Shown here piece after piece: positions 1 through 64,000 of a stretch of 64,000 nucleotides of DNA. The notes beneath the pieces were generated by a model, which ran no database searches, was not told where the DNA came from, and saw nothing but the letters and a program-made list of their open reading frames with translations. Positions within the stretch are counted from its first letter, which is position 1; each line of letters begins with the position of its first letter. The DNA is from Diaporthe sp. PMI_573 (Eukaryota; Ascomycota; Sordariomycetes; Diaporthales; Diaporthaceae). The position numbers were made by a program, and so were the translations under genes. The stretch covers positions 1,426,001 to 1,490,000 of the forward strand of contig JAJTUP010000003.1 of the NCBI GenBank assembly GCA_021399435.1, written 5' to 3'.

Positions 1-1379
1 GCCCTCCTCAGGCTTTGCCGGCGGGTTCTTTGAGAACCGGTTAGGCCAGTAGTTGACTGTGCCCTTCCGAATGGTGTGGCGCATTTGCCCATCTGAGTTG
101 AAGTTCATGACGGGACAAACCGGTCGATTTATGGGCAGCTCCTGCCAGTTGACGCCAACCCGGCTGAGCTGTGTGTCGTGGTAAGAGAAGTTACGGCCTT
201 GAAGGAGAGGGTCATCGGAGTGGCCGATTCCTGGAACCAAATGGCTTGTGCAGAAGGCAACCTGCTCTGTTTGCGGGAAGAACTCGTCGACGTTGCGGTT
301 CAGCTCGAGCTCACCCACGTAGCGAACGGGAATGAGGTCTTCGGGCCAAACCTTGGTGGCATCGAGAATGTCGAAATCGAATTTGTCCTGGTCCTCCTCG
401 CTGATGACCTGAACGCCGAATTTCCACTTGGGGTAGGCTCCGTTGTCGATTGCCTCCATGAGGTCCTTTCGGTGGAAATCAGGGTCTTGGCCGGCGAGCT
501 TCAGGGCCTCGTCCCAGATCAACGAATGCACGCCAAGCTCCGGTGTGAAGTGGAACTTGACGAAAGACCGCTTGCCTTGGGCATTGATGAGTGTGTACGT
601 GTTGACACCAAAGCCTTGCATCATGCGGTACGATCGAGGGATGGCACGGTCTGACATGGTCCACATGAACATATGCGTGGCTTCGGTGTGGTTGAAGACG
701 AAGTCCCAGAAATTGTTGTGGGCGCTCTGAGCTTGGGGGACCTCATTGTGTGGCTCCGGTTTGCCGGCGTGAATGACGTCGGGAAACTTCATGGCATCCT
801 GGATGAAGAAGACTGGGATATTGTTGCCAACAATGTCCCAGTTGCCCTCTTCAGTGTAGAACTTGACGGCGAAACCACGGACATCCCGCACCGTATCGGC
901 GCTGCCCCGGCTCCCAAGTACAGTTGAGAAACGAAGGAACACAGGGGTCTCGCGAGATGTGTCATTCAGCACGGGGGCGAAGGAGAGGTCGCCCAGGCTC
1001 TCGTGCAGGCGGAAAGTTCCAAACGCGCCGGTGCCACGGGCGTGGACAACCCGCTCGGGTATCCGCTCATGGTCGAAACGAGTGATCTGAGGAGTCAGCA
1101 CCCGGGATTATGCGAAATATCAGGAGGATGAATGAGAGAATTTTGCCTCACCTTCTCACGAGAGAAAGGGTCCTCGATGAGACTCGGCCCTTGACGGTCC
1201 TCACTGGAAACGCTCAACCAGTGGTCGGGGTTGGGTACCTTGACACCATAGTCGGTGGTTTGGTGTGTCTTATCGGCAGGCTCTTTAGTCTCCTTGGCCA
1301 GGTCGGCAATCTTGTCTCCTCCGGAACCCATGACGGCGTTTTTGGCAGACTTGAAAGATTTTGGGATGAGTGAAGCCAT
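1..1379 (-). CDS. Large-subunit type catalase, N-terminal part (cut by the window edge)
   Basis: Heme catalase converting hydrogen peroxide to water and oxygen. Two exons are visible: 1152-1379, then a 65-base phase-0 intron (1087-1151, GTGAGG...CTCAG), then 1-1086, open to the window edge. The start ATG at 1379 follows no longer in-frame alternative of note and opens with MASLIPKSFKSAKNAVMG. Visible hallmarks are TRFDHERIPERVVHARG with the catalytic His, RFSTVLGSRGSADTVRDVRG, the Asn region near FNHTEATHMFMW, and the proximal heme tyrosine motif NFSYHDTQLSR. About 440 residues are present. The N-terminal extension and lack of a stop by residue 440 fit the ~700-residue clade-2 fungal catalases with a C-terminal flavodoxin-like domain, which would lie outside the window. 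No secretion signal is obvious, so a cytosolic or spore enzyme is more likely than a secreted one (inference). Confidence 0.93.
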
Positions 1380-2902
1380 AGAACCAGTGCAGAGAATCAG
1401 ACGCACTGACTGGTACAGAAACAGGAAAGTATATGGGCCAGAACAGGCGCCTCAGGATTCAGGTGATATGGGGCGCCGCTTCATATATGCGAGCTGGGGG
1501 ATGTGGATGGAGGGGGAGCGGTGGAACAGTCATTGCAAATTCACAGGCAGGTATTGGATCAACAACGAGCAACTAATGGTTGACGTCAGTGAGACTGGCC
1601 GAGTTGAATCCGAGGAGAAAGGGCACGTAGAGGTGATGCTAGATGGGATCACTATTACGCCCTGCAGAGGTGGAAGCTGGGCGTGGGCCATCCGGGCTAC
1701 TGCGATGGAGTGGACACCGATCACGTAGAATTGCCCCTTTTGGCTGTGAAACCTGGAAATGGGCGGCCGTCCCGGTTGGGAACAGGTGCCCTGGCTGCCT
1801 GGGGATGTCCAGAACATCCAAAATGCCATGCTGTGCAGGTTATGCAGCCGATTGTTCCATCCTGCGGGCTGAATCTGGCAATCCTTGGCCGACGCTGTCG
1901 TACGCCGCGAGCGCCGCCAGAGGTGTCAAAGGTGTCAGAGGTGTGATGTGGTGCCCATGCAAGTCTGATGTAATCCACCGGAGCTATGTCTCCGCTTTCA
2001 TTTCCCCTACCTCTGCCACGCTGCACGTTGCCACCTTGTCCAACGGAAAGATCCGCTGCCATTCTTTGCATGTGGGGTTGGGTTTGAGCTTGGCTTGGGC
2101 GCCTGGTAAGCGATCAGAAATCACCGCCTCCTCACTGGCTCGACAGCAACACAGACAAACACACCCCGTATAAGCCGCTCCGGCGCAGACGGATGGAGCA
2201 GAAGACTGCCATGTGGGGGGCAGTGGACATCGATGGATGTGAAGGGCCACCAGGGTTTGGAACACACCTGCAAAACGTCATACATTCAAGTGGCCAGAAA
2301 GTCGTTGACCTTAAGCAGTTGTACAAGAATTGAAAGAATTGAGTCTCTTTTTCTAGGATTGTTAATTGACGAACTTTGAAGTGATGCTTACATGTAACAT
2401 GGTTAGTACCTAGGTAGCGACTGCCCGCTCTACCTCTGCATGAGCTTTGCTCTGGTGTCCGCTACGCAGCCACAGCATCTATGCAGTAAACAGCATTCAC
2501 TACCAAGCTTATATAGAGTAGCCTACTATGGAGTAACCTCCTATGGGATAGCCTCTTACTGGGTAATTTGGGCATAAGCTCCTCTAGCATAATAACGTCC
2601 TATAGGACAACCACGTACAGGTGGGTAAGCCATAGGGACTTTACAATGACGTATGGAGTTTTGAAGAATGTGGCTATGTTACTGTAGTAATGTATGTGGC
2701 TCTTACAACATTGTACGATTTCCCGGTGGCGGGCAGACCACGGATTAGTCCTGGCCTGAGGGCCTGTCGAGCAGTCAAGGGTACCTGGGCTTTAGTTGAT
2801 GCTGGAAGCATCACAGGGATTATTTTTTGGTAGCTCGTCTTATTTCGAATTTCATATCGATTCCAAGCTGTCTCCCAGTCGAATATCACATCCCATTACA
2901 CA
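1380..2902. other. Intergenic region with dispersed repeat copy A
   Basis: Promoter side of the catalase gene; a TATA-like CATATATG lies near 1483-1490, about 105 bases upstream of its ATG. I see no convincing gene: overlapping open frames on both strands have no domain, no splice pattern and no sensible composition. From about 2444 to 2620 it holds copy A of the dispersed repeat described separately, preceded by the palindrome TACCTAGGTA at 2407-2416. Confidence 0.6.
2444..2620 (+). repeat. Dispersed repeat, copy A
   Basis: Starts with GCTTTGCTCTGGTGTCC, continues CTACGCAGCCACAGCATC and then a degenerate tail built of CCTCCTATGGGATAG-like units (around 2521-2605). The same head and tail recur near 5061 and 16477, and the head recurs inverted near 49917. 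No coding capacity is visible. The copy is diverged, so it is not a recent insertion. Confidence 0.65.
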
Positions 2903-4466
2903 TTAAACAACCCAGGCAAAGATTGCCATCACGCCAACCAACAGCGACACCGTCATCTCGGTCCGGAACCGACCAGCCCCAGAGTCTGAAGCAGTCGTGC
3001 CACTCGGTGATCCCCCGTCTGACGTCCCGCTCGGCGAATCGCACTGGCTCGTTCCGCTAGAGTTGCCAGCGTACCCCGAAGTGGCCGCAGTAGCCGGCGC
3101 GGCTGCATCAGAAATGAGCAAGCTCATCACCGCCGCAAATACACTCAGCCCCTCCCCAGCACCTGAGGTGCCAGTACCCGTGTCTTCGACGTCGACGAAC
3201 GTCTCGTTGCGCCAGTAGAACCCGCACCGCTGGCTGGCAGCCCCGTCGTTTCCGCTGGTGCTGTTGTCCACGCACTGCTTGGCGGCAGCCTCGGCAGAGG
3301 TTTGAAGGACGGGGAGGATCTTCTCAGCGAGGAAGGGGGCAACCTGCGTCGCTGATGAGAGCCACCGGTGCGTGTAGCCCTTCATGAAGAGCATACCCGT
3401 AGTACAGATCTCGATGCCCTCGCAGGCTGCCTCGTAGGCGATGCCGTCCGGGAAGAAGGTCTCCAGCAGGGAGTCGGTGAGCTTGTCGGCACGGTCACGC
3501 CAGACGTCGGAGCCGTTGGTCTGAGGTCATGTTAGTCACTGCGTCGCCGTACCTCAGCAAGGTTTAGGTGGGAGTCACTGGTGCCTCACATAGTTGTACA
3601 TGAACGCAGCGCCCTGTGTCAGCAATGCCGCATTTTGGGAGAATTGTACCCTGTCTATACCAGTGCAGTTTTCATCAGCGTGGGCACCGTCATACACAGC
3701 CCAGGTCTCGTTATCGACAAAGCCGACGCCAGTCAACCAGTTCCAGGTCTCCTCAGACCAGTCGGCGAAAGTCGAGTTGCCGGTGAACCTGGCGAGGCGA
3801 GCGCCCATGCTGAAGAAGCACGCATTGGACATTGCTGAGTGATGTGTAAGCAGCGAGACAGGCCTTGAATTCGGTAATTCTAGCAAAACACTCACTATCT
3901 TTATAGTTATAACCATTGTTTGATGGTGGTATTTGCCAGCGGAGGCCACCGCCACATATGTCGTCGCGTCTGTCCGGGTGCGCCTGGGTCCGCCACACAT
4001 TCTCTACAAGGTCGATCCATCGTGGTTCACCCTCTGGGGTCGGGACCTGGTACTCAGCAGCCTGGAGCGCCGCAGTGCCCCAAAAACACTGGTCATCATT
4101 ACCCATGAACGCAGTCCAGTTCAGTGGCATGTAATTATCCCCTGGACCAACTTGGAAAAGCAACGATCTGGTAGTAACGTCCTGGTAAGTGTCGTCGCCG
4201 GTAAGATGCCAGTAGTCCAGGTACGTAGCCCAGAAGCTTGCGCCCATGAACCACCAATAGTCACCGTTAGGTGGCGGGCCAGGGAGAATACCAGGAATCT
4301 CGCCGGGTTCATCGCCGTGGTAGAAAGTCATCATATCCCGGGCCAGCGATCGCGAGGACTCGACGATGGCATCGCGAGAATCGACCCTGTACTCAGCCGC
4401 CGCGCCAGGCAGAGTGCCTACCAGCAGCAGCGCCCCAGACAAGGATGTGACGAAAGAGGAGATCAT
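2903..4466 (-). CDS. GPI-anchored GH76 alpha-1,6-mannanase-like protein (Dcw1/Dfg5 family)
   Basis: Cell-wall enzyme family that acts on alpha-1,6-mannan of GPI proteins and helps attach them to the wall. Three exons: 3896-4466, 3590-3834 and 2903-3520, giving 477 residues; introns 3835-3895 and 3521-3589 have GTGAGT/GTGAGG donors and CTCAG acceptors. The ATG at 4466 is chosen because a signal peptide follows immediately (MISSFVTSLSGALLLVG...GAAAEYRVD). Family hallmarks are GDYWWFMGASFWATYLDYWH, the Asp pair in DDICGGGLRWQI, and, formed only after splicing, YKDTMSNACFFSMGARLAR. The C-terminus has a Ser/Thr/Gly-rich stretch and then a hydrophobic tail (MTVSLLVGVMAIFAWVV), typical of a GPI signal. 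Splicing restores the frame at both junctions, which supports the model. Confidence 0.93.
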
Positions 4467-5829
4467 TCTGATTCTGACCACTGTCGTGAGAGCCTGTGGT
4501 TGAGACGCGGGAAAGGTGTGGTAAACGAGGGTCAAGAGTCGCAGCAGGGGCTTCAGGACCGGACAAGAACGACTGTGTGTTATTAACGAGCGAGCCTTGG
4601 GAGTAATTATCTTGTGTCGCTCCCTTCGCTCCGGATTGCCTAGGCGTCCTCTGAGACTAGGCTAACAGTCAATGACAGTCAATGGCAGAAAAGAAAGAAA
4701 AGACATGCAGAACACGACCGTGGACACGAGAACTTCACCCGCGTTCTCGTGAAATGAGCTTCTGCTGACATACAGAAATCGAAATTTATCCCCCGTACTA
4801 GTTAGAGCCTGGGCCGGGTGCCTGCTTGGCACAGCTGACGCTTGGCCCTGCTGGCACGCCAGCGCCAAATGGAAATAAAGCGTCCACGGGTGCCGTGGGA
4901 GCGTTGTTGTTAGCGTTGGATTTTAGAATCCTTTACCATGCGCCACTGTCCTTCTGCCCTTGTGCCCCCTTTCAAAAATTCTGTACCCATGTCGAAAACT
5001 CCATTTCGCGGGATCATTCTGAGACTCTAACCGCGGTCATGCACATTTGTACTCACAGATGTCCGCTACACGGCCACAGCATCTATAGTAGACCACCTGG
5101 GCAGCGCTAACTACCAAACCCCCTGTAGGATGAGCCTCCTATAGGGTAATCTCCTATAAACAACCTTGTATAGGAGACTCTCTTATAAGATACCCTCCTA
5201 CCCTCTTATAGGATAACCTCCTTTGGAATAGCCTCCCTTGGGAAAACCTCCCTTGGGAAAACCTTCTGCCAAACAACTTCCTACGGGATTCAGACAGAAG
5301 TTGAGCAAGCTACAGAGGCTCCGCATTAAGGTTATTGTATCTCCTGAATGTAGCTGTGTTTTGTAATAGGGTATTTGGTGCCACAAGTAGGCATATCTGC
5401 AGCTGGTCGAGGAGAGAACCGCAGCTGCGTTTGACCGCCGGTTGCATGCAGTGAAAAACAGACAACTTGGACGAACAGGCCGAGCTGAAAGACTCTCGAT
5501 TATCGTAATATAAACATGAAGGAATAGCATGGTAGCATGATGCTGATGGTGAAAACTCAACACCTCGCGATATGCACGTCTTTCCCGAACGCCTCCCCGG
5601 GTTCCCTGAACTCCTCTCCGCTTAATGCCTGGCGGGTATGCAAAAGTTTCTGACAGATCTCTAAGCCCTCCATGATTCTCGACCACCCTCTTTCCCGAAC
5701 GCCTATGGAAATCGACCAATACCGGCAAGACCTCGTGCGTAGAAATGTAATAAAGGTGCGGGTGCCGCAACGCCCGAATGCTATGCGACGTGGCAGTCAT
5801 TATTGGCTATGACATGACGGGCAGCCATA
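4467..5829. other. Intergenic region with dispersed repeat copy B
   Basis: No supported gene. A 200-codon minus frame at 5198-5800 reads through the repeat tail and is judged spurious. The right half (about 5060-5280) is repeat copy B with its tandem tail. Confidence 0.55.
5061..5280 (+). repeat. Dispersed repeat, copy B, with the longest tandem tail
   Basis: Head TGTCCGCTACACGGCCACAG at about 5059, then ATCTATAGTAGACCACC, followed by a tail of imperfect 15-16-base units of the type CCTCCTATAGGGTAAT and CCTCCCTTGGGAAAA, the last two being nearly identical (about 5237-5267). This copy shows the tail best; the head matches copies at 2444, 16477 and, inverted, 49917. Confidence 0.65.
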
Positions 5830-7679
5830 TCACAGAGTCCTCTTCCGGGCTACCCACATGATGACGACAAGGATCCCGGTGAAGGCTGTGAGATGCACGA
5901 GCATGTGATCGAAATCGTCGAGACGGCCACAGCCGAACTTGCAGTAGCCTACAGCTCCAGCTTCGTGCTGTGAGGAGCAAGTGAACACATTAGTACAGAT
6001 GTCCAGACAAATAAGGCTGCAAATAGTAGGAAGTGGAAATATCCTTACAGTTGCTCCGAGAGCCAAATCCCATACGTCTGTGGTCGCCATAACTTTGCCA
6101 TTTGCGTCCAAGGCGTTCGCGGCAATGAAATTACCGCTGAACCTCAGAGGTATGGCTGTCTCGTACCCACGTTTTTTCACATTTTGTGTAAATGTCAGGT
6201 TCTCCCTTTTATTCCCCTCCATCTGTCAATTCTTGGTTAGCAGACGGCACGAAACCTTTACAGCGTAGCCTGGCTTCAACTTACAAGGTCCCAAGAGTGC
6301 ACCTCTGTAGCTCCATTCCAGCTTAAATATGCATAATTTTCGTCCCCGGCGATCCTTGGCTTCCATAGTGGGCTGGCCTTCCAATCCATCGTCCACGCGC
6401 GATACACTGGTTGACTGTTGGTAGAGTGGTCGAACCATGGACCCAGCATCGCATCTAGGACAATCTCGCCATCTTCTGTGTATTCAGTAATGACTGGTGT
6501 CGTGCCCCAGCTCACGAGGACATTCCCGTTGTCGAGCTTCTGGATTCCTCCCATTGCCCAGGACGCAATATCCATTGGGTGGTAATACTCGCGAACAACC
6601 TCGGCGGTCATCTTGTCGGTGTCGATGCGCAGGTGAAGACCCCTGGAACAGGTGCCCTCAATGCAGCCGGGCGAGGGGTTGCCTGGATCGAGATCGTGGT
6701 TGTCGAACAGGGTAATCTCGGTCATTTCGTCATCCAGGAACCGGGCAGTATGCTGAAACCCGAAGTTGGTGGCATTGCCACCGCTCAAGTCCTCAAACTG
6801 GTTGTTTATCCCACCAAGTTGCCAAATCACTGATCCATCCTTGCCGTTGATGTAGACCAGTGATTTGATGCGACGTCCAGACACTAGGAAGTTGCCCTCC
6901 TTTGTCTTCTGCATGCTGTTGATGTGGAAAAAGTCCCAGCCGACCTCCTCTGTGGGTGCGCCGTAGTCGCCATCGCCCCAGTTGACGGCAGTCTCGTTGA
7001 TGTCGAAATGATGGCTGGCACGCCATAGAAACTTGAGCTCGCCTGTTGCAATGTCGATCTCCTCGAATATGCTGTCCAGGAGCCAACCATCTTCAGGACC
7101 CCCACCTGGTGCATTGGTCATGTCGAAGGGAATCCTCTCGTAGGCCGTGATGAGAGCAGTCCCGTCATGTGTCAGTTGGCATTCGTGGGAATCAGCCTTG
7201 GTGTTGATCATCTTGGTCGAGATGTTGTAAACTTGTTGGTAGGACTCATCGTACAGCAAGCAGTAACCCAAGCCGTGTCCCCGGTAGTCGTTGCCCTCCC
7301 AGAACGTGAAATATGGCTTGTCGTTGTACATCTGTATCCTCGGGTTGTTGATTGACGGCCATTGTGGGTCGCCGTAGACCATGCTGAAATCTGTGGTATC
7401 GATAATGAATGGAGTGGCTGGTTGCGAGCCAGCGACGGACGACATGAACAGATATTTGCTCAGGCCAGACTTCTCAGGGTACCACTGGTTGACCTGGAAT
7501 AGCGGTGCGACCGTGTCTGTTGTTTTGAATGATTGATTAGGATGCTGGCCATAATCGCCCATATTAAATTTCTCGTAATCAGTGACATATGGTTGAGTGC
7601 GCTCCTCGGCCGCCACGAGGCCGGCTCCGACGGCGAGGCTGCCGATAAATACGGCGGGAAGATGGTTGAAGAACGGCAT
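5830..7679 (-). CDS. Arylsulfotransferase-like membrane protein
   Basis: Member of the fungal arylsulfotransferase-like family (ASST/Arylsulfotran_2 beta-propeller type), proposed to transfer sulfate between phenolic compounds; the fungal substrate is not known. Three exons: 6285-7679, 6049-6222 and 5830-5967, 568 residues. Introns are 6223-6284 (GTAAGT) and 5968-6048 (GTAAGG...CACAG). Residues 1-24 form a signal peptide (MPFFNHLPAVFIGSLAVGAG). Propeller-like segments such as ADSHECQLTHDGTALITAYE, WDFFHINSMQKTKEGNFLVS and SVIWQLGG, with the conserved His residues, support the family. A C-terminal segment (MLVHLTAFTGILVVIMWVARK) is one membrane span with basic flank, so the catalytic part should face the lumen or exterior. 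The second intron is 81 bases, a multiple of three without stop, so retention would still give an open frame. Confidence 0.88.
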
Positions 7680-10509
7680 CGTCTGGGTCTGAACCTAGAT
7701 CTGGGGTGAGGGTCCGGTGGGTGGGGTCAGGCTTGGCTGGACCAGAGAGACGACTTCACCCGGTGACAAGTTGGGACCAGTGTGGACGGATGCGTGTCGG
7801 CTCAAGCTGATCTCATCGCAAAGACAAGACGGCATGCGACGTGTGTGCAAAAGTCAATGGCCCGCAGACTTAATAGTCTATATGTCGCCCGAGCTGGCAA
7901 GCTGGCAAGTTCTTTGAGCAGGCTTGGCAGGGTGCGGCGCCGATTTACATAAGGGAGGTCCTCCACCGGCGCCGATCCAGTCAGTGGATGCCGGGACAAG
8001 ATGATGGAGGGGTTCCTCCACCCGGTGTGGAGAAGTCGGGACGGATTAGAAGGGTCCAAGGGTATGTTTCTGGAGATTTGAAGGGGCTCTGGTCGTACCG
8101 ATCTGCGAGTGTGGACGGGAGTATCGACAGGAGATGGTCTAAAAGGAAGTGGCAGCAGATATGTGGTAGAAGAGTGCAACAACGGTGTTGACCAAACCAG
8201 TGCCAGCCCCTGCTCCTTCGGATGCAGATCCGACGTTTGGTTTGTTGAGAGGCGAAGACGAATGTAGGGAGTTCCTATAGAGAGTGGCTGGATGTGTGGG
8301 AAAAAAGCATTCAATCTTGAACAAGGAGAGTGTGCGAAAGACGGAGCGAAAAGGACGCCTGACGAGAGAAGAGGAAAAGGAAGAAACAACCAGTGCAGAG
8401 CACCACGCTGTGTTTTGGGCAGTTGGAGGAGAGTCAGACTTGTAAGCAAGAAAAAGATGGTGCTGCCAATGCTGCTTTGCATTGGGGATTACTCCTTTTG
8501 GCGGACGGGAATCCTTTTCGAGAAGCAGCGGAAGGAAAGAGAGAGGCTGTGAGCGTGATTGATGGCTGACCCACAAGAGAAGACCAGGCCTGCCAGGTCA
8601 GGACAAGATGCACATGCAGCGACGCGTAACCTTCCGCCGTGGTGGGAACGCCAGCCCCCCTCCACCCTACAATATTGTGCGTACCTATAGGCATCCTGGT
8701 CTACTTATCACGAATGCCAGATTGTTTTCTCTTTGCGACTGGAGCATTGCCACATGTGAGATGCCCTTTTGCGGCAGGTGGAGTGGCAGAGTGGCAGAGT
8801 GGCAGGTGCGAGAAGTGGGTGCCCCTGGAAGGTACTCCAAAAGGTGTGTCGTCATTAGAGAAAAGGTGGGAAGGGGAAGTCAGCGCATTGGCGGGGCGGG
8901 AAAGGGAAGGAGAGCCGGGGTCGTTGCAAACCCCTCCAATTGGACAGGCCAGTGCCAAATGGGTGGAAGTCGGTCATTAACCTGATACGGCAAGCCTGGA
9001 AGAATCCAAGCAACGCACAGCACCTGGCAGCCTGGGTAGCCCAAGATCGTCCAACGACAACAATCGCCTCTTATCTCATACCTGTCCTGGTCTCAACGGG
9101 CGAGGTGACCCGGGGACGCCGGTGGCTCGAGACTGCAGAGAGCAGGACGCTTCTATTTCATTGCGCCAGATCGCGACTCGAGGGCATTTCTCCCTCCAGT
9201 CCCTGACGTACATCTACATCCGTCTTGTCGTCACGTCATGTCAAATCCCTCGTCAAGTACCGACCCAAAACCCAGCAGCTGTGATGAGGAACTGGCCAGC
9301 GCCCGGCCTGGGTGGCGGGCCAATTCCCCATCACAGCCTATGGGGGTCAATCGACCACCACGGGCTGCTGGCAACAAGACTTGCTGTGTACTCCGGACCC
9401 ACCCAGCCCCTGGATCGGCCGGGTTTCAACATCCAATGCAAGCTGTTCTAATTTTTGCACCAGCAGAAATGCCGATGACTTGACCTTCAGAAAGGGGGTG
9501 AAACGAACCACAGATTACGACGACCACCGGCCCGTCGACTCGAGCAAGGCACGTCACATGAGGGCATCCACAGTCGTTGTATGGATCGACACAGGCGAAT
9601 CGATGGAGATATCTGGCGCGCCTACCGCATACGTCTATTGCAGCTATTGCAGAAGGTTCCAACCCGCCCAGTACACAGTACACAACTCGCTCGCCGGCGT
9701 GGAAGAGATACCCGCGTAACCGAAGAGGCGGCCTCATCAACATGGGACGACATCCCATCGGCAACGCTGCGGTTCGGCGGCGGCATTGTGCGCAGTGATC
9801 AAGGCCCCTGTTGCCCCGTACTCGCCCTGGCTCCACCCCCAGGGCTGACCACCCAGAGGGAGCACGCGGGAAGCTACAGCTAGCTTCGAGCTGGTGCGTT
9901 GCGGGTGTCACCTTGGTCGACATTTCTTTTGCTACCGCATGGCAAAGGTACACTTGCCGGGCACGTGGCGCTCGTCAGTGCTTCGACGTGCGGCTCAATA
10001 CCTATGTACCTAGGTATCTACACAGTAGGTAGGCACATAGGATGATTTCCCAGTAAAGCTGCTCGAGCAGGTGGCGGTCTGATTCAAGCTGGGCATGGAT
10101 CGTGGATCGTCATTACCATCCGGGCCGGCAGAACACCGACTCCCGCAGCCTGAGGACCGATTTCCGAGCCACTGCTGACTCCCAATCTCAAGACCAGGGC
10201 ATCAAAATTTCAACCTTCTCGGAGACGCGTCACTGCCGCTCAGCCAGCGCAGACGCGTCCAGCTGCGTCTAAAGATGCACCACCCTTGCTTGGCCTTGCC
10301 CGGCCACGCCACACCGTGGCACTTCCATGTCGCCTCCGGACACCTCAACGCAGTCGAAACGCATGCGGCTCGACTACAGATCAGAAACCATCCTTGTCAC
10401 GACAAAGCTTGATACAATTGATGGTCACCGCTGGTCGAATTGAAAATTCGCTTCAATACCATAACTGCTTATGTCCCATATATCTGGACACACGAGGATA
10501 TGTACGTGC
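7680..10509. other. Long intergenic region (2.8 kb), no supported gene
   Basis: Open frames up to 226 codons occur on both strands (for example 7802-8482 minus and 9426-9953 minus), but none has a domain, signal peptide or coherent splicing pattern. An 8-base unit GAGTGGCA is repeated three times at 8781-8805, and a TACCTAGGTA palindrome lies at 10007-10016. The left part is the promoter of the arylsulfotransferase-like gene. Confidence 0.5.
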
Positions 10510-12589
10510 TCACAACTTAGCTAATGTCTTCTCCGCCTTCGCCCGATCACGGAGGATTTTCCGCAAGATCTTGCCCGCCGGGCTCTTGGGAATCGCATCT
10601 ACCAGTATGACGCCACCCCGCAGCTTCTTGTGGTTGGCGACCTTCCCGTCCACCCAGCTGCGGATCTGCTCGCTTGTAAGGTCTTTGGTGCCCGGTACCA
10701 CATACGCCCTGCAAGACAAGAAAAGAAGACATGTTAGCAAGCTCTGCGCGAATTGGGCCATGTGAAGCGTTCACAGCCAAATGGCCGAGTCTCCTCGGTG
10801 AACGAGTGACTCTCGACCCTGGATAGCGGTGCGACAACTCTCCAGAAAAACAAATTGCAACGGATATATCTTTGGTTTGCTCACCTTGGCACCTCTGTGT
10901 TGTCTTGATCGACCCCGATCACCGCTGCATCTGCAATCTTCGGATGAGACAGAAGCGTTGCCTCGAGCTCTGCCGGGGCGACCTGCAACCCCTTGTACTT
11001 GATAAGCTCCTACCAATCTCTCGTTAGCACTTCTTGTCGACGCCTTGCTCCGGCTCCGCACAGTCGTCACCATTCCTTGTCACGATTTTGATGCTCACGA
11101 TCACGCTTAACGAGCACGAGATGCAGCCGCCACAAAGGGCAAATGGCAGCTTACCTTCTTTCGGTCGACAATATAGAATGTGCCGTCCTTATACAACCCA
11201 ATGTCTCCCGAGCAGAACCACCCATCTATGAAGCTCTCAGCGTCGGCCTTGCTGTTCCTCCAATAGCCTTTTGTTACTACCGGTCCCCTGACCCATACCT
11301 CACCCCTCTCACCAGGGGGGACATCCCTCGAATCATCGTCCACGATCCGGGCCTCGTGGTTGGCGACGAGGGCCCCGACACTCCCTGTCGAGTCGGTCTC
11401 ACCAGCCGGTATAGCAGTGATTGCACCAGTCGTCTCGGTCAGCCCCCAGACTTGTGTTAGCCTCGCCTTTCCCTTGCCCATCTTCTTCTCCGCCTCGACT
11501 TGGGTCTGTGCGCCCAGAGGCGCTGCTCCACTGAACGCGTGGTCGATCGTGTCGAGCTGATCGGTGAGGCCGGGGTATTTCGCAAGGGCGAGAAAGATGG
11601 GCGGAACACTAAAGAAATGCGTGATCCTGTACCGCTTGTTGTACTCGATGAACTTTGCAAAGTCGAATTTCGGCATCCAGTAGACCGTGCCACCGCGGTA
11701 GAGAACATTGACGAGGTAACCCTGAATACCTGCGATGTGCGCAGCAGGGAGGTGTGCTAAAGTGATGTACTTCAGGTCCGGCCGCTCGCGCGCCGCCCAT
11801 TCCCTATTCGGCTCCATATTCAGATATGCCGCGGCGAACAGGTTCGAGTGGCTCAGCTTGACGCCCTTGGGCAAGCCAGTTGTCCCACTGGAGAAGAGGA
11901 CGCAGATGATCGACTCGTCCAACTCCCTCTGGTCGGTGATGCGCTCCCACTGCAGCGTCCTGGACGGCGAGAGCTCTATCCTCTTCCCGCTCCCCTGCAC
12001 CGTCAGTTCAAGCGCCGGGTCGTCGCCCAGGACCAGAAGCCGCTCCGCACCGAAGTTCAGCTGGCGCACCGTCTCTTCCGTCACCGCCTTGGTGTGCACG
12101 TCGCATATTATCACTCTGGGCTCGACCAGCCCTACCAGGTATGCCAGCTCGCTTGCTGTGGAAGAGGGGCTCGCAGCGCTATAGATTCCGCCGGCGGCGA
12201 CGGTTGAGTAGAAGAGGGTGGGCAGCATATAATGGCCTTGGGTATTGACGAGGACGACATCTTTGTCGTGGCCCTGCCGCCCTATGCCGTAGGTGTGTCG
12301 CAGGGCGTGCGCGAGCTGTGTCGTGAGCTGCCGCATGCGGGCTTTGGTCAGGTGCTTGTGCTCAGGGTCGGCGGCGTCGGCAGTCAACATGATCTGCTCG
12401 TCGGATTCGCATATCTTTGAATCTGGCGGTGTAGCACGGTGTAAGTCTCTAGCATTGTGCCAGCAAATTGCGAGGGAACTATTGTTTACCGAAGAGCGCT
12501 GTGAGCAGGTCCAACCTCGGCATTTCAATATGTTCGGCCGCCTTGTAGATGACGCTGCCACCAGGGGCCCGATGGACGATGCTAGCCAT
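10510..12589 (-). CDS. Peroxisomal AMP-dependent acyl-CoA / 4-coumarate-CoA ligase-like
   Basis: ANL-superfamily ligase that activates a carboxylic acid as acyl-AMP and then acyl-CoA. Four exons: 12490-12589, 11155-12422, 10885-11009 and 10510-10708, 563 residues. The introns (12423-12489, 11010-11154, 10709-10884) all keep the frame; the last two are long for this genome (145 and 176 bases). The short first exon, [20 protein letters not shown], is joined to [10 protein letters not shown]. Motifs: P-loop [27 protein letters not shown], the Asp of [10 protein letters not shown], and the catalytic lysine in [11 protein letters not shown]. The C-terminus is LAKL, a PTS1 of the AKL type, so import into peroxisomes is likely. 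The substrate (phenylpropanoid, fatty or other acid) cannot be assigned. Confidence 0.93.
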
Positions 12590-14421
12590 CTTATGCGCCG
12601 ATGCTTCGCAGATCCAGTGCCCAAGTTGTTATTTGCCCAACAGGATCACTTAGTAATTCGAAGTCAGAGTGCGAGTACTGGTAGCAAGAGCAAGACGTAG
12701 GAGAAGACCATGAGGCTTATGGCGACGTATTTCAGAACCGGAGCCGGGGCCGCACGAATCATGAACATCGTGCCGCGGAACTCTGAGGTCGGAAAGACGA
12801 GTGATCTAAACAAGATATACAAGCAGCTAGCGCCCGGAATTAACTCTGGCCCGGATCGAAAAGAGGAGATGCATCCTTGAGGGGCCAGAAATACGGCTCC
12901 CGATCTGAATTGTACGCCCGCGCAGATACTACCCAAGTCCTGCGCTGCTGCTCGCCCGTTGGGTCTGTTGTCCGCCCACGACCCACCTCGGAACCAACAA
13001 CGCTTTGACGTGTGGATGACGGGGCCAGGCCCCCAGACCCTGCTGAGAGCTGGGCAGATATGGCCCAGTACTCGAAGCAGGGCGTGCGGCATCTTGTTCG
13101 CTACCCCACGATCTGGTTTCCATTGCGGGCGGCCACAGCTATGTTGGTCGGGGGTCGAGGGGTCCTCCGGTGGGAGAAGCTCCCTACGACCCCGCAATGT
13201 TGGATACCGAGGCACGGCTCGTTGGTGGCTTGTTCCATGGTTACACCACTGCCTGTATCCCGGTCCTTGGATGCAGGGGGTTCCCTGTTGACGTTGGTTG
13301 GTGTTTTGTGCTATTCACTTCGGCAGCAATGTTGTGCTCGAGGTGTTGGTGTGGGGGTCAAAATGGTGTCGTGCGTAGTCGCGATGACGATTGAAGGTGG
13401 CCCAGGGTGAGTCGGGTGGAAGTTGTTCGATAATGTTTGCTGCATGTCTAAGGTCAGACTGCTGTGCCGAATTTAAGCCGATGCCCGACCTCACCTCCTG
13501 GTCTGTAGGCCCCACCAAGTCTGATGGAGATGAAGAAAACTTCATTCAAAACATACGTCAGTTAGAGCGAGCCTGGTCCCTCGAGCCTCTAAATTGTCTC
13601 TAGCAGGTAGCCTGCTGCAAAGCCGACTTCAGGAATTAACTCGTACTAGTAGGCCTGGGCTTTTAAAACTCCCCTAATTGCTGACTCATAAGCAGTTCTT
13701 GAGAAAGTTCATTGATGTACAACCTACTGTTATTGGCATTGTATGATATCTAACGCTGGGTTTTGAGCGTTTACCACTGTGTGAAGGGACCGCCGGCAGC
13801 TCTATAGGAGCATATACACGGATTAAAAAAAGAAACCACCTATTGATGGACAATTTGCGGTCCGTTTCAGGGTGTTTTGTACCGGCTCGCTGCTATTCCT
13901 GGCGTATTTGTTGACGAAATACTGCTGAGCATGTCTGGCCGATTGATTGTCGGTTTAAAAAATGGTTCGAGCAGAATGACTAGCACATTAGCTATTCCGA
14001 TGATTCGAAGGACCGAGAAGCGGCTCATCTATACGTGTGTCGCAGATTCTTAGCGTTTTGCTAAGACAACACAACACTCGTATCAGCAGACCGGCTCAAA
14101 GTCCATTCACTCAGCAAACAGGCCGCTTGCAAAACTAACGTCAGCTCAAGGCAACTCCGGCAAGTATGGAATGATTTGCTAGTACAAGCCGCTGGAATGC
14201 TGCCTCCAGAGGCTTATCTGGTATCTAGCGAGGCACCTGTTTGTCATTTCGGCGAGATTTCCAAACATGTGGCCATCTCAACCCAGCCCAATCAGCGCCT
14301 CTGCACAGTTCAAAAGCTACACGCTGTCACCAAGCATTTCTCAGAGAGTCAATGAACCCCTTGTTGCTGACATCATACCATCCCAGAAGAAGCACGACAC
14401 AAACAACACGCAACCTCCATC
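12590..14421. other. Intergenic region, one weak small ORF
   Basis: Lies between two divergent genes. The minus frame 12664-13215 ends in a hydrophobic stretch but has no believable N-terminus or relatives I recognise. A 76-codon minus ORF at 13315-13545 is listed separately. From about 13620 to 14240 the sequence is relatively AT-rich and shows nothing I can name. Confidence 0.45.
13315..13545 (-). CDS. Possible small protein, 76 residues
   Basis: ATG-initiated frame, MKFSSSPSDLVGPTDQE..., with a helix-like middle (HAANIIEQLPPDSPW) and a polar Thr/Ser-rich tail. A GTGAGG...ATGCAG pair inside the frame could be an intron and would change the C-terminal half. No domain recognised; protein-like composition is the only support, so this may be chance. 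Confidence 0.22.
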   Translation of the reverse strand: MKFSSSPSDLVGPTDQEVRSGIGLNSAQQSDLRHAANIIEQLPPDSPWATFNRHRDYARHHFDPHTNTSSTTLLPK

Positions 14422-15523
14422 ATGCCTCACCTTCCCAACGAGATTTTGGACCAGATCTGGCTGGAGCGGTGTAAGCTTGGGTTCGAGCCTCGCGCACTTC
14501 AAGCGAAATGGGTCAACGACGGCCGTTTCAACGTCCCTGCTTTCCATACCGCCCAGCCACAGGAACCCATGACCCAGCTCTGCCGCGGCGCCCGAAATGT
14601 TGCGGCGCACGGGTTCTACTCACGCATTTGCGATGATCCCTTTACGGGTATCGGCGGGTTCTGGTGGAGCGAGAATGATGTCCTCTATGTCGACCGGGAC
14701 TTCTACAAGATGCTTCGCATTGATCGGAAGTCCGTCTTTATGGGCCGAGACCATATCATGCGGATTGCAGCCGACATCCGAATCGATGATGACGCTGACG
14801 CTATTGCGAAGGTGCTGCTTGATTGGTTTCCCAAGCTCACTCAGATCTTTTTCCTGGGCTCCGCACGACTGATGCCAGTTTCGCACTTCAAGCAGCTTGT
14901 TCGGCCGACCCGAAAATCGGTCGTCGAGCGAGAGGACATTGGTCGAGATATTCGCCTATTGGGTGATGAATCGGCGTCTACCAAATCAATCCCAATCACC
15001 ACCTCCTACAGGGTCTACAAGATGAGCTCCAGACAGAGAGCATGTTATCTCATCTTTTCATCCTTGCGCAGAGGCTCACACAAAAATCGAACGCGATAGC
15101 ACATTGCGAAGACAGACGGCGCGTATTGCATGGCCGCTTCTTTATTCACTTCTTCATCCTCGAGCGTGAGAATGAGCCCCAGGTTCCCGATCCCAGAAGC
15201 TTACCAAAGAAAGATGACGGTAAGTTTTTCTTCTACTGCACTTCACAAAGGTTCAAATGCTGAATTCTGCCGACAATCATAGGAAGCCCAGAGGTCCCAC
15301 TGACGGTCAGTCCACCCTAGTCACCTCTCCAACGAACGAAACGCGCATACAGCTGACTCAACTTTGGTATCAAAAGCTCGAGGAAGTCGAAGATCAGGTC
15401 GCCAAGCAGAGCAAGAAGTCTCTGTCATACGCAATCCAAGGGCAGCCACGAAACATTGCGTTCCCTTTCCCGGGCTGGCATGCTCCTCGACGCCACTGGC
15501 ATTATCAACAATTGTTTACATGA
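14422..15523 (+). CDS. 2EXR-like protein (exon structure uncertain)
   Basis: Starts MPHLPNEILDQIWLERC, which resembles the opening of fungal 2EXR proteins (LPPELRLQIW type), followed after about 90 residues by FWWSENDVLYVDRDFYKML, matching the second conserved part. Function of the family is unknown. My best model has three exons: 14422-14962, 15022-15219 and 15321-15523 (313 residues). The first intron (GTGATG...ACAAG, 59 bases) is inferred because the frame that looks coding changes around 15000 to one reading DELQTESMLSHLFILAQRL. The second (GTAAGT...CCTAG, 101 bases) is stronger and leads into TSPTNETRIQLTQLWYQKL. Without the first splice the first frame stops at 15099. A frameshift or decayed gene is the alternative. 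Confidence 0.55.
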
Positions 15524-16981
15524 AGATCACTCATGCGACTTGAGTTCTCACATCGAACACTCGATAAGGAGGTCTTTGGTGGTTGGAGCGAAGGGTGGGA
15601 AGCAGGCACAACTTAAATTGACAGATAGATAGCGCGCAAGGGTCCCGCCAAGTTTTTGGAGTCAAAAGAATCAAATTAAGCACTGGGCATATCATCACCT
15701 GATCTGTCAAGATGACCTCATACCGTGACTCTCGAGAGTCGAATTCCTTTTAGTGCACGAAAACGATAAACACCAGGATCGGATGCTTCTGGCCACAGGT
15801 GTTGGACAGGTGTCCAAGGACATCTCAGGTGCCACAACTTACTCTCAAGGTATCTGGCTGTAGTTTTGATGTGACTAGCATGAATACTGCGACATGTCAT
15901 CCAAGTCTTAACAGCCAACGACTCTTTGGCTGTGTTGTAAGGCCGGACACATCGCATCGGAGTACGGCAGGACTGCAGGCGAGCACAGCCGGATGGACGT
16001 TCTGATAGCCATTTTTGTACGTAATACAATCACTTGGAAAATGGTGATTTTGTCATTCTGAATTTGCATTCCTATGAAAATGGTCTTGTCTACTGAGGAG
16101 CGCGATACTGTTCATTGTGTGGTTACATGATTTGGAATCTATTGCAGCTGTTCACGCGGTATGGGCCTGTTTTTGATTTGACTGCCATATTCTTCGTGGA
16201 CGGCCTCACATAGTGCCTTCAACACCTGCGTCTATACTGAGATTGCGTTCTAACATAAATCTGCTAGCATTTACCATGGTACGTGCGTAGGCGCTGTTTT
16301 CACGTACGACGAAACATCGGGCGCATGTGCCGGTATGAACCGTGCCATCAGGCATTTCGTAAAGAGATCTTTTCGCGCCAGACTAGACATCTGTGGCCTG
16401 CATTTTGTAGAACGAGGCTCGTGATGTAAGATTGCTCACCATAGCTGCGCTAGCAGTTCTTCAACAACTATGTACGGGCTTTGCTCGGGTGTCCGCTACG
16501 CGGCCATGGCATCCATGTAGTAAACCACCTAGAGTAGCGCTTGTTATATAACCTCCTGTGGGATACCCTTCTACCTCCTATAGGTACCCGAGTAGAAAGT
16601 GAGGCAGCCACAGGTACTCCAGAATGACAGTTCGGACTTTTTGAGTATCTGGACGGTTAGGAATCGATGATGACCCACTCGCCATGCTAGAGTAGCGCGG
16701 CCCAGCTGGCTGGAACCGCGCCCTGCCGGGCGATCTCGATCATTAAGCCCCTATCTCCAAGGCCTAGGGGCTGGGCATCTGAAGCCACAGAAGAAGGGCA
16801 CAGGAGTCATTGACGTAATGAAGCGCCTGAACCAAAACATTTGAGAAACAGTAATAAGTAGAACGGCTTGAATTGGTGACAACCCATAAGATGTCTTCGT
16901 GCTCGTCAAGAAATCATTCGAAACAGGCAGGGCGGGCTCAGTTGCATTGATGCTAGATTCGATCTACTCGCTCTTGCAATC
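15524..16981. other. Intergenic region with dispersed repeat copy C
   Basis: No supported gene. Contains repeat copy C (about 16477-16590). The 400 bases before 16982 serve as promoter of the ferric-reductase-like gene. Confidence 0.55.
16477..16590 (+). repeat. Dispersed repeat, copy C
   Basis: Head GGCTTTGCTCGGGTGTCC followed by GCTACGCGGCCATGGCATCC and ATGTAGTAAACCACC, then a short tail with CCTCCTGTGGGATACCC and CCTCCTATAGGTACCC. It is the cleanest copy of the head and a good query for finding the family elsewhere. Confidence 0.65.
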
Positions 16982-18829
16982 ATGAAGTGCCCCTACCAAA
17001 TCTTCGCGCTTCTGGTCATTCTCATCGTCTCTGCCGGCCTCACCATCGGACTGACTTATGCTCCATGCTATTCCTCCCTCTGCTCCGAGTCCTACTTACC
17101 CTACGAGACCCGCATTCATGTAACCACGTTCTATTCCATGCTGGCTAGCACTGGCTGCCTGCTGTTCTTGCGTACCACCTCCAAAAAGGCGAGGCAGGCA
17201 AGCCAGTTCTACCTCATCCAGCATAAAGTTCCAATTCTTGGGAAGCGTGTCAGTCTTGGCGGCGCTGCCCTCTCGGTTTGGCTTGTTGGCTTGATTCTTG
17301 CGACCACAGGGTTCTGGGTAGAGCCACTGCAGCAGCACTGGGCGACAAGAACAGATCCGTTAGACCGGGCAAGCGCGAAGATACGCCTTGCGGTGACAGG
17401 CATAATTGGACACCATGCGGACTTGCTTCTGGGGCTGGTAATTATCCCAGTATCCAGAAACAGTTTACTGGGACAAGCGTTCGAGCTGCACCAGGCCACG
17501 CTTTTGTACGCGCACAAGCTGATCGCTTATCTCCTCTTTGTTGCGGCCTTCGCACATGGAGCGGCATATTATGTGAGTGACGAGACCTCGCTCTATCAGA
17601 TGTCTGCCACTGATGGTTGCCCTTTGAAGTTTTTCGTTGCTGCATATCGCCCAGCCCTCCCAGAACAGAAACGGGCTTTCAACATCGATAACCCGACTCA
17701 AACAATAGAAGAAGCTGAACGGGATAGTTGATGGTACTATGCCACACTGCCAAGTGGCATGTTTGGATTCTTGCTCAGGGTTGCAATTATCATCACCTTG
17801 CTCCCAGCCCTCCGACGCAAAAGCTACAACATTTTCTACTATGTGCACGTGATCTGCAGTTTCTGGGTCTTCTTTGCGCTGAGCGTACATGCCAGCACCG
17901 ACTTCTACTTTCTCCTTCCCGGGCTTGTACTGTGGATTGTGGATTGGGGCTGGAGGCTTTTCCGAGGCGCCAGCGGCGGCTTGGGCAAGAAAGTTGTGGG
18001 CACGCTCGAGAACGCTGGGGAAGGATGGTATAGAATTTCTCTGCCGGCATCATCGAAGACCATTGGTGAATCAGGTTCCGCGGAAAAGGAAGCCGCTATC
18101 ACGCATCCGGTGCAGTCTTATAGTTTGGTGTTCCTGGAAATCAGCAAGATACAGTGCCACGCCTTCACAGCAGCCAAGGTCGGCACTGGTGCAGAGGGGC
18201 CGGTCTTCTTATTCCAGCGGTCTCAGGGGAAGGTCCCCAAGAAGCTGGGGAAGGAGTGGACTTGGAAAGTCGGCGCAGTCGTCCCGGAGTTCAAAAGCCG
18301 ACGGGAAATCGAAGTCAGGGTTGAAGGCCCTTACTACCCGAGCGATGTTGGCTTCGAGGTTGCTTCAAAAGTCATCTGCATTGTTGGTGGCACAGGACTT
18401 ACTGGGGCGTACAGTCTCGCGTTGTGGTGGCTGAAGAATCGTTCCCAGGATGCACAAGCAGAGTTCCAGCTGGTATGGACAGTGCGATACAACAATACGA
18501 CGGACATCCGGGAATGGAGAGAACTAGAGGATATGGTCGCTTCTGTTCCAAACATGACCATTCGGGTCCATGTCAGCTCCGAGTTCGGCCGCATAGATAC
18601 TGAGGGCCAACTGCGAGATATCCTCTCGACTGGCTCGAGAGATACAACCGTTCCGGACAAGCATCATAAAGCCTGGGTCTACATATCCGGCCCCAAAAGT
18701 CTTTTGAGCTCAACTGAAGTGGCGTGCTTAGCAACACGAAGGAAAGTTAGAACTGCTTCAAGGCAACAAGACTCGCAATCATGGCTTGTAGCGGACTTGG
18801 AATGGTATTCAGCAAAATGGGAGTTGTAA
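16982..18829 (+). pseudogene. Ferric-reductase-like transmembrane protein with an in-frame TGA
   Basis: FRE/NOX-type metalloreductase: membrane heme domain plus cytosolic FAD/NAD domain. Best model: exon 1 16982-17572, intron 17573-17668 (GTGAGT...AACAG, 96 bases, phase 0), exon 2 17669-18829. Heme-ligand His pairs are visible 14 residues apart in AHKLIAYLLFVAAFAHG and VHVICSFWVFFALSVH. The NAD(P) site is EGPYYPSDVGF then VGGTGLTGAYSLALWW, and the typical end DLEWYSAKWEL is present. The frame is broken only by TGA at 17729-17731, between NPTQTIEEAERDS and WYYATLPSGMFG, a conserved stretch of the family. I found no intron that removes it and keeps the frame. The usual FAD motif HPFT/S reads HAFT. 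Options are a recent nonsense allele, a sequencing error or readthrough. Confidence 0.75.
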
Positions 18830-19638
18830 CGATGACTGCCGACTCACAATGATTATGACTTGTTAAATAGAGTCCTGTGCATAAATATGTACAGTCTAAT
18901 AAATTAATGCACTAGTCTAAAGTTATGACTGACTGATTACAATATTCCCCATGCAAAGAATCCAGACAGCTGCGCCATGTGAAATTCAATCATGCTTTGT
19001 GATACTTTGCGTCCTATCTGTATTCCATCTGGTCGAGCAAACCGAGTTGGCAAGACTCGACAACTCTACCGTGGACACAAAACCTTGTGCGAAAGTCTGC
19101 AAACCCGCTGTTGGGAGTGAACAAATGGAGGCGAGTGGCTTTTTGTCACAGGTGACGCTTGTTGATGAGAAATCAAGCAGCCCTGGGGTGCAAGTCTGAG
19201 CACTCAAAATTGATCCGGCTGCCTTGAGATCGCGTCGTCGTCAACATTAGCCGATGTCACGCTCGATGCAACTTCCATCCCTATCAATGTCAACGGCCTG
19301 ACAAATAAACAAGCCTGGATCGTTCTGTGAAATCAACGGCGCCAATCTACTAATTACGAGTGGCTTGGATGGAACGAAGGATTCATTTGTTCAGGAAAGG
19401 AATGCTGAAGGATCCGGGGCGCGCGCGAAACGGCCTAACTGTTAGTCCCAAAGCGCATGAAAGACGGGGTATTGCGGTGTATTCGGTCTTTTGACTTATA
19501 AGCAAGATATCAAAACACCGTACCCAAGACTGCTTTATAAATTCATGATGTCCTCGTAGTTTCTGGGTGGGCTCTACAAACACTTCATTGAATCAGAGAT
19601 CCTTCTTCAAGAAAATTCGTTGTCGCATTGTTCTCATC
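18830..19638. other. Intergenic region, nothing supported
   Basis: Separates two genes in the same direction. A 73-codon minus ORF (18986-19207) with four cysteines has neither a signal peptide nor a convincing neighbour exon. The rest should be terminator of the upstream and promoter of the downstream gene. Confidence 0.5.
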
Positions 19639-20871
19639 ATGTCCGGGAAGAACTTAAATGTAGCCATTATCGGTGCTGGCCTGTCCGGCCTAGCACTGGC
19701 TCTAGGATTATACGATCATGGCATTTCCTGCACCGTTTACGAGTCTCGTCCAGGCCCTCTCAATATTGGTGGGGCAGTAATGCTGTCCCCCAATGCCCTG
19801 AAAGTTCTTGATTCCCTACACGTGTACGACGATCTCAAGACCCAAGGATTCAATTTCAGTCATCTCCATTATAGAGATGTTTCTGGCAATCTTCTCGAGA
19901 CCTACGAGTTTGGAAGTAACGACAAATACGGCTATGAGGCACTGCGGATCTACAGGAATGTGCTCATCGACACACTTCTGGCAGAGCTCAAGCGGAGAAA
20001 CATACCCATAAAATTCGGTGCCAAGTTCACCCACATCATCGAGGAAGATTCGAATACAGTCTCTTTCGCCTTCGCAGATGGATCCACTGGAACGGCCGAT
20101 GTACTCGTGGGCGCCGATGGAATACACTCGAGAGTCCGAAAATACCTTTACCCAGATCTCGAGCCCAAATTCATCGGAATGGCAGGGACTACCGCCGCCG
20201 TGCCGACGGCCCAGCTGAAGTTACCAGAAGGATACCACCTACCAGTGACCATCACCTCCCCGCAAGGTGCCTTCGTCATTGCACCCCAGCAAGTCGACGG
20301 ATCGGAGGTCCTCATCGGCAAGCAGCGGCGGGTGACCGAGCAAGACCGCGCAGCCTGGGAGAAGACTCTGGCGGACAAGGAAGACGCGGTGCGCTTCCTC
20401 CAGCAGGACCAGCAACAGTTCTCCGACATTGTCCGGAACGCTGTCTCTCATATCGATCCCGACAAAATCAACGTCTGGCCATTCTTCGTCGTGCCCAAGC
20501 TTGACAGATGGGCCTCGGAGAAGCGCCGCGTGATCATTCTGGGCGACGCTGCGCACGCCATTCCGCCTTCTGCCGGCCAGGGTATCAACCAGGCTTTTGA
20601 GGACGTTTACATTCTCGCGCTGCTTCTGGGACGGTCCAGTGAGATTCGCAACCTGCAGGATGCGCTGAGCTTCTGGCAGTCATACAGACAAGGGCGGGTG
20701 GACAAGGTGTTTGAGCTGAATACGCAAATTGATCTGAGGCGAATGCCTACCAATGATACTGTCACAGGAGAAGGCAGTGGGCTTCAGAAGGAAGAATTCG
20801 ATTTGGAGTGGTTGTACAAGCCAGACTTCAAGCAGGTGGTGGACAAGTGGATCCTCAAACAGAAACAATAG
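19639..20871 (+). CDS. FAD-dependent aromatic-ring monooxygenase (salicylate hydroxylase-like)
   Basis: Class A flavoprotein monooxygenase using NAD(P)H and oxygen, 410 residues in a single exon. The ATG at 19639 is chosen over one 72 bases upstream because the dinucleotide fold follows at once: NVAIIGAGLSGLALALGLYD (GxGxxG). The second FAD/NAD motif is DVLVGADGIHSRVRKYL and the third GDAAHAIPPSAGQGINQAFE, all at the usual spacing. The first motif is preceded by only a few residues and there is no signal peptide or membrane segment, so the enzyme should be cytosolic. It sits 0.8 kb downstream of the ferric-reductase-like gene on the same strand; this may be co-regulation or chance. Substrate unknown. 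Confidence 0.93.
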   Translation: MSGKNLNVAIIGAGLSGLALALGLYDHGISCTVYESRPGPLNIGGAVMLSPNALKVLDSLHVYDDLKTQGFNFSHLHYRDVSGNLLETYEFGSNDKYGYEALRIYRNVLIDTLLAELKRRNIPIKFGAKFTHIIEEDSNTVSFAFADGSTGTADVLVGADGIHSRVRKYLYPDLEPKFIGMAGTTAAVPTAQLKLPEGYHLPVTITSPQGAFVIAPQQVDGSEVLIGKQRRVTEQDRAAWEKTLADKEDAVRFLQQDQQQFSDIVRNAVSHIDPDKINVWPFFVVPKLDRWASEKRRVIILGDAAHAIPPSAGQGINQAFEDVYILALLLGRSSEIRNLQDALSFWQSYRQGRVDKVFELNTQIDLRRMPTNDTVTGEGSGLQKEEFDLEWLYKPDFKQVVDKWILKQKQ

Positions 20872-21067
20872 GTGGCACCTGGGGCCCGCAGGCCGTGAGT
20901 TGATGCAAGAATTCAGGGAATGGAAAGCTACTAGACGTTTATTTGATTTTGTTTTGGAGTGGAACAAGCGTATCACCCTACGAAGAGCAGAACAGGATTC
21001 AATTATTTGTATATCATTACTTTGCTCGTGAATGTTATTGACCTGCTGTTGCACTTAGATGCCATCC

Positions 21068-22519
21068 CTATATGCCATCCCAATCAGGCTCGGAGCCTAC
21101 TATCTCTTTTTCTACAGGAGTTTTGGTTTGTTTTGAATGTGAGCCGTCAGTATTATGAATCTCGGTTTCAGGTATAGTATTGTCCTTCTCGAAGTCGATG
21201 TAGAAGACACGATTGCGCTCTGAATTCCAGAACAGGTGTTTCTTGCGTTGGTCGTGACGGTCTACACCGGAATCTCTGATATCTCTCATCGTACACTCAG
21301 ATTCAAGCTCCAATTTCTCCTCCAATGGTAAATACTGCAAAACATCATTCGCATCGTCTCCCTTTACGGATGCACCAGCATTAGACATCAAAAGCATGTG
21401 GGTGATCTCCAGACCACCGATGTTCTGACTGCCAAAGGGGCACTGCAAGGCGAACAATGCCAGACAAACAGGTACGCACACTCCTTGGAGATCGCTCATT
21501 TTCTGATACATCACATACTCATTCATCAGCCTGTGCTGGTCGCTCACAACTACACCTTTGGCGCAGAAAGTATAGCCGAAGCCTGCGAGGGTAATTTTGA
21601 AGAATTCTGCATGATGACCTTTGACCAAAAGTTTCGGTTGGTGACAGAACAGACTTTGGTCGATCTCCAGTTGTTTTTGAATGAGAAAGGTGAACAAATG
21701 ACCATCTAGTGGATGTGAAGAGTCCTTGACTCTCCGAAGTTTGAGATGGCAGGCGTAATTGGGGCATGCTTCGTCCAACAGGCCGCCATGCTTCAATTCT
21801 AGTAGGCACTTTTGAGTGCAATATTGCTCGTATGTTGCGTTGGCGACCCCTAAATCCTGCGCTTTCTTGATATATGCCTCTACCGCTCCATAAAACACGC
21901 TCTCGTCGTTGGTCGCCGCCGGGATCGTGAGGGCGATTCGGGGAAGACACGCCGTCATATTCACCCAGACACATCTTTCGTAGTGGGTTTGGAGAGATTC
22001 TCTGTCCGGAATGCCCGACTCTGCAAAGCTGGCCGCCCTGTCGTCATAACCTTGAATCACGTCCGACGGTACGAAGCAGCGAATGTGAAGTGTCCCTGGG
22101 TGGATCGCCAGAAGGCCTGCCTTCCAAAAGTCGTGTATGTGAGAAAGCATCATGATGTGGCTATTTGCTGAATTGCACATTGTCTTTCTACCAATAATTT
22201 GGCCAGGGCCTTGTATGACAGTTGCAAGGGTACTTTGGCCAAGAATGTGGTACCAGCCCAGCCCTGGTGCATGTGCAAGTCCGTGTCCCCAGTAAACGCT
22301 GTGTCCTGAAATCGCGCAGCGAGCAGACAAGGGCCACTGACGGGTCCGGATCATTATTTCTGGGTTCGGATGACTGTCTGCGATACACGTCAGGGGAACA
22401 ACTAATCCCGCGTCAACCGGGCCGTGGTCGCGCACTAACTGTGAAGATTGGTGTTTCCGCGGACTCAATTTGATCATGAATTTCGAGACACCTGGGGAAA
22501 ATCTTGGTGGGTGGAGCAT
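21068..22519 (-). CDS. Fungal protein-kinase-like protein, divergent
   Basis: Long minus-strand frame with features of an expanded fungal kinase-like family: YCTQKCLLELKHGGLLDEAC, LVKGHHAEFFKITLAGFGYT (glycine-poor nucleotide region), LMNEYVMYQKMSDLQGVCVP (alpha-C-like Glu) and a catalytic/metal region RHDQRKKHLFWN followed by VFYIDFEKD. In active relatives the catalytic loop is HxDxRxxN; here the Asn position is His, so activity is doubtful. The C-terminus is charged and probably disordered. The start is uncertain: the frame is open further upstream, and 22519 is simply the first in-frame ATG. An upstream exon, possibly in 22604-23104, cannot be excluded. Confidence 0.6.
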   Translation of the reverse strand: MLHPPRFSPGVSKFMIKLSPRKHQSSQLVRDHGPVDAGLVVPLTCIADSHPNPEIMIRTRQWPLSARCAISGHSVYWGHGLAHAPGLGWYHILGQSTLATVIQGPGQIIGRKTMCNSANSHIMMLSHIHDFWKAGLLAIHPGTLHIRCFVPSDVIQGYDDRAASFAESGIPDRESLQTHYERCVWVNMTACLPRIALTIPAATNDESVFYGAVEAYIKKAQDLGVANATYEQYCTQKCLLELKHGGLLDEACPNYACHLKLRRVKDSSHPLDGHLFTFLIQKQLEIDQSLFCHQPKLLVKGHHAEFFKITLAGFGYTFCAKGVVVSDQHRLMNEYVMYQKMSDLQGVCVPVCLALFALQCPFGSQNIGGLEITHMLLMSNAGASVKGDDANDVLQYLPLEEKLELESECTMRDIRDSGVDRHDQRKKHLFWNSERNRVFYIDFEKDNTIPETEIHNTDGSHSKQTKTPVEKEIVGSEPDWDGI

Positions 22520-22603
22520 GGGATCGGCTCGAAATTGGTCAAAAGAAGTAGGCTGAGAACCATACAAACTGTGAATACAAACCCCTGGGCATTCAGGAAA
22601 TTG

Positions 22604-23104
22604 TCAGCCAAGACACACTTTGTAATCAGACGCATGATACATGCAAATGCCATAGGCTTTCTGCAGCGCATCTCGAGTCTCAATAGGAGAAATGAACTTA
22701 CTCTTGACATGCCCACAGGAAAAGGTCTCCATCGGGTCTTTGAGAAGTTCTTTGACATTGCAACAAATATTGCAATGACAGACAAGGTAGTAGCGACCTG
22801 GAGAAATCGGCTTCATCATGTTACCGTGACGCTCTTCCAAGGATTCTACAGTCACTCCTTCAGAACACATGCCTCTCAGGGGCCACAGAGCCCATGCAAG
22901 ACTGCCGGTGGCTGATGATTCATGAGAGCCTGTACAATTATCCATAGTCAAAGTTGTGGATCTTAGCAGTTGGTCTAACGCATCTTTGAAGAGGATATGC
23001 GGCTTGTTTGGGTTTTGATAGAGTCCCGCAAATGGTACTCGAAAGTGATCGACGAATATGACGTTCCAGGCTGCCACCCGCAGCTCTCGATCTGTGACAT
23101 CCAT
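22604..23104 (-). CDS. Hypothetical protein, 166 residues
   Basis: ATG-started frame MDVTDRELRVAAWNVIFVDHF... that ends at 22604. The middle has GRYYLVCHCNICCNV and SCGHVKSKFISPIETRDAL, cysteine-rich enough to suggest metal binding, but I recognise no family. A GTGTGT donor lies just before the stop, so it could instead be the first exon of the kinase-like gene that begins 85 bases downstream on the same strand; the phases I tried did not join cleanly. Confidence 0.4.
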   Translation of the reverse strand: MDVTDRELRVAAWNVIFVDHFRVPFAGLYQNPNKPHILFKDALDQLLRSTTLTMDNCTGSHESSATGSLAWALWPLRGMCSEGVTVESLEERHGNMMKPISPGRYYLVCHCNICCNVKELLKDPMETFSCGHVKSKFISPIETRDALQKAYGICMYHASDYKVCLG

Positions 23105-24954
23105 TTCGGGATGCAACGTCTTGTTCTTGTGTGGCTAATGAGAATTGCCAAATTTCCCCCTTGTATGTGAATCTTTTAGAAAATGTGGTTGCTTGTCGTA
23201 TCGATCTCCTTGGTCTGATAATTGGCTGTAGATGCTGGCTGCTTGTGAAGGAAGTTCAGAGGCAGTAATATGTGAATGTAGGGGAGATGCTGTGGCTCTT
23301 ATAGCGACGGAGTTACGACTGACATATGATTCACTGTTCTCCAGCTGTCATAAATTGTGGTGTCGAGGACAGGTATCAGTCCATGACTGTGCAATTATGG
23401 GTATTCATTTGATAGATCCAATGACAGAACATCATAATTATTTCTTGTCCAGTGTAAAATTGCTGACCAGGGACCTCTGCTGGGTTAGCAGTAAAAGTGG
23501 TTTCGATTTTAATATGTGTACGTACGCTTCTTAAGCAGTATGTAGGCGGTCCCTCCATACAGTAGTAAACGCTTAAACACCCAGCGCTTAACAAACCAAA
23601 AAAAAAAAAGGGCCCATAACATTAAGTTTAGAATACGACTGTGGGAAAAGTGCTTAAAACGCCTCCATTGCTCTTGCTTTCCAGAAAAGACACGAGTTAT
23701 GGTTATTCAACTGCCAGCAGCGAGGCAAAGCGTGCTCCGCGCGCCGTCAGGCAAAGACCGAAACTTCAGCCGCAGACGATACCGTCTCATCCGTGTTCCA
23801 GCAGAAGCCGTATCAGCAAGGGAAAATCAACGGCACCATATATCTTTCAGTCTCCTACAAGCTCCGCGGCTTCCAATAAATTAGAGAAGCCACCCCCCCC
23901 CCCACACATCTTTGACCACCAATCCGCCCTAACTTACCGAGGGTCGGCGATATTGGTTCGATCAGGGATTCGTCGAAGGCGCCTCCAGAGCACGTCTCGC
24001 GGTCTTCCTTCAGTCTCACTTCACGCCCACCTTCTAGGCCAGTAGGGCCGTCAGAAATCGCGGTAGTTGGTTCTTACATTCCTTGTGGGTCGAGCCCCTG
24101 GAACACTCAGCCAAGGGACACGGTAAGTGACATCAACCGCATCCGCACACAGCTAGATCGCAAGAGATTTGAAAGCCCACGGGATGGAACCAAGTCCAGA
24201 GTTAATAAGGAATACCGTGAAAGGGATCATCGCCTTCGGCGGCAGAAGACCGGAGAACATGAGATGTATTGGCGAAGGAGGTAGAGTTCTGTTTCTTTGC
24301 TACGGATTCCATGTATTAATGTCACTTACGCCCTGTGATCTCCATATTCCCGGCACTGTATCGAAACAGTGGAAAATTTAGACACGTCTGTCTGTATCAT
24401 TTGGTTTGCGGTTCTCCTTTTATTGAGGTTGGTCCTCAGCGTGCTGGCCTGTCTCGATGCTTGCTACTAGCGGCATTCAAGGTCAATAAGAGGTCAGATT
24501 GTGGTCATTATTACCTAGAAAGCACCGCAACAACGCGCATAGAATGAAAAGAATATGATCCTGACTGGTATATAGAACATGCAGGTCCTTTGATTCGGCA
24601 ACAGTGAAACAACTAGTATTTAGGTATCTAGAGTACTACTGCAATGACCCGCGCGTGTTTGGTTGCGGTGCATACGGACACCACGGGAGAAATTTGATAT
24701 CATGCAGTATGGCTTCACATTCTGATTTTCACTTCACAGTATAGATGCTATGAGTTGATAGTCGTCGCTAGCGCGACCCTGATAATGTAACTCGTAGGCA
24801 ATGAAAAAGCAAGCGATTCTCTCTGCATAGTTTCTAGCTACTATTCAAATCCTCCGCCGCATTAACGAATCAAATATAAAAAGGAGAAACACCAGAAAAA
24901 GCTCTTGCATAACTTCAAACCGGTGACTGGGCAGCAAGTACCTAGAGAGAACAG
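23105..24954. other. Intergenic region with coding-like traces
   Basis: Mostly featureless apart from an A-run near 23599 and an 11-base C-run near 23892. Between about 23641 and 24285 two successive plus-strand frames look protein-like (basic and Ser/Pro-rich, then SDINRIRTQLDRKRFESPRD) but lack a start codon and a clean splice join. They are reported as a finding rather than as a gene. Confidence 0.4.
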
Positions 24955-26609
24955 CTAGACATAAATGTAACAAAACGGCCCTGCCATGGTGTCGAGTGCG
25001 TCCTTGAGCTTGCGCGTTTGACCCAGCACGCCATACAAAATGTTGTCCTCCAGAGTCCCGGGCTTGCTCCCCTGGCCAGGAAAGCCGCCCATCGAGGTGC
25101 CGCCCGAAATTTCGCTTAGCCTTGCAGGCAGTTTCTGGTTCTGCCATATCCACCAGACTCGATCGATCATGCCGTGATGTAGGTAGAAAGCTGGGTCCCC
25201 GGGCGAAACAAAGAAGTCCTGTTGATGCACTGTCAGCGTCTCGAAGCTTCCATATCCTGGGCCAAAGAAGGCCGATAGATTATGAAACTTACACCACCAG
25301 GGTCTCCGCCAATGGTGTAGTGACCCCCTATGTGTACGCCCCAAGTATTTGTTAAGCCTTGTCCTTGCATTCTATTTTGGAATGTCCCTACGTCGCTGGC
25401 GTTTGTGATGAGGGCTTCCGTATAATTGGCAGCGGTATGTGCGGCACTATATCTGTTGACGTCCCGTCGGAGGCATCCTGCGCGGATCCGTTAGTTGGCC
25501 TGCAGATACGTCTCCTGGGTGTCGAGAGTGATTGTGTGGCATGCAAAAGTTCGGAAGAGAGAGACGGTAAGAAAACTCACTGGGATTGTGGCCTAGACCA
25601 TCACGTTGAGGATTGGCTGGTACTTTGAGGGAAGCTGAACCAGGAGCAATAGGCCCTAGATTTACCGACATACTGTGCATTGTAAGTAAATGGACACCCC
25701 AAAATTGAGACCATATCCCCTTCAAAGCTGCATAGAAGTATGGCTAGTGCACTGACTTTTTGAACGGTCCACTAGTCACACAGCCGCCGCCCTGGTCCGG
25801 AGGAATACGGTCGTATGGCGCTGGACCAGCGCCAACAAAGTATCCGTCATATGGAGACTTGGCACCGTTCCCAGACATGCTCGATGCATTTCCATTGAAT
25901 ATAGGGGAGTTAGCCGGGTCGGAAGCGTACCGGGCCCAGTTGTTGTACTAGGAGCGGATTTACAAGTCAGAAAAGTCTGCCGCCGAAGGCTCAAGAAAGC
26001 TTTTGTTGCAGTTCGAGTCAGTCACTCACAGGTTGATAGCCCTTGTAGCCACACTCATCGCGCAAAGCATTCTCGTACAACCAAAGATAAACCCGATGCC
26101 AGCCCAGGAAGTTCGCCTGGCCGTGTTAGACTGTGCACAGGCAGCGCGTGTAAGGGTGTGATAGAATGAGAAAGACTTGAACGAACAGTTCCATGCACCG
26201 AAGTTGTTAGATTAATATGCACCGCGACAAAATCATCGAATCTGCTCTTGGCTCCTGGGACCGCCTTGCTATCATGCCTGGCTGGTAGTGACTGGAGGCA
26301 GAGGACAGCTTTGATATAGTCCTCACGCTCGGGGACGCTGAGATCGCTCCTAGAAAGGATGAGGCAGTCAGTAAACGATGGATGATCTTGCAGACCTCTT
26401 GAAAGAGCGTACCATTCTCGACGCTTCACAGCTGTCTCGAGTGTGCATTTGCCTGTGGACGATTGGTTGTTGAGATGGTGTTCGAGGTTGTTCAGGCCTA
26501 GAGCCGCGAGACGGTCAACAGCGTCTTCGGGGTATAAACCAGCTGACACGGGAGCAGCTAGCCGCGAAAGAAACCAGGTGGCTCCCAGGAAGAAGCTTCG
26601 AGCATACAT
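24955..26609 (-). CDS. Tyrosinase, type-3 copper oxidase
   Basis: Binuclear copper enzyme oxidising phenols/catechols to quinones (melanin-type chemistry). Seven exons: 26413-26609, 26187-26349, 26030-26116, 25757-25947, 25581-25672, 25293-25477 and 24955-25218, 392 residues. All six introns (63-103 bases) have GT..AG ends and preserve frame. The first exon encodes a signal peptide (MYARSFFLGATWFLSRLAAP), implying secretion. CuA ligands are in FVAVHINLTTSVHGT joined across an intron to ANFLGWHRVYLWLYE. CuB ligands are in WGVHIGGHYTIGG and, after the last intron, SPGDPAFYLHHGMIDRVWW. The ~390-residue length matches short secreted fungal tyrosinases without a long C-terminal cap. None of the exons alone is diagnostic in a simple frame scan, so the gene is easily missed. 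Confidence 0.93.
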
Positions 26610-26687
26610 CGTGACTTATCTCCAGCAATGAGATATTGGGGTACCGAAAAGAAGAACGTTTCTCTTGGAGGTTCGGCTCACTGCTGC

Positions 26688-26695
26688 TTTTTATA
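26688..26695 (-). promoter_or_regulatory. TATA-like box of the tyrosinase gene
   Basis: TATAAAAA on the minus strand about 80 bases upstream of the tyrosinase ATG at 26609, a usual distance for fungal core promoters. Based on sequence and position only. Confidence 0.4.
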
Positions 26696-28580
26696 CTGGA
26701 AGCATGGCAGGATCACTTATCGATTTGTTGGACTGGACTCCGCTTCCTTGTAGAACTTGCATGTCAGCACACACAGCAATCCTGCCATGCTTCATATTGC
26801 GTTGCCCGCCTTTAGTCCCCGAGAGGGCTTTCCTAAATTGCAGCTCTGGAGGCCATGGCGATTGTGAATCTTACCCGCAGATGCGTGTGTGCCTAATCTG
26901 GAAGGTTTTCCGTCTATTCTGGTTCATACACTATACATCAGGTCAAGAGGGCATCTTGAACCACCAAATCAGACACCGCACAGGCCGGGTGCACATACGC
27001 AATTATTATTTACACACCAGCGTATCATTGATTCTTCGTGTCACAATGTAGCACGAACCACAAGAGTCACTGTTTATATTGGACAAATTAATTACCTCGA
27101 GAACGATGTCCCGCGGAATAACGTTTAGTCTTTGGCATGTTAAAGCTGAACCCCAAATGCTGGGAGTTCATATCAACTCCCGGGGCTTGCATTAGGCCTG
27201 CTGGTAATCACAGGCCGGGTAAATATCTACCCTGCAGGGCCGATCTCGATGTGTCGCCCACGCTCACCTCTCAGTTCCTGCCCTGATCTGTCGGATCTCT
27301 GCCACCTGCTGCGTGACATGCAGCTGAGCATGCCGTGCACCGAGCCTCGTTGACCTTCGCGCCTGCCACACACGTGTTTATTTCCCCGCCCCATGGAAGT
27401 TGATGCTCCTCAATGTAACAGTGCAGACAGATTCTGTAATATGCACCCCAGAAAGATCGTCGTGCGCCTTCCTTGTTTCGAGTCATAATATCGCATCGAC
27501 GTTATTGCATCGGGAGTGCCGTCCAGTGAGCCTCGTCTCGTTGCCGCCTCGACGCGTCCTCAGTTGATCCTAGGACCACATAAGCTACGGAAGCTCCTGT
27601 TACCATTGCCACATCAGAAAAGAAGACCACGTCCCCTAGGAAAAAAAAAAGATTCGGAGTGAGCAAGCACATAGAGCAAAGCAATATGGCTTAAGGCGGT
27701 GTTGCGGCCACGAGTTGAGCAGCAGGCGGCGGTGTCAATTCTCCTCAAAATGAACTGCACTGTGACATAACAAAATGATAAGGTAAGCTACAAATGGTGA
27801 CTTCTTCCCGGAGGCAACGATGCATGAGTTTGTCAAGCAAGTTCCTGGTTCTCTGGAGGTTATATAGAGCGGAAGTTCGTTGTGAGTATTCCAGTGAGAA
27901 GTGGTGTCGTGGCTAAATGAAAGAAGCCACTTGCAGCTTGGCTGGAACCGAAACACCTGAAAGTTTGGTACTGTGCTGATATAAAAATGGAACATCAAGC
28001 CAATGACAGCCACCGGGCCGAGACAACGAGGCAACCCTGGTGACCAGCGCTCTGGACGTCTCCAGTTCTTCCACACCTTGCAGTGTTTTGAGATGGCGCC
28101 CTCGAGCGGTAATCGATTATTAAAAAATGGAGAGAGGCAGAGGGGGAAAAAAAAGAAAAGAAGACATGTCAAGGACTGTCTGATGAAGTGAGTCTGCAGG
28201 CTTCGTTCCATTGCATTTCAATTTCAAATTTCTGTCACCAGCACATTACCTTGTCCCAATGGAAACTGTAACAGCACGTGTTACACAAGAAATCATTAAA
28301 CATATCGGAGTACTAGAGCCCAGTAAGATTGTGCCGATAGTGGATTAATATATTGATATATATATTTGCCATTCTGGTAAGGTCCAGCCTGAAGGGTATC
28401 CGAGGTACAAAAGGAAAAGCCCACCCATAACGCCGATGCTATAAGAAAGAAAACCCCAATCGTGCCTTATCATGAGGCCAGGAAAATAAAAGGCATCGCT
28501 TGCCGCTGAAATATCGAAGAAGTAAGTCGAAATGAACGTCCATGACCTGATCCTGTTACCCAAGGTGGAAATGGAGCTTA
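26696..28580. other. Intergenic region, no supported gene
   Basis: Small open frames only. A 72-codon minus frame at 28345-28563 with a hydrophobic middle lies just beyond the P450 stop and is more likely its 3' flank. Nothing else recognised. Confidence 0.5.
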
Positions 28581-30236
28581 TTAAGCAGTTCGGCTTGTTA
28601 CGCTCATCGGTAATGAGCCACCCATGAAGAGCCTTTGGTAGTTCTTCAGCGAAGAAGGGTCGTTGATGAATTGGAAATCAAAGTTTCGAAACAGCTATAA
28701 GCAAAGTCAGCACGTTGTATCGCAAAGGTTCATGCAATAAGCCTGGTTTGGAGCTTACCTCAATAAGGACTTTGTTCAACTCGATGAAAGCGACAGTCTT
28801 TCCGGGGCAACCCCACCTTCCGCTGCCAAAGACGAGGTCTGTCTGCTTCTTCATGATGCTTCTGGTCTTCTCATCGGCCTCGATCCATCGCTCTGGCCTG
28901 AAGATGTTGGAGTCGGCGCCGAAAACGGACACCTCGTGTGCCACGGCCCAGGTGCTATGTCCGATCCTTGTTCCCGGAGGGATGAACTGGCCGTTGAATG
29001 TGTCACCTTCGGGGCCGACCTGCTTCATGATGAGCCCGCCAAAGGGAGGGTTGACCCTGAGCCCCTCGTAGATGACGGCTTCCAGGTATGGGAGCTTTGT
29101 TGCCTCTTCGTTTGTGGAGGGCTGGGAGATTGCACCGTCGGCAATCGCCTGGTCGATCTCTTTCTTGAGCTTGGAGGCAACCCGTGGGTTAGAGGCGATG
29201 TGTGATACTGTCATCTTGATTGCGTTGGCAGTCGTGTCTGAGCCTGCAATGATCGGGAACATGACCTCAGATTCTGCCGAGCGCCGGTCCAATCCGTGCT
29301 TCAGGAAAGATCCCTGCATGCCGAATCAGTATTTTTGGTTCATTAAGGGAGCATGAAAAATGGACTTACCAGAAGATCTTGTTGGTCTTTTGCATCTGGT
29401 CCGAGACGACTTGCGACTAATTCCCTGGCCATTCCCATAAGGTACCCAACACCCCAGCTGTCTGTGGGCTTAGGGCCCAGAAGCTTGAGCACTGTGTTGG
29501 AGAGGAAGATCTTCTGCAGAGGTGGTATGTCCGTGAACACTTGAATCCATTCCAGAGCAATCTTGACAATGGCGATGATGCCGCGAACGTCCTTGTTTGT
29601 TTCTAGAAGGCCCAGTGGCTTGCCAAACGCGAGCTTAGACTTGGAGTCGTGGGCGTAGTAGTCTGCCAGTCTGCCGAAGTCGACTGGTTTGGCTGTCTCG
29701 TCGGACAAGTACTCCCGCTTGATCAAGCTGACCAAGGATTGAACCTGAGAGTTGATGTCCGACTCGAGACCAGGGTTGTCTTTTCCCATATACCCAGCAG
29801 CCACCTTGGACCGGAGGGACATATGAGCTTGCTTGTCCATGACGCTTCCCATCATGTCATGGTAGGGGTCGAGTCTGGTGGCCTTGTACCAGCTGCTACG
29901 CTGGTAGGTTGATCTTGCTGCCGACATCCGGCGAAGATGATCTGGGCTGGATGCGAGGAGGTCATTGGGACCGATCCTGACCAGGGAGCCGTATTGCTTG
30001 GAAAGCTCAAAGTATTCGAGGTGCGATCTCCCAGAGCGACGGATCCGCAGCATGGGGAGATATGACACGGAGGCGAGGAAGGGCCCAGAAAAGGCCGACA
30101 GTCGACGCCATGTCATGAATCTTGTGATCAATATGTATGAAACAATAAGGAGCAAGAGAATGACACCCGTGGCGACAGGCCTTGATTGGAGACCGAGGCC
30201 TTCAACCTTCCGGGTGAGCACTAGAAGGTTCGCCAT
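28581..30236 (-). CDS. Cytochrome P450 monooxygenase (first of two in the window)
   Basis: Membrane-bound heme-thiolate monooxygenase, 511 residues, three exons: 29370-30236, 28759-29313 and 28581-28694; both introns (29314-29369 and 28695-28758) have GTAAG donors. The ATG at 30236 places one hydrophobic segment (PVATGVILLLLIVSYILI) near residue 30, as expected for an ER anchor; an upstream reading-frame extension adds a second hydrophobic segment and is less likely. Motifs: I-helix AGSDTTANAI, ExxR in YLEAVIYEGLR, PERW, and the heme loop FGSGRWGCPGK with Cys at about residue 458. The last exon gives LFRNFDFQFINDPSSLK. The frame is intact. Substrate unknown; the neighbouring tyrosinase is 2 kb downstream on the same strand. 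Confidence 0.93.
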
Positions 30237-31957
30237 TGTACCACAGATGATAAAGACGATATAGATAGAGTTGAACGTTGCCACTCGAGCAACAATATTT
30301 GTTGACTTCGCGGCAAAAAACAGCAATATTGAGACTGCAAATATGATTTAGAGTGCTGAGGAGGATTTGATTTGACTTCACTCGAAGCTAGGCATGAGCA
30401 TGAACACCCTCCCGTATTTAAAGAATGAGGCCGTGACCATCAAGGTGGACGACATACCCACACCACCCAGTTACCAACGTGAGCCTCACAAAGGAGTCAC
30501 GCTTCCGGGCTTCCTCATGGCATCGCCTCATTCCTGACTGTGTAATCAGGCAGTAAATCGAAAGGTGGTGTGCCTGAGGAGCAGTGCCCCACGAACCAGT
30601 CATCCCCCCCCCCTGGCGAGGTCAAGGTATCCGCCGGGTAGAACGGCCGCCTCCTGATGGGGCGCGGTCCGAAGATGATACTCGAGTCGGATGAGAGAAC
30701 GTTGTCCACGTGCGGCCCCCGATAACTTCACGGAGCCCTCCTCCCGGCACCATTGTGTCTGCACTTGCAGCCAACTTCTCAAGGTGTGCTCAAGTTGGTG
30801 ATGAAAGCGGACCACCTAATGCAGGGTTCCATGATCCTCCCCAGGATCTATACGCACAAGCCGCCCCCAAACGGCCCCACGGGGGATCCACCGGGCACAT
30901 GGCTAAGTTGTATTGGCGATGAGCCTGCCCGTCGCCGAGCCGAAGATAAGAAAGTATGGTACGTTGGGTGCGCCTCCATGCAGCCGATAGACGCCCACGG
31001 CCCATTCGGCTCGATGTGCAGTGTGATATACGAAGGAGGGTGCGCCGTGGACCATGCAAGCCCGAAATGTGTCGGTGTGGGACATCGATTGCCGAGGCAT
31101 CAACGTCGATGACCGTGTGACTTGATCTCGAAATAGCCAAGAAAGTGGAACACGAAAGCGGCGGAGGACACCTGGATGGGAGGGGAGGAAGTCGAAAAAG
31201 AGGGAGGGCGTCGACAAAAGAACAAATCTATTCCCGTTTTTGGCCTGCTTTCTCAGCCGCCCCTCCACTCTCTATGCTTACTAGAGCGGGCGCAAAAACA
31301 ATGATCGGGCTAACCCGACAACCAGGAGTGTGCCTCGCAGTCTCAATGATAGTCCCGACCCACCGTATCGGATCTAGGGTGGGCGGCTTACGGGCTGAGC
31401 GGGTGGGTATCCGCTCCTATTCGACAGGCCGGGACACACGCGAGTTACGTCGTCTTACGGCCCGAGTGACTCGAATGGAGGATGGGTGCCTGACTTGGCG
31501 GCTTTAGGGCTGAATCCTGAGGTCGACTGCGCTCCGTGAGCTGACATCAGAGAAGGAAGCTTCGGCGAAGCCATGGCCTCAATTGATCACGAGGGATCCT
31601 ATTTCGAGAAGAGGAATAAAAGCCCGTGGCTGCCTGCGTGTAAGACTGATAGGGCTGAATTCCCGGGGGGGGGGTTCCTCGCACGCACAGGATTTAGACT
31701 ACTTATTCCATGCGCCGGCGCCACGTTTCCCCCTCGAATCGGGCAGCACCAGCGCACAGCGTAGCATCTTCTGGGACACTCAGTCTGATGACTGATTACC
31801 GGCATTCCGGTAGCGGTGGCTGCACAGACAATTTTGTTGTTTTTGCTGCAGTTTGCGATACCCACATCCGTCCTGCATGATACAATTTGGATCACAACCC
31901 ACCCCTAACCAGCCGTCCCTCCAAGCGCCCACACCCAAATAGGAAATTGAGGCGCGA
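30237..31957. other. Intergenic region, no supported gene
   Basis: Promoter of the P450 on the left. Contains a C-run near 30604 and a G-run near 31665. Overlapping frames of 60-120 codons on both strands show no domain. Confidence 0.5.
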
Positions 31958-32242
31958 TCACTTCTTCAGGTGCAGCGCCTCCTTGACCTTGTCGAGCTTG
32001 GACTTGTTCTCGCCCGCTGCATGTTGGTCACCGGTGGGAGCCGTGTTGCTACCCTCGGCGCCCACACCCTCGCCAGTCATGGCTTTGTCGCCCTGCACCT
32101 TTTCGTGTTGATTTGTCAATAGTGTGATGCAGGCGGCGCGTGGCGCAAACATTGGGCAGCGACTCACCTTCTGCTCCTGGGCTTCGGCCTGCTCCACGAT
32201 GTCGTGGGCTTGGGTCGCTGCGGTGTCGGTGATTCCGCTCAT
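31958..32242 (-). CDS. Small hydrophilic, LEA/stress-like protein, 69 residues
   Basis: Two exons, 32168-32242 and 31958-32092, with a 75-base intron starting GTGAGT and ending GTGCAG (an alternative acceptor six bases earlier stays in frame and adds VQ). The protein starts MSGITDTAATQAHDIVEQAE, then after splicing KGDKAMTGEGVGAEGSNTA and PTGDQHAAGENKSKLDKVKE. It is strongly charged, Gly/Asn-rich and without Cys or hydrophobic core, like small fungal proteins of starvation or stress conditions. Repeated-looking acidic/Gly stretches suggest an unstructured protein. I cannot assign a named family. Divergent relative to the SET gene. Confidence 0.7.
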   Translation of the reverse strand: MSGITDTAATQAHDIVEQAEAQEQKVSRCPMFAPRAACITLLTNQHEKVQGDKAMTGEGVGAEGSNTAPTGDQHAAGENKSKLDKVKEALHLKK

Positions 32243-33041
32243 GTTGGCTTGTGATTATGTTACTATTAGAATGGGATTTGTTTTGTACGGCGATAGTAGT
32301 GTGCTCAAGATGGATCAATCGTCTTGGATGTGTTCTGCGTCCGGCCCAATGGACTTTGGGTGGCTGCACCTCCTGAATATATATCAATGTCAATAGGGTG
32401 CGAGCATTGGCGAGAACGTCGAGGTTACTCAGTCGTCATACCAAATCTGAGTTCAGGCAAGATGAGCATTTGAACGTCATCTGGCTTGTGACCGAGGGGT
32501 CCTCGACCAAAGAGCTCGCAGCTGTCAAAGAACCACACAACCGCCTGCTGTAAGATCCCCGCATCGACCGCTGGGGATGCACTAGTGCGTCGCCCAATGA
32601 TGTGTGTGAAGCTTGCATTTGTGTGTTGCATCACCAGAGGAAGTGGCGTCGATCAACAGAATGGCCAAGCTCCAGTCGTGCTGTGAGCCGACGGTTGATG
32701 TCAGCAATTGGGAATAAATGCCCCGTCCTGATATTGGCACTGGGCCGCAATATGTGAACAAAGCCAATCCCCAGTTGCGGACGCGGTACCGTCAGTCGCC
32801 ACGAAACTATGTAGACACTGTGACTACCAACAGGTGGAGCTTCAACGCGCTTGGGTCGGCGCTCGGCCCATGGCGGCTCGTCTAGTTAATTGGAAGGAGT
32901 TGGTAAAAGGTTTCAGGAGCGCTCAGGAGGCTCTGCATCATCTGAAACACGGTCTCCTTGGCTTGATGAGCGCGAATTCAATTCCAGCAACGTGCTCTGC
33001 AAACCTCCGAGCTACTCATCAAATCTAGCAAGAGCAAGACC
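32243..33041. other. Intergenic region between divergent genes
   Basis: Shared promoter space of the small hydrophilic protein and the SET protein. Only short frames, nothing recognised. Confidence 0.5.
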
Positions 33042-34442
33042 ATGCGATGCAGTCAGGTCACGTTGCCAACCATGATCCGCTGGCAGAAGGCGACGTTACC
33101 ACTCTGGCTGCTGTCAGCAATTGGCTGCTTGTGTTTATCCGATGCCGTTCCATTGTGCACACCTTACCCATACTTTGACCCGCACGATCATGTTGTGTGC
33201 CCCATTGATGCAACTGGACCGATCTGGGCATCAAAATCATTGGATCTCGGCTGGCTCAAAGGATATGCCTGCCATGGCTTGGGACCGGGACAGTTCTGCA
33301 CCTTCAGTCATCCGAAGTTCAACCGCGGCCTCGGTATAGCATTCATCACCACGGATGCAATACTCGAGGACGTCTCATCTTGGCTTACCTTGCAGCCACC
33401 AGATGCGAGGGGTGGGAGCCTTGCCGCTGTGCCGCCTTACGAGGCCAAACAGATACTTGGAAAAGGAGTTGGCTTGATTGCCAACCGAGATATCAGGAGG
33501 GGAGAGCTCATCATGGCTCGGACTCCAGCGGTTTTGGTGGATGGTGAAGCATTTAATAAGTTGAGCGCAACACATCTCACACAGGCTCTGGCTCATGCAA
33601 TCAAGTCCTTGCCATATGACCATCAACATGAGTATCTCCAGCTGTCAACCCATGATGATGCCACGACCTATGAGGAGAGAGTGTACAAGATCTTCGCCAA
33701 AAATAACTTCAGGACGAAATTCCACAACGGGAAAGACTTCCACTCTACATTCACTGAAGGTTCGGCAGTCCTCTACATTTTTAAGCATTCTCAAGTTCTG
33801 ACGTCCCAACCTGTAGTATCACGAATAAATCACGATTGTCGTCCCAACAGCGGATACCATTTCGACGCATCGATGTTGTCACAAAAGGTCTATGCAGCCC
33901 GTGATATAAAAGTTGGGGAAGAGCTTAGCATCGCGTACTATGAGTACGTCCAATCGATTCTGCATCTCATTCACATGCTGACAGCACTGGGTAGTCCAAT
34001 CCAAGACCGCGACAGGCGGCAGCACCAATTACTATCACATTGGGGATTTGAGTGCACCTGCAAGCACTGCACTGCTGATCCAGACTCGATTGCACAGTCA
34101 GATAGAAATGTCGGGCAGATACATGCCCTATGGAGTGATCTTGATGATTACTCTCCAGCATCGAGGGGCTCGACAGATAAGGCCGAGCAACTCCTCGAAC
34201 TCTACAAGCTTGAGGGCCTGGACACTCGCATGCACGAGGCATACTACCGCGCCTCGGTAGAGTGGAACGGCGTGGGGAACTCGGCAGCAGCAGTCGAGGC
34301 AGCAAGAATGTGTCTAGACAGAGGAGAACAGATGAGGGGGCCACAGGCGCCCTTTGTAAAAAACATGAGGGAGTTGATACAGGATCCACAAAAGCATTGG
34401 AGTTGGAGATTTCGCCTGCCCAACGCCCATGATATTGGTTGA
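33042..34442 (+). CDS. SET-domain protein with signal peptide
   Basis: SET fold proteins are lysine methyltransferases; this fungal subgroup has an N-terminal secretion signal and unknown targets. The signal follows either ATG (33042 or 33072; the second, MIRWQKATLPLWLLSAIGCL, is the more ordinary signal peptide). SET motifs: GKGVGLIANRDIRRGELIM, the pseudoknot motif SRINHDCRPNSGYHF, and ARDIKVGEELSIAYY. The open frame hides a 51-base intron at 33944-33994 (GTACGT, branch CTGAC, GGTAG). Removing it converts AYYEYVQS... into AYYDPIQDRDRRQHQLLSHW, restoring the family's YxDP element before the post-SET-like WGFECTCKHC. Exons 33042-33943 and 33995-34442 then give 449 residues. Nuclear histone targets are doubtful given the signal. 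Confidence 0.88.
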   Translation: MRCSQVTLPTMIRWQKATLPLWLLSAIGCLCLSDAVPLCTPYPYFDPHDHVVCPIDATGPIWASKSLDLGWLKGYACHGLGPGQFCTFSHPKFNRGLGIAFITTDAILEDVSSWLTLQPPDARGGSLAAVPPYEAKQILGKGVGLIANRDIRRGELIMARTPAVLVDGEAFNKLSATHLTQALAHAIKSLPYDHQHEYLQLSTHDDATTYEERVYKIFAKNNFRTKFHNGKDFHSTFTEGSAVLYIFKHSQVLTSQPVVSRINHDCRPNSGYHFDASMLSQKVYAARDIKVGEELSIAYYEYVQSILHLIHMLTALGSPIQDRDRRQHQLLSHWGFECTCKHCTADPDSIAQSDRNVGQIHALWSDLDDYSPASRGSTDKAEQLLELYKLEGLDTRMHEAYYRASVEWNGVGNSAAAVEAARMCLDRGEQMRGPQAPFVKNMRELIQDPQKHWSWRFRLPNAHDIG

Positions 34443-34734
34443 AAATCATGTACGAACTGATCCAGGGAGCGGTCGGGGTGAAGGGACGAACAGGGATGCA
34501 CATCCCGAGTCTGGTGATTGCACGTTGGATTGGCCATGGTAGACTACAGGCAATCAAAAACAGGTCAAAGGCTTACCGTTTCCGCGACTGAGACCTGGAG
34601 ACGATATTGAATTTTTCAATATACCAACCAAATTCAAGTATGATTCTCAATTGCAATTTGTTTCTAGACCTGGTGTTGCGGATCATGTGTTGTCCGGCCA
34701 TAGGTGCACCGAAAAGCCCCGATTTCCATCGCCT

Positions 34735-34881
34735 GGTCTGGTGGTCTAGTGGTATGATTCGCGCTTAGGGCTCACCCTAATGCTTAAACTGCGCGAGGTC
34801 GTAAGTTCATCTCCACCTGTTCAGGGTGCAAAACAAATAAACTAACATCTCCCCAGCCGGGTTCAATCCCCGGCCAGACCC
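34735..34881 (+). tRNA. tRNA-Pro(AGG) with two introns
   Basis: Acceptor stem GGTCTGG (34735-34741) pairs perfectly with CCAGACC (34874-34880), discriminator C at 34881. Anticodon stem CGCGC (34760-34764) pairs with GCGCG (34791-34795); anticodon AGG is 34767-34769. T stem CCGGG (34857-34861) pairs with CCCGG (34869-34873) around TTCAATC. Intron 1 (34771-34789, 19 nt) sits after position 37, the standard site for the tRNA splicing endonuclease. A second insertion (34801-34856) separates position 48 from position 49. Internal promoter boxes: A box TGGTCTAGTGG (34742-34752) and B box GGTTCAATCCC (34860-34870). There is no run of four T within the gene. Removing both insertions leaves a 72-nt tRNA body with all stems intact. 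Confidence 0.93.
34801..34856 (+). other. Spliceosomal-type intron inside the tRNA-Pro gene
   Basis: 56-nt insertion between tRNA positions 48 and 49. It starts GTAAGT (34801-34806), has a branch-site-like CTAAC (34842-34846), a pyrimidine-rich ATCTCCCC and ends CAG (34854-34856); branch A to AG is about 11 nt. These are the consensus elements of fungal U2-type introns and not a bulge-helix-bulge of the tRNA endonuclease. Size is also typical of the protein-gene introns in this window (51-155 nt). Confidence 0.85.
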
Positions 34882-34895
34882 AACAACTAAACTCC

Positions 34896-34902
34896 TTTTT
34901 TT
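34896..34902 (+). terminator. RNA polymerase III terminator of tRNA-Pro
   Basis: Run of seven T 14 bases after the tRNA 3' end, backed up by a run of six T at 34907-34912. Confidence 0.8.
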
Positions 34903-34912
34903 GTCATTTTTT

Positions 34913-36654
34913 CCCCTTTGAATGAAAACTGTTGAAGAACTTTTGGTGAATGCTCAATATATTTTGCCATGTAATTGGACTGTGAGATCATTGACCGCGT
35001 CGGAAATCGATGTGACCACACGAAATCTTTTGAATTTCTTGGAGCTGTTTTGGACCATGGTTAGAATGGAGGTGCACTGATTTTCCTACATGCTCCAACT
35101 CCGTTCTTTATCTTGGCCAGGTCATGTATCTGGCCAGGAGTCTGAGTCCGCATGATTTCATCATCCATTACGTCCAGCACGTCCAGGCTGTGCCAGTGAT
35201 CGCATAGTGGAACGCCATTAACCCCCTTTTTTCCACCTTCCTTTTATGGGACTTTAACGCCACTATCTCAAGCTACCAAATACGAGTTGCATGGATCCCA
35301 AAAGGTTTTCGTGACGTTGCAAGAGGTATTCCAAACAACACTGCTTGCTCTATTAGAGTATGCCACAGGCGGCATCCCTGCAGAGTGTTCTACCAAAGCT
35401 TGTCATATGAGATTATCCCCTATACAGGCATTCGACACGGGGAACATTCTGGAATGACCAAGCCGTAATACCCTGTCATCCTTGGTACTGCTTCGCCGGC
35501 TGCGACCGGCTAGATTAGGAAGACCAAACTTTGAGCATGACTGACTGGATTTCCGCAAGCTAACAACCGAGGCGGCGCCACATCAAAATTGGGTGACCGA
35601 ACCCTGGTCAGATGCCCTAGGCATCCCACGCGGGCGCCGCCTGTGGCTTACGCCGTTGTGGTTTCTCACCCCCTCCCTAAGCTCGCCTGAGTCCCTCGCC
35701 CATCGGAGCTTGTGAAGCGTGAGAGCGAGGGGTCGAGACATCTCTGACCACCATCCCCCTCCCAAGGTTCCAACCCAGCCTCTGACCAGGGCAGCATCAG
35801 CCGAGCCACGTTATGGTCGGGTCCGTGCAAGTAATAAATTGAACCAGGGTGGTTTACCACAGTACGTCCCCTCGTTCTTCATGCGGACCGGGGCTGCGAA
35901 CGCAATAAAGTTTTAAGCTTTGTTGGTCCCCGCACCCCAGCCTCAAGTGCAGATGATTCGCGCATCTTGCATGCCGCGGCTTCCTGCCCCTATCCCCAGT
36001 GCGGAAGCTCGCAGCTCCCAGCTTCTCTGGTTTTAACCGCCCAACGCTGCCTCCACGAACACGAGAGGAATTTTGCCGCTTTCCGAAGCCTGTTCGAAGT
36101 CATGCGATCCTCAATGCTGCAATGCGGAATTGACCCAAACGCGGGGGTGAAGAAGCGAAAGCAAGACACCTTGCACCGCAGCGCAGATCTGCTGCGCGAG
36201 TTTGAGCGCCGTACGGACGTACCCATGCCGGGTCGTCTATCTCCTACCTCCAGGGGTTTGGCTCCGCTGGTCCTGTCCCACCGCTCTAAACCCTCGGCTC
36301 AATCTTCTTCTCAGGCTTCCATAAACGTCACAGGCGATCCCCACTCGGAGAAGACGGCCCCTGTCGGAATGAATGGTCGAGTTGCGTCCCCTCATGGTCG
36401 GTTCGGACTAGAATCCCCCTGTCAATGGCGCGATGTTATCTCGCCGTCATGACAGGGTCCCATTCCGCAGGGGCAACTGTAACGGTAGATAAATAAAAGC
36501 TTTGCCAAGGGGCGGGTGCTGTCTCTTGGAAGATGTTGGTCCCTCTTGGCTACGTCCTCCTCCGTTCCCATCTCCACCAGTGAATCCGTCACATACTAGT
36601 CGGCCATCTGTTGCGGGTGCAGCTTGCCAAGCAGCCAAGTAGACGCATCCCACG
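34913..36654. other. Intergenic region, no firm gene
   Basis: A plus-strand frame at 35967-36452 (161 codons) has protein-like parts (CLHEHERNFAAFRSLFEVM) but starts at TTG, has no upstream exon I can support and lies in GC-rich promoter DNA of the next gene. A TATA-like ATAAATAAAAG at 36489-36499 precedes the sedolisin ATG by about 155 bases. Confidence 0.45.
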
Positions 36655-39063
36655 ATGCTGTACAAGGAATTCGTCGCTGCCGCCCTTTTTGGTGCGGCAG
36701 CCATTGACTCAGCGCTGGCCACTCCTTTCGATGCCGGACGACTCCTCAGCAAGAGGGACGTGCCTAGCACTCACGTCCGTCATGAGAGGCAGATGCCTCA
36801 CTGGTCCTGGACCTGGGAGAGGAAGCAGAAGGTCAAGAAGTCCACGGTACTGCCAATGAGAATCGGACTGCGGCAGCTTGAGGATAAGCTGCAGGAGGGC
36901 CGCGATCTTCTGATGGAGAGGTCAGACCCCTCGTCCCCTTACTATGGCCAGAGCATGTCTGCTCGTGAGGTCATTGACTTCTTCGCGCCTCCGAAGGAGA
37001 GTGTCGAGGTTGTCAGGGACTGGCTCGCTGCCGGCGGGATCGATGCTACTCGACTTTCGCAGTCAGTCAACAAGCAGGTATGATGCGTCCAACCATCCCC
37101 TCTATTTCACGTGCCCAGCAAACATTGAACCGATAACTCACACTGCCCAGTGGATCCAATTTGACGCCACAGTCGCGGAAGTAGAGGATCTCCTCTTCAC
37201 GGATTATTTCTACTGGGAGCACACCTCGACTGGAAGCGAAAATATCGCTGCTGAGGAGTACCACATTCCTGCTCATGTGCAAACCCACATCGACTGTAAG
37301 AGGCTACCAGCAGCCTGAACCCCCCAGGAAGTATTCCAGGGCTGACCGATTCTCCAGACATTACTCCAGGTATCCGACTTCGTGCTGATCCAGGACGCGT
37401 CCGCCGTCTCAAGCGCCGGGCCGAGGCTGAGCAACTCCGCAAACGCGCTGTAAAGGCCATGAACACTGGAGTCGAGATCATCGGCTCCGATGCCTCCACT
37501 CTGCCGCCACTCAACAGTTCCATATGTGACTCTTATGTCACCCAGGAGTGCATCAGAACTCAGTACAGTATTCCCAAGGGCGACAAGGCTGCCGAGGGTA
37601 ATGGGCTCGGCGTCTTTGAGTCTCTGGGTGACCACTACGCTCAGAATGATCTTGATGTCTACTGGTCCACCCTGTACCCGGAGATCCCAAATGGCACTTA
37701 TCCCATTGAGAAGAACATAGACGGTGCTTATGGCGCTGCCAAGTCCCTGGAGGCAGCCGGTGTTGAATCGGACCTAGACTTCCAGGCTGCGCAGCCTCTC
37801 ATCTGGCCCCAGAGGACCATCCTCTTCCAGACAGACGACGAGTTCTATCAACTCAACGAGACTGCTCTAGACACACCTCTGAAAGGTTTCTGGAACACTT
37901 TCTACGATGCCTTGGATGGAAGTTACTGCACCTACAGCGCTTATGGCGAGACGGGCAACTGCGTGCTTCCCGAATGCCTGGACCCCGCGTACCCGGACCC
38001 CAACCCAGGTGGCTACAAGGGCCAGCTTCAATGCGGTGTCTATGAGCCTACGAACGTGATCAGTATCTCGTACGGCGGTGGCGAATCAGACGTCCCGAGT
38101 TATTACACGAAGAGGCAATGCGATGAGATTATGAAGTTGGGCCTACAAGGGACTACCGTCGTGATTAGCTCCGGCGATGATGGTGTTGGCTCTTTTGAAG
38201 GCGACGGCGGGCCTAACGGCTGTGCTGGGCCTGAAGGTAGAGTCTTCTACCCAGCCAGTGATGCCACCTGCCCGTACGTCCTAGCAGTTGGGTCTACACA
38301 GTTGGACAAGGTGTCTGGCAACTCGTCAACGCCGAAGTATGTCGAGAGCGCAACCGCCAGGTTCCCTTCAGGTGGTGGATTCAGCAGTACGTCATTTTCT
38401 CCCCTCTTCTATTCATATTGTCTTGAAGGACTCCGTGGAACATGCTGACATGATTGTGCGCAGACTACTTTGACACGCCAGATTACCAGAAAGACCAAGT
38501 TGCAACTTACTTCGACTCAGTCACGCTGAACTTCACTGGCTACACGGACTCAGGTACCAACTTCTCGGCTGTTGGTGACGGTGTCTACAAGATCGGCGGC
38601 CGTGGCTATCCTGACGTATCTGCCATTGGCGACTCTTTTGTTGTCCGCGCTCAAGGTTCATGGGGCCGTGTCGGTGGCACGTCTCTGTCTGCACCAATCT
38701 GGGCTGCCGTCCTGACCAGAGTCAACGAGGAAAGAATCGCGGCTGGTAAAGGCACGCTCGGTTTCGTGAATCCAACCTTGGTGAGTTTCCATATGACGCA
38801 CTGGCATGCCGCAAGTCAACAGTTGGTATATAGTTGACTGACATCTTGCAGTACGCCCATCCCGAAGTGTTTACGGATGTCACCAATGGGTCTAACCCCA
38901 ACTGCTTGTCCACGGGCTTTTTGGCTGCCCCTGGTTGGGACCCTGTCACTGGACTGGGGTGAGTACCCCGAAAACCTTGATTGTTGATTATAGGGTGCTG
39001 ACAAAATTTGAATGCAGTTCACCCGATTACCCCAAGCTCCTGGATCTCCTCTTGGATGTGTAG
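36655..39063 (+). CDS. Sedolisin (S53) tripeptidyl-peptidase-like serine protease, secreted
   Basis: Acid-active secreted peptidase with a removable prodomain. Six exons: 36655-37077, 37151-37295, 37358-38386, 38464-38780, 38852-38958 and 39018-39063, 688 residues; the five introns are 59-77 bases and all phases match. Residues 1-24 are a signal peptide (MLYKEFVAAALFGAAAIDSA), followed by a Pro-kumamolisin-type prodomain with LQEGRDLLMERSDPSSPYYG. Catalytic residues: Glu and Asp in AAGVESDLDFQ, the oxyanion Asp in VVISSGDDGVGSF, and the Ser in GGTSLSAPIW. The C-terminal calcium site is VFTDVTNGSNPNC and GWDPVTGLGSPDY, the latter formed by splicing. Several N-glycosylation sequons are present. 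Intact and probably functional in extracellular protein digestion. Confidence 0.95.
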
Positions 39064-40039
39064 TTTGGCGCGTGTGTGTGTATGCACACGAGTTTGAGGT
39101 TCTACGATAGCCTTGCTCCTGACTCGACATGTGCCTCTAATGTGTGGACATAGAACATACTAGTACGGTCTAGAAGGATGTTGAATCAATTTGAGATGAA
39201 AGACTGTGAGAACTTTGTAGAAACCTTGTGATATAAGAGAAATTGAACATGGGCAGGTACTCCGGAGCTTAGTAGTGGAATGTGCCTCGGGGCCGACTTC
39301 GACGGACTTGTCGTCCACGTGTGTTGACAGAATCATTCGGCAGATCGGACTTGTCAGTGCAACACAAATCAAGTTATGCCTTAGCCTTAGTGAGGGCACT
39401 GAAGAGTGCCAAGACGACGAGTCGTCCTAGGAAGAAATATAAAAACTGATCCTGGACTGCTACTCCATTGGGCAGACACGAGAATCTCCGCATCGGATGA
39501 CACCCAATACCATGCCTGCTACAACACGGGCACCTGTACCAAAATGGTCAGACTACCCGTCGAGCACATAGCACCCGCAAGCTAGAGGTGGAAAATAATG
39601 CCAACGTGACTTCCAATACGAACGGCCCGCGCTGCTCCGTAGTGGATTGCCATTCACACAGAATGCGGAAATAGTATAGCAAGTTCGGAAGTTTCCCAAC
39701 AATTACCTAGGTCAATCACAGCTTTAATTGAAGAATCGCCAGGAATGGAACACCATTTCGAGGGCTTGATCCGCTCGAGTGGCTGGAAGGACCATAACTT
39801 GTCTACGGAATTCCGCCAAACAGATTCTTTTCCACTACGGGAGGGAAAAGTGCCAGAGATTCGCCGTCAGGAGCCATGATTCTATAAGATCCCTCTACAT
39901 GACCACATTGTTTTCCTCGCTATGATTCTCAGCCGCTATTCCATCCCTTGTGAAATTGGCCAAAGCTGAGCGATCCTCTACCTCAGCACATGTTCACTGA
40001 ATTGTCATCGAGCCAACTTTAGCCCCTTCACTGCCCCAA
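39064..40039. other. Intergenic region, nothing supported
   Basis: 3' flank of the sedolisin and promoter of the next secreted protein. TACCTAGGTC at 39704-39713 belongs to the palindrome set noted separately. Confidence 0.5.
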
Positions 40040-40777
40040 ATGCACTTCTACCTCGCCACGGTTGCCGTTCTTGCGGCTGGGGCGCTTGCGACCCCATTCG
40101 GCCCCCTCGCTCCATCCCTCTCGGATATCAATGCCCCAACGGGTACCAAAGATCGCCGGGTCGATACCTGGGGCGGCTCGGTATCATTAGGCCCCACAAA
40201 GAGCACGATCACCAAGGCGGTGACTACGCTTATCCCCGGCCCTGCGCCACCGACCCAAAATGGCGAACTATTCCTCTGGCCGGGTATGTCCAACGGCACG
40301 GGCGATCTTGTCCAGACAACCCTCGAGTCCTGGCCCGATAATTCCTGGTGCGGCGCCACCGCAGGGCAGTGGTGCGTCCGCGCGTCGCTCTTCGGCTCCT
40401 TTGGCCAGCTCGACGGCACCGCTTCGGCCGTCTCGGGAACCACCAAAGTCAAGATTGTCTACGAGCTCCAGAGCGATAAGCAGACGTGGACACAGACGGT
40501 GACCAACGCCGACACCGGGGCAGCCCTAAGCAGCTTCAGTTACAAGTCTGGTCCTTACATGAGGGGGTATGGTACGGGGACAGAGTGTAACGACAATTGC
40601 TCTGGCTCTATTGCGGCGCAGAAATACCTCAATACCGTCATCACGCTGGCTGGGGCGGATACCACCTTTGGCAACACTATCGCTACTGCTGCGGGAGGGA
40701 CATACAAGGGCTTGACGTCGAGCAACGGGGGACAGGTCTGGACCATTGCTCAGATCGACATTCCGGCTATGGTCTGA
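40040..40777 (+). CDS. Secreted ConA-like protein, 245 residues
   Basis: Single exon. Signal peptide MHFYLATVAVLAAGALATP, then a beta-rich domain with ELFLWPGMSNGTGDLVQTTL, NSWCGATAGQWCVRASLFGS and GGQVWTIAQIDIPAM at the end. Four cysteines are placed as two likely disulfides (CGATAGQWC and CNDNC). The pattern resembles conserved secreted proteins of filamentous fungi with a concanavalin-A-like lectin/glucanase fold; the assignment is from memory of the general pattern and no catalytic pair can be named. Several N-glycosylation sites are present (NGTG, NCSG). Substrate unknown, possibly plant or fungal wall polysaccharide (inference). Confidence 0.8.
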   Translation: MHFYLATVAVLAAGALATPFGPLAPSLSDINAPTGTKDRRVDTWGGSVSLGPTKSTITKAVTTLIPGPAPPTQNGELFLWPGMSNGTGDLVQTTLESWPDNSWCGATAGQWCVRASLFGSFGQLDGTASAVSGTTKVKIVYELQSDKQTWTQTVTNADTGAALSSFSYKSGPYMRGYGTGTECNDNCSGSIAAQKYLNTVITLAGADTTFGNTIATAAGGTYKGLTSSNGGQVWTIAQIDIPAMV

Positions 40778-42410
40778 TACAGTATGAGGCGCAGATAAGG
40801 AGTTATCGGCAGTACCATACAGTTACAGGGAGATGATGTGCACATAGGTCCGTTGAGAAGAGGAACTCAAAGAATACAAATAGTCCAAGAATCTATCACA
40901 TTGAACTGAAGACGTCAACTTAGTGTGTAAATATTGGTGACAAAAAGTACTCGCGGAAACCGAAAGCTCGAGCAAGATGTGCCGACTGCTTTAAATGCAA
41001 CACTGATCTACAGAAACGCACTGCAGCGCAGAGAGGTGAAAGCATCTCTGGTTCTTGAAGGCAACCGAGGACGTTGAGAGTCTCGAAATTCACCCATAAT
41101 TTGGGAGCTGTCTATCTCTGGTCACCAGCTCCCATGGCCAGAATTATGCAAGGTTGAATTCAAGACCAGGTGAGTACTCGTTTCCGGGGAACACTGACTG
41201 GAATGAGTACACCACACAATATCACACAAATGGACGACTTCGTCGTCTCTGCCATCTTTGCCACATTAAGACAGTAACCTCGTGATGACGACAACCACCA
41301 TCTTTTCTGGCTCTGATTTTGCAACGCTCCTGTACAATGCTGTTCCCTTACGACTTCCACATAGTGGTTGGGAGAGATTCTTGTAAATGACTGCTGAATG
41401 AGCAGGCCTAATATAACACCGAGATGTCCAGCAAAAGTCGATACACGTTTAATGGTGATTGGACTATGAAATTTGGTTCATGATCTCGGGACCAAGGAAG
41501 GACTCTCGATCGTATTGAGGTAATAATCATGCATGCACATCTTGGTTTCAGCTGTCACACTAGGTACTTTAGGTGCCGAGCTTGCTGACAGGCCCCGAAA
41601 TGGATGTGCCGCACTGTCACCCCAGGTGGGCAGAAGGTCCCCCACAGCAGCGAATATGGACTGCGGAGGGCGATCTCCCTTCTCGGCGTGTACTTGTGCT
41701 TTTGGATCCTTGCCCGGTACGCTACTGACATAGCTTAGGGGTGACCTGCTGCCAATGGGGTTCGATAATCTTATTTCCCTGTGCCGAAACATCCACTCCT
41801 GAATCTATCCCTACCGCGGGGCCTGATGAGCATACAGAGGAAACCTGAACGCCGGTAAACTCATCCGAGGCCATTCAGAAGACCGCCCACGCCCATCAAA
41901 TATGGCGGGAGGGAAGCAGAATCATCGAGCCAGAACAACAGCTACAGCCAAGGAAGAACGACCAAAAAACCCTTGATGATCGGTGTCTGGTCAAGATTGA
42001 AATTCACATCAGTTGCTTCTGTGCCAATCACACTACCGTGTAATAATGCTCATGGTGGTGGGGTCAGCCGCGCTTAGTGTCTGGGCGGAAGCTAGGAGGT
42101 GAACCCACCGTGCCACTGTAGACTACACCATCGACGTGGATATGCTGTCGAGACACGTCGCGGCGTCAGTGTAGAATAAATGACCTACAACACGTACAGG
42201 CATGCTCCGTGCCTCCTTGATTCGGAATGGTGGTGTAGCAGTCTAGGTCCCTCACGAATGCATCCTCAAGGTAATTATAAAAGCTCCGTGTCTGTTTACT
42301 AAATGCTTTCCAGGAGAATACCTTGCCAGAGCATACCAGCAAATATTTCATTCGACCCTTGTCACTCGATCCCAATCGAAGCTCAAAAGGAGCGATAACC
42401 TCACGACACA
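40778..42410. other. Intergenic region, no supported gene
   Basis: A 104-codon minus frame at 41478-41792 starts with ATG but has no recognised domain. Promoter of the next gene on the right, with a TATAAAA-like element near 42276. Confidence 0.45.
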
Positions 42411-43213
42411 ATGAAATTCTCCTTGGCCCTCGCCGCCCTGGCGCTCGGCGGTACCGCCCTGGCCCTCCCAGCAGCCGAGCTCGAAGCCCGTCAGAACAGC
42501 GGTTCCTACACCATCTCTGGACTCGGAGCACGCAAGAAGCAGATTACTGCGGCCGGCGCCGACTCTTTCGATCTCGCTGTCGCCATGCTAGAGAGCGAGC
42601 GCATGCAAGCCGACTACGCCTATGGCGACAACAAGCAGCAGGACAGCGCCAACTTCGGGATCTTCAAGCAGAACTGGGGCATGCTGCGCGAGTGCTGCTC
42701 GCGCTTCCGGGGCCAGCCGCAGAGCAATTGGAATAACGGCGCTGTTCTCAAGTATGTTTGCGCTGTTCAAGTTTGCGCCTAATTTGCTGCCCCAAATACT
42801 TACCCATGAAATAGCTCTAACCTCAATGCCGATGTCCAATGCCTGAATGAGTGTCAGAGCTACTAGTCAGTACCATCCTCCTCCTTTTACGGATCCCCGT
42901 CTATCATGTTTTGGAATGTTCCAGAACGCATCACTTTAGGACCCGTCGCGCAGGTGACTAACACGTACCAGTGGCCTCGATAGGTGGGTTGCAGGTCATC
43001 GCAACGGTGCCACTGGTCTTGCCAACCCCAACACCCAGGACATCCAGAGTGAGTCATACGTCACCATAGCCATGGTCACTGTGTGAAATGCAATCAGATG
43101 CTGACGTTGCAGATTACCGCAACGGCGTCAACTACATACAGACCCAGCTGACTACCCAGCCCAATGGTCTTACAAACGACGTTCGTTACTGGGTCTATGT
43201 CGTGCCAATCTAG
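42411..43213 (+). CDS. Conserved secreted fungal protein, 189 residues
   Basis: Four exons: 42411-42751, 42815-42865, 42972-43048 and 43113-43213; introns 63, 106 and 64 bases, all phases match. Signal peptide MKFSLALAALALGGTALALP and a probable Kex2-type site before QNSGSYT (EAR). Mature part: SFDLAVAMLESERMQADYAY, DSANFGIFKQNWGMLRECCS, then after splicing NADVQCLNECQSYYGLDRW, VAGHRNGATGLANPNTQDIQ and NYRNGVNYIQTQL. The frame is meaningful only when all four exons are joined. The pattern is shared by small secreted proteins of many ascomycetes; a conserved Glu in LESERMQ and the overall layout recall lysozyme-like folds, but this is a guess. Role unknown, possibly wall-directed. Confidence 0.85.
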
Positions 43214-44857
43214 ACCATTGTAGATGAGTTGGCGTCTTAGCTCGCATGATGCTCTGGCATTTGGGAGTCCTCAAATTGTATATAATTTCCTGGTTATGAA
43301 ATGAATTCTGAATTCCAGTCTCCAATTTAATACAACGGTGGAATGTGAATCTGTCTGTGCGTGTTTGTTCTACTGTGACTGATCAGGTTTCCATCATCCC
43401 AGTGCTTTTGTGCCTAACTTGAAGTTCTCCGGCATGTCCAATCAAACCTTTGGGTTTTGGATACAAACTTGCTCAAAAGTTTCATACCTGGGTAGGATGA
43501 TGAAGTATCCATTTCGTAATCAAACAAATTCGTCTGTTGATATGTGGCATGTTACAGCCGCTTGATTCATTTTGTTTTCTCTCTCTTCCTTCCCGCTTTT
43601 CGTTCTCGGGTTCAAAGTCGGCAATCAAGGTTTCCATGTTAGAAGTGGGTTTGGAGTGTATGAATGTGCCCAGTTGACCAACAACGGGATACCGGTCTAA
43701 ACCTTCGACCAACGACTGCCATGTGAACCCTCTCGTCGTTACTCAAGCAGGACCTCTGCGCCTTTTTTTCTTTGCCATTGCAGTGAATGGTTGTATTATA
43801 AATATAAGTCAAATTCAGTCCTGCCAGTAAGTTAATGTCCTACTACCATAGGTAGGTAGTTAGATATGGGAGGTTGACGGGTTGCTCTGCGCCTTCCTTC
43901 AGGACGGCAACTCCTGCACCTGAGTAGTGTGCCTGATTCCCAGGCAACCCGCCAATATGCTACTTACGGCACCTCGATCCTTCAAAGAGTCACGGTGCTT
44001 CCGCTCAGGATGGACTTTGAGCCGAGCTTATTTGCGGACTCAGAGTGCCATCAGCTGATTGAATGATGTTTGATGGAAATGACTGTGTCACGAGCTAGGC
44101 GAGTATGGTGTGACCAGACTGCCTTTCTACTGTCAGTACTAAATCCAAAATGACTTGTCTTTTGCCGTCTAAATGCAAGCCTAAAGCTCAAACTGGTTAA
44201 TGCACTTACATCTGTGGTTGGTCTGAGGGTCTCCAATTGCTCACTCAAAGGAGGAGTGACTGTGTGCTGTTTGGTTGCTCCCAAGAATGATGCCAACAAA
44301 CTTAGTGACGCCCAACGGCCTGACGAGCACCAATTCCCTTTTGGGTTGGTCAAATTTGCTGCGAACGGTGTCATCCAGAGCACCATCAAACCTGTTCAAA
44401 CGATACATGTCTTGTCCTTTTATCACGCTAATTCCTCTGAAAAAAAAAAACCATTGGGAGAGCAGGCTGCCTCTTCAAACTGCAGAAGAATGCATATCAT
44501 GGTCATCTTGTGATGGGGGCCCTAAGTGTATTTATATCAAATGGATTTGTTGTTGCAGCCGGTTCGAGCTGTGTCACCCACCCCCCCTCCAGCCTGCCAC
44601 CCAGTCCCGAATGAGTTAGCGCGAGCCGGGCCAGAAATCAAGTAGGCTGCCTTAACAGCCATCTGAAGCGGGGCCCAGCATCTCCCGTCAGCTTGGGCGT
44701 ACTCTGGGGCTGAATCACTTTGCCTGACCTCATTCCCCCATCCATTCCATTCCTCCCCTTCTCCTAGTCACAGAGCCTGGCCAACAACCTGGCCGCACCC
44801 CACCAGCGTACCCCATAAATAGCAGCGCTGCCTTTAAAACAGGCTCTGGTCTCGCTC
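43214..44857. other. Intergenic region, no supported gene
   Basis: Short frames only. TATA-like ATAAATA at 44815-44821 precedes the next gene. Confidence 0.5.
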
Positions 44858-46492
44858 ATGCCGATGAAGAAGCTTCGCAACTGGCGCTCGACGCGACAGA
44901 CGAGGTCCAGGACCAAGAGGCAAAAAGAGGCGATTCTGGAGGGCGCAATGACCACTCAATCAACCGACGAGCAGCAGGGCGAGTCCAAGCTGTCCATATA
45001 TCTCAACGACTTTACAGACTCCGATAATGAGGCCACGGCCGAGCTCTGGGCATGGCTCCTAACGCTCGACCCGACGGTGAAGGGCATATATATCGCGGAG
45101 CCGCGCTGGGTTAATCTCGGCTACTACATGACGAGCAGAGACTTCGGGCGATGTATCGGGCTCGTCAGCAAGCTGCAGCCTCCGCTGGAGGGCGGCGATC
45201 CCCCCCTGACCACCGTCCTCGCTGGGCGCTTAACAGAGGACATGATCAAGAGCAGAAAGGTCGACGGCAAGCCGCTGAGTGATGATGAGCGAGACTTGGT
45301 AAGCTGAACCTTATCAGGCGCATTTTAAGGCTGCCTGCTATCCATAGCCTCGAAAGGTATCTAACAACACATCCAGCTCATGCGATGTATCAAGCCGGCG
45401 AATGGAAGCAGGGATGACTCCATCAAACATGCACAGCTTGTCGCAATGGACTATTTGACTACCATGAGAACACGATGCAGTCGTTTTGAATCTTACATTG
45501 ACGTGGCTTGTCTGGACAAGTTGGAAAGCCCCATCAATCTAAAGACGCATTATCACGATGAGCTTGTAGCTCGTCCCGCCGACGAGCTCAAGGAGTTTCG
45601 TGATATCATGGAAATGCCCACTTCCGAGGAGTCGCAAATCGAGGAGCGAAGAACTAGCCTTCGGCTATGGTACAAGAAAGCTATTGAGAGGAAGGAAGCG
45701 GAGTTCGGTGGCAAGTCTCCTTTCGAAGAACTCAGCTACGACCACCTCTTCAGCGAGATTCGAAATCATGACCAGGCCACATTCTTTGGAGGCGCTTCTC
45801 TGACTGTACTACAAGAACTGCTCGAGAAAGAGCCTTTGCTGGCAAAGAAAGTCCGCTACTTCCAGCAGGGTGGAACATTCAACTCCAAACTCAATATCCT
45901 TGGAAATCCGTACAATTTTGCGCTTAACACTAAGGCGGCTGAGTACGTCTTTAGTCATAAGGACAACCTTGGGAAGTTTACCCTGATCCCCACGGACACT
46001 ACAAAGAAGCTTGAGTGGACAGTCGAGGGGCTGGCCAAATTATCCCCCGCAGTCGGTGTTCGATCTCTAGCTTTCCATGGAAGGTATGATCCGTGGGAGA
46101 TGATCTCGTCCAAGGAGAATGACGGGGCTTCCCACACCACTCAGGAATTCCTTGCCTGGCGCGCGGAGTGGGCTAGTAATCCTATTTACTCCGCTCCGGA
46201 TAGTAAGGGGTACAAGGCAGTCATGGCAGATCTCACTGCTTTCCTGGCTGCCTTCACCGAGGTGTTCAAAGACTTCCACACGAGACGGGGATCCTTAAAG
46301 CAGACTTCGACCAAGGTCGCGATGGAGCGGCCGTTTCCAGACAGCAACCAGATGGTTCTTCGGGTGGACCCAGCATCAAAGATAGAGTGTTTGACGTTCG
46401 AGCCTGGCCAGGAAGGACAGGACGCATTGTTGGTGGAGGACGCGTTGGATCTCTTAGAAAAGGCCTTGAAGACCGCAGCGCCATCTGGATGA
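44858..46492 (+). CDS. Divergent nucleoside-hydrolase-like protein
   Basis: Two exons, 44858-45298 and 45377-46492, joined by a 78-base intron (GTAAGC, branch CTAAC, ATCCAG), 518 residues. I compare it with the inosine-uridine nucleoside hydrolase fold: an N-terminal acidic cluster YLNDFTDSDNEATAELWAWL in the place of the DxDxxxDD calcium motif, TVLAGRLTEDM, then FFGGASLTVLQELLEKEPLL and GNPYNFALNTKAAEYVFSHK, resembling the GG..T.L and EFN..DPEAA..VF elements, and LIPTDTTKK for the Val-Asp/His-Thr segment. The metal motif is altered, so the reaction may differ. Start uncertain: a TATA-like element lies only 37 bases before the first ATG, so the ATG at 44948 (MTTQSTDEQQ) may be used instead. 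No signal peptide. Confidence 0.75.
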
Positions 46493-47250
46493 AGGCATCT
46501 ATTTTCGACGACGTATCTTTCTTGGTCCTACAAGGGACACTCGACTGGCCCCAGGCGTCATTTGACGGTGACCTGTTTACGACGGTATAATTCCCTTTTG
46601 GCAGCCCGACGATGCTTAACTTTTGGACGAGGTGGTCAATACCCACCCACGAAAGGCCCATTCGAAACCTCGCTGAACCTTCACTTCAAAGGAGAAAGAA
46701 TTTGCCAGGTGCGGGAAATAGCCATATCTTTTTGGAAAGACCCAGTTCAGGACCTGAGAAACCGTTTCCTTTCATTGGGATCTGCGTATTTCTGACTACA
46801 GGCAGGAAGAGAACGGGCTGGAGTCCTCGAAGGTGCAGGGTAGACGCGGTCTTACGAAAGCAACATTGAATGAAGATTTTAGTATTGGGGACTTTCTTAA
46901 TCGCTTGATTCAAACTGCCCAATCTTTCCCACTATCACTTATTTTAATTGCCGCCGAAATGGAAAACCGCGCTCTGACGAGAGGCTTAAACAAGCAGAAC
47001 TTGAAAGTAATGATTCCCAAATACGTGAACTCCCTCGCAGAAAAACTGCGAGCTCTCATACGGCCACTGACACTGTATACCATGCACACTATCTTGTGAC
47101 TCAGCTGGCCAACACAAAGCGTGGATCACAACGAGCCACTACCGCCCTTGACTGGGGCCAGAGTCCTCAGTTTGTATGCCAGACAATGTGTTCCCGGCCA
47201 TGATCATACCGGTGGGCATGCCCAGGTGTCCTGAAATGTGACCCTTGGAC
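46493..47250. other. Convergent intergenic region
   Basis: 3' flanks of two convergent genes; only short frames. Confidence 0.5.
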
Positions 47251-48477
47251 TTACTCTTCCCGAAGAATGGTGAACTCGATGGCCAAGAAACCGCCATAGC
47301 CCATCAGCATCAGGATACCGACCACGTGCCTCACAGCGGCAAACTTGCAGAAGAGCTTGCCGCCGAAGTTGACAATGACAGCCAGCGAGATAGTGGCCAT
47401 CCAGAGCCACCAGGCCTCGATGCGGGCAATGTCCACGAACTCGAAACCCTCGTCGTCGTCGGCATCGTGCTGATGCCAGTGGTGACTAGCGATGCTCCAC
47501 GCCGCAATGCCGAGGCACAGCGTCAAGAGGAACATGTTGCTCCCGACTGCGTCTGCGACCATGAGACCTGAGCGGCCCTTTGAGCTGCTCATCACCGCCA
47601 GGAACTTCTCTGGCAGCGTCGTGGCGAGGGAGAGGAAGGTGGCGCCGAAAGCGCTGTCGGACATGTTCAGCGCCGAGGCGAGCTGGATCGACGTGCGGGA
47701 CAGGATGAAACCGCTCACACTGAGAGCGGCAAACCCACCCAGGACCTGAAGAAAGGGGGTGAGAGTGTGGTGGAACTGCTTGGGGTTGTACTCTGGCGCC
47801 GGTATGCCAAGGAGGGTGGTGGTCTCATCGGGTCCCTCGGGACGGCGGTGCAGAAAGTGACGATCCACGAAATGACGGTGACGATCAAAGAAGTGCCCGT
47901 GATGGTGGCCGCTCTCGGAGGAAGAGGAGGACGAGGATGAGCTCGATGAGGCGGCATCATCATGGGCAGCTTCGACATCATCTCTGTCGTGTTCCTCGGT
48001 GAAGAACATTGCCTGCCAGATCGTCCACAGGACAATGGCCAGATATGCCACGAAGCAAATGAGGAGCAAGATCGCCACGATACGATTCCACATGATGTGC
48101 GCCAGTGCAAACAACCAAACGAATGTCGTGAATCCCAGAAGCCCCCGGGTGGCCAACTTCGAGGTCCTGTCGAAGCCGTCCCAGCTGCCGGCAGAGAAGA
48201 CGAGACCCAGGCTGAAGGCGCCCAGGATGTTGGCCACAGAACTGCCGATGACATTTCCAACAGCCAGGGCAGGACGTGCTTGGGCAATGCTGAGGGTCAC
48301 GACGGCCAGTTCTTCCCACTCGGCACCGGCGATGAGGATGGCCACGAGAACCTCTGGCAACCGCAGACGCTTGGCCAGCGTGGTGGTGCTCCCCACGAAG
48401 AGCTTGGCGCCGCGCTCAAGCAGCGACAGGCCCGCGACGAAGGCCGCGATGCTGAAAAGTGTGTCGAGTTCTACCAT
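47251..48477 (-). CDS. Cation/Ca2+ exchanger, CaCA superfamily (YrbG-like)
   Basis: Integral membrane antiporter with two inverted repeats, 408 residues, single exon. ATG at 48477 (MVELDTLFSIAAFVAGLSLL) is used; the frame is open slightly further upstream but without ATG. First alpha repeat: LIAGAEWEELAVVTLSIAQ with GNVIGSSVANILG; second: FLSLATTLPEKFLAVMSS with ADAVGSNMFLL. The key acidic residues of both repeats (E in GAEWEE, E in TLPEK) are present. About ten hydrophobic segments are visible. The central cytosolic loop is unusual: a run of eleven Ser, then SGHHHGHFFDRHRHFVDRH, which could bind metal ions. Ion specificity (Ca2+, Na+, other) is not given by the sequence. Likely vacuolar or other endomembrane (inference). 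Confidence 0.9.
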   Translation of the reverse strand: MVELDTLFSIAAFVAGLSLLERGAKLFVGSTTTLAKRLRLPEVLVAILIAGAEWEELAVVTLSIAQARPALAVGNVIGSSVANILGAFSLGLVFSAGSWDGFDRTSKLATRGLLGFTTFVWLFALAHIMWNRIVAILLLICFVAYLAIVLWTIWQAMFFTEEHDRDDVEAAHDDAASSSSSSSSSSSESGHHHGHFFDRHRHFVDRHFLHRRPEGPDETTTLLGIPAPEYNPKQFHHTLTPFLQVLGGFAALSVSGFILSRTSIQLASALNMSDSAFGATFLSLATTLPEKFLAVMSSSKGRSGLMVADAVGSNMFLLTLCLGIAAWSIASHHWHQHDADDDEGFEFVDIARIEAWWLWMATISLAVIVNFGGKLFCKFAAVRHVVGILMLMGYGGFLAIEFTILREE

Positions 48478-50199
48478 GTTTGCGGAAGGGGCCACAATGG
48501 CAGACAAAGATAGAGGAGGTGGTGTTGAAGGAGGAGAAAGATGTCCCAGCTCTCACATCTGCTCACTCCTCGCTCCACCCCGTCGACGTTGAAATAAGAA
48601 TTCTCACCGCCTGGCTCGAGCTCCTGGACCAGGGCATCGAGCTCCATCTTGAATCGCGTCAGTCTCGCATTCGTCGATATGTCAACAAATCCTGGTCAAT
48701 GCCCACCGCCTTTGATCCACATAGGGGGCCCCCGGATGTCGTGAGCCCTAACCCTGACGTGCGTGACTCCGGAAAAACAGCCTGCAGGGCGGAGGATCGG
48801 ACTCGGTCGAGGAAAGGAGCTGCTTCAGTCCTGCAGATGCGAGACTGTTGGGAGGATCTGCACTAACAATTTTTTCAGACCTTCGTTGGCTGCAGACGAA
48901 CGGTGTGGTAACACATGGCCACGTCTTCAGGCCTTGTGGTCGTTTGGCTTGTCTGGTCACCGGTATAGTGGCGCAGTCAGGAGCCCCCTGCATCCGCCCC
49001 ACGACGCAGCGACATCCTATTGAACAGATGTCATTTGTGGTACCTGGGCGTCAGTCAGAGTCTGCGGCACAAAGTTCGATGTTCGCAAACCGAAATGGAA
49101 CCGGCTTGCCGTTCTATCCAGATCCAGACCCCTTTCCACATAAAGTACCCACTGACCGACATTCAGTGGGCCATGTATCATGAGAAGATGGTTTTGGCTT
49201 TGAGCTCACATTCACGGTTCAATTTTCAATCATCATACTTCGTATCTTCGCGGATCTTGTTGCAAAGGACATATCTGTACATGTGTCAGGTACGGGGCTA
49301 TAGATGGCTGATCACTTGAGCAGGCTTGCAAAGGTGTTGGGCTTTAATGAGCCTGACGATTTTGAATCATTGGCAACCGAATAGACCCCTGAGATGCTGC
49401 ATCACTCCGCCACATCCAACGACACACGAGGCGCGATGAGACGAGGAAGCTACCTAGGTACCTAGGTCAACCGATTCATCCTTTGGTCGTGCTATATCTG
49501 GCTTGAAGTGGCATGTTTCCCCTTCCTGGATCATGCATTAGCCCACACACGAGCATGTGCTCAGCCGGAAAGATATATTGCCAGGTTATCTCTTCTAAGG
49601 AAGATTCGGCTTCTCTGGCTATTTCGCCCTTGTGCGCTCATGATAAATGCCTCGCCTCAATTACACAAGGATCTCATCCCAATATACGTTGGAATATCAC
49701 ATACAATATTACAAGAACAATGGCACATTTCAACAAATACGAAAGCTTGGTTGCGGAGCCCCTGGTTTGCTTACCTTCTACCCGGTTATCCTGTAGAAGG
49801 TTTATCCAAAGGAAGTTAATTCCAAAGGAGGTCGGGCATTGAGCACTGCCTAGATGGTCTACTACGTAGATGCTGAGGCCACATACCTACCTAGGTAGCG
49901 GACACCCGAGCAAAAGCCCATCGTAATGCACATCTCACTGCACCACATGTTGCCTCTGAGAAAGTCCAGTTCCTCAAATTGCTTGGAAGCCTACAAAAAT
50001 GGCGAATTTGGAATCTCGATCGATTAAAAAAACGATTAACAAGTCGGCTCTAATGAATCTGGACAAAATGCCTAACTGGACCGTCAGGCAAAAGCATCCA
50101 TCACTTCAAGAAAGCAGAAGCGATCTCACAATTTATCCTCGCTCACAACATGGAAAAACCCCAGCAAGAACCAAGTAATCAACTGAAGGAACGCCGATG
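48478..50199. other. Intergenic region with dispersed repeat copy D
   Basis: No supported gene. Contains a doubled palindrome TACCTAGGTACCTAGGT (49451-49467) and repeat copy D at about 49858-49917. Confidence 0.5.
49858..49917 (-). repeat. Dispersed repeat, copy D, inverted
   Basis: On the minus strand it reads GCTTTTGCTCGGGTGTCC, GCTACCTAGGTAGGTATG, TGGCCTCAGCATCTACGTAG. Compared with copy C it has a short insertion containing CTAGGTAGGTATGT between the CTAC and GGCC of the head. No tail is visible. The inverted orientation shows that the family is not a simple promoter element. Confidence 0.55.
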
Positions 50200-52120
50200 C
50201 TACTCAACCTTGCGCGGTGTGAAATACACGTTCAATGCAGGCTTAGTCCAAAGTGCAAAGGCTTCTTGGTCGTCGGTCCAACCTCGACATTCTGGCGCAA
50301 GCTCCATGTCGAAGTTGAAGACAATGCGGGCAAGTATGAGGCGCAACTCGACGAATGCAAGACTGGAAAATGAAGTTAACATCATAGACCCGGGGCAACC
50401 CTCTCGTCTGCACGCGTAAGACATTGGGAGCAATACTTACTTCATCCCAATGCAGTTTCGTGGCCCATATGAAAAGGGCTGGAAAACGTCCTTGTTGTCG
50501 TTGTCGAAGCGTCGGTCATTCACCCAGCGGTCAGGAATGAACGAGTCCGGGTAGAGGAAGTTAGCAGGGTCGTGGAAAGCGACCCACTGCCAGATCCCGA
50601 GAGTAGTCTACACGCGGAAGGTCAGTCTGAGATGATCGATATTTGCGATTACTGTCGTGTTATGTCCCATGAGGTAAACTCACTCCTGCACTCAAATGGT
50701 CGCCAAAGACTACCGATCCGCCTGGCGGTGTTATGCGCGAGAACGCTATCGGAACTAGTACTTGTTAGTCACTTGCTGATCAAAAGGTATTGCATTCTGG
50801 AACGTTCCAAGACATGAAGGATGGGGGACCGTAGAACGAGAAGAATGGTGCTTACCCGCCGGGTGCACCCGCATCGTCTCCGAGATGACGGCGCCGAGAT
50901 ACGTTAGGCTCTGAACGCTGTTGAAGTTGATCTCACCCTCGCTCTTGAAAGTCGAGCGAATCTCGGAATTCAGCTTCGTCAGAACCTCTGGGTGCGTGCA
51001 CAGAAAGTAGGTTGCTGTTACAAGCGTAGTCCCAGTTGTTTCTGCGCCTGCAGAGGTGAGCAGCCTCATATTGTCAATCATCTCTGCCTCCGTCATTCGC
51101 TGAATGGCTGTCAGCAAGTCCACGCGAAATTACGGGAGAAAGCTTGCGAGGAACTGAGAGAGTGGATGGGCCGACTCACGTATTCTCCCCCTGTTTTCAG
51201 CATGGCCTCTACAAAGTCCGGGCGCTCCGAGCCAAGCGACATTCGTTTCTTTATTGCCGCCTGACTGAAGTTCTTCAACAACGCGTCGCCGCTCAGTGTC
51301 TCCTTAGGCGCCAGCAGAAGGAACAACGGGCCTCTTAGAACTGCTGGGATGGGGAAGTAATGTAACGCTTGATTGAGGGGCAGGACTTTGATGGTGTTCA
51401 CAATATTGTCCACAAAGGGATGAGAGCCCGATCTCTGTATGCACTGGAAGGATTCGCCCATAGCCAGATCACCAACAATGTCGAACGTGACCCACTCAAA
51501 CCACTTGGTCATATTGAGTGATTTTGCGCCACTTTCGCCTTTCTCGCGAAGCCTCTGCATGAACAGGTCGAGATAGCCATTGATCAATGGCTGTTGCGCA
51601 GCCATAGCACGTGCTGAAAAGGCCGCTGATAGCGTGCGACGCATTGGGCCGTGTCTGTCTCGCATAGCACTCACGAGGCTTGTGTCACGACTCGGGTCGA
51701 AGATCTTTGGGTCTTTCCCATTCTCGGGCTGGCCTTGCTTGACATGTCCCTGAATCTCCTTCCAGGAATCCGGGTGTGTGAATGAGAGCTCGTCCGGCGC
51801 TATGCGGACGATCTGGCCGTACCGCTTGTGTAATGCGAGCAGTTTCTTGTGCGGTCTTCCCATCCATATGTTCAGGCCAGCAGGGATCGATGTTGCCGCC
51901 CATAGTATGGGACCCGGGTATCGACGCAAGGGATGAAAAAAGAGGTTGTAGATGATTTTTGCTGCGGGATATCCGACCAGCTGTAAAATGGTCAGTTTCC
52001 TTGTAATGACATGGTCTTTGACACCTGGCTAGAAGTACATACTGCAATAAAAGCCACGGCGAGTATCCATGAAACTCCTCGCGCTTGATTATCGGCCAAA
52101 GTCCCAAGGAAGGCAGCCAT
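50200..52120 (-). CDS. Cytochrome P450 monooxygenase (second of two)
   Basis: Six exons: 52043-52120, 51180-51980, 50856-51099, 50684-50754, 50441-50607 and 50200-50362; 507 residues, all phases consistent. Introns 62-101 bases; the second needs the acceptor CATTCAG (not the nearer CTGACAG) to keep frame. N-terminus MAAFLGTLADNQARGVSWIL with membrane segment, then FFHPLRRYPGPILWAA. Motifs: I-helix SAGAETTGTT, ExxR in GAVISETMRVHP, PDRW, heme loop FSYGPRNCIGM with Cys at about residue 450. Similar in outline to fungal P450s of toxin/terpenoid and xenobiotic metabolism; no specific function is claimed. The frame is intact. Not closely related to the P450 at 28581 by eye. Confidence 0.92.
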
Positions 52121-53530
52121 TGTGATAGGTCTAGCAAAGCCGGCGACAGCTCTCCAAGCCGAAGACAATGTTGGTGGATCGAAGGCGCGTATCTCCACGA
52201 TGTTGGTGACTCGGCCCAGCAACTTTCAGGACAGTTATCGAGGCTGGATTTCAACACAATATTTAAGTTTGGTATTGAAGCCTTGCGCCTTGAATGTGTT
52301 CTTGATGAAAAAGGCCCCTCATCGCAACGGACGATACTTTTGGCCCGAGAAGAGGGCCAACGTCCAACCAGGTGGGACAAGTATCACACCCTGCCCTGGT
52401 GGATACTGTGCGCATTCTATGCTAAGCATATGTCGCCCTAGCCGGCAATGCAGTTCTTCTGCCAATGTGTCACTCACAGTGGACGGACCCCGCTGAGACA
52501 TAACGAATCATATTCTAATGTGCAGTAGTTGACCAAGCATGCCCCGAATCAAGCCAATGAGGGAGAGGATTCAAGGAGGGACATGAGACATGGCGCAGAC
52601 CGACCTGGGTCAGAATACACCACACGGGTTCCTTGCGATACTCGTATTAAATGCCGGCACACTGTGTCGTGCCTGCTTGTCTGTCGGGGCTGTCTTAGCT
52701 CCGGATCCCCGTAAGGCCAGGCCCCCGTGAACAACCCCGTGATAGCTGAATAGGCCGCGCTTAGGACCGGGGCGTCGGGGGCGGGCCGTAACTGAGACCA
52801 TAGGAGGCTGCCCGGGGTTTTGCGGCAAATGACGGAGTTCGGTCCCCAATGCGCCGCCGCCCGCTGAGTACTCAACTCTGGAGCCAAGCAATTCACCGTA
52901 TCCAGTTTCTGGATTATATCGTCCATTCTTGATACCTATGCAACTAGCATTACTGTATTCAAACTTATCTGTGACCTCATCGCTTCTTTGGGGAAAGAAT
53001 CAACAGTATTGGTGCGCCGGGCGGACCACGCCGGCCGGTCACAGCCGAATACATTTTTAGGAGAAACTAACTACGCACTGCGGTCACCTCGAACTGATTT
53101 AGACTTATCTGCCCAAATATGAAGGACTACAGGTGCTATACCTAGGTCAATAAGATTGACGGCTGCCTCTGTGGAAAATCAAAACCAACCCTACTCTTAT
53201 ATGCACACCAGCCTCCAGGAGGATTTGCTGATAGAACAATCGCTGTCCTTCATTTATGCCTTCAACATCAGGAAGGTGTAGAGATTCCTCCATAACGGTT
53301 AACAGCATGGGAAGCTTTTCACAAAGACCTGGAATCTCCGCTCTCAAATAATTCTCGCTATACACCATGATTGTGGCCATTTACTGCCCGTCTTCTCTAA
53401 AATTCTAGGCATGAAACCCCTTCTATCTCCAGTCGCTAATTGTTTCCGTATTTACAGTTTCACAATTTCATTCTAGCAAGAAAGTTAGTCCTTGGTCCCC
53501 CTAGAATCTTGCAGGCCGGAACATGGGGGT
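52121..53530. other. Intergenic region with one weak small ORF
   Basis: GC-rich stretch around 52700-52880 without coding support. A 77-codon minus ORF at 53147-53380 is listed separately. TACCTAGGTC at 53139-53148. Confidence 0.45.
53147..53380 (-). CDS. Possible small protein, 77 residues
   Basis: ATG-started frame MATIMVYSENYLRAEIPGLC... with helix-like composition (EKLPMLLTVMEESLHLPDVE) and no low-complexity. No domain or splice neighbour recognised. Could be a young or residual gene or chance. Confidence 0.28.
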   Translation of the reverse strand: MATIMVYSENYLRAEIPGLCEKLPMLLTVMEESLHLPDVEGINEGQRLFYQQILLEAGVHIRVGLVLIFHRGSRQSY

Positions 53531-56157
<2,627 letters not shown>

Positions 56158-58125
56158 ATGGCTCCCTCGGACTCGGACGCGCCACTGGATATCGAAAGCG
56201 GCGTCAAGAGGGCCGATTCTGCCCAGCCTGGTGTGAGGAAGAGCGCTGACGCTCGAGCGACGCCTGCAGACGATGGCGCGACTGGACGACGCGACGAGCA
56301 CCTGCCGGCACAGGGCCGCGCGTTCATCGAGGGAGTGAAGAAGCACATTCCCAATGGCGTTCAGCGCAGGTACGGGACAGCTGTGAAATGGCTCCAAGGA
56401 CCCGAGCCGCCGCGAACGTGGAAGATACGGCCACTGCTCCCTCGCGTGCAGCACCTGCCTCTGCGCCTGGTCGACACGCTTCTTCCGCGGCAGTGGCAAC
56501 GGGCCATCATACTCTTGGTCTTCTACGTCTGCTGGATCGCGACGTTTGGTGCTGTCATGCACGAGTCGTCGGCCGTGGATGACATTGGTGGTCAGGGCTC
56601 GCCGTTCCTGGTCGGATGCGGTGCTTCTTTCTGGTAGGACTTGCCGGTGGGGCGTCTCTCATGCTGTGCTAATTCCAAGAGCAGGTCACAGAACAACGGT
56701 TGTGGTCTTGATGGCATCGATTGCCAGCCTTTCGCGAACAGCTCATTCGCATTCCGGTGCCCTGCGAGCTGCAGCAGCCAACAGGTGCTCAACCCTCGCT
56801 TCGTTGGCTCTACAGAAGTCATATATGAGACCCTGGTGATCGGTGGGCCCACATCGAACGCTAATGGCGGGTTTGATTATGCGTCTGGTTTTGTTTACAG
56901 GGCAGATTCCTTCATTTGCTCCGCTGCCATCCATGCTGGGATCATATCCAACTCTCAAGGTGGCTGTGGTGTGGTCTCTCTCATCGGCCAGCAGAGCAAC
57001 TACCCTAGTGTGACCCGCAGCGGCATCCGCAGTGTGGGATTTGACTCGACTTTCCCATCGTCCTTCACATTCGAGCAAGGGAGTGGTGCCGCCTGCAAGG
57101 ATCTCAGATGGCAGCTCCTCGCTGTTTCTGTTGTCTACACGGCAGTCCTGTCGTTATTCACAAAGTCTCCCTCCATATTTTTCTACTCAGTCTTCATTGG
57201 ATGTTATCTTCAGTCGGCTCTCGCTACCTCTATCCCCAAGTACACCGATATATATACCTTGGTCTCGACTGCTCTGGGCGACTTACTCCCAGCGTTGTTC
57301 ATTGCGCAAGTCATGTTCACGCTCTACCTCCGCCGGACTCTACTTGGTCTTACAGCTCAAGTTGAGAAGACCATACTTTGGCTTGGCCCATGCTGGGTCG
57401 CTGCTCTTGCAAACTACACATTTGAGCTCATTCCTCTTTCGAGACTCACAAGCCACGACATAAACCAACAACCGGGTGCAATTGCCTCCCTGGTAGTCAT
57501 TGTGGTCGTCATCTTCGTTGTATTCGTTGGTCAGGCCTGGGCCTTCCGGAGAGAGGGTCGCCTCCTTCGCTACCTTGGTCTGTACGTTTGTCTCGGGATA
57601 TGTATTGGCCTATTGGCCGCCATACCCAACGAGTCGCTGCGTATACACCACTACATCCTTGGTCTCCTTTTGATTCCAGGGACATCGATTCAAACAAGAC
57701 CAAGTCTTGTTTACCAAGGAATCCTCGTCGGACTCTTCATCAATGGCGTGGCCAAGTGGGGGTTCGACTCAATCTTGCAGACGGCTGCTGCTCTCCAGGG
57801 TGATGCAATCATGGGGACTGTGCTGCCTTCCATCACAGCTTCCAACGTCACGGCGTCAAATATCACGTTCAGCTGGCCTACCGTCCCCGAGGGCTACGCT
57901 GGGACAAGTGTTTTAGTCAATGACGTGGAGCGTTATCGCTCCTCCCAAGGCGAGCAGTCTCTGATTTGGCAGAGATCTGACGGAGATGAATCACTGCCAG
58001 AGTACTTTCGGTTCGCGTACTACGCCTTATCTGCGGCATATGGCTTACAGAGTGGTGACTACACGAAAGCTGGAACCTGGTACGCGAATGGCACGTGGGA
58101 GCAGATGGAGGCAGGGGCCAGTTGA
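56158..58125 (+). CDS. LCCL-domain multi-pass membrane protein
   Basis: Two exons, 56158-56633 and 56685-58125, with a 51-base intron (GTAGGA...AGCAG), 638 residues. The N-terminal 110 residues are hydrophilic and cytosolic; a first membrane segment (AIILLVFYVCWIATFGAVMH) leads to the LCCL domain, whose start GCGLDGIDCQPF is completed by splicing. LCCL hallmarks: FRCPASCSSQQVL, VYRADSFICSAAIHAGII and GCGVVSLIG. Eight or more hydrophobic segments follow (for example LLALFIAQVMFTLYL-like and IASLVVIVVVIFVVFVG). The last 120 residues are extracellular-type with NxT/S sites. LCCL membrane proteins are conserved in ascomycetes without a firm role. Ends 54 bases before the stop of the convergent small gene. 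Confidence 0.9.
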
Positions 58126-58178
58126 TAACTGCAATCAAGATTTCGTGACTGCTACTCTAAATTACGCGCCCGGTTTGC

Positions 58179-58979
58179 TTAATAGAGTCGCATCGGATGT
58201 CTTAGCGTTCCCCTCCCATCTTTTTCATCTACTGTGACTCCTTTGTTGCCAATGTCGGTGCCCAACTTGGTAGCCAGACCCTGGACTGCCTTCATGGTGA
58301 ACTCAGGTGCGCAAGACTGGAGGCCGTTTGCAAAGGCGAAGATGATATAGCCATTTGCTGTACTACAAACAGATACGACCTGAAGTGGTTCCTATTCGCG
58401 GTCGTCAGTCAGTCCAATCACGGTCCAGTCATGCTCGGCAACTTGTTCGGTCAGGCGTAAGGGGAACTGTGCAAACCTCCAATGACCACAGCGTCAGCGA
58501 GTAGCCTACTCTGCCCATTGCTTCGGCCGTCATGACCCGGTATTTCTCGCCATCTATCCATGGTTGTGGGACCGACTTTGTTGTGTCAAAACTGGAAAAC
58601 GATTGAGCGAAGGAAATCAAAGTCGCAAGCCAGGATTCTTTGCGGGTCTAGATGGTGGGAATTTTATGAGCAAAAGATGATGAAGGCCAAACGATTTGGA
58701 TTCTTACATTAGCTCCAAAAGTCTCGAGCAACTCAACTCGTGTGCCACATATTCTGCCCAATGCTCCCTTGACCATGTACCCAGGAAATTGGCATTTAAA
58801 TCTGCATTAATGCCATTTTAATAATTTGGAATAGCTTCTGAATGTTTCCAAGGAAACCTACTCTTCAAAAGCTAGAGGTCAGGGTCAGTATGCTTGATGA
58901 TTCGTTGAGCCCCTGTTCAGGCGGACGATGTCTGGAGCGATGGGGGTTACAGACCGGCAGATTCTTCGTAAGAAACCAT
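58179..58979 (-). CDS. Unrecognised multi-exon gene with a probable micro-exon, 166 residues
   Basis: Model from splice signals and frame: 58955-58979, 58862-58871 (10 bases), 58708-58801, 58477-58647 and 58179-58379. Introns 58956-type donors: GTCTGT, GTAGGT, GTAAGA and GTTTGC with CTCTAG, ATGCAG, ATCTAG and TTCAG acceptors. The joined protein starts MVSYEESAAFEEFKCQFPGY, then MVKGALGRICGTRVELLETF, WIDGEKYRVMTAEAMGRVGY, ANGYIIFAFANGLQSCAPEF and GLATKLGTDIGNKGVTVDE. An alternative joins 58951-58979 (donor GTAACC) directly to 58708-58801, without the micro-exon, giving ESAGLFKC. No signal peptide, no known domain. The convergent LCCL gene ends 54 bases away. Five short frames agreeing in phase support a real gene. 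Confidence 0.6.
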
Positions 58980-61610
<2,631 letters not shown>

Positions 61611-61755
61611 ATTTGCATCAAGCCCACAAAAGAAGGCATACTTGTCGCTTCCAAGATGACAGTCTGCCCACCCACCGTCCACGATTCTTATCATCATGGA
61701 CGTCAATCCAGAATTATTCCACCTGAATCACTGAGACTTCTTTGTCCACCTCGTT

Positions 61756-62627
61756 TCAACCCTCCACCAACGCCAGGTCCTTGTGATTGCCCAGCAGCGG
61801 CGCTTCATTGAACTCCCCATCACATTTGGGCAGTTCCAACGTCATCTTGAACATCTGTGCCGCCTTCACCTCGAGCTCGCCATCGCTCTCCAAGGCCAAG
61901 ACATGTCCACCCCGTTGCCGGTCTTCTGTGATGAAATGCAGATGGTCACCGGCGATTCCTATGCCCTGCATGTAGTGAGGCTGCCGGAAACCGACCAGCG
62001 TGCCGCGCACATTTTCGAAGCTGAATGCCACTTGGTTCTTGCCAACTTCGATCATGGGCTGCCGTGGCTCCGTCTGGCCCGCTGCCGTGCGGACCGTGAT
62101 GGACTTGAAGAGACCATCGAGACGCATGGCTAGGTGATGATTCTTGGAGCCCGGTCTGCGCAACTTGGTGTCAGCTATATTTGTACCCAAGCAGGCCCCT
62201 GCCACTTCTCAGGCAATACGTCGAGTATTTCCCCAGTCCTCCCATGGCACGAGAATTCGGATTCGTGGCCAAGGAGATTCCGACAGATACAGAGGAAGGA
62301 GAGAGCTTACACGAGACCGCTGACGATATCGTTCAGCTCCTCCTTGCTCGGCACCACGGCTCTTGCGGAAATCTCGGGCTCGAAGCGCGTGATCTGTGCA
62401 AAGGGATGAATGGCGTCGCCCTCTGGATCCAGCTTTTTTATTGACCCATCGGCAAGCATTTGATATGCAAGACCGTCCAGAACGATCATTTCACCATTCA
62501 TGAAGCGGAAGGTGCCCAGGCCGTGGTCGCCATGCTTGAGATAATCCCGAATCGATAAGCCTTTATCGGCAACGCCATCCATGAGGCTCAGGGCGAGGGA
62601 GTATTGGTACAGCTCGTTGCAGGCCAT
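61756..62627 (-). CDS. Alpha-acetolactate decarboxylase
   Basis: Zn enzyme converting acetolactate to acetoin and CO2. Two exons, 62311-62627 and 61756-62155, joined by a 155-base intron (GTAAGC...GCGCAG), 238 residues. The join reads NDIVSGLVPGSKNHHLAMRL, which continues smoothly into DGLFKSITVRTAAGQ. Metal ligands: HLHFITEDRQRGGHVLALE (His-x-His and His). The N-terminal GDHGLGTFRFMNGEMIVLDG and the C-terminal FNEAPLLGNHKDLALVEG also match the family. No signal peptide, so cytosolic. The family is mainly bacterial; fungal copies exist but are scattered. Two fungal-type features argue against contamination: an intron and the surrounding genes. Confidence 0.92.
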
Positions 62628-62965
62628 TGTTGCCGTTATGTTGTGTTCTTGCTAACAGATTGTAGGCTCGACGGGCGGACATAAGCAGAGTGCAGTTGGC
62701 TGATTCGAGTGACTTACATAAGCGCCGTGCACCCCTCTTGCCTTCGTTTACCTCTTCGCTCAGTCCCCGAAATCGCTTCCTGTTCTTACACACGGTAAGA
62801 CAGCACAGGCTCAATCTTCATTGTCATTCTCAGGACACGTTCTTGTGCCTCTGACACCCTCCTTGAGATTTGGGAGTATTCAATGTTTCCATTATAATTA
62901 TAAATGCGGACCGCCTTTGTACGCCCTGTCCATGTACAGCGAGTGGGGCGTGAAGCCTGATATAT
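62628..62965. other. Short intergenic region
   Basis: 338 bases, nothing recognised. Confidence 0.5.
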
Positions 62966-64000
62966 CTACAGATTAATAATGAGTCCAACCACTATCGCTG
63001 CAGCCATGACAAAAAGGCCCTCCACAGCAGGAGGATCTAGGACGACCACCCCGTTCACAAGAGCGGGTCCGGAATTTTCTGAGCCCGCCGAACCATCCGT
63101 GGGCGATGGCATCGAGCCCGCGCCATCGTCGTTTCCACCTGCACCACCGCTAGGAAGTTGCGACACGACGGTCTGCACGAGTGTCGTGCCGCCCGAGGTG
63201 GCCGTCCTGACGAATGTCGTCTCTCCGGGCGAGCTTCCGGTCTCTTCCGGGGAAATCAGGGTCTGGACGTATGTCTGCCCGTCAGAGACGATTGTCCTGG
63301 TGGTTGTCACCAGGGCTTGGGCGCCGGGCGCCCCTGTGATCCCGCCTTCTGAGTCATCGCCTCCTTGGTTTGCGGCAGAGACGGAGACAATGGTTTGGAC
63401 CACCGGGGTTCCGTCTAGTGTCGCCGTTGTGACGAGTGTGACCTCGGATGGCTGAGGAGCGACGCCGGGTGCGATGGAGATCAAAGTCAGGGTTGACTTT
63501 GCGCCATTAGCTCCAGTGACTGTTGTAAGTATGGTCTCTTCTGACGTCTGGGCGGTTGGTGCAGCAGAGATGGAGACGAAGGTCTCCGTGAGTGTTTGTC
63601 CGTTTGAGGTGGCCTCTCGTATCAGTGTCACTTCTCCCGGGGGCGGAGTGGCGATTGGCGCCGGCGACACCACAGTCTGTTCCTGCGCTTGCCCGTCAAT
63701 GGTCGTCGTACGGACAAATGTCGTCTCCGGTACTGCCGCATCCCCACCGGCATTTGCGGTTGTGATGGTTGCAACCTCGCCGTCCGAGCCTCCTGTAGTA
63801 ATAATGATAACCTCTACCGAGCTCTGCGTCGGGGCTGGCACCTCCGGGCTATCAGGCACCTGCGAGGGTGGCTGCTGCTCCGTGGATGGCTCGTTATCGG
63901 GTGTCGAGGCCGGCGGCGGCGGCGGTGGCGTGGTAGGCAGGGCCGTCCCCGGTGTGGTGATCGGCAGCGCCGGGATTTCGTCGCTGGTGGGAGCGTTATA
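62966..64000 (-). CDS. Thr/Val-rich repeat surface protein, C-terminal part (cut by the window edge)
   Basis: Open to the right edge without a start, so only the C-terminal 344 residues are seen. After a Pro-rich region (TTPPPPPPASTPDNEPST) come about seven imperfect repeats of 30-45 residues of the type ETTFVRTATSGGTTLVQTVV and EVTLVTTATLDGTPVVQTIV. The end has a hydrophobic segment (AVEGLFVMAAAIVVGLIINL) fitting a GPI signal. Rich in Thr and Ser, presumably O-glycosylated. Such proteins are cell-wall or adhesin-like; no binding domain is visible in this part. Confidence 0.8.
   Translation of the reverse strand, partial: YNAPTSDEIPALPITTPGTALPTTPPPPPPASTPDNEPSTEQQPPSQVPDSPEVPAPTQSSVEVIIITTGGSDGEVATITTANAGGDAAVPETTFVRTTTIDGQAQEQTVVSPAPIATPPPGEVTLIREATSNGQTLTETFVSISAAPTAQTSEETILTTVTGANGAKSTLTLISIAPGVAPQPSEVTLVTTATLDGTPVVQTIVSVSAANQGGDDSEGGITGAPGAQALVTTTRTIVSDGQTYVQTLISPEETGSSPGETTFVRTATSGGTTLVQTVVSQLPSGGAGGNDDGAGSMPSPTDGSAGSENSGPALVNGVVVLDPPAVEGLFVMAAAIVVGLIINL

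Follow-up and report, generated by a model that had tools for sequence, protein, structure and literature searches.

A tRNA-Pro(AGG) gene of Diaporthe sp. PMI_573 with a canonical tRNA intron and a predicted spliceosomal intron

Nuclear tRNA genes have, in the textbook case, their introns at 37/38, where a protein endonuclease cuts them. Among the closest systems described so far are spliceosomal introns in the U6 and U3 RNAs of fungi, extra introns built on bulge-helix-bulge (BHB) motifs in Cyanidioschyzon merolae, and the tRNA introns of nucleomorphs (passages in PMC3978253, PMC5832005, PMC10484740, PMC9602550, PMC4090602). U3 intron positions vary slightly in Dothideomycetes, according to a section of PMC5832005, and for nucleomorph tRNA introns, which measure 3-24 nt in Guillardia theta, the relevant passage of a review calls the mechanism unknown. 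Eukaryotic tRNA genes have been spoken of as limited to one intron in a passage of the tRNAscan-SE 2.0 paper (PMC8450103). Among titles and the starts of abstracts in the open PMC library, a scope outside which most subscription papers and bioRxiv lie, we found no described spliceosomal intron in a tRNA.

Here we analyze a tRNA-Pro(AGG) gene in a 64,000-nucleotide stretch of Diaporthe sp. PMI_573 DNA (the window) together with its relatives in the genome. We propose, with a probability of about 0.88, that this is a working nuclear gene whose precursor would need the spliceosome to remove a 56-nt intron as well as tRNA endonuclease and ligase to remove a 19-nt intron, a reading based on sequence analysis.

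Anatomy and signals of the two-insert gene

The gene occupies positions 34735-34881 of the plus strand, discriminator C73 included, and its two-intron structure is read from the pairing of its stems after removal of both inserts. Taking out the 19-nt and 56-nt segments leaves a 72-nt product with complete acceptor (7/7 pairs; GGTCTGG/CCAGACC), D (3/3), anticodon (5/5), and T (5/5) stems, and the coordinates, sequence, and stem pairing given in the original prediction were reproduced. In the cloverleaf reading, exon 1 (34735-34770) comprises tRNA positions 1-37 with the anticodon AGG, exon 2 (34790-34800) positions 38-48, and exon 3 (34857-34881) positions 49-73, all on the plus strand. From the usual consensus we take TGGTCTAGTGG at 34742-34752 (+) to be the A box and GGTTCAATCC at 34860-34869 (+), inside exon 3, to be the B box; a run of seven T at 34896-34902 (+) is the probable Pol III terminator. 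Neither ARAGORN nor Rfam’s tRNA model reported the gene.

The first insert, 19 nt at 34771-34789 (+), directly follows G37, that is, it lies at 37/38, and pairs with the anticodon region in predicted folds; it is an ordinary tRNA intron. The second, 56 nt at 34801-34856 (+), lies at 48/49 and is classed as a spliceosomal-type intron from its sequence signals, the cloverleaf reading, motif statistics, and a genome-wide pattern. Each signal that had been claimed for this segment was located within it: the 5’ splice site GTAAGT (34801-34806), the branch-point motif CTAAC (34842-34846; also found by pattern search) with a probable branch A at 34845, and the pyrimidine tract TCTCCCC followed by the 3’ splice site CAG at 34854-34856 (together 34848-34856), all on the plus strand. 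The bases at the 48/49 junction permit no shift, and only the GT-AG boundaries yield this particular tRNA.

To gauge how such signals compare with chance, we counted the strict motif GTAAGT-N20-55-CTAAC-N3-22-CAG, which matched twice in all over the two strands of the 64 kb and twice altogether in 15 Markov sequences of window length. The other match in the window, at 6223-6284 (-), restores the reading frame of a protein gene when removed and is read as an intron of that gene, which presumably encodes an arylsulfotransferase. A relaxed intron pattern was not enriched in the window: it matched 51 times there and 40-73 times in each of 5 Markov sequences. Evidence is therefore drawn from the strict signals and their precise position only. 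For one insert with fixed ends, the chance is ~2e-8, calculated as the product of three element frequencies in Markov sequence.

The original prediction also held that the segment resembles the introns of protein genes in the window, and this likeness was upheld: a frame-restoring intron was found at 4 of the 6 ORF ends examined, with lengths of 56, 62, 77, and 80 nt and starts of the form GT[AG][AC]GT. TTTT is present in two of these four introns, too few for a test. The window additionally encodes a 432-aa protein with Pfam PF00724, for which, among the best 120 of 8000 scored matches, Cytospora schulzeri (82%) and C. mali (81%) are the closest named species and other sources reach 93%, a result that points to Diaporthales, near Cytospora.

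Seven tRNA-Pro genes and their inserts

We searched the genome (83,732,395 bases in 217 contigs) with several queries. The window gene itself recovered five of the seven tRNA-Pro genes, while the Pro D arm at ≤1 mismatch returned seven matches, every one a tRNA-Pro. The Pro anticodon arm at ≤2 mismatches matched 15 times, against 2 for the reversed control, and these matches were the same seven genes plus eight sequences without a tRNA-like look. A TGG gene used as query gave two matches, the AGG genes not being among them, and a general tRNA survey, in which 63 of 2509 first-look candidates were scored, listed none of the seven. A Pro D-arm scan of viral contigs gave two loci, both with an identical uninterrupted tRNA. 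Also noticed were repeated degenerate tRNA-like elements (L076, L077, L080, L081, and L082) that by eye have a common AT-rich upstream stretch and a T-rich end and are like a tRNA-derived SINE family. L114, L121, and L123, set against L118 and L119, appear by eye to be copies of one repeat that differ strongly in A+T content, and resemble the outcome of RIP mutation of a retroelement.

The seven genes comprise four with anticodon AGG (C141, the window gene; C196; C136; C24), one CGG (C113), and two TGG (C133 and C151). All seven carry an intron at 37/38, of 10-31 nt with positions numbered by hand, and four carry a second insert: two of the four AGG genes, both TGG genes, and not the CGG gene. 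By the same hand numbering, the second inserts measure 56 nt at 48/49 in C141, 59 nt at 46/47 in C196, 50 nt at 49/50 in C133 (G000:C133:1002179-1002310), and 51 nt at 49/50 in C151 (G000:C151:419102-419236); the predicted TGG exon junction is GCAAGAGGCCC-CGGGTTCAAAT. Every one of the four starts with GTAAGT, which suits a U1-fitting 5’ splice site, and ends with CAG, and each has CTAAC with 9-10 nt between it and the insert’s last base, a proper distance for a branch point. GT-AG boundaries fall at the exon junction in all four, unambiguously in three, with a one-base shift allowed in C196. In size (50, 51, 56, and 59 nt) and signals, the second inserts resemble the four inferred protein-gene introns of the window, a small sample.

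Inserts of 50-59 nt are far below the sizes of group I and group II introns. A self-splicing intron of either group was rejected after an Rfam scan of 33500-36100, around the window locus, which at E up to 1 found no such family; its single match was SorX, on the opposite strand.

The finding of four loci on four contigs with differing insert sequences, added to the chance of ~2e-8 for one insert, leaves an assembly artefact or a chance resemblance to an intron barely credible as an explanation. An artefact at 34801-34856, named in the original prediction as one way it could fail, is likewise contradicted by the four separate insert-bearing loci.

We then considered whether the insert-bearing copies could be pseudogenes, disrupted by the intron-like sequence that entered them. 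As passages of PMC4090602 have it, where a eukaryotic tRNA gene has an insertion in its D or T arm, it is mostly a single copy among many synonymous ones, presumed to be a pseudogene, and two insert-free AGG copies are indeed present here. Against this, more than half of the Pro genes found (4/7) have the insert, including the two with anticodon TGG, the promoter boxes and T runs are present, the boundaries are GT-AG in four of four, and the exons are unchanged over 72 nt while the inserts have diverged. The predicted mature AGG tRNA is identical over 72 nt in C141, C196, and the insert-free C136, as is the predicted mature TGG tRNA in C133 and C151; C24 differs from C136 by one base, at position 47. 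By comparison, aligning the inserts of C141 and C196 gives 20 differing columns out of 62 (Fisher p = 3e-8 versus exons), and aligning those of C133 and C151 gives 16 out of 51 (p = 2e-7). Unchanged exons beside diverged inserts are expected under selection on the exons, and dead genes would not retain them, so we regard disruption as very unlikely. The original prediction had named many intact AGG copies, together with a lack of spliced reads, as a sign of a pseudogene: insert-free copies exist (2/4), but like inserts stand in another AGG gene and in the TGG pair, with exons unchanged. The count of Pro(AGG) copies with a second insert, proposed there as a check, is thus two of four.

By pair counts at fixed positions we found the cloverleaf, the Pro anticodon, the internal promoter, and the terminator; TTTT occurs in none of the seven genes, and a run of at least four T lies downstream of each. 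Both promoter boxes are left whole by the second inserts. Two features count against working genes. Measured from where the A box starts, the B box lies 102-119 bases away, a wide spacing compared with 60 in AGG genes free of the insert and 73 in the CGG gene. Where most tRNAs have G18 in the D loop, the two TGG genes carry C (AGTCG for AGTGG).

Searches of the genome with the TGG gene, the Pro D arm, and the Pro anticodon arm found no insert-free TGG gene, although a diverged one may have escaped, since the general survey scored 63 of 2509 candidates and the TGG query did not return the AGG genes. For the AGG genes, the junction GAGGTC-CCGGG is also encoded uninterrupted by C136, so reads across the AGG junction alone are not decisive.

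Flanks of the insert-bearing loci, ~1.5 kb per side, had no BLAST similarity to one another at E 0.01, which argues against a recent segmental duplication; when all seven loci were compared, a likeness was seen solely between C136 and C24, on the 3’ side. Similarity between the inner parts of the inserts is weak, its score being reached by 13 of 500 shuffles for C141-C196, 15 for C196-C133, 55 for the TGG pair, and 143, 223, and 442 for the other three pairs. Reverse splicing may be the origin of these introns.

We also surveyed the genome for the arrangement itself, using patterns that covered GTAAGT 5’ sites or CTAAC/CTGAC branch motifs in inserts ending no more than ~10 nt upstream of the B box. 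The pattern GTAAGT-N25-55-AG-N0-10-GGTTCRANYCC, which demands neither a branch point nor a Pro tRNA, matched four times in 83.7 Mb, and these matches are exactly the four insert-bearing tRNA-Pro genes. The reversed control of this pattern also matched four times, so the count alone proves nothing; what carries weight is that each true match falls in a tRNA-Pro gene whose exons are whole, with no stray match. CTAAC before a B box gave 10 matches, against 6 for its reversed control: the four insert-bearing genes, two tRNA genes with an intron in the anticodon loop (a tRNA-Lys and the tRNA-Pro(CGG)), and four others, which were rejected by eye as tRNA genes bearing such an insert. CTGAC before a B box gave 16 matches versus 4 in the control and no additional case, seven of them being surveyed tRNA genes, six judged by eye from context, and three judged from the matched letters only. 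In the part of the ARAGORN output on 53 tRNA regions that was inspected by eye, with detail up to L074, no GT-AG insert was seen outside the anticodon loop. That the four insert-bearing genes all went unreported by ARAGORN suggests that annotation programs overlook tRNA genes of such build, although the program also misread the AGG genes that have no insert and identified correctly the CGG gene alone.

Candidate splicing machineries and the U6 gene of the host

The placement of the second inserts at 46/47, 48/49, and 49/50 departs from the canonical tRNA-endonuclease position, 37/38. Cutting by that endonuclease at an atypical place, as in C. merolae or archaea, has a precedent in the T-arm introns of C. 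merolae tRNA-Ile(UAU) (in a passage of PMC9602550), for which BHB motifs seem critical (in part of PMC4090602). In our four genes no BHB was found at strict register, the central helix having 2, 2, 0, and 0 of 4 pairs, and the elements common to the inserts are instead GTAAGT, CTAAC, and CAG. We consider an atypical endonuclease cut slightly less probable still than disruption of the genes.

Another explanation would confine splicing of the insert to Pol II read-through transcripts, with the intron incidental to an mRNA or UTR and the tRNA pool supplied by insert-free genes. At the window locus read-through is conceivable, as a 466-codon ORF, presumably SET-like, ends 292 nt upstream of the tRNA gene on the same strand. 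Yet the intron recurs at nearly one tRNA position in four loci with unrelated flanks, the inserts lack TTTT, and the genome searches found no insert-free TGG gene that could supply the pool. Incidental splicing of this kind therefore seems about as improbable as disruption.

Splicing of a Pol III transcript would have a counterpart in the same genome. The original prediction pointed to fungal U6 RNA as a precedent, and the link was borne out in that the host’s canonical-sequence U6 gene (L091; G000:C138, about 750,600-750,840, +) has two GT-AG introns, both with CTAAC, flanking AGAGAAGAT. In our exon reading by hand, the first exon ends GATAC and is followed by AGAGAAGAT and then TAGCATGG; the Rfam alignment covered the last exon well and the remainder poorly. 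Within each of the two U6 inserts lies a B-box-like GTTCGATTCC. In a further U6 copy (L092; G000:C173:238167-238226, -) the second site holds an insert, but a first exon is not clearly recognizable.

Five U6-like matches were found in the genome, three of them above the Rfam cut-off, and a 28-base pattern spanning both U6 junctions had no match at ≤3 mismatches. The best of the five (L089; G000:C35:1172277-1172375, -; 54.2 bits versus a cut-off of 44) is an uninterrupted, diverged U6-like gene that differs from the 28-base pattern at four bases and is preceded by a TATA-like stretch and followed by a long T run; it could be a variant that works or a copy that has diverged. Because this uninterrupted gene exists above the cut-off, the support from U6 is not watertight. 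Judging from gene structure, splicing of a Pol III transcript in Diaporthe sp. PMI_573 is nonetheless likely. By eye, the U3 of the host has no obvious intron.

We return to the reading of a working tRNA-Pro(AGG) gene with two introns. Its anatomy, the exact boundaries, the several loci, the conservation of exons versus the divergence of inserts, and a U6 gene with similar introns can all be read from the sequence, and the original proposal that two machineries would be needed draws support from the inserts at four loci, the unchanged exons, and the intron-bearing U6. Transcription by Pol III would rely on the internal A and B boxes of the gene. The 56-nt intron at 48/49 would be a U2-type spliceosomal intron taken out by the spliceosome, and the 19-nt intron at 37/38 would be taken out by tRNA splicing endonuclease and ligase. 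The spliceosome would probably act first, in the nucleus, because the second insert sits in the variable region or at the start of the T stem. Minimum-energy folds computed after removal of the second insert contain a proper T arm in three of seven precursors, the insert-free C136 being among those without, so these folds tell little. The same two-intron arrangement recurs in AGG gene C196 (46/47) and both TGG genes (49/50).

The consequences could differ between the two isoacceptors. For tRNA-Pro(UGG), a dependence of the fungus on the spliceosome is probable, given that the insert is present in each of the two TGG genes found. The AGG copy in the window could be dispensable, as the decoding of AGG would be covered by the two copies that have no insert. 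Taken jointly, and held with good but lesser confidence than the reading of the window gene, all tRNA-Pro(UGG) and part of tRNA-Pro(AGG) would become functional only after processing by both spliceosome and tRNA endonuclease, the spliceosome may itself need spliced U6, and the introns would have entered at most three neighbouring sites, perhaps by reverse splicing.

Relation to known systems

If this is true, two splicing systems would meet in a single tRNA molecule, translation would be coupled to spliceosome activity, and Pol III transcripts besides U6 could be spliced. Intron gain by reverse splicing would also become testable beyond mRNA.

The closest likeness is to the U6 snRNA introns of Schizosaccharomyces pombe and other fungi, which, as here, are mRNA-type introns in a Pol III transcript. 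The host RNA in the present case is a tRNA, which does not belong to the spliceosome, and its gene carries a tRNA-endonuclease intron as well. Fungal U3 snoRNA genes similarly hold normal spliceosomal introns in a noncoding RNA and, as here, in some paralogues only (a section of PMC5832005); U3, however, is not a tRNA, and the second splicing system is not involved. mRNA-type introns in the nuclear 18S rDNA of some fungi (the subject of a 1993 paper cited in PMC11782384) are again located in a structural RNA gene outside the reach of Pol II, the host there being rRNA and here tRNA. Finally, tRNA genes of C. merolae and of nucleomorphs resemble those described here in having multiple introns, with the T arm among the sites (passages of PMC9602550 and PMC4090602), whereas the C. 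merolae introns rest on BHB motifs and the second inserts of Diaporthe sp. PMI_573 carry spliceosomal signals.
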